Part shown: piece after piece, positions 1-33,429 of the stretch
Layout: the number at the start of each line of letters is the position of its first letter
Numbering within the stretch: the first letter of the stretch is position 1
Origin: Bacteroidota bacterium
Lineage (GTDB): Bacteria; Bacteroidota; Bacteroidia; Flavobacteriales; Flavobacteriaceae
Assembly: GCA_949528465.1 (NCBI GenBank)
Contig: CATIMP010000042.1
Coordinates: 1-33,429 of the forward strand
Reading direction: 5' to 3'
Length of the DNA stretch: 33,429 nucleotides
Program-made: the position numbers and the translations under genes
Notes under the pieces: model-generated
Databases searched by the model: none
Told to the model about the DNA's origin: nothing
The model's input: the letters and a program-made list of their open reading frames with translations, nothing else

Positions 1-432
1 AATAGTAAAGTGGTTTTTGACCAAAATCCAAGCCTTTGTTTTGACTTCATCTGCCAATTGCCCTTCGTTCCAACCCGCATAGCCTAACAAAAACTTTATT
101 TCGTTAGAAGGTAGTTTATTGGACTGCAATGCCAATTTAATTTCTTCTACATCGCCACCCCAAAAAAGTCCATTACCAAGTGGCTTAGCATCTGCAATAT
201 CTTCATTGGTGTGAATGTAAAATAGTTTATCATCATCTACCGGACCTCCTTGAAAAACAGGCCCGTCAATACCCAATTCAGGCAGTAAATCGCTAAGGTT
301 ATAATGCGTATGTTGATTAACAACAAAACCCATTGAACCTTCGTCGTTATGTTCCGTCATAAGCACAACGCTGCGCCCAAAAGATTGGTCGCCAAGAATG
401 GAAGGATGTGCTACTAAAAGTTTTCCTGTCAT
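1..432 (-). CDS. YqgE/AlgH family protein (C-terminus runs off window)
   Basis: Manual minus-strand translation MTGKLLVAHPSILGDQSFGRSVVLMTEHNDEGSMGFVVNQ... matches the YqgE/AlgH family. The ORF is open to the window edge; its ATG overlaps the fmt stop. Confidence 0.9.
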   Translation of the reverse strand, partial: MTGKLLVAHPSILGDQSFGRSVVLMTEHNDEGSMGFVVNQHTHYNLSDLLPELGIDGPVFQGGPVDDDKLFYIHTNEDIADAKPLGNGLFWGGDVEEIKLALQSNKLPSNEIKFLLGYAGWNEGQLADEVKTKAWILVKNHFTI

Positions 433-1382
433 TACACAAATCTACATTTTTCTGGAAAGCTAAACCCATTGAGTAACGCAGCGGTGTGCATACTTTTTTT
501 ATTTGGTAATTGAAGCTCTTCTATATAGACATAACCATCGTTTACGGCAACGTTAAGTTGCTGATCTTCAATATTTATTGTGCCTGGTGGATTTACAGGT
601 GTGCCCTTAATAAAATGCGCTCGCTTTAACTTCACATAAAGTTCTTCATCAGGTAATTCCAACATGCTCCATGCTGTAGGAAAAGGATTTAATCCATGAA
701 TATGATTTACAATTTCTTGTCCGTTTTTACTCCAATCTACCCGTGTGTTTTCTCGCGATAGTTTTGGTGCAGGGATCAAATCTTTAGTTTTGGGTTGCGG
801 AACAGCCTCTGTATTACCCGATGCTAAAACATCCAATGTTTTTACTATCATCTCACCTGACTTTTCTTGCATGCGCTGACTCAACTCTCCCATGGTTTCT
901 TCAGGATGTATGGACATACTTTCTTGCAATAAAACAGCACCTGTATCAATTTTTTCGTCAATCAAAAAAGTAGTCAACCCAGATTCTTTTTCTCCATTAA
1001 TGATAGCCCAATGAATGGGAGCAGCGCCCCGATAATGCGGTAATAAGGATGCGTGAAGATTAAAAGTTCCAAGCTGCGGCAGCTTCCAAACCACTTTGGG
1101 CAACATTCTAAAGGCAACCACAACAAATACATCAGCTTCAAACGCTTTTAGTTGTTCAATAGTGTTTTTATCGTTTAATTTTTCGGGTTGAAGTAAAGGG
1201 ATGTCTTGCGCTAAAGCTTCTTCTTTGACAGCCGAAAAGCGTAATTTTTTACCGCGTCCAGCAGGACGATCGGGAGTTGTAACCACGGCTACAACACTGT
1301 GGTGACTTTCTATAATCCCACGTAATCCAGCTACTGCAAAAGCAGGAGTTCCCATAAAAATCACACGTAACGATTTACTCAT
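432..1382 (-). CDS. fmt: Methionyl-tRNA formyltransferase
   Basis: ORF with FMGTPAFAV, TTPDRPAGRGKKL, NLHASLLPHYRGAAPIHWAI motifs. Confidence 0.97.
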   Translation of the reverse strand: MSKSLRVIFMGTPAFAVAGLRGIIESHHSVVAVVTTPDRPAGRGKKLRFSAVKEEALAQDIPLLQPEKLNDKNTIEQLKAFEADVFVVVAFRMLPKVVWKLPQLGTFNLHASLLPHYRGAAPIHWAIINGEKESGLTTFLIDEKIDTGAVLLQESMSIHPEETMGELSQRMQEKSGEMIVKTLDVLASGNTEAVPQPKTKDLIPAPKLSRENTRVDWSKNGQEIVNHIHGLNPFPTAWSMLELPDEELYVKLKRAHFIKGTPVNPPGTINIEDQQLNVAVNDGYVYIEELQLPNKKSMHTAALLNGFSFPEKCRFV

Positions 1383-3232
1383 TTTAATCTGTAAAAATTT
1401 CCTTTTTCTTCCACAACAAGCTCTTCATTTACTAAATAATTAAGTGCCTCAATAACGTATTCTCTATTGTTTTTTGATTCAAACACCAATTGATTCAAAG
1501 ATACAGTTTCTGCATTCGTAAGCCGGTTTTTTAGCTCCTGAATTACGTCGCGAATTGAAGTCTGATTTTTCATGCAATTCGAACACGATTGGCATCTCTT
1601 CTTTGTTTTTTCACCAAAGTAATTTAATAGTTTTTTTCGGTAGCATTTAGTTGTGGTACAGTAATCCCAAACCGAGTCTGCTAATCGCTTTTTTTCTCGC
1701 TTAAAGGTGCCTAATTGTTCGATTACATTGCGCAATGTTCTCTTGTCCTCTCTTGGTGTAAGAAACTGTATGGCGCTGTCTACGTGCAACTGCTGAATTT
1801 CTACCGTTCCATTTTGCTCCATCTTTTTTAACAATTCAACACACTGCTGCAAAGGCAAATTGCATTTTTTGGCAATAGAATATAAGTTTACAGATTGCAT
1901 TCTTTCTGTAATTCCGGTAATGTTTCGTAGCAAATAATCAATTAAAACATCATTTTGTGGAAGGCTATTTTTTTCAAGTTTCAGCGAAGTTTTTGGTGTT
2001 GCATATTGTGTAATTGATAGCACTTGTCCGCGTTCTAAAAGTTCCAAAACGTGAAAGGTTTTTTTTTGGTTTACATTGTATCGTTGACAAAACAGGTTTA
2101 AATTAAACTCCAACATTTCTTGTGGTAATTCCCCGTATGCGATGTCAAAATAAAGACATAAATATTTATAAACGTTTTGAATGGCGTCTATTGGTGGAAC
2201 GCTAGCCATGAGTCTATCCCATAGCTTTTTTTGGTCTTCGGGTGCTACAAAAAGCGTAGCTGTTGAGGCATCTCCGTCTCTTCCGCATCGACCTACCTCT
2301 TGGTAATATTGTTCGATACTAAAAGGCAAAGTGGCGTGCACGACATGTTTTACGTTTGCTTTGTCTATACCCATACCAAATGCCGTAGTGGCAATCATAA
2401 CAGGTGTTTTTTCTTGCATCCAGTTGGCAATTCGCAATTCTTTGTCAGAACTTCCTCCATGAAAATAGGCCGTTTTATGCCCCATATTATTAAGGTGATT
2501 ACTCAGTAACTCAGCACTTTTCCGGGTACCCACATACACAATACTTGGAACTCCTTTGGGTTCTAAGGCTGCTGCGACAGCTTCAAGTTTATTGGAATTT
2601 GGCACTACACGCAACTCAATATTTGCTCTATCAAACGACCCAATAATCTTCTTTGGCGATTGCAGTTCGAGCGTTTTACAGATGTCTTCTCTCACGTCTG
2701 CAGTTGCAGTTGCCGTAACCGCAATGGTTGGAATGTCTGGAAGCAAATTTTTGAGAGTGATGATTTCACGGTAAGTAGGTCTAAAATCGTGCCCCCATTC
2801 TGAAATACAATGTGCCTCATCAATAGCAAGTAACGAAAGTTGCATTTGAGATAGATGAGCTTGAACTAAGGGGTGTTGTGCTCGTTCAGGGGAAAGATAT
2901 AGAAACTTAAAATTTCCAAACTTACAATTGTCCAAAACCCTTACAAGATCATCTTCTTGCATGGGGCCTGATAGATGCATGGCACGAATACCTTTCTTTT
3001 GAAGCCCCTCCACTTGATCGCTCATAAGTGCAATTAGTGGACTAATAACCACACAAATTCCTGGCAATAATAACGCTGGTAATTGATAACAAAGGCTTTT
3101 TCCACCTCCTGTTGGTAATACGACCAAACAGTCTTGTCTATCTAGCACTGCAGAAACGGCTTCGTGTTGTCCCGTTCGAAAATCTGAAGCACCCCAATAC
3201 GTTTTAAGTGCGTTTTTTACGTTTGTGTTCAT
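1379..3232 (-). CDS. recQ: RecQ-family ATP-dependent DNA helicase
   Basis: DEAH helicase motifs (PTGGGKSLCYQLPAL, AIDEAHCISEWGHDFRP, GRCGRDG) plus a Zn-binding Cys cluster (CQSCSNC). Confidence 0.95.
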   Translation of the reverse strand: MNTNVKNALKTYWGASDFRTGQHEAVSAVLDRQDCLVVLPTGGGKSLCYQLPALLLPGICVVISPLIALMSDQVEGLQKKGIRAMHLSGPMQEDDLVRVLDNCKFGNFKFLYLSPERAQHPLVQAHLSQMQLSLLAIDEAHCISEWGHDFRPTYREIITLKNLLPDIPTIAVTATATADVREDICKTLELQSPKKIIGSFDRANIELRVVPNSNKLEAVAAALEPKGVPSIVYVGTRKSAELLSNHLNNMGHKTAYFHGGSSDKELRIANWMQEKTPVMIATTAFGMGIDKANVKHVVHATLPFSIEQYYQEVGRCGRDGDASTATLFVAPEDQKKLWDRLMASVPPIDAIQNVYKYLCLYFDIAYGELPQEMLEFNLNLFCQRYNVNQKKTFHVLELLERGQVLSITQYATPKTSLKLEKNSLPQNDVLIDYLLRNITGITERMQSVNLYSIAKKCNLPLQQCVELLKKMEQNGTVEIQQLHVDSAIQFLTPREDKRTLRNVIEQLGTFKREKKRLADSVWDYCTTTKCYRKKLLNYFGEKTKKRCQSCSNCMKNQTSIRDVIQELKNRLTNAETVSLNQLVFESKNNREYVIEALNYLVNEELVVEEKGNFYRLK

Positions 3233-3765
3233 AGATTTTTGAAAATAAATGCAAGACGTTTGGCAACACTAACTCGTGGAACTTCAATGCATTCCATGCC
3301 AAAATCGTTATAGGTTTCTACTAAGGCAATGTGAAGTTTTTCAGCTTCCTTAAAATCCTCTGCTCGTTGTGCGTCTTGCTCAAAAATAGCTTCCCAAGGT
3401 GGAAAAATAAACACCTTGTCGTAAGTGAAGTTAATACAATCCTCCTCCATGCCACAAGGCACATCATCTCCTAATTCATGTAAATACGCTACAACGTCAT
3501 GGATGCCGCGGTCATACAATTGAACAGGGGCGTTACTTTCTTTAAAATAATCATGAAGCCTGCTTTCAAAAATAGCCTCGCTAAATGCCAATGGGTTTTC
3601 CAAAAAAGGACGCTGATTACCACTGGCCTTAGATGCTGAAATAACAGCCCTTGACACTTCACCGTAACACGAAATCTCAGCATGATTTGCGCTGTTGATT
3701 AGTGTGGTTTTACCACTTGCAGGTGAGCCTGTAAGGACTACTTTTTGTTTTTCAAACATATACAA
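3229..3765 (-). CDS. AAA/P-loop NTPase (AAA_28-like)
   Basis: Walker A GSPASGKTT. Alternative starts are ATG 3765 or ATG 3759. Confidence 0.8.
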   Translation of the reverse strand: MYMFEKQKVVLTGSPASGKTTLINSANHAEISCYGEVSRAVISASKASGNQRPFLENPLAFSEAIFESRLHDYFKESNAPVQLYDRGIHDVVAYLHELGDDVPCGMEEDCINFTYDKVFIFPPWEAIFEQDAQRAEDFKEAEKLHIALVETYNDFGMECIEVPRVSVAKRLAFIFKNL

Positions 3766-3775
3766 ATGTCGGGAT

Positions 3776-3804
3776 TTGTAACCGTTTGCAAAACTGTATC
3801 TTTG
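3776..3804 (+). promoter_or_regulatory. Bacteroidota-type promoter: TTG (3776-3778), 18-nt spacer, TATCTTTG (3797-3804)
   Basis: Matches the TTG / TAnnTTTG consensus of Bacteroidota primary sigma. It ends 4 nt before the DUF493 ATG. Confidence 0.65.
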
Positions 3805-3808
3805 TGAG

Positions 3809-4099
3809 ATGCAACAGCCTGCAAAAGACGAGTATTTTTACGAACGCTTTCACCAACAACTTTTAGATACAAGTTCTTGGCCTAGTGTGTATGTATTTAA
3901 GTTTATTGTGCCCGCGTCTAATAACGCTCAAAAAACACTTGAAGAGCTATTTTCCAACGATGTTGTTAAAATCAGTGTTCGCGCTTCAAGCAAAGGCACA
4001 TACAGCAGTATTTCCGTTCAAGGAACTTTTGAAAGTCCCGCTGTAATCATTGACAAGTATAAGCAAGCGTCTAAAATTCCAAATATCATTCAGCTCTAA
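3809..4099 (+). CDS. DUF493 (YbeD-like) family protein
   Basis: 96 aa; YVFKFIVPAS...ISVRASSKGTYSSISVQGTFESP typical of the family. Confidence 0.85.
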   Translation: MQQPAKDEYFYERFHQQLLDTSSWPSVYVFKFIVPASNNAQKTLEELFSNDVVKISVRASSKGTYSSISVQGTFESPAVIIDKYKQASKIPNIIQL

Positions 4100-4137
4100 T
4101 CTTTTTTTAGTAGTTTTACCTCATAAATATCCCTCAC

Positions 4138-4791
4138 TTGATAGAAAATCTTCAATACAATAACGAACGCTCAGATTTAGCGATTCCCGAATACGGTCGT
4201 CACATTCATAAAATGATTCAGCAAGTAATGGCTGAAGACGATAAAGAACAACGAAACAAACAAGCCCAGGCCATTATTGGCATTATGGGAAATCTAAATC
4301 CTCACTTACGCGATGTTGCTGATTTTCAGCATAAACTTTGGGATCAATTGTTTATTATGTCCGACTTTGAGTTGGATGTAGATGCACCTTTTCCGAAGCC
4401 GAGCGCAGAAGTATTGGCGGCACCTCCAGCTCCTCTAGACTATCCACAATCGTATCCTAAATACCGTTTTTACGGCAATAATATTAAGGGAATGATAGAT
4501 GTTGTGGTTGGCTGGGAAGAAGGCGAGCTTAAAGAAGCATTGGTATATGTGATTGCCAATCATATGAAAAAATGCTTTTTGAATTGGAACAAAGACACGG
4601 TTGAAGATCATGTGATTTTTAATCATTTAGCTGAGCTTTCTGATGGAAAGCTTGTACTTAGTGGTAAAGATGTAGCTCTCACCGATTCTGAAAATCTTAT
4701 TCGCTTAACAAACAAGCGATTTGGTAAAGGTGGCACACGGAGCAAACACAAAAAATACCGAAACCCTAAGCAACAACAACGTCGCAAGTAA
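4138..4791 (+). CDS. DUF4290 family protein (apparent TTG start)
   Basis: LQYNNERSDLAIPEYGRHIHKMI is a characteristic Bacteroidota DUF4290 N-terminus; abuts murA. Confidence 0.85.
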   Translation: MIENLQYNNERSDLAIPEYGRHIHKMIQQVMAEDDKEQRNKQAQAIIGIMGNLNPHLRDVADFQHKLWDQLFIMSDFELDVDAPFPKPSAEVLAAPPAPLDYPQSYPKYRFYGNNIKGMIDVVVGWEEGELKEALVYVIANHMKKCFLNWNKDTVEDHVIFNHLAELSDGKLVLSGKDVALTDSENLIRLTNKRFGKGGTRSKHKKYRNPKQQQRRK

Positions 4792-6102
4792 ATGGGAGCC
4801 TTTAAAATTACGGGCGGTGTACCTCTTTCAGGGGCTATTCAACCACAAGGAGCTAAAAATGAAGCACTTCAAATTTTATGTGCCGTTTTGCTTACTCCAG
4901 CGCCTGTAACGGTACATAATATTCCAGATATTATTGATGTCAATAAGCTTATTGACATACTCATTCAATTAGGCGTTAAAGTTGAAAAACACAGTGCAGA
5001 CAGCTATACGTTTCAAGCCGACGATATAGACATTGACTACCTCCAATCAGACGATTTTAAGATTTCTGGACGTGGTTTACGTGGGTCAATTATGATTGTT
5101 GGACCTTTATTGGCTCGTTTTGGAAAAGGATTTATTCCCAAACCTGGAGGAGATAAAATTGGTCGCCGTAGGCTAGACACACATTTTCAAGGATTTATCA
5201 AACTTGGCGCAACCTTCCGTTACAACAAAGAAGAGTATTTCTACGGCGTAGAAGCCGATGAACTACGCGGCACGTATATGTTATTAGACGAAGCCTCTGT
5301 TACGGGAACGGCAAACATTGTCATGGCCGCGGTACTTGCCAAAGGAACGACTACGATTTATAACGCCGCTTGTGAACCTTACTTGCAGCAGCTCTGCAAT
5401 ATGCTTGTGCGTATGGGTGCCAATATTTCGGGAATCGGCTCTAATTTACTCACGATTGAGGGAGTTGACACACTTGGAGGAACAGATCACCGTATTTTGC
5501 CCGATATGATTGAAATTGGCAGTTGGATTGGTCTTGCGGCACTTACCAAAAGCGCGCTTACCATAAAAGATGTACAATGGGAATATTTGGGTCAAATTCC
5601 AGATGTATTTCGCCGTTTGGGTATAACAATTGAGCAAAATGGCGACGATATGTTTATTCCTGCGCATACCAACGGCTTCGAAATTCAAAGCTATATTGAT
5701 GGCTCTGTAATGACTATTTCTGATGCACCTTGGCCAGGATTTACGCCTGACCTTTTGAGTATTGTACTCGTAGTAGCTACGCAAGCACGTGGTAGTGTGT
5801 TGGTGCATCAAAAAATGTTTGAGAGCCGCTTATTCTTTGTTGACAAACTTATTGATATGGGTGCTAAAATTATTCTATGTGATCCACACCGTGCTAATGT
5901 AATTGGGCATGATTTTAAGTCAACCCTGAAAGCAACAACAATGACTTCTCCCGATATTCGTGCTGGTATTTCTTTGCTTATTGCAGCCCTTTCTGCCAAA
6001 GGCACAAGTACCATATTTAACATCGAACAAATTGACCGTGGGTATCAGAATATTGACACACGTCTTCGTGCTTTAGGCGCTCAGATTGAGCGAATTTCAT
6101 AA
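4792..6102 (+). CDS. murA: UDP-N-acetylglucosamine 1-carboxyvinyltransferase
   Basis: GGVPLSGAIQPQGAKNEALQIL, PKPGGDKIGRRRLDTH, RGYQNIDTRLRALGAQI. Confidence 0.96.
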   Translation: MGAFKITGGVPLSGAIQPQGAKNEALQILCAVLLTPAPVTVHNIPDIIDVNKLIDILIQLGVKVEKHSADSYTFQADDIDIDYLQSDDFKISGRGLRGSIMIVGPLLARFGKGFIPKPGGDKIGRRRLDTHFQGFIKLGATFRYNKEEYFYGVEADELRGTYMLLDEASVTGTANIVMAAVLAKGTTTIYNAACEPYLQQLCNMLVRMGANISGIGSNLLTIEGVDTLGGTDHRILPDMIEIGSWIGLAALTKSALTIKDVQWEYLGQIPDVFRRLGITIEQNGDDMFIPAHTNGFEIQSYIDGSVMTISDAPWPGFTPDLLSIVLVVATQARGSVLVHQKMFESRLFFVDKLIDMGAKIILCDPHRANVIGHDFKSTLKATTMTSPDIRAGISLLIAALSAKGTSTIFNIEQIDRGYQNIDTRLRALGAQIERIS

Positions 6103-6104
6103 AG

Positions 6105-6383
6105 CTAGCGCTTAGAGACCTTATTGTTACTAATTCCTCTTTGACGCGAACATTTAAATCGTCCAACTTCGTCCGTTCGCTTTTTTAAATGTTTGGTTTT
6201 TCTTCCTTGAACACGCTTTCTCCACAACTTAAAACTAGTTGGTTTCATGTTGCGTCGCATAATGGTTATAACCTCTTGCTCTTTGAGTCCAAATTGCATT
6301 TTGATTGCGTCAAACGGGGTGCGATCTTCCCAACCCATTTCAATAATCCTATCAATTTCTATATCTGTGAGTTTTCTTTTCAT
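6105..6383 (-). CDS. DUF2805 / TIGR03643 family protein, last gene of the photolyase operon
   Basis: MAxAWEDRTPF-like pattern: EMGWEDRTPFDAIKMQFGLKEQEVITIMRRNMKPTSFKLWRKRVQGRKTKH; 4-nt overlap with the upstream photolyase. Confidence 0.85.
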   Translation of the reverse strand: MKRKLTDIEIDRIIEMGWEDRTPFDAIKMQFGLKEQEVITIMRRNMKPTSFKLWRKRVQGRKTKHLKKRTDEVGRFKCSRQRGISNNKVSKR

Positions 6384-7852
6384 GCGTCCATAATATTTTC
6401 TCTGTCAGGCAGCGTGTGTCTTGCCACAATACGCCTGCTTTCATTGCGGACAATGGCGTTGCGTCGCATTTGCCACAATATTGCTGAGGCGTGTTTGTAG
6501 GTTTTTTTAATGTCTATTATTGGTTTTGGATAATTTTCTCCTAAAATAAAGCCATATCCCTGTTGCTCAATTTCAGTCATGGTCCATGGTTCAAGAACAA
6601 ATGCTGTGGGCAACTCCGCTAACTCTGGCACCCATTTCCGAATAAAATTTCCATCTGCATCATGTTCTAATGCATTTTTAGTAGGATTGTAAATACGCAC
6701 CATATTAATCCCTGTTTCTCCTGCTTGCATTTGAAACTGTGGGTAGTGTATGCCAGGCTCAAAATCTAAAAATTGACGCCCTAGAAATTGCGCCCCTGCT
6801 TGCCAAGGTTGCCATAAATGATGTGTAAAAAACGACACCACCATGGCGCGCATTCTAAAGTTTAAATACCCCGTTTCCACCACGCAACGCATACATGCAT
6901 CCACTAATGGATATCCTGTTTTGCCTTGTTTCCATGCGTCAATAAAGCGTGTGTTTGCCGGTTTGTTTATGTAGTGATATCCTTTGTTCACACTCTTAAA
7001 CTCCATTTGAGTTTCCATTTCAAACTTTTGAATAAAGTGTGCTTGCCAGCGTAACCTTGAGGTAAATGCATTGATTTGAAAGGCACTCGCACCAAGAGTT
7101 TTGGCTTGTTTTGCTCGTTGCCATACATAGCGTACAGATAGATTTCCCCACGCCAAGTAAGGCGAAACTCGACCGCAATGCAATCGGGCTGCTTCTGGTT
7201 TTGAAATCGACTGTTGGTATTTTTTATGACGTGTTTTTAAAAAACTCTCCAAGTAGGCTATCCCTTTTTTTGTCCCACCTTCTTGAATACCCTCCATTTT
7301 TTTGGGTTGAAGCTGAATTTCTTCAAGTTGCCCTCCGTTGACTGCTACAAAATTTTTTTCAGTAGCCGTAAAGGGTTTTATGGATTGCATCATGTAGTTT
7401 GTCCAGTAATCTCGCCAGTGCGCTCTGTTTGCCAATCCACGAAATACGCCATTATTGATGTGTTCTACCCAATGTGTATTTTGTAAACCGCACCATTTCT
7501 TTATCTCTTTATCTCTTTCAAACGTACAATTTAACCCTGTTTCTTGCATCGAAAAAAGTGTTTTTATACGCCAGGTTTTACTTAAATTCTCCAGTATTTC
7601 GGTTACTTCTCCGGTGGCACAATGTACTTTGGTTTTGTACGGATTAAGCTCTTGATTTAGATTTACAATGGATTGCTCAATAAAGTTCCAATGTCGTTTG
7701 TGATAATGTGGATTCTTTTTTAAGCTGGGTTCAAAAACATAAAGTAAGAGTAGGGGAGTGTTTGAATCAATCGCATTTTGAAGCCCTTCATTATCAAGGA
7801 TGCGCAAGTCACGCTTAAACCAAAAAACATTAATTGTTGGCTTAGAATGCAT
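6380..7852 (-). CDS. Photolyase/cryptochrome family FAD protein (490 aa)
   Basis: N-terminal FWFKRDLRILDNEGL and FAD-domain GYPLVDACMRCVVETGYLNFRMR...IHYPQFQMQAGETGINMVRIYNPTK. Confidence 0.92.
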   Translation of the reverse strand: MHSKPTINVFWFKRDLRILDNEGLQNAIDSNTPLLLLYVFEPSLKKNPHYHKRHWNFIEQSIVNLNQELNPYKTKVHCATGEVTEILENLSKTWRIKTLFSMQETGLNCTFERDKEIKKWCGLQNTHWVEHINNGVFRGLANRAHWRDYWTNYMMQSIKPFTATEKNFVAVNGGQLEEIQLQPKKMEGIQEGGTKKGIAYLESFLKTRHKKYQQSISKPEAARLHCGRVSPYLAWGNLSVRYVWQRAKQAKTLGASAFQINAFTSRLRWQAHFIQKFEMETQMEFKSVNKGYHYINKPANTRFIDAWKQGKTGYPLVDACMRCVVETGYLNFRMRAMVVSFFTHHLWQPWQAGAQFLGRQFLDFEPGIHYPQFQMQAGETGINMVRIYNPTKNALEHDADGNFIRKWVPELAELPTAFVLEPWTMTEIEQQGYGFILGENYPKPIIDIKKTYKHASAILWQMRRNAIVRNESRRIVARHTLPDRENIMDA

Positions 7853-9368
7853 CTGGATTTTCTATTATTTCGTAAGCGCGTGCCTTAATTTGTGCCAATT
7901 CTTCGGGTTTGATTTTTCCTAGTAAATTGAACATCATCCCCATGCGATGATTTCCCTTTAACTCTTCTCTTTTATCATCCAAAAAGTTCCAATACAAACT
8001 ATTAAATGGACAAGCGTTTTCTCCAACACGTTTCTTTTTGTCGTAACTACAACTACTGCAATAGTTGCTCATTTTATTCACATAAGATCCTGAAGAAACA
8101 TAGGGTTTTGTAGCAACAATTCCACCATCAGCATACTGACTCATACCACGTGTATTTGGCAGTTGTACCCATTCCACAGCGTCTGCGTAAATACCTAAAT
8201 ACCAGTCATCTACTTCATCGGGATGGGTTTGCAATAGCAACGCAAAATTTCCCGTAATCATCAAGCGTTGAATGTGATGGGCATAAGCGTTTTCCAAACT
8301 GTTGCTAATGCTTGTTTTAAGGCAATTCATTTTGGTTTCCCCCGTCCAATAAAAATCAGGGAGCTTTCCGAAATTATTTAACTCATTTTTTTGCTTGTAC
8401 TGCGGCATTTCTTTCCAATACAACCCTCGAATGTATTCGCGCCAACCTAAAATTTGACGTACAAAGCCTTCTATTTGTGAGAGACTTATGGCTTCGCTAT
8501 TTCTGAACGCAGTAATTGCACGTTCAATTACCTCATCTGGATTGATGAGTTTAACATTTAAGCTAAATGAAATACGCGCATGGAATAAATTCGTTTCATC
8601 TTGATGCATAGCATCTTGATAGGTCCCAAAATCCTGAAGCAAATAGTCGCAGAAATAGTTTAATTGATTAAGTGATTCCTCGCGAGAAACCGCAAATAGA
8701 AAAGATGACGGATTGAACGTTCCAATGGTATCTATTTTTGCTGCAACTATTTGATTGTGAATTTCTTTAGCCAAAGTCATATCGGGCTGATAGGGCGGAG
8801 GTATAAGGCCGCCTTTCCACGTATTCCGATTAAATTTATCGTAGTTCCAGCTGCCGCCTTCGGGCTGTCCGTCTACCATGAGGTATTGGTGTTTTTTTCG
8901 CATATAGCGATAAAAAAACTCCATGACCAACGATTTTTTACCTTCATAGAATTCAGCTAATTCTGTCCGAGTCGTCAAAAAATGTTCGGTATCACATGCG
9001 TTTACTTTAATGTCAAGTGTTTTTCCAAATGCTTTTAATTGCTCGTCTAACCTAAATTCATCTGGTAGTTGGTACGCGAAAGAAGTTGCATCGACCAACT
9101 CAATTACTTTTCCCAAATTTTTTGTTAAGTCTTGGGTATTATTGGGGTCATCAATGGTGTAATAAATTACGGTATGTCCGTATTCTTCTAACCTTCGCGC
9201 AAAACTGCGCATAGCAGCAAAAAAAGCAACAACTTTTTGCACATGATGACGCACATAATCTGTCTCTTGTCGCATTTCGAACATCACATAACACACCTGG
9301 TTATTGGGTTCAATATACCAGCTGTGTTCTTCGTTGAGTTGATCGCCAAGAATGAGTCGTACTTCCAT
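7842..9368 (-). CDS. Cryptochrome/photolyase-related protein of the Fe-S (PhrB/FeS-BCP, (6-4)-photolyase-like) class
   Basis: LILGDQLNEEHSW N-terminus; MNCLKT and YCSSCSYDKKKRVGENACPFNSLYWNF cysteine pattern consistent with the [4Fe-4S] cluster of this class. Confidence 0.93.
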   Translation of the reverse strand: MEVRLILGDQLNEEHSWYIEPNNQVCYVMFEMRQETDYVRHHVQKVVAFFAAMRSFARRLEEYGHTVIYYTIDDPNNTQDLTKNLGKVIELVDATSFAYQLPDEFRLDEQLKAFGKTLDIKVNACDTEHFLTTRTELAEFYEGKKSLVMEFFYRYMRKKHQYLMVDGQPEGGSWNYDKFNRNTWKGGLIPPPYQPDMTLAKEIHNQIVAAKIDTIGTFNPSSFLFAVSREESLNQLNYFCDYLLQDFGTYQDAMHQDETNLFHARISFSLNVKLINPDEVIERAITAFRNSEAISLSQIEGFVRQILGWREYIRGLYWKEMPQYKQKNELNNFGKLPDFYWTGETKMNCLKTSISNSLENAYAHHIQRLMITGNFALLLQTHPDEVDDWYLGIYADAVEWVQLPNTRGMSQYADGGIVATKPYVSSGSYVNKMSNYCSSCSYDKKKRVGENACPFNSLYWNFLDDKREELKGNHRMGMMFNLLGKIKPEELAQIKARAYEIIENPDAF

Positions 9369-10666
9369 TAGAAAAGTGTTGTTTGTAACCAGGTTTTTTG
9401 GTAGGTATTGTTTGGATCATAGCGTTCTGCTTGCCACGAAATATGAAATTTTCTATCTCGCGGGTCGTTCCCGACACCTGCATTGTACATCCAATTTCCA
9501 TAATTGCTATGCACATCATAATCAATAAGCATTGCTTCAAAATAGGCCGCACCAATGCGCCAGTCCAAATGCCATTCTTTACTGAAAAAACTCGCTACAT
9601 TTTGTCGTCCACGATTGCTCATAAATCCAGTGCAAGCCAATTCGCGCATATTCGCATTAACAAAAGGCTCCGGTGTGTTGCCATCAATCCATTTTTGTAC
9701 AAGCCTATTGTTCGTTTTCCACTCGTATGACTTGCCTAAAATCCCACCGATTTTAAAAATTTTATTGCCGTGTTTTAACGAGATATATTTAAAATAATCA
9801 CGCCAAATCAATTCAAAAATCAACCAATAGGTAGATTCATTTTTTGTAATTGTTTTCTCATATTTTTTTACTTCTGCGTAAATTGATCTTGGAGAAATAG
9901 ATCCAAACGCCATCCAAAGCGACAGTTTAGAACTGTATTTTTTTCCCAACAAACCATTTCTTGTTTTTTTATAGAAAGACAATTGTTTTGTGTCCCAAAA
10001 ATATTCTTGGATACGTTTCCATGCTGCCGCCTCACCGCCATCAAACGGAATTGCAGTTCTTGCATCGTTTGAGATGTTTTCATAGCCTAATTTTTCTAGC
10101 GTGGGCAACTCAGGAGTTTCATGTATAAGATTTTCAGTTGGCATGGGATCTGGTATCCCTATTGGTGGTCTAACATGACTTTGCTTTTCGCATTTTTTTC
10201 TAAAGACGGTAAACACTTCTGGTATATTTGAAACTTCCATGGGAATATCGTCTGGATGAAATAAAAACTGATCGTAATTCCAATGGGTTTTAATGTTGTT
10301 AGGAATTTGTGCCGCATCATCTATTTCTTCTTGAGTCCACTCGTGTTGTGCGTATAGATCAGTTACTCCATATTTTTCTTGAAGCTGCTGCACAGTTTGT
10401 TTCAAGTTTCCAACGGTAACCCACAATGTGATGTTGAGCTTTGCCAAATCTTCTTGGAGTTGGGTCAATGTTTGCAATAAAAATTGAGCTCTAAAAGCTT
10501 CCATTTTCTTAAAGCTCCACGGCGTTTCTTTTAGCCACGTTTCTGGAATATGAAAGAGTCCAATTACACGATTATGCTTTAATGTGGCTTGTGTAAGTGC
10601 TTGTTGGTCACGGACACGTAAGTCGTTCCGAAACCAAACTATTGCTGTTGTTTTTGCCTTCTGCAT
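9368..10666 (-). CDS. DASH-family cryptochrome
   Basis: [81 protein letters not shown]. Confidence 0.93.
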
Positions 10667-10785
10667 CTTTCGCTACAATATTTTACGTGTTCCCAATTGT
10701 TACTCCATTTTTTACGCCACACAAAAGGAAGGTTACACACCACACAAATTTTTTGTGGTAGGTGCTCTTTTTTTACGCCTTTCAT
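10639..10785 (-). CDS. DUF2256 family small zinc-ribbon protein (48 aa), absent from the supplied ORF track
   Basis: Manual translation: [48 protein letters not shown]. It has CxxC...CxxxC, an ATGA overlap with the upstream photolyase stop, and a 28-nt overlap with the cry-DASH start. Confidence 0.93.
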
Positions 10786-12074
10786 GTTGCCAATCCAGCT
10801 TTGTAGGTTTGCAAACAGCGCTCTCTAGCCATTTTGTGATCCACCATCTGATTTGGATACGCGAAGGATTGATATTCCGGCACCCATTTTTGTATGTATT
10901 TGTGGTCTTTGTCAAACTTTTTTACTTGCTCTGTGGGATTAAAAACACGGAAGTAAGGAGCTGCATCTACGCCGCTGCCAGCGACCCATTGCCAATTTCC
11001 GACATTGCTTGATTGTTCATAATCGAGTAGTTTTTCGGCAAAATAGGCCTCGCCCCAACGCCAATCAATAAGCAAGTGTTTACACAAAAAACTACCCACA
11101 AGCATACGAACGCGGTTGTGCATAAATCCTGTTTGATTGAGTTCACGCATACCCGCATCTACAAGTGGATATCCCGTTTTTCCTTCGCACCATTTTTTAA
11201 ATTCTTCTTCGTTATTGCGCCAATCAATGCGGTCGTATTGTGGTTTAAAACTCGATTCTGTTGTGTGCGGATAATGCCATAAAATTTGCATAAAAAACTC
11301 ACGCCAAACCAACTCTTTTAAAAAAGTAGGTTGTGTACTTTTACGGGCTTTCGCAATAATTTTTCTAATCGATACCGCACCAAATCGTAAATAAACTCCC
11401 AGTTTACTTGTGCTATCCATTGAAGGGAAGTTACGCGTGTCGTCATAAGCATCCATCATACTTTTAGATTCGCTTGCGGCTGGAAATTCGTGTTGTCCTT
11501 TGGAAAATCCAATCGCTTCTAAAGTTGGAATTTCCTCGAGATCTGACTTAAATAGTTTATCTAATAATTTTTCAGAAGGAAAATTTGGCACCCCTTGTTC
11601 TTCCATTTGAGCAAGCCATATTCTAGAATAAGGAGTATATACTTTATACGGAGTGCCGTCTTTTTTGAGCACTTCATCTGGTGTAAAAAGAACTTGGTCT
11701 TTAAATGTTTTGAATTCAACCCCCATTTCAGCCAGTTTGCGCTGCATCTCAGCATCACGTTTTCTAGCGTATGGCTCATAATCTTCGTTGGTGTAGACGG
11801 CTGTGATGTTATAGGCTGTGCACCACGAAGAAATACAATCTGATGGATTTCCCTTTTTTACAAGCATTCCGCTTCCTTTTTCACGAAAAATGGTATCCAA
11901 CTTCGAGATGTGCTTATGTATAAAACCTATACGCGCATCGTTTTTAGGTAGTTTGTTGGTGATGTTTTCATCAAATACGAAAACGGGTAGTACGGCATTT
12001 GCTTCTGAAAGCGCATGAAAAAACCCTGCGTTATCGGCTTCTCGTAAATCGCGACGAAACCAAAATAATATCAT
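10782..12074 (-). CDS. Deoxyribodipyrimidine photolyase, class I-like (430 aa)
   Basis: [86 protein letters not shown]. Confidence 0.93.
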
Positions 12075-12772
12075 CCATTTACATTTAAAGATGACATACC
12101 ACCGTCAAGACCTAATACTTGTCCTGTCATCCAGCTACTTTTTTCTGACAATAAGAAAGCCGCCAACTGTGCCACATCTTGTGTTGTTCCAATACGTTTT
12201 AGTGGATGTCTAAGGGCTGCTTTTTCCTTTTTAGCATCGTTATTTAAAAACCGATTTGCCAAAGGTGTGTCTGTTATTGAAGGGGCAATTACGTTAACTC
12301 TTACTTTTGGCGCCCATTCTGCTGCTAAGGAACGTCCTAAACCTTCTAATGCTCCTTTAGCGGCCGCTACACTTGCGTGAAAGGGCATGCCTGTTTGCAC
12401 AGCAACAGTACTAAAAAGCACCACACTCGCTTGTTCACTTGCAGCCAATAGCGGTTGTAATTGTTGTAATGTTTTCACTGCCCCCATTACATTAATAGAA
12501 AAGTCAGCCGTAAATGCCTCGGGTTTCAATCCTTTGAACGGACGCAAATTGATGCTTCCTGGGCAGTATGCAAAACCGTCTACTACTGCAGGAAGTTTTT
12601 CTAGCGGCAAATCGTCTTGAAGTACATCAAATGGGATGTGTGTTACGTTTTTTCCAGCAAGGCCTTCGTTTGTTCTCGAGGCTACAAAAATCGATGCGTC
12701 AGTAGGGAGTTCGTCTATAATTTGGCTGCCAATTCCATAGCTTCCGCCAATTAATAAAAATGTTTTACTCAT
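12071..12772 (-). CDS. SDR-family Rossmann protein with an atypical active site
   Basis: GGSYGIG cofactor loop and C-terminal GQVLGLDGGMS; 4-nt overlap with the downstream photolyase. Confidence 0.9.
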   Translation of the reverse strand: MSKTFLLIGGSYGIGSQIIDELPTDASIFVASRTNEGLAGKNVTHIPFDVLQDDLPLEKLPAVVDGFAYCPGSINLRPFKGLKPEAFTADFSINVMGAVKTLQQLQPLLAASEQASVVLFSTVAVQTGMPFHASVAAAKGALEGLGRSLAAEWAPKVRVNVIAPSITDTPLANRFLNNDAKKEKAALRHPLKRIGTTQDVAQLAAFLLSEKSSWMTGQVLGLDGGMSSLNVNG

Positions 12773-12777
12773 GATGT

Positions 12778-13227
12778 TTAATTAAAAATTTCGTTAAGTG
12801 CTTTTTCTCTATAATCAAAAATCTGCTTGACTTTTGCGCGCACAAAAAGCACATGTGCCAACCAACCTAATGGGCCAAGGGGTAATTTATAATCCACAAT
12901 GTCTTCCATCACCACACCGTTTTCCGTTTTTTTGATAAAATGCTTGTGATGCCAAAACGTATATGGACCAAATCGTTGCTCATCTACAAAGAACTCTCCT
13001 TCTTGTACATGGGTTATTTCGGTTACCCATCTAAAGGGAATTCCCAAAAGTGGTGTAAGTCTGTATTGAATGATTTGACCTGAAAACATCTTGCGTTCTG
13101 CGCCAGAAATAATATCAAATCCCATGTAATCTGGGGTGATACGTTTTAAGTTTTTTGGGTCAGATAAAAAAGTCCACGCTTGTTCCATTGTTGTGGGTAA
13201 TTCTTGTTTTGAGGTGTACTGGTACAT
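12778..13227 (-). CDS. SRPBCC (START-like) family protein, first gene of the photolyase operon
   Basis: MYQYTSKQELPTTMEQAWTFLSDPKNLKRITPDYMGF...; the ORF-track start at 13254 lies inside the promoter -7 element, so ATG 13227 is preferred. Confidence 0.85.
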   Translation of the reverse strand: MYQYTSKQELPTTMEQAWTFLSDPKNLKRITPDYMGFDIISGAERKMFSGQIIQYRLTPLLGIPFRWVTEITHVQEGEFFVDEQRFGPYTFWHHKHFIKKTENGVVMEDIVDYKLPLGPLGWLAHVLFVRAKVKQIFDYREKALNEIFN

Positions 13228-13241
13228 AGCGTATGTTTTAC

Positions 13242-13249
13242 GCAAATAT
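13242..13249 (-). promoter_or_regulatory. Candidate -7 element TATATTTG for the SRPBCC-photolyase operon
   Basis: Plus-strand CAAATATA, i.e. TAnnTTTG on the minus strand, 14 nt upstream of ATG 13227. Confidence 0.6.
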
Positions 13250-13253
13250 ACCA

Positions 13254-13296
13254 TTTTGTTTAATGTTTAGACACAAAAAGTTAAACAAAATAAACA
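13254..13296. promoter_or_regulatory. Operator-like inverted repeat upstream of the photolyase operon
   Basis: Plus strand TTTTGTTTAA-TGTTTAG-ACACAAAAAG-TTAAACAAAA-TAAACA. Perfect 10-nt inverted arms at 13254-13263 and 13281-13290; four copies of TGTTTA/TAAACA. Confidence 0.7.
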
Positions 13297-13388
13297 GTAA
13301 AACTATTTTTCAATGTTTTTACGGTTTCGCAAGACACAACAAACATCAATAAAGAAACAGCGGCTATATCAATGGCAAAACGCGAGAA

Positions 13389-14054
13389 TTAATTGCTATC
13401 CTCAGGACTCACAAAAATTTTAAATACGGCAACGGCAAGTGCCATTCCTACAAATGGAGCCGTAAGATAAAGCCACATCGGTTCCCAATGATCTCCAATA
13501 AGCGCAGGGCCCAAAGATCTCACAGGGTTCATAGAGGCATTGGTTAAGGGTCCAGCAAACATTGCTTCTAACAAAATGACGCTACCCACAGTAACACCAG
13601 CTACAGGCCCAATTTCTTTACTTCCAGTACTGATGTGCAAAATCACAAGCATTAAGAAAAAGGAAAGTAGTAATTCTAACCAAAATGCACTCATATGCGG
13701 AATAGATGGAATAGTAGCCCCAATTATATCACTTTCTGGAAGTAGTGCTTTTACTGCAGCACTTGCTACAATGGCGCCCAACGCCTGCATGACGATATAG
13801 CTGGGCACTTTTTTCCAAGCAAAACGATCCGCAAGGGCAAATGAAACCGTAACAGCAGGATTAAAATGCGCTCCTGAATGCTCACCAAAAGCATAAATCA
13901 TCACCATAACGATAAGCCCCCAAGTGATGGCAATACCTTCGTGGGCAACAGCTCCTGTGGTTTCATTTACCGCCATGGCGGCAGTGCCACAAAATACCAT
14001 GGCAAACGTTCCCACAAATTCGGCATAAAGGGCTGAAAATTTTTGCATCTTCAA
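13389..14054 (-). CDS. MIP-family aquaporin
   Basis: SGAHFNPAVTVSFAL and TNASMNPVRSLGPALIGDHW. Confidence 0.92.
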   Translation of the reverse strand: MKMQKFSALYAEFVGTFAMVFCGTAAMAVNETTGAVAHEGIAITWGLIVMVMIYAFGEHSGAHFNPAVTVSFALADRFAWKKVPSYIVMQALGAIVASAAVKALLPESDIIGATIPSIPHMSAFWLELLLSFFLMLVILHISTGSKEIGPVAGVTVGSVILLEAMFAGPLTNASMNPVRSLGPALIGDHWEPMWLYLTAPFVGMALAVAVFKIFVSPEDSN

Positions 14055-14082
14055 AATTAGCGCATTAAAGTTTAGCTTAATG

Positions 14083-14655
14083 TTATGTTATTTGGTAAGT
14101 CGAAAGCAATTCATAGGTTTTGTGCGTGGGCAACCCAACAACGTTGGTATACGATCCTTCAATTTTTTTAACTCCAACAAGTCCTATCCATTCTTGAATT
14201 CCGTAAGCGCCAGCTTTATCAAGTGGTTGATGTGTTTGTACATAATATTCGATTTCATCTGTAGTTAAATCGCGCATTGTCACTTTAGTAGTGTCGTTGA
14301 CACAACTTTGTTTATCTGCACCACTCAAACATACCGAACTAATAACTTCATGTGTTTTTCCCGAAAGTGATGTGAGCATTTTAATGGCATCGTTTTCGTT
14401 TTTTGGTTTACCAAGTGCAATACCTTCGTGCCAAACAATGGTATCAGCCGTTAGCACAAGTTCGTTGGATAGCAATGTTTTTTGCTGTGCTTTTCCTTTT
14501 AGTTTTGCTAGAAAATCAGTGATGGCAGCGCCTTTCAAATCACTTGCATACACTTCATCAACATCAAGGATACGTTGCTCAAACGGAATATTCATCTGTG
14601 TGAGTAATTCCACACGACGAGGCGAACCTGAGCCTAAGTACAGTTTTTTGGTCAT
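14083..14655 (-). CDS. maf: Maf-like nucleotide pyrophosphatase
   Basis: LYLGSGSPRRVELLTQM; VLTADTIVWHEG; GKTHEVISSVCL. Confidence 0.93.
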   Translation of the reverse strand: MTKKLYLGSGSPRRVELLTQMNIPFEQRILDVDEVYASDLKGAAITDFLAKLKGKAQQKTLLSNELVLTADTIVWHEGIALGKPKNENDAIKMLTSLSGKTHEVISSVCLSGADKQSCVNDTTKVTMRDLTTDEIEYYVQTHQPLDKAGAYGIQEWIGLVGVKKIEGSYTNVVGLPTHKTYELLSTYQIT

Positions 14656-15179
14656 TTGCTATCGTTACGTGCATTGGTTAGTGCCCCCCATTTTCCTTGC
14701 ACTCTTAACACTTGTTCGATGACATCGCGCACACAGCCTTTGCCACCATCTTTATGCGAAACATAAGCTGCTGCATCCAAAACTTCTGGGACAGCATCGT
14801 TTGGACAACATCCAATGCGTGCCAAATTCATCGCAGCAATATCAGGAATATCATCACCCATAAAAAGCATTTCGTCATATGAGATGTTGTGTTTTTCAGC
14901 ATATTCTTTTAGTACTGACCCTTTTTGATGTGCACCCAAATACACATCGCCTACGCCAAGTTGCTGCAACCGAAGTCGGACAGCCTCGTTAGTGCCACCA
15001 GAAATTATAGCAACACGAAAGCCCGCGTGAAGTGCTGCTTTCACGGCATACCCGTCTTTGGTGTTCATGGTGCGCACCATTTCTCCGTCAGGTAGAATGG
15101 TAATCCCACCATCCGTAAATACGCCGTCAACATCGAAAACAAAAGTGGTAATGTGACGAAATTCTTTTTTATAGCTCAT
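14652..15179 (-). CDS. HAD hydrolase, KdsC-like 3-deoxy-D-manno-octulosonate 8-phosphate phosphatase
   Basis: FVFDVDGVFTDGGI; NTKDGYAVKAALHAGFRVAIISGG; FMGDDIPDIAAMNLA. Confidence 0.85.
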   Translation of the reverse strand: MSYKKEFRHITTFVFDVDGVFTDGGITILPDGEMVRTMNTKDGYAVKAALHAGFRVAIISGGTNEAVRLRLQQLGVGDVYLGAHQKGSVLKEYAEKHNISYDEMLFMGDDIPDIAAMNLARIGCCPNDAVPEVLDAAAYVSHKDGGKGCVRDVIEQVLRVQGKWGALTNARNDSK

Positions 15180-15928
15180 GTGTTATGTGTGTTAAAAATG
15201 GATTGACTTAAAATGCGGTAGAGTTCAGCGTCTTCTTCAGACAAAACAGAAAGATGTTTTTGTTGTGTTAATGTATCGTTTCGTTTGGCTGGCCCCGTTT
15301 GTAATGCGAATGCTTTATTTGAAAAGCTTCGTTTAAAAGTTTCTTGGATAAGTGGATGCAGTACTGAAAAAGGGAGTGCAGCTTTCGCAGCAATGTTTTG
15401 ACTAATGCTAATAATGTGATTACAGAAATTATTGGCAAATACGGCAGCCGTATGCAGTTGTAATCGTTGGCTTTCAGAAATTTGATGTACGTTTTCACTT
15501 AGTTGAGACGCAAGTTTTATAAGCAGTTCTACATCTTCTGAATTTGTTGCTTCTATGCAAATAGGAACAGTACTCCAATCCACAGGGATTGTTTCTTTAA
15601 AGCTTTGCAATGGATAAAAAATACCTTTACGTTTTATGGATTTTAATTCATTTATAGACACTGCGCCAGCGGTATGCGCCACTAGCACATCACTGTTTAT
15701 AAGCTGTTCTGCAATAGACGAAACCGCATCGTCGGTAACTGCAATAAGGCATAGATCGACATCAATATTTTGTTGAAACTGCGTGAAATAGGGTGTGTTG
15801 AGATTTTGTTTTGGAGGTGTATTTTTTCTTCCAATCCATTGCACAAGTTGAGTAGCGTTGCACGTCTCGAAAGCATGGACTAAATGAATGGCAAGATTTC
15901 CCGTGCCGATAAGTGCTATTCGCATCAT
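15176..15928 (-). CDS. Rossmann-like/DUF2520 (ProC-like) protein
   Basis: MRIALIGTGNLAIHLVHAF; AHTAGAVSINELKSIKRKGIFYPLQSF; FANNFCNHI. Confidence 0.85.
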   Translation of the reverse strand: MMRIALIGTGNLAIHLVHAFETCNATQLVQWIGRKNTPPKQNLNTPYFTQFQQNIDVDLCLIAVTDDAVSSIAEQLINSDVLVAHTAGAVSINELKSIKRKGIFYPLQSFKETIPVDWSTVPICIEATNSEDVELLIKLASQLSENVHQISESQRLQLHTAAVFANNFCNHIISISQNIAAKAALPFSVLHPLIQETFKRSFSNKAFALQTGPAKRNDTLTQQKHLSVLSEEDAELYRILSQSIFNTHNT

Positions 15929-16004
15929 GGTTCAAAATTACAAATAAGTAAATACTTAAACGTGTGTTACTGTAATTTCATTAGGTTTGCACAAAATTTA
16001 GCTC

Positions 16005-16424
16005 ATGAAAACAAACCAGACGTTTACAATGATAAAACCAGATGCGGTTGCCAATGGCCACATCGGATCAATTTTAAATAAGATTACAGCTGCTGGCTTT
16101 CGTATCTCTGCCCTTAAAATGACGCAATTAACAACAACCGACGCTGAAGCATTTTACGCTGTTCATAACGAAAGACCATTTTTTGGCGAGCTTGTTTCGT
16201 TTATGACAAGCGGTCCAATAGTTGCTGCGGTGCTTGAAAAAGAGAATGCAGTAAACGATTTTCGCACACTGATTGGCGCTACAAATCCAGCTGAGGCTGC
16301 CGAAGGTACTATTCGCAAACTTTATGCGACTTCTATGGGCGAGAATGCAGTACACGGTTCAGATAGCGATGAAAATGCAGCTATCGAAATTGCCTTTCAC
16401 TTTTCGGGGAGAGAGCAGTTTTAG
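16005..16424 (+). CDS. ndk: Nucleoside-diphosphate kinase
   Basis: [37 protein letters not shown]. Confidence 0.97.
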
Positions 16425-16717
16425 CGCAATACCAGTTTTTTTATACACTCTTTTTGAAGGCCTTCGTTTAGCATTGTAATAATGTTGTCTTTGCCATAGC
16501 TTAGTTCTTCTCGAAGAACGGATGAGGTAAGTCCCACAAATAGCGTATCACCCGAGAGGCGTATGGATTCTGTGTAGGCTTGTACACCAGGACCTAAGAG
16601 CTTTGCCCAAAGTGTCTCAACTTTTACGTTGTCCAAGCCTGAGTCTAATTTATTGGCTTTGGTAAATTGCTGCAACACTTCTCCAATTCCTTGCGGTTCA
16701 TCTTTTCTCGTGTTCAT
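16421..16717 (-). CDS. DUF721 / DciA-like protein
   Basis: 98 aa; [53 protein letters not shown] typical of DUF721. Confidence 0.85.
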
Positions 16718-17115
16718 GGCTGATATCTTTTGTAATGAAAAATAACTCCTCTGGCATCTTTCAATTGAAGTTCATCTTCACTAAGTTCTATAATTTCTTC
16801 TTGCCAATTGTGTTTTTGTCGTATATATGTAATAATACACGTTTTTTCCTCGAATGAAATTGTGAAATCAACTTTGTCGTTGGTCTTGTTGAATTGCTTG
16901 TTAAGCAGAGGCTTTAATTTTTTTCTAAATCCTTTTTTATTATTTAATTCAAAAAAATCTACTTCTACAGCACCTATATAAGGCCTGCTTTCACCATTTG
17001 GTGCTTTTGCTTCAGATATGACCCAATAGCCGTTGAGTAAATCAATATTTGCTTTTGATACTTTGGGTGCGCATCCCAAAAACAATGTAAAAACAAAAAA
17101 ATAATAAATTCTCAT
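16714..17115 (-). CDS. Lipocalin-like lipoprotein
   Basis: Lipobox-like YFFVFTLFLGC and NGYWVISEAKAPNG...; between recF and DUF721. Confidence 0.65.
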   Translation of the reverse strand: MRIYYFFVFTLFLGCAPKVSKANIDLLNGYWVISEAKAPNGESRPYIGAVEVDFFELNNKKGFRKKLKPLLNKQFNKTNDKVDFTISFEEKTCIITYIRQKHNWQEEIIELSEDELQLKDARGVIFHYKRYQP

Positions 17116-18200
17116 AACTGATGAAGTTCAAAGGGTTGCTCTGTTTGCTTGATAACGTCTGCTGTTCGTTCAGGATGGGTGTCTGTGATAAACAATTGTC
17201 CAAACGAAGATTCATGAACCAAGTTAATAATTTCGGCAACGCGTTGCTCGTCAAGTTTATCAAAAATATCATCTAAAAGTAATAGCGGAGTTACGGCTGT
17301 AGATTTTTTAAGCATATCAAATTGCGCTAATTTTAGTGCGATCAAAAACGATTTGCGCTGTCCTTGACTTCCAAATTTTTTAATGGGATACCCATCGATT
17401 TGGAACGCCAAATCATCTTTGTGGATTCCTACGGTAGAAAACTGTGCATGTTGGTCTTTAGATGCAGCAGCTTCTAATAATGCACTAAAATCACCCTCTT
17501 TTAACTGACTCTCATATACCAAGCTGGCGCCTTCGTTCCCGCGGCTAATGGTTGCGTATCGCTTTTGAAAAAGCGGCTCAAAAGCTGCTAAATACGATGT
17601 TCGTGCACGATGGATGGGTGTACCAAGTTGCACCAACTGCTCGTTATAGATACTTAGGGTGTCGTGTGCATTTTGGGCAAATCGTCCCATTTGTTTTAGT
17701 AGGGCGTTTCGTTGTTGTAGTATTTTTTGATATTGAATAAGCTGTTGCAAGTAAACACTATCTGCTTGTCCAATTAGTTTATCAATAAAACTTCTCCGTG
17801 TTTGACTTCCCTCGTTGATTAAATCTACATCTGCCGGTGAAATCATTACAATTGGCAACAGCCCAATATGTTCTGAAAGGCGATTGTATTTTTTCCCATT
17901 TCGAATAAAGGCCTTTGACGCCTCTCGTTTTAGTTGGCATTCAATGCGTTCGATGTTTTCATCGCGTTTAAAATGCCCTTTAATGCGCATAAATGCTTTG
18001 TCATGCATAATGGTATGGGCATTTATTGGAGAAAAATAGCTCCTTCCCATAGCTAAATGATAAATGGCATCTAAGGTATTTGTCTTGCCTTTTCCGTTGT
18101 TTCCAACAAAGCAATGAATGGGCTTTTCAAACTGATATTCAGCCGAAGTAACATTTTTATAATGGGTAATATGTAGGGCGTTTAGCCGTAAACTGCTCAT
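17112..18200 (-). CDS. recF: DNA replication and repair protein RecF
   Basis: GNNGKGKTNTLDAIYHLAMGRSYF; SQGQRKSFLIALKLAQ; LLLLDDIFDKLDEQR. Confidence 0.96.
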   Translation of the reverse strand: MSSLRLNALHITHYKNVTSAEYQFEKPIHCFVGNNGKGKTNTLDAIYHLAMGRSYFSPINAHTIMHDKAFMRIKGHFKRDENIERIECQLKREASKAFIRNGKKYNRLSEHIGLLPIVMISPADVDLINEGSQTRRSFIDKLIGQADSVYLQQLIQYQKILQQRNALLKQMGRFAQNAHDTLSIYNEQLVQLGTPIHRARTSYLAAFEPLFQKRYATISRGNEGASLVYESQLKEGDFSALLEAAASKDQHAQFSTVGIHKDDLAFQIDGYPIKKFGSQGQRKSFLIALKLAQFDMLKKSTAVTPLLLLDDIFDKLDEQRVAEIINLVHESSFGQLFITDTHPERTADVIKQTEQPFELHQL

Positions 18201-18299
18201 GCCGAAAAGTAAGATGCGAATATAACTACCAAAATAAACAATTTAGTGGCAAGGTGTATTGAATAAATATTTTATTTTTGCCTTCATAACTTTTTCAAC

Positions 18300-19055
18300 A
18301 TGGCTACGTACAAAAAACGCGGAGGTAAAAATAAATCGGCACAACAACAAGCGCCAGAACAAGACAGTGTCACTGCCGAAGTGTTCACAACACTTGATAC
18401 TTCTGCCGGGCGGGCAGAGGCTTGGGTAGCTCGCAATCAAAACTACATCCTATCAACTATAGGTGCCATTGTAGTTATTGTACTCGGCTACTTGGCGTAT
18501 ATGAACTTTGTAACAAAGCCGCTCAACGAGGAGTCTACAAACGCTATGGCACAAGCACAGGCTTACTTTAAGGAAGGTATGCAAGACCCTACGTTACAAG
18601 ATTCGCTTTTTACACTTGCACTTGAGGGTGACGGAGTTGCGCCTGGTTTTGTTGAAATTATTGAAAACTACGGCAGTTCAGATGCGGGTCAATTAGCAAC
18701 ATACAATGCTGGTATGATTTCTTTTCAACAAGGTAATTTTGATCAAGCCATTTCGTATTTAGATAAATTTTCTACTAGCGATCCTATTCTTGGAGCACTT
18801 GCTTTGGGTGGGATTGGAGATGCTTTTGCAGAGTTAAATCAACTGGAAGACGCTTTAGACTATTACCAAAAAGCAGCTTCTTTTGCTGCTAACGACTTGA
18901 CAACACCGCGCTTTTTACTTAAAGGAGCCCAAGTAGCTTTTGCAGTTAATGAAAACGGCAAGGCAGCTAATCTTTTGGCGCAACTCAAAGAAAATTATGC
19001 AGCTGCACCAGAGGCTACCAAGGTAGATGTACTTTTGGCGCAAGCACAAAATTAA
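18300..19055 (+). CDS. Tetratricopeptide-repeat membrane-anchored protein
   Basis: N-terminal TM segment YILSTIGAIVVIVLGYLAYM, TPR-like repeats. Confidence 0.8.
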   Translation: MATYKKRGGKNKSAQQQAPEQDSVTAEVFTTLDTSAGRAEAWVARNQNYILSTIGAIVVIVLGYLAYMNFVTKPLNEESTNAMAQAQAYFKEGMQDPTLQDSLFTLALEGDGVAPGFVEIIENYGSSDAGQLATYNAGMISFQQGNFDQAISYLDKFSTSDPILGALALGGIGDAFAELNQLEDALDYYQKAASFAANDLTTPRFLLKGAQVAFAVNENGKAANLLAQLKENYAAAPEATKVDVLLAQAQN

Positions 19056-19058
19056 TTT

Positions 19059-19526
19059 ATGGCTACTGCACAGCACGGCGCATTAGATTTAGAACGCCTT
19101 CCGAGTGCGGAAAAGCTTCGTGTTGCTGTAGTTGTTTCGAGCTGGAATGATTCCATAACAGAAAATCTTTACCAGGGCGCGCTTAGTGTCTTAGAACAAA
19201 AGGGATGTTCCGACGTGCAACGTATTGATGTTTCGGGAAGCTTTGAATTGATTTACGGCTGTAAAAAAGCTGTAGGCGCTGGTTTTGATGCTGTTATTGC
19301 ATTGGGAAGTGTTATTCGAGGCGAAACGGCGCATTTTGATTATGTATGTCAGGCAGTTTCAAATGGAATTAAAGACTTGAATCTTTTGGGAATTGCTCCT
19401 GTGATTTTCGGCGTTTTAACCGATGACACCCTTGAACAAGCAACGGCTAGAAGCGGAGGTGCACTTGGGAATAAAGGTGCTGAGGCCGCTGCGGCAGCCA
19501 TCGAAATGGCGCATCTTTCTATTTAA
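19059..19526 (+). CDS. ribH: 6,7-dimethyl-8-ribityllumazine synthase
   Basis: VVVSSWNDSITENLYQGA; GSFELIYGCKKA; ALGSVIRGETAHFDYVCQAVSNGI; GNKGAEAAAAAIEM. Confidence 0.96.
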   Translation: MATAQHGALDLERLPSAEKLRVAVVVSSWNDSITENLYQGALSVLEQKGCSDVQRIDVSGSFELIYGCKKAVGAGFDAVIALGSVIRGETAHFDYVCQAVSNGIKDLNLLGIAPVIFGVLTDDTLEQATARSGGALGNKGAEAAAAAIEMAHLSI

Positions 19527-19965
19527 AATATTTTAAAGGAACCCAAAGCATACCAAAGCATTCACCTTTTTCTTTTCCTAGGTGTTTGTGGTGGATTTTA
19601 TGCGCTCTACGCACACCTCGCGCGTAGCGGTTGTTTGCATTACGCCAAACTTTAAAGCGCTGATGAATAAAAATGTCATGTACAAAAAAATAGGCAAGGC
19701 CGTAGGCAAAAATCCCAATACCGATAGCTAAGCCTGGCGTGAAATTATATTCACCCCAAAGAATAACGCAGCCGGCACTGACGACAGCATAGAAAATAAA
19801 AAACAAATCGTTGCGCTCAAACCACGACTTGTGGTCTTTGTGGTGGTGATCTTTATGCAATGACCACAAAAAACCATGCATCACGTATTTGTGTGTAAAC
19901 CACGCCATGAATTCCATTACAAAGAATGTGCAAAAGAATACAAAAATTTGGGTAACAATGTTCAT
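19519..19965 (-). CDS. crtZ: Beta-carotene hydroxylase (fatty acid hydroxylase superfamily)
   Basis: His boxes HKYVMHGFLWSLHKDHHH and RRAHKIHHKHLG. Confidence 0.9.
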   Translation of the reverse strand: MNIVTQIFVFFCTFFVMEFMAWFTHKYVMHGFLWSLHKDHHHKDHKSWFERNDLFFIFYAVVSAGCVILWGEYNFTPGLAIGIGIFAYGLAYFFVHDIFIHQRFKVWRNANNRYARGVRRAHKIHHKHLGKEKGECFGMLWVPLKYFK

Positions 19966-19973
19966 GTAAAGAA

Positions 19974-20813
19974 TTATAAAACATTAAATTGATAACGAAT
20001 GAACGAACGTGCTAAGACATCTGCTTTTTGGTAGTTTGGCACTCGAATACGCTTCGATTTTAGCTGAGTTGAGGGAGTTCTCTTAAGTTTCTTAAGCAAA
20101 CGCATGTAATATTTGTAGGCGGTGTAAACACCAAATTTGGCATCATCGGGGAGTTTGAAAATGCCAGAAAGCCCCTTCTTGAAGTCCGCTTCAATTTCTG
20201 AAATAATTAGTTGCTTTGAAGTTTCATCAAAACAATTCATGTCAATATTTGGAAAGTATGTGCGTTCGAGTTGGTCAAAATCAGCCTTTAAATCACGTAA
20301 AAAATTAACCTTTTGAAAGGCAGAACCCAGTGCCATTGCAGATTCTTTTAGGGAATTAAAAAGGGATTGATCTCCTTTTACAAAAACCTTTAAACACATA
20401 AGACCAACTACATCAGCAGAACCGTAAATGTATTGTTTGTAGTCTTGCTCATTGTCATAGATTTTTTTGGATAAATCCCATTTCATGCTTTGCATGAAGG
20501 CGTTTATGTGGTCGCGATCAATGTTGTATCTATGTACAGTTTCTTGAAAGCTATTGAGAATTGGGTTTAAGCTAATTTTATCATGAAGCGCATTTTCTAA
20601 ATCTTGTTCAAAACGACTAAATAATACAGGCTTGTTGTATTCATGGAATGTATCAACGATTTCATCCGCAAAGCGCACAAAACCATAAATATTGTAAATA
20701 TCTTGGCGAATTTCGTTTGACAGCATTCGGGTAGCTAACGAAAATGAAGTGCTGTATGACTCTGTCACGAGCTTACTACATTGATGTGATACCTGATCAA
20801 AAAGCACTTTCAT
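19974..20813 (-). CDS. crtB: Phytoene/squalene synthase
   Basis: STSFSLATRMLSNEIRQDIYNIYGFVRFADEIVDTF; GSAFQKVNFLRDLKADFDQLERTYFP. Confidence 0.9.
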   Translation of the reverse strand: MKVLFDQVSHQCSKLVTESYSTSFSLATRMLSNEIRQDIYNIYGFVRFADEIVDTFHEYNKPVLFSRFEQDLENALHDKISLNPILNSFQETVHRYNIDRDHINAFMQSMKWDLSKKIYDNEQDYKQYIYGSADVVGLMCLKVFVKGDQSLFNSLKESAMALGSAFQKVNFLRDLKADFDQLERTYFPNIDMNCFDETSKQLIISEIEADFKKGLSGIFKLPDDAKFGVYTAYKYYMRLLKKLKRTPSTQLKSKRIRVPNYQKADVLARSFIRYQFNVL

Positions 20814-20879
20814 TATAAATCTTTTGTTAAGTGTAAATATAACAGAAAAAATATATTGCTATAGTATCAAATTTAAATA

Positions 20880-20889
20880 AATGTTTAAT
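20880..20889. promoter_or_regulatory. Possible operator half-site (AATGTTTAAT) upstream of crtB
   Basis: Identical 10-mer to the merR-proximal arm at 21801-21810; no clear second arm. Confidence 0.3.
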
Positions 20890-20894
20890 TTACT

Positions 20895-21800
20895 TTAAAT
20901 GTGACTCAACATATCTGTTACTTCATCAATTGACCTAAAGGCACGTACTTTTTTTGGAAGCTCTTCTTTGATAAATTGAACTTGGTACCCTAAAATCCAC
21001 AAATCACATTCAATATTTTCAATGATTTCAGATGAAAAAGTATTTAAATAGGCATCAATTTTTTCTTGGATGGGTTCAATTGTAAAATATGACATAAATG
21101 TAATGGGTTCTCCTATGTCAACAAGATTTTTCAAGCTTGCGATTGGAACGGATTGTCCAAGGAAAACACATTGAAAACCACTGTTAAGCACTTCATACTG
21201 AAGGTATAACAATCCTAATTCATGAATTTCGTTATCTGGTAAATACAACACAAAGCGCCTGTCGTTTCGTCTTGTTTCTTGAAGTTGAAGCGCTTCACAC
21301 ATCGAGTGAATTTTCTGCTTTACTAAGCTCGTAATAAAGTGCTCATGCGACGGGCTTATTGAGTTTGTTTGCCACAACACGCCAAGTTCATTCATCAACG
21401 GAATAAAAACATTTTTAAAAACTTCTCTGAACGAAAACTGGTCGAGAAGTTCATTAAAGGTTTTTGTAAATAATCGCTGATCAAAATTGATCATGGCAAG
21501 TTTGAACAAGCCAATGGACCAATCATCTGCAGTTTTGTTTATTGTTAAATTGTGGACATTTTCTGTAACTTCATGCTGAGATAAAGCAGCAATTTTCGAT
21601 ATTTTGTAACCGTTGTTGTAAAGCAAGGTTACATTCAGAAGTTTTTGTAAGTTTTCAAGGTCATACATTCTGATATTAGATTCGGTACGCTGGGGCTCAA
21701 AGAGATTATACCGTTTTTCCCATATGCGAATCGTGTGTGCCTTGATACCAGAGAGATGCTCTAGGTTTTTTATAGTGAAACTATTTTTAACGCGATCCAT
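20895..21800 (-). CDS. MerR-family regulator with C-terminal B12-binding domain (CarH/LitR-like photoreceptor candidate)
   Basis: N-terminal MerR HTH (IKNLEHLSGIKAHTIRIWEKRYNLFEPQRTESNIRMY). LGVLWQTNSISPSHEHF contains W-x9-EH. LPDNEIHELGLLYLQYEVLNSGFQCVFLGQSVP resembles a cobalamin-binding ExHxxG loop. Confidence 0.9.
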   Translation of the reverse strand: MDRVKNSFTIKNLEHLSGIKAHTIRIWEKRYNLFEPQRTESNIRMYDLENLQKLLNVTLLYNNGYKISKIAALSQHEVTENVHNLTINKTADDWSIGLFKLAMINFDQRLFTKTFNELLDQFSFREVFKNVFIPLMNELGVLWQTNSISPSHEHFITSLVKQKIHSMCEALQLQETRRNDRRFVLYLPDNEIHELGLLYLQYEVLNSGFQCVFLGQSVPIASLKNLVDIGEPITFMSYFTIEPIQEKIDAYLNTFSSEIIENIECDLWILGYQVQFIKEELPKKVRAFRSIDEVTDMLSHI

Positions 21801-21838
21801 AATGTTTAATCTTTAGCTAACAATTTTAAACAAAACTA
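21801..21838. promoter_or_regulatory. Operator-like motif and candidate -7 (TAGTTTTG, minus strand, 21831-21838) upstream of merR
   Basis: Plus strand AATGTTTAATCTTTAGCTAACAATTTTAAACAAAACTA, closely matching the photolyase-operon motif at 13254-13290. Confidence 0.65.
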
Positions 21839-21881
21839 CAAAAAAAATAAATATAAAATACTGAAAACGTTACAAATAACG

Positions 21882-21967
21882 TGCGCACGAGAGGAATCGA
21901 ACCTCCACGGGATTTAACTCCCACTAGGCCCTCAACCTAGCGCGTCTACCAGTTCCGCCACGTGCGC
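21882..21967 (-). tRNA. tRNA-Leu (GAG anticodon)
   Basis: Cloverleaf GCGCACGTGGCGGAACTGGTAGACGCGCTAGGTTGAGGGCCTAG...GGTTCGATTCCTCTCGTGCGCA with 7-bp acceptor pairing and long variable arm. Confidence 0.95.
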
Positions 21968-21980
21968 TTTTGGAAAGAAG

Positions 21981-22053
21981 TGACTTGGCTGGGGTTCGAA
22001 CCCAGGACCCTCTCCTTAAAAGGGAGATGCTCTACCAGCTGAGCTACCAAGTC
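21981..22053 (-). tRNA. tRNA-Lys (TTT), copy 1
   Basis: GACTTGGTAGCTCAGCTGGTAGAGCATCTCCCTTTTAAGGAGAGGGTCCTGGGTTCGAACCCCAGCCAAGTCA. Confidence 0.97.
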
Positions 22054-22060
22054 AATAGTG

Positions 22061-22133
22061 TGACTTGGCTGGGGTTCGAACCCAGGACCCTCTCCTTAAA
22101 AGGGAGATGCTCTACCAGCTGAGCTACCAAGTC
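22061..22133 (-). tRNA. tRNA-Lys (TTT), copy 2, identical to copy 1
   Basis: Same 73-nt sequence repeated at an 80-bp period. Confidence 0.97.
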
Positions 22134-22221
22134 GGTTTTTGAAGCTGCAAATATAGGCGCATTTTGACGATTATTCAAAGATTAAATTCCCCTAAATTTG
22201 CAGTCAATTATTTTATTTCTG

Positions 22222-22761
22222 ATGCAAAACGATTTTACTAACCCAAACGTTATCATATTGTTAGGCTATATGGGCTGTGGGAAGTCTTCTGTGGGAGCTG
22301 TTCTTGCAAAGCAGCTTAACATGTCTTTTCAAGATTTAGACGACCTTATTGTCTCGACATATAAGTGCTCTATCGCTGATTTGTTTCATGAAAAAGGCGC
22401 AAAAGGGTTTCGAGAAATTGAGCATGAAATGTTATTAAAAGCTTTAAGTGATCCTACTGAAAGAATACTTTCTTTGGGTGGCGGAACGCCATGCTATCAC
22501 GATAATATGGCACGCATTAACAGCGCTACATCACGTGTTTTTTATTTAGAAGCAACACCTGCTTCTTTAGCAGCGCGCCTTTTTCCACATCGCGAAAACC
22601 GTCCACTGATTGCGCATACAGAAACGGAAAGCGCGCTAAAGGAATTTGTTGCAAAACATCTCTTTGAGCGACAACATTATTACAGGCAAGCAAACCATCG
22701 CATCCCCGTTGACAATACTTCAGTTCAAGAAGTTGTTGATGCTATTGCAAGCTTATATTAG
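22222..22761 (+). CDS. aroK: Shikimate kinase
   Basis: IILLGYMGCGKSSVGAVLAKQL; GFREIEHEML; LSLGGGTPC. ATG 22222 preferred because the TTG at 22198 is part of a TAAATTTG -7-like motif (22193-22200). Confidence 0.93.
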   Translation: MQNDFTNPNVIILLGYMGCGKSSVGAVLAKQLNMSFQDLDDLIVSTYKCSIADLFHEKGAKGFREIEHEMLLKALSDPTERILSLGGGTPCYHDNMARINSATSRVFYLEATPASLAARLFPHRENRPLIAHTETESALKEFVAKHLFERQHYYRQANHRIPVDNTSVQEVVDAIASLY

Positions 22762-23247
22762 GGATGCTGTAAACGTTCCGTCTGTTACCTCAACCACAAC
22801 ATTTTCATTAATAGAAGTTGAAAGCGAGACGCCTTTAAAATCAGCTTTTATGGGAAACTTTTTGTGGTTTCTGTCTACCAAAACAGCCGTTTTGCACTGC
22901 TTTAATGGCACACTCAAAAAGTGACGAACGGCATAGATTAAGGTAGTGCCAGAATGAAGTACGTCGTCTACAATGGTAACCGACTCGTTTGAATAGTCAT
23001 TCGCACTTAAGGACGTAGTCACAGGGTTTAATGGATTTTTTTTGTCAATTGTAATTTGGCACCGCACTATTTTTTTGGTTGAAATTTGCTCTAAATAATA
23101 TGAAATACGCTCTGCCACGGCATAGCCGTTTTTCATAATGCCTGCTACCACTATAGTGCTATTGGAGCTATTGGCTTCTAAAATTTGATAGGCTATCCGC
23201 TCAAACTTTTGTTCAATCTGTTCGGCGGTTAAAATGATTTCATTCAT
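22753..23247 (-). CDS. Phosphoribosyltransferase (PyrR/Hpt-like)
   Basis: ESVTIVDDVLHSGTTLIYAVRHFL PRPP-binding motif. Confidence 0.88.
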   Translation of the reverse strand: MNEIILTAEQIEQKFERIAYQILEANSSNSTIVVAGIMKNGYAVAERISYYLEQISTKKIVRCQITIDKKNPLNPVTTSLSANDYSNESVTIVDDVLHSGTTLIYAVRHFLSVPLKQCKTAVLVDRNHKKFPIKADFKGVSLSTSINENVVVEVTDGTFTASLI

Positions 23248-23270
23248 AACACAAAAATAAGCATTAAACG

Positions 23271-23657
23271 TTACGCATCATCATCCAAAAAATCCTCTAA
23301 GTCTCGACGGTCTTTTTTACTTGGTCTTCCACCCCCTTTTACTCTCGAAAGCCGTTGATTTTCGACAATAGCTTCTCGCATGGCTACAGCTTCTTCTGGA
23401 GTGATATTTTTACAGTATTGGGGGACTAATTTTGCCCCTACACGACTTTTGGGTAAGTCTAAAACATAAAGCTCAGTGGTAAGTTGATTTCTACGCACCA
23501 TTATTGTATCAGAAATATAAATTTCTCTAGAGGGTTTTGCGTTTTGACCTGCTATTTGTACGTACCCCTTCTTACAAGCAATGCTTGCTGCATTCCTGGA
23601 TTTGAATAATCGTACTGCCCATAAGTATTTGTCTATTCGCATACTTTGTGTTTTCAC
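23271..23657 (-). CDS. S4-domain RNA-binding protein, Hsp15-like
   Basis: MRIDKYLWAVRLFKSRNAASIACKKGYVQIAGQNAKPSREI. Confidence 0.88.
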   Translation of the reverse strand: MKTQSMRIDKYLWAVRLFKSRNAASIACKKGYVQIAGQNAKPSREIYISDTIMVRRNQLTTELYVLDLPKSRVGAKLVPQYCKNITPEEAVAMREAIVENQRLSRVKGGGRPSKKDRRDLEDFLDDDA

Positions 23658-23703
23658 ATAAAAAAATGCACGAAAATTGTATCTTGCACTTTAAATCTTA
23701 TCG

Positions 23704-24597
23704 ATGAACAAACTAACGTATTTTTTAGGAATTTTTGTCTTTTTAGCTTTGATAACTTCTTGTGAAGAGCAACAACGAAGAGGTTTTGCTGAACCACCAA
23801 GAGATTATGCGGAACAACGTGCTGTGGATATCGATTCGCTTCAAACATTTTTGCAAAATCGCTTTTACAATTATGAAGACTATCAAAACGCAGCGAGTAA
23901 CGAACGGGTAACCTTCACTATTGATACCATTCAAGGAGCTAACGCAGCAAAAACACCACTTATTGATCAGGTGAATGAAATCAGCTTAAAAGTGAAAGAC
24001 GATGATGGTGTTTATCACGACCACACAGCCTATATTCTTCCGCTTAGAGAAGGCGTTGGCACGGCTCCTACAGTAGCCGATAGTGTTTTTGTAACCTATA
24101 AAGGAATGCTACTAAATCTGTATATGTTTGATGAAAGGACATCTCCAATTTGGTTTGAGTCGCTTAGTGTAGTCAAAGGTTTTGGAGCACTGATGCCATA
24201 TATCAAAAAAGCAGCGTTACCAATAGTTAACACGGACGGTACCTATTCTTTTGACGGCTTCGGCTCAGCGGCAGTGTTTATGCCTTCTGCTCTTGGATAC
24301 TACAACAACACACAAAGTTCTTCTATTCCTCAATATTCACCTTTAATTTTCGCAGTGGATTTATATACTTACAACACCACAGACCACGATGGCGATACTG
24401 TACCTACACATTTAGAAGATATAGATGGCGATGGGTACTTTGATGATGACACAGATAGCGATGGCGTGCCTAATTTCCGAGACGTAGATGACGACAACGA
24501 TGATACACTAACACGGAATGAGTACGATGCTAACGGGGACGGCGTTCCAGACGACACTGACAGCGACGGTACTCCCGATTATTTAGATAAAGTTTAA
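23704..24597 (+). CDS. FKBP-type peptidyl-prolyl isomerase-like lipoprotein with Asp-rich C-terminal repeats
   Basis: Lipobox FLALITSC; ADSVFVTYKGMLLNLYMFDE...VVKGFGALMPYI; C-terminal DGDGYFDDDTDSDGVPNFRDVDDDNDD...DANGDGVPDDTDSDGTPDYLD. Confidence 0.82.
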   Translation: MNKLTYFLGIFVFLALITSCEEQQRRGFAEPPRDYAEQRAVDIDSLQTFLQNRFYNYEDYQNAASNERVTFTIDTIQGANAAKTPLIDQVNEISLKVKDDDGVYHDHTAYILPLREGVGTAPTVADSVFVTYKGMLLNLYMFDERTSPIWFESLSVVKGFGALMPYIKKAALPIVNTDGTYSFDGFGSAAVFMPSALGYYNNTQSSSIPQYSPLIFAVDLYTYNTTDHDGDTVPTHLEDIDGDGYFDDDTDSDGVPNFRDVDDDNDDTLTRNEYDANGDGVPDDTDSDGTPDYLDKV

Positions 24598-25553
24598 GCT
24601 TTTCTGGTAATCACAGCTTGTGATTTTCGCACAATAGCTGCGGTGTTTAATCCGTATTTTTCCATCAGTTGTGCCGGAGTTCCAGATTCACCAAAGGTAT
24701 CCTGAGTAGCAACAAATTCCTGCGGTGTAGGATGCTGAGTAGCTAAAACGCGAGCGATGCTCTCTCCAAGTCCACCAAGGTAATTGTGTTCTTCACAGCT
24801 TACCACAGCGCCTGTTTTTCTAACTGATTGTAAGATTAACGCATCGTCTAATGGCTTAATAGTGTGAATGTTAATCACTTCAGCACTTATGCCTTGCTCA
24901 TGCAGTAATTTAGCAGCTTCCAACGCCTCCCAGACCAAATGACCTGTAGCCACTAATGTTACGTCAGTTCCTTCTTGCAGCACAATTCCTTTTCCAATTT
25001 CGAACGGTAAATCACCAGTGAAATTAGGAACTGCAGGTCGTCCAAAACGCAAATAAACAGGTCCGTTATGTGCAGCAATAGCGTGTGTCGCTTTGCGTGT
25101 TTGTTCAAAGTCACAGGTGTTAATTACGGTCATCCCTGGAAGCATTTTCATCAATCCAAGATCTTCCAGAATTTGGTGAGTTGCACCATCCTCGCCTAAG
25201 GTTACACCCGCGTGAGAAGCACATATTTTTACATTTTTATGCGAGTACGCAATCGATTGGCGAATTTGATCATACACACGTCCTGTAGAGAAGTTCGCAA
25301 AGGTTCCCGTAAAAGGAATTTTACCACCAATAGTCATACCTGCGGCAATACCCATCATGTTAGCTTCTGCAATTCCAATTTGAAAAAAGCGTTCGGGATG
25401 CGCATCTTTAAATGCGTTCATTTTTAAGGAACCGGTAAGGTCAGCACAAAGTGCAACCACATCGGGATTTGATTTCCCTAATTCGGCAAGTCCAACGCCG
25501 AATCCAGAGCGTGTATCAATTTTTTCTGTAAATGTATATTCTTTTAATCCCAT
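24594..25553 (-). CDS. Transketolase, C-terminal subunit
   Basis: VALCADLTGSLKMNAFKDAHPERFFQIGIAEANMMGIAAGM. Confidence 0.93.
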   Translation of the reverse strand: MGLKEYTFTEKIDTRSGFGVGLAELGKSNPDVVALCADLTGSLKMNAFKDAHPERFFQIGIAEANMMGIAAGMTIGGKIPFTGTFANFSTGRVYDQIRQSIAYSHKNVKICASHAGVTLGEDGATHQILEDLGLMKMLPGMTVINTCDFEQTRKATHAIAAHNGPVYLRFGRPAVPNFTGDLPFEIGKGIVLQEGTDVTLVATGHLVWEALEAAKLLHEQGISAEVINIHTIKPLDDALILQSVRKTGAVVSCEEHNYLGGLGESIARVLATQHPTPQEFVATQDTFGESGTPAQLMEKYGLNTAAIVRKSQAVITRKA

Positions 25554-25554
25554 T

Positions 25555-26400
25555 TTAATAATCCCCTAAAGTTTCTTCGTTTTGTGCTAGTCCAGTTGCT
25601 AATTGCTCGTCGTTTGGCGCTTTGCCGTGCCATGCATGCGTGTGCATCATAAAATCCACACCATTTCCCATGACAGTATGCAACAGAACAGCCACAGGCT
25701 TTTGCTTGCCAGTGGCAGCTTTTGCTGCTTCCATACCTTTTATTATGGATTCAAGGTCATTTCCTTTTTCTACTTCAATAACAATCCAACCAAATGTTTC
25801 AAGCTTTGGACGTAAGTCGCCGAGAGATAACACATCGTCGGTACTTCCATCAATCTGTTGTTTGTTGTAGTCAATCGTAGAAATAAGATTATCAATGCCT
25901 TTGGCACCAGCATATAAAATAGCTTCCCAATTTTGGCCTTCTTGTAACTCGCCATCTCCATGTAGGCTGTAAACCGTATGCGCGTCTCCATTCAATTTTT
26001 TTGTTTCAGCTGCGCCAATGGCAACTGACATACCTTGACCAAGCGATCCAGAGGCAATACGTACGCCAGGAAGACCTTCGTGGGTAGTGGGATGTCCTTG
26101 TAACCTTGAATCTAATTTTCTAAAGGTAGCAAGTTCAGCTACAGGGAAGAAACCACTTCGTGCTAGCGTGCTGTAAAAGACGGGAGATATGTGTCCGTTG
26201 GATAAAAAGAAGAGGTCTTCATTTTTACCATCCATATCAAAATCTGTGGAATAGTCCATCACGTGGTTATACAGGGTAACAAAAAATTCTGCACAGCCCA
26301 ACGAGCCGCCAGGGTGACCTGAATTTACTTGATGAACCATACGTAAAATATCGCGGCGAACTTGCGGTACAAGTTGTTGAAGCGTCTCTAATGATGCCAT
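25555..26400 (-). CDS. Transketolase, N-terminal (TPP-binding) subunit
   Basis: MVHQVNSGHPGGSLGCAEFFVTLY; SGSLGQGMSVAIGAA; HGDGELQEGQNWEAI. Start at MASLETLQ (26400) preferred over the 26442 start. Confidence 0.92.
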   Translation of the reverse strand: MASLETLQQLVPQVRRDILRMVHQVNSGHPGGSLGCAEFFVTLYNHVMDYSTDFDMDGKNEDLFFLSNGHISPVFYSTLARSGFFPVAELATFRKLDSRLQGHPTTHEGLPGVRIASGSLGQGMSVAIGAAETKKLNGDAHTVYSLHGDGELQEGQNWEAILYAGAKGIDNLISTIDYNKQQIDGSTDDVLSLGDLRPKLETFGWIVIEVEKGNDLESIIKGMEAAKAATGKQKPVAVLLHTVMGNGVDFMMHTHAWHGKAPNDEQLATGLAQNEETLGDY

Positions 26401-26525
26401 TGGAATAATTTTGCACAAAAATATATGATTGCCACCAAGCAATCATTATAAAATCAAATAAATTATAAACCAATATTCAAAAAATGTTCTAAATCTAACC
26501 GCAAAGGGTTGCGTATATTTGGCAA

Positions 26526-27656
26526 GTGAAATTTTCCTTAGAAAAAACAGATTTAGGTTCAAAAGCGAGGGCAGGGGTACTTACCACCGATCATGGGGCC
26601 ATTGAAACACCAATCTTTATGCCGGTTGGAACTGCGGCAACGGTTAAAGGTGTGCATCAGCAAGACTTGGCGCAAGACGTGAACCCGGATATCATTTTAG
26701 CCAACACCTATCATTTATACTTACGCCCCACAACTTCTATTTTAGAGGAGGCTGGAGGGATTCATTCGTTTATGCACTGGGACAGGCCTGTGCTAACAGA
26801 TAGCGGCGGTTATCAGGTATATTCATTGTCAGACAACCGAGAAATTACGGAAAAAGGTGTTACGTTTAAATCTCATATAGACGGGTCAAAGCATGTGTTT
26901 ACTCCTGAATATGCTATTGATATTCAGCGTACTATCGGAGCAGATATCATCATGGCGTTTGACGAGTGTACACCCTACCCATGTCCATATGACTATGCCA
27001 AAAACTCGATGCATTTGACGCATCGTTGGTTGGTGCGTTGCCAAGAGCATTTTTCTAAAACTGAACCTAAATATGGGTATCAGCAGACGCTTTTCCCTAT
27101 AGTTCAGGGGAGTGTTTATACCGATTTGCGTGAACAATCTGCGGAATTTATTGCCAATACGAATGCACCTGGAAATGCCATTGGTGGATTGTCTGTAGGC
27201 GAGCCTGCCGACGAAATGTACGCGATGTCAGATGCGGTTTGTGCTATTTTACCAGAAAACAAACCACGCTATTTGATGGGAGTAGGTACGCCTATCAATA
27301 TTTTGGAAAACATTGCGTTGGGCGTAGATATGTTTGATTGTGTTATGCCCTCACGCAACGCACGCAATGGCATGCTTTTTACTTCTGAAGGAACCATAAA
27401 TATTAAAAATAAAAAATGGGAAAATGACTTTTCGCCCATCGACCCCAACGGAGCAAGCTTTGTAGACACAGCTTATAGCAAAGCTTATTTGCGTCATTTG
27501 TTTGCTGCAAACGAATTGCTTGGAAAACAGTTGGCAACGCTACATAATTTATCTTTTTATTTGTGGTTGGTTCGCGAGGCAAGAAAACATATTTTAGCTG
27601 GTGATTTTGCAACTTGGAAAAATACCATGGTGCGTCAAATGGACAAACGTCTCTGA
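26526..27656 (+). CDS. tgt: tRNA-guanine transglycosylase (GTG start)
   Basis: TPIFMPVGTAATVKGVHQQDL; LANTYHLYLRP; FDCVMPSRNARNG. Confidence 0.96.
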   Translation: MKFSLEKTDLGSKARAGVLTTDHGAIETPIFMPVGTAATVKGVHQQDLAQDVNPDIILANTYHLYLRPTTSILEEAGGIHSFMHWDRPVLTDSGGYQVYSLSDNREITEKGVTFKSHIDGSKHVFTPEYAIDIQRTIGADIIMAFDECTPYPCPYDYAKNSMHLTHRWLVRCQEHFSKTEPKYGYQQTLFPIVQGSVYTDLREQSAEFIANTNAPGNAIGGLSVGEPADEMYAMSDAVCAILPENKPRYLMGVGTPINILENIALGVDMFDCVMPSRNARNGMLFTSEGTINIKNKKWENDFSPIDPNGASFVDTAYSKAYLRHLFAANELLGKQLATLHNLSFYLWLVREARKHILAGDFATWKNTMVRQMDKRL

Positions 27657-27658
27657 TC

Positions 27659-28735
27659 ATGAAGTTATTAGATCGCTATATTATATTGAAATATTTAGGC
27701 ACGTTTGTTGTCATGTTGGGCATGTTTATTCCCATAAGTGTTTTGGTTGACTTATCTCAAAAGATTGATAAATTCAAGCAATACGAACTTACGCAATCTG
27801 AGATTTTATCGCATTATTACGACTTTGTTTGGGTGTTTGGTTATATGCTTTTCCCTATTTTTTTATTCTTGTCTGTGATTTGGTTTACGTCAAAATTGGC
27901 AAGTAACACCGAAGTCATTGCTATTCTTTCTTCAGGGGTATCGTTTTACCGCTATTTACGCCCGTTTGTTATGGCAGCCGCTCTTATTGCTGCATTGGCT
28001 TTTGGCGCGAGTATGTTTTGGGTACCCAATGCAAGCGAGCGTTACAACGAGTTTGAATATTCCTACATTAACAAAAGCCAAAAAGTTCGGCTTACTGAAA
28101 ATATTTACAAGCAGTTGAGCGACAACGATTTTGTATACTTGAGTAATTATAATTCCAACAGAAAAATAGGCTATAATTTTTCTTGGGAACATTTTAAAGG
28201 AGACGAGTTGCAATACAAAATCAAAGCGCAGAATATCAGGTGGGTTGAAAAAGACAGCCTGTATAGACTGTCGCAGTATTTTCAACGCAGCATTGTTGAT
28301 GATATAGAAATTATTCGCAAAGAAGCGAGATTAGATACGCTCTTTAATTTTGATTTGGATGAATTGGTACCTGTGACGTATAAGGCACAAACGCTAAACT
28401 TTTTTGAGCTAAACGATTACATTGCGGTAGAACGAGAAAATGGGAGCCCACTTATTAATCATCACATGTTGGTACGACACAAACGCTGGGCAATTCCAAT
28501 TTCTGCTTTTATTCTAACGCTGATTGCCGTGGCGGTTTCTTCGTTCAAAAAGCGTGGCGGCATGGGAGTTAATCTTGCCATGGGTATTATTTTGGCATTC
28601 TTATATATATTTTTCGACAAGATTTTTGAAGTCATGGTAGAGAAATCAAACTTTACCCCTTGGATAGCCGCTTGGACACCCAATATGATTTTTGCCTTGT
28701 TATCGGTCTATTTGTTGCGTTATGCAAAAAGATAA
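27659..28735 (+). CDS. LptF/LptG-family LPS export permease
   Basis: MKLLDRYIILKYLGTFVVMLGMFIPISVLVDLSQKIDKF; C-terminal TM cluster with FKKRGGMGVNLAMGIILAFLYIFFDK. Start at ATG 27659 just after the tgt stop. Confidence 0.9.
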   Translation: MKLLDRYIILKYLGTFVVMLGMFIPISVLVDLSQKIDKFKQYELTQSEILSHYYDFVWVFGYMLFPIFLFLSVIWFTSKLASNTEVIAILSSGVSFYRYLRPFVMAAALIAALAFGASMFWVPNASERYNEFEYSYINKSQKVRLTENIYKQLSDNDFVYLSNYNSNRKIGYNFSWEHFKGDELQYKIKAQNIRWVEKDSLYRLSQYFQRSIVDDIEIIRKEARLDTLFNFDLDELVPVTYKAQTLNFFELNDYIAVERENGSPLINHHMLVRHKRWAIPISAFILTLIAVAVSSFKKRGGMGVNLAMGIILAFLYIFFDKIFEVMVEKSNFTPWIAAWTPNMIFALLSVYLLRYAKR

Positions 28736-29633
28736 ATTTCTCAGTACGCTCCACTTCCATTTTATAGTTATAATATTTGGGTTTACAGCTGTTTTGGGTG
28801 CACTTATTAGCGTTTCGGCAGTTCCGCTGGTGTGGTATCGCATGACGCTTGCGACTTTAGGTTTGGGATTGGTGCTTTGGCTTCGTAAACACTCGTTTCG
28901 AATTGCCAAAACAATTGCTTGGGTCGCCATTGCCAGTGGGGTACTTATTGCCTTTCATTGGATAACGTTTTTTGCCGCGGTCAAGGTTTCAAATGTGTCC
29001 ATAACGCTTTCGGTACTTTCTTCAGGGGCTTTTCTTACCTCGTTGTTAGAACCTATTTTTTATAAACGAAAAGTAATAGGGTATGAAGTCCTTTTTGGCG
29101 TATTGGTTGTAGTGGGACTGGTGTTAGTTTTGGGAGCTGATGCTGCTCATGTTAAGGGATTTCTTTATGCAGGAATTTCGACTGTTTTAGCTGTTTTATT
29201 TACGTTGCTTAATGGCAAGTTTGTAGGTAAAACCAACCCTTATATTTTATCGTTTTATGAACTTTTGGTTGGCGCCCTCGTTGTTACTGTTCTTTTAGCT
29301 GTACAAGGCGCATTTACGGCCGCTTTCTTTGAGATTTCCTCTAAAGATCTATTTTGGTTGGCTATACTCGCGTTTGTTTGTACATCGTATGCTTTCGTTA
29401 TTTCAGTAGTGGTTATGCGTCATCTAACCCCATATTCTATTATGCTAGGAATTAATATGGAGCCTGTTTATGGAATTATGTTGGCATATGTCATTTTTGG
29501 TGAAAAGGAAACGATGCCTTCTTCTTTTTACATTGGTGTTTTATGTATTTTATTTGCTGTGATAGCAAATGGGGTACTTAAGCTAAGGCGCACAAAAAAA
29601 GCAAGACAAATAGGTTCTCAGATATCAAAATAA
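28722..29633 (+). CDS. EamA/DMT-family transporter
   Basis: Repeated hydrophobic TM segments, SVLSSGAFLTSLLEPIFYKRK...GINMEPVYGIMLAYVIFGEKE; ATG 28722 overlaps the preceding gene by 14 nt. Confidence 0.88.
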   Translation: MQKDKFLSTLHFHFIVIIFGFTAVLGALISVSAVPLVWYRMTLATLGLGLVLWLRKHSFRIAKTIAWVAIASGVLIAFHWITFFAAVKVSNVSITLSVLSSGAFLTSLLEPIFYKRKVIGYEVLFGVLVVVGLVLVLGADAAHVKGFLYAGISTVLAVLFTLLNGKFVGKTNPYILSFYELLVGALVVTVLLAVQGAFTAAFFEISSKDLFWLAILAFVCTSYAFVISVVVMRHLTPYSIMLGINMEPVYGIMLAYVIFGEKETMPSSFYIGVLCILFAVIANGVLKLRRTKKARQIGSQISK

Positions 29634-29634
29634 G

Positions 29635-29642
29635 TATATTTG
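29635..29642 (+). promoter_or_regulatory. Candidate -7 element TATATTTG for accA
   Basis: Matches TAnnTTTG, 21 nt before ATG 29664. Confidence 0.5.
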
Positions 29643-29663
29643 CTTTTGTATAACAACGAAACT

Positions 29664-30617
29664 ATGGAGTATTTGGACTTTGAGCAACCTATAAAAGAGT
29701 TAGAAGATCAACTACAAAAATGCGAACTAATTGGTAACGAGAGCGATGTTGACGTTACGGATACCTGCGCAAAAATTTCAGAACGTTTAATAGATTTAAA
29801 GAAAGAAATTTACGACAACCTCACTGCATGGCAACGTGTACAGGTGTCGCGTCATCCGTCTAGACCCTATACATTAGATTATATAAATGCCCTTACAAAA
29901 GGGAGTTTTTTGGAACTTCACGGCGACAGAACAGTCAAAGACGATAAGGCTATGATTGGCGGTTTAGGCAAAATTGACGATCAAAGTTTTATGTTTATCG
30001 GACAGCAAAAAGGGTACAATACCAAAACCCGTCAATACCGAAATTTTGGAATGGCGAATCCTGAAGGCTATCGCAAAGCACTCCGCTTAATGAAATCGGC
30101 AGAAAAATTCAATATTCCTGTAGTTTGTTTTGTTGACACTCCTGGTGCCTATCCTGGATTAGAAGCTGAAGAACGTGGACAGGGCGAAGCTATTGCGCGT
30201 AATATTTTGGAAATGTCTCGACTAAAAGTACCCATTATTGTGGTTATTATTGGGGAAGGAGCTTCTGGAGGTGCACTTGGAATAGGTGTGGGCGACCGCA
30301 TATTTATGCTTGAGAACACTTGGTATTCTGTAATTTCACCCGAGTCGTGTTCCTCTATTTTATGGCGCAGTTGGGAGTATAAAGAACAAGCTGCTGAAGC
30401 ATTAAAACTTACGGCTAAAGACATGAAGCGTCAAAAATTGATTGACACTATTGTAAAAGAACCATTGGGTGGAGCACACACAGACAGAAATGCTATGTTT
30501 GAAACCGTTCGCAAAACCATTTGCAAGACTTTTAAAGAGCTTAAAGACAAGCCCGCAAACGAATTGGTACAAGAACGCATGGACAAATTCTTTGCCATGG
30601 GCGTTTACAGTGAATAA
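29664..30617 (+). CDS. accA: Acetyl-CoA carboxylase carboxyltransferase subunit alpha
   Basis: [63 protein letters not shown]. Confidence 0.96.
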
Positions 30618-30721
30618 TGTTTTGCTTATGAACAAAAATGCGTACTTATTAACCGCGCTTTTGTTTGTTAGTTTTTCCCGATCTCCTAATTAATGTTACA
30701 CTTTTAATGTAGTTTAGTGTC

Positions 30722-32239
30722 GTGGAAAAAAAGAACCCTACAACTCCGTCAATAGTATCACCTGCAACGGTTGTTCCGTTGGAGCGCGGGAAATTACCAC
30801 CTCAAGTAATTGACTTTGAGGAAGTGGTGCTTGGCGCCATGATGATTGACAAAAAAGGTGTTGATGAGGTAATAGATATTTTACTTCCAGATGCGTTTTA
30901 TCGTGAAGCACATCAGCATATTTTTTCTGCAATGGTTAAATTGTTTGAAAACTCAGAACCCATTGACCTGTTAACGGTTTCGGCACAACTCAAAAAAGAT
31001 TCGAAGCTCAACCAAGTTGGCGGTGATTTCTATTTGATTCAGCTTTCCAAAAAAGTATCTTCCTCTGCACATATTGAGTACCATGCCCGCATTATTCTTC
31101 AAAAATACATTCAGCGGAGTTTGATTAAAATATCGAGCGAAATTATTGAAGAAGCCTATGACGAGACTAAAGATGTTTTTGATATGCTTGACAAAGCTGA
31201 ATCAAAACTTTATGAAGTTTCGCAAGGCAACTTAAAATCGTCAACCACAACCGCGCAAAATCTTGTAATTCAAGCCAAGAAAAAAATTGAGGAAATCGCC
31301 AATCAAGAAGGAATGAGTGGAGTTCCATCTGGGTTTTTTGGTGTAGATAAGCTTACATCGGGTTGGCAAAACAGCGATTTGATTATTGTAGCAGCACGTC
31401 CGGGTATGGGTAAAACGGCTTTTACTTTGTCCATGGCCCGAAATATTGCAGTTGAGCAAAACATTCCTGTTGCTTTTTTCTCGCTCGAAATGTCTTCGGT
31501 GCAGCTTATTACAAGATTGATTTCATCTGAAACTGGACTTTCATCTGAAAAACTTCGCACAGGAAAATTAGAAGATCACGAATGGAAGCAGCTTAACGTT
31601 AAGGTTTCTGATTTGGAAAACGCACCACTTTATATTGATGACACGCCTTCGTTATCTATTTTTGACCTTCGTGCGAAAGCACGTCGTTTAGCATCACAAT
31701 TTGGTATTCGAATGATTATGATTGATTACCTACAGTTGATGACACCAGGCGGAAGTAGTAAGACAGGAAATCGTGAACAAGAAATTTCGACTATTTCAAG
31801 GAATCTTAAAGCTTTGGCAAAAGAACTGGAAATTCCTGTAATAGCACTTTCGCAACTTTCACGTGCCGTGGAAACTAGGGGTGGAAGTAAGCGCCCACAA
31901 ATTTCAGATTTACGTGAATCGGGTGCCATTGAGCAAGATGCCGATTTGGTAACGTTTATTTATCGTCCTGAGTATTACAAAATAGACGAATGGGACGATG
32001 AAGAACGCTCACCAGCTGCAGGGCAAGCAGAATTTATTATTGCCAAGCACCGTAACGGTGGATTGGATAGCATCCGTTTGAAATTTATTGGTGCGTTAGG
32101 TAAATTTGATAATTTAGACAAATTTGATTCACCAACAGAGTATCAGTCAAAGATAAATGCGGACGAACCGCTTGAGCCACCTCGCATTGATCCAAGCGAT
32201 GCATTCGGAACTTCTTCCGACGACGATATGCCCTTTTAA
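30722..32239 (+). CDS. dnaB: Replicative DNA helicase (GTG start)
   Basis: PPQVIDFEEVVLGAMMID; IIVAARPGMGKTAFTLSMA; MIMIDYLQLM; DLRESGAIEQDADLV. Confidence 0.96.
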   Translation: MEKKNPTTPSIVSPATVVPLERGKLPPQVIDFEEVVLGAMMIDKKGVDEVIDILLPDAFYREAHQHIFSAMVKLFENSEPIDLLTVSAQLKKDSKLNQVGGDFYLIQLSKKVSSSAHIEYHARIILQKYIQRSLIKISSEIIEEAYDETKDVFDMLDKAESKLYEVSQGNLKSSTTTAQNLVIQAKKKIEEIANQEGMSGVPSGFFGVDKLTSGWQNSDLIIVAARPGMGKTAFTLSMARNIAVEQNIPVAFFSLEMSSVQLITRLISSETGLSSEKLRTGKLEDHEWKQLNVKVSDLENAPLYIDDTPSLSIFDLRAKARRLASQFGIRMIMIDYLQLMTPGGSSKTGNREQEISTISRNLKALAKELEIPVIALSQLSRAVETRGGSKRPQISDLRESGAIEQDADLVTFIYRPEYYKIDEWDDEERSPAAGQAEFIIAKHRNGGLDSIRLKFIGALGKFDNLDKFDSPTEYQSKINADEPLEPPRIDPSDAFGTSSDDDMPF

Positions 32240-32253
32240 AAGCAGCGTATTTC

Positions 32254-32598
32254 TTATTTTACTTTGTCAACCACCGCTTTAAAAGCTTCTGGGTGGTTCA
32301 TGGCTAAGTCAGCCAATACTTTACGGTTAAGCGCAATGTTGTTTGCGTTTGCTTTACCCATAAATTGAGAGTACGACATGCCGTGAATACGTGCTCCAGC
32401 ATTAATACGTGTGATCCATAATGCACGGAAACTACGCTTTTTGTTTCTACGGTCGCGGTAAGCATAAAGTAGTGCTTTTTCAACGGCATTTTTAGCAACC
32501 GTCCACACGTTTTTTCTTCTACCAAAGTATCCTTTGGCTAGTTTTAAAATTTTCTTTCTTCTTGCTCTTGAAGCTACAGAATTTACTGATCTTGGCAT
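32254..32598 (-). CDS. rplT: 50S ribosomal protein L20
   Basis: [32 protein letters not shown]. Confidence 0.98.
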
Positions 32599-32658
32599 GA
32601 TTTACAAATTGTGAAGCAGGCGGAGAATCTCACTTTTAAAGCCGACTTCAGGTTATTT

Positions 32659-32856
32659 TTATTTTAAACGAAGTTGTTCCTTGATGTTATCAGCGTCGCT
32701 TTCGTGTACCAAACCACTATGGGTTAGTTTAAGCTTGCGCTTTTTCGATTTTTTGGTCAAAATGTGACTCTTAAACGCGTGTTTGCGTTTGATTTTCCCG
32801 GTACCTGTTAGCTTAAAGCGTTTTTTGGCACTCGACTTGGTTTTCATCTTAGGCAT
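32659..32856 (-). CDS. rpmI: 50S ribosomal protein L35
   Basis: [33 protein letters not shown]. Confidence 0.98.
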
Positions 32857-32868
32857 ACTACTTCCTTT

Positions 32869-33420
32869 TTATTTCTTCGGATTGATTAACATAATCATCC
32901 TTTTTCCTTCTAATTTCGGCAACTGTTCTACTTTGCCATACTCTTCCAAATCTTGTGCTAATCGTAACAACAAGATATGGCCTTGTTCCTTAAAAATTAT
33001 CGAGCGTCCTTTAAAAAACACAAACGCTTTAAGCTTTGAGCCTTCTTCTAAAAACTTGATTGCGTGTTTCTTTTTGAACTCGTAATCATGCTCGTCGGTT
33101 TGTGGTCCAAACCGAATTTCTTTTAGCACCACCTTTGAGGCGTTTGCTTTCATTGCCTTTTCGCGCTTTTTTTGCTCGTAAAGGAACTTTTTATAATCGA
33201 TGATTTTACACACCGGTGGGGCAGCATTTGGTGAAATTTCAACCAAGTCTAACTCCAATTCACTTGCTTTTTGCAAGGCTTTTTGTAATGGATATACACC
33301 CATTTCAATATTGTCACCAACCAAACGTACTTCAGGCACCCGAATCTTTTGATTGATTCGGTGTTTATCTTCTTTTATGATTCGAGCAGGGCCTCTGCTT
33401 CTTCTTCTTCTTATCGCTAT
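32869..33420 (-). CDS. infC: Translation initiation factor IF-3, probably starting at a non-AUG codon (ATA 33420-33418) or beyond the window
   Basis: The open frame extends upstream of the ORF-track GTG start (33339): (ATA)[36 protein letters not shown]... includes the expected N-terminal IF-3 residues. Confidence 0.88.
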
Positions 33421-33429
33421 AACAAACGA

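Follow-up and report, generated by a model that had tools for sequence, protein, structure and literature searches.

The window analysed here, a stretch of 33,429 nucleotides from a member of the Flavobacteriaceae, carries on its reverse strand a gene for a MerR-type regulator followed by two genes of carotenoid synthesis:

20895..21800, minus strand: coding sequence of a CarH-like MerR/B12 regulator (301 aa, ATG start)
21576..21779, minus strand: MerR winged-helix DNA-binding domain of the regulator (residues 8-75; PF13411, PF00376 and alignment)
19974..20813, minus strand: crtB, phytoene synthase, directly downstream of the regulator (PF00494, SQS_PSY, E 5e-47; synteny)
19519..19965, minus strand: putative crtZ-like beta-carotene hydroxylase (histidine motifs and position; synteny)

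A preliminary description of this DNA had placed crtB and crtZ immediately downstream of the regulator, and both are indeed found there on the same strand; crtB is identified by Pfam, and the name CrtZ comes from histidine motifs and position, with no Pfam or NCBIfam model matching that gene. Congeners whose flanking DNA is long enough to tell all have the order regulator, crtB, crtZ. Other genera have a gene-sized gap between regulator and crtB, which holds crtI where this was checked, and in T. thermophilus carH likewise adjoins crtB and phr. The only strong crtI-family match of the genome studied here (L172, on contig C15) is cut by the contig end and lies away from the regulator; congeners have one or two crtI-family genes, on other contigs.

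The best relative of the regulator in the PDB, as judged by sequence, is T. thermophilus CarH (TtCarH; phmmer, 3whp E 7.5e-15 and 5c8d E 8.9e-15), and the alignment spans residues 7-253 of the regulator. The recognition motif, RIWEKRY at residues 25-31, departs from the RxWERRY of CarH by a single R to K change, and residues 100-164 correspond to the four-helix B12-binding_2 domain PF02607. A Pfam search gave no match in the regulator to the Rossmann family PF02310, and the score against the NCBIfam CarH equivalog NF052513 was 70.9 bits, the cut-off being 400. Matches to the regulator occur in 45 of 60 genomes of relatives, 44 of them full-length. A further MerR-type protein, a short one in a frame of 107 aa, is also encoded in the genome of the window.

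Two cofactor motifs had been read from the translation in the preliminary description, a W-x9-EH element and a loop resembling ExHxxG. Both are present, the first as LGVLW-QTNSISPSH-EHF (W143, nine residues, then E153-H154) and the second as PDNEIHELG (E191-x-H193-x-x-G196):

21372..21374, minus strand: W143 codon, equivalent to W131 of TtCarH, adenosyl cap
21339..21344, minus strand: E153-H154 codons, equivalent to E141-H142 of TtCarH
21213..21230, minus strand: E191-I-H193-E-L-G196, lower axial His motif ExHxxG, H193 being equivalent to H177 of TtCarH

These pairs are taken from a full-length alignment with the TtCarH of plasmid pTT27, which also pairs G196 with G180. Since this alignment is in register, both motifs are real and match the CarH pocket, and by this pairing every residue proven to contact the cofactor in CarH has its counterpart in the regulator. 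One part of the earlier wording has to be narrowed: the Wx9EH motif had been said to cap the adenosyl face in CarH/CarA-type regulators, and it does so in CarH but not in CarA, which has no Trp there (PMC9304148, PMC8156234), so that Wx9EH marks CarH only.

The conservation of these residues was examined in 80 homologues from named genome records (flavobacterial, to judge by the titles, in nearly every case) together with the window protein, 81 sequences in all, most of which share just 48-63% identity with the query. Wx9EH and ExH are each kept in 81 of 81, and the Gly that follows ExH in 80. Other families of the order mostly retain the pocket motifs, with G028 and G049 as exceptions; these are natural pocket variants, the G028 homologue having ER instead of EH, and that of G049 having ExNxxL, with Asn replacing the axial His. 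Two Persicobacter homologues (Bacteroidota; L259:5001-5870 and L263:4001-4636) lack both Wx9EH and the axial ExH His, and are possibly a B12-independent, CarA-like branch. As motif loss does occur in Persicobacter, the invariance in Flavobacteriaceae is informative.

The fold predicted by AlphaFold2 with 56 homologues (pLDDT 88.5, pTM 0.82) has a winged helix-turn-helix at the N-terminus, followed by a helical bundle at residues 91-172 and, at 178-300, a Rossmann part of five strands. When this model was compared with the PDB by Foldseek, ranks 1-17 were all TtCarH, with full-length E values down to 1.2e-13; the B12 domain of TtCarH was matched with a TM score of 0.81-0.85 by target length and an rmsd of about 3 A, and the next match was the B12 domain of the photoactive CtMerR. 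The mapping of W, EH and the ExH His onto the CarH B12 pocket, which had been suggested as a check, thus holds both by sequence and by fold.

The published CarH signature reads Wx9EH and E/DxHx2G-x41-SxV/T-x22-27-GG (PMC8156234, PMC9304148). In the rest of this signature the regulator has a spacing of x40, then S237-Y-F239 instead of SxV/T, and finally a changed glycine pair:

20988..20993, minus strand: L270-G271, at the place of the canonical GG (G247-G248 of TtCarH)

The first Gly of this pair is never kept, being replaced by Leu so that all sequences have LG, and the second is kept in 81 of 81. Because the end of the signature differs and the NF052513 score falls below its cut-off, we file the protein as a CarH-like variant and not as a strict CarH. 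Further differences lie in single residues. His132 of TtCarH, which follows the Trp and is present in many but not all CarH, serves as upper ligand after light (a bis-His light state) and is important for tetramer disassembly; in one report, illumination left the H132A variant of TtCarH mostly as a tetramer (PMC10442372). The equivalent position here is Q144, with Gln in 80 of the 81 sequences and His in one. The R176-D201 salt bridge of the TtCarH head-to-tail dimer is absent, the residues here being I192 and S217, and of two interface glycines G160 is replaced by Q172 and G192 is retained as G208. As His132 and the salt bridge of CarH are both missing, the regulator must have a light state and an oligomer interface unlike those of TtCarH, and the release mechanism that would operate without them is the most interesting biochemical question raised by this protein.

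Might the regulator, then, have lost B12 sensing altogether, remaining a dark repressor of crt genes that answers a partner protein (an antirepressor or a LOV protein) in the manner of CarA or class II LitR? Such B12-independent relatives are known (PMC9304148, PMC9758184), the Rossmann part is divergent here, with no GG and no PF02310 match, and the Persicobacter homologues illustrate the loss of both motifs. However, CarA has no Trp in Wx9EH, whereas none of our 81 sequences deviates at Trp, Glu, His or the axial His; class II LitR has no Rossmann part, whereas a five-stranded one with ExHxxG is predicted here; and invariance of the pocket is hard to explain without a ligand. We consider this alternative quite improbable.

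A second group of genes, which we refer to as the photolyase operon, is located on the same (minus) strand at 13254-6380, 8 kb from the regulator:

12778..13227, minus strand: first gene of the operon (150 aa, no Pfam match, SRPBCC-like by eye)
12071..12772, minus strand: short-chain dehydrogenase
10782..12074, minus strand: DNA photolyase
9368..10666, minus strand: DASH cryptochrome (above the NCBIfam cut-off)
7842..9368, minus strand: photolyase-related protein (PF04244)
6380..7852, minus strand: photolyase/cryptochrome-type flavoprotein

An inverted repeat of the same kind, accompanied by a -7 box, stands before the regulator and before this operon:

21803..21834, minus strand: putative operator TTTGTTTAA-N16-TTAAACA before the regulator
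21831..21838, minus strand: presumed -7 box TAGTTTTG, overlapping the regulator's putative operator
13255..13289, minus strand: putative operator TTTGTTTAA-N17-TTAAACAAA before the photolyase operon, a 9-bp perfect inverted repeat
13243..13250, minus strand: -7 box TATATTTG, right after the putative operator of the photolyase operon

We take TAGTTTTG at 21831..21838 to be a -7 box of the Bacteroidota type. The apparent start of the first photolyase-operon gene at 13254 is not conserved, and congeners use an ATG matching 13227; as the TATATTTG box falls between these two positions, 13227 is likely the true start. In 10 of 10 congeners the photolyase operon is preceded by the same inverted repeat and then by a TATATTTG-type box, the box being TATATTTG itself in nine of ten congeneric sequences and TATATTCG in the tenth. 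Each operator arm contains, by eye, the TnnACA core (as TAAACA) of nAnnTnnACAn, the 11-bp direct-repeat pattern of CarH operators, without its leading A.

Of 79 homologous loci, 64 have TTTGTTTAA upstream of the regulator, where 0.8 would be expected. The window holds only three copies, one before the regulator (21826-21834) and an inverted pair before the photolyase operon (13255-13263 and 13281-13289); three copies per window are no more than chance would give (mean 2.34), and it is their positions that carry the weight. A search of 60 genomes for TTTGTTTAA-N(10-20)-TTAAACA, with the both-strand duplicates of the palindrome counted once, yielded 107 sites, 88 of which have a spacer of exactly 16, and a control pattern yielded 0-2 per genome and strand. 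The sites are intergenic in all inspected stretches but two; the exceptions have a 14-bp and a 20-bp spacer. Representatives of other families carry the site between the regulator gene and crtI (G024, G028, G029, G035, G038, G039, G042), and among 80 named loci 20 have a site (up to 3 mismatches, spacer 16) within 260 bp after the regulator, compared with 0.03 per spacer in shuffles. Most of these 20 sites bracket a TAnnTTTG box, a position that fits a repressor. A search for 11-bp direct repeats like those of TtCarH gave no consistent pattern, and the tenfold spacing of TGT observed in the genus is no more than suggestive.

Presence of the putative operator is associated with that of the regulator. 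Outside the genus of the window, the spacer-16 site was found in 18 of 28 genomes that encode the regulator and in 0 of 15 that do not (Fisher p 4e-5, shared ancestry ignored), and within the family the counts are 14 of 16 with and 0 of 4 without (p 0.003, shared ancestry again ignored). Ten genomes with the regulator, mostly those with the most distant homologues, have no strict operator.

The repeat could in principle be owned by a different protein, either a TetR_C_23 regulator or another MerR, in which case the link to the regulon would be false even if the protein is CarH-like. The inverted repeat does occur 27-33 bp before a TetR_C_23 gene in eight genomes of other genera (L239, L240, L241, L242, L250, L251, L224, L226), and the short MerR-type protein of the genome itself is a further candidate. 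However, in our genus sample, made up of the genome of the window (1.44 Mb, 89.5% complete) and 16 congeners, none of the 17 genomes has TetR_C_23 and every one carries the site; five further site-bearing genomes (G027, G034, G035, G038, G049) lack TetR_C_23 as well. TetR_C_23 was therefore rejected as the operator's owner, and the TetR gene is more likely a target, possibly a secondary regulator in a light regulon. The site moreover adjoins the CarH-like regulator in several families of the order, and another owner seems to us unlikely.

Further sites point to additional candidate targets. A third inverted repeat in the genome of the window lies 71 bp before htpG (Hsp90; L237, C7:8000-17000, locus 4409-4440), and a similar site is present in most congeners; in other genera one precedes htpG. 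Three congeners (L232, L233, L234) have the repeat 2 bp before msrA (methionine sulfoxide reductase). Near sites in relatives we also found genes for TspO, fasciclin-domain lipoproteins, a GHMP kinase, a DUF2867 NAD-binding protein and a DASH-type photolyase homologue. Several of these genes are typical of photo-oxidative defence.

The genus appears to import B12 and to adenosylate it. A cobalamin riboswitch precedes the gene of a BtuB-like TonB receptor, and the adenosyltransferase PduO, with its motifs TKTGD.G and RRAER intact, is found in 16 of the 17 genomes, including that of the window; all 16 genomes with the regulator have it. The sole genome without PduO is G004 (79% complete), where the regulator was likewise not found. 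CobO/BtuR and the methylmalonyl-CoA mutase family are each absent from all 17 (the mutase occurs in 38 of 43 searched genomes outside this set), and so is class II ribonucleotide reductase NrdJ above its cut-off; matches of about 340 bits to NrdJ fall below the 400-bit cut-off and resemble class I-like second copies of other genomes. PF02310 proteins in the 12 congeneric genomes searched comprise only MetH, in some of them, and weak matches including IMP dehydrogenase, which by eye is also what the weak PF02310 match of the genome of the window represents. MetH is present in 8 of the 17 genomes and absent from that of the window. QueG is present; this enzyme uses cobalamin but is not known to use the adenosyl form. 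QueG therefore rules out that B12 as a whole is imported for the regulator alone, and only the adenosyl arm is without another client. With B12 import, adenosylation by PduO, and no mutase, NrdJ or other PF02310 client, the regulator is the only AdoCbl client that we found, and a PduO kept with no other client found also argues against a regulator of the CarA or LitR kind. In G024 (99% complete) the regulator and mutases are present and neither PduO nor CobO was found; this organism may import ready-made AdoCbl or rely on a different adenosyltransferase.

The same economy invites the reading that AdoCbl binding reports the supply of B12 to the carotenoid and repair genes, the loss of the ligand in light being incidental. 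The conserved pocket would serve this purpose equally well, and sensing the vitamin could be of advantage to a streamlined organism that imports B12. Against this, B12 uptake is already governed by the cobalamin riboswitch, the targets (crt, photolyases and cryptochromes, and in relatives MsrA, TspO and Hsp90) belong to photo-oxidative defence and not to B12 metabolism, and there is no operator at the B12 receptor among the own-genome matches. A sensor of cobalamin level thus appears very improbable.

Homology, residue mapping, fold, operon structure, the adenosyltransferase, the B12 uptake genes and the co-occurrence of the operator all support a photoreceptor-repressor. We therefore consider it probable that the gene encodes a CarH-like protein which, in the dark and dependent on AdoCbl, represses carotenoid and photorepair genes and releases them in light. 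We infer AdoCbl binding, a light response, a change of oligomer state, repression and operator binding by the regulator, as follows. In the dark, the regulator would bind AdoCbl made by PduO from imported B12, holding it between the four-helix bundle, with W143, E153 and H154 over the adenosyl group, and the Rossmann fold, with H193 as lower axial ligand. The AdoCbl-bound protein would form an oligomer that occupies the TTTGTTTAA-N16-TTAAACA inverted repeats overlapping or bracketing the -7 boxes, at the promoters of its own gene with crtB-crtZ and of the photolyase-cryptochrome operon. Light would break the Co-C bond, upon which the oligomer would fall apart and the genes would be expressed. 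The prediction of AdoCbl-dependent light sensing made in the preliminary description is thus supported, as judged from sequence comparison and modelling, by the pocket mapping, the fold, PduO, the riboswitch-BtuB pair and the shared putative operator; the GG, His132 and R176-D201 of CarH are the parts that are not conserved.

More tentatively, and with somewhat less than even confidence, we suggest that these proteins form a distinct Flavobacteriaceae branch of B12 photoreceptors with an operator code of its own, a palindrome with a fixed 16-bp spacer, and with a broad photo-oxidative regulon, and that in this streamlined marine genus adenosyl-B12 is kept for light sensing alone. The regulon would include carotenoids and photolyases/cryptochromes, and in relatives MsrA, HtpG, TspO, fasciclin-domain lipoproteins and the TetR regulator. 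If this is true, cells that import and adenosylate B12, with no other AdoCbl enzyme found, would need B12 to see light, and the vitamin B12 supply of the surface ocean would be tied to photoprotection. Since the operator is precise, the regulon is directly testable.

A literature search, mostly without subscription journals, found no description of a flavobacterial CarH or of this operator, and what appears to be new is therefore a flavobacterial lineage, divergent within the CarH family, together with its putative operator and regulon. In Chryseobacterium lacus, carotenoid synthesis is induced by light, no car/lit genes were found and a new regulator was suspected (PMC7064467); the present regulator family could provide light control in many other flavobacteria. 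MliR of Bizionia (PMC9478572) has no effector domain and was ruled out as an ortholog. The uncharacterised 'MerR' of flavobacterial crt clusters, for example that of Nonlabens spongiae, is likewise the first gene of its cluster but was assigned no function (PMC11855829); judged by its position, it very probably belongs to the same orthologous family.

Among characterised systems, CarA of Myxococcus xanthus is also a crt repressor that combines MerR and B12-type domains, but it has no Trp in Wx9EH and works without B12 (PMC9304148), whereas the regulator described here has the full motif. CtMerR of Chloracidobacterium thermophilum (PDB 8JBS/8JBT; PMC11796333) is a B12-binding, photoactive MerR-type protein that has the GxxW, EH and GxxxP elements in common with ours; it comes from a different lineage, and its GxxH is NxxH here. 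TtCarH (PDB 5C8A-F, 3WHP, 8C31-8C37) has the same arrangement of MerR domain, four-helix bundle and Rossmann part, the residues W131, E141, H142 and H177 are kept, and its gene also stands beside crtB with a photolyase nearby. The two proteins are nevertheless only about 21-24% identical, and GG is changed to LG, H132 to Q, R176-D201 to I192-S217 and G160 to Q in the regulator. The TtCarH operator consists of 11-bp direct repeats (PMC8156234), whereas the putative operator here is an inverted repeat with a 16-bp spacer, and compared with T. thermophilus the neighbouring operon here contains three more photolyase/cryptochrome-type genes.
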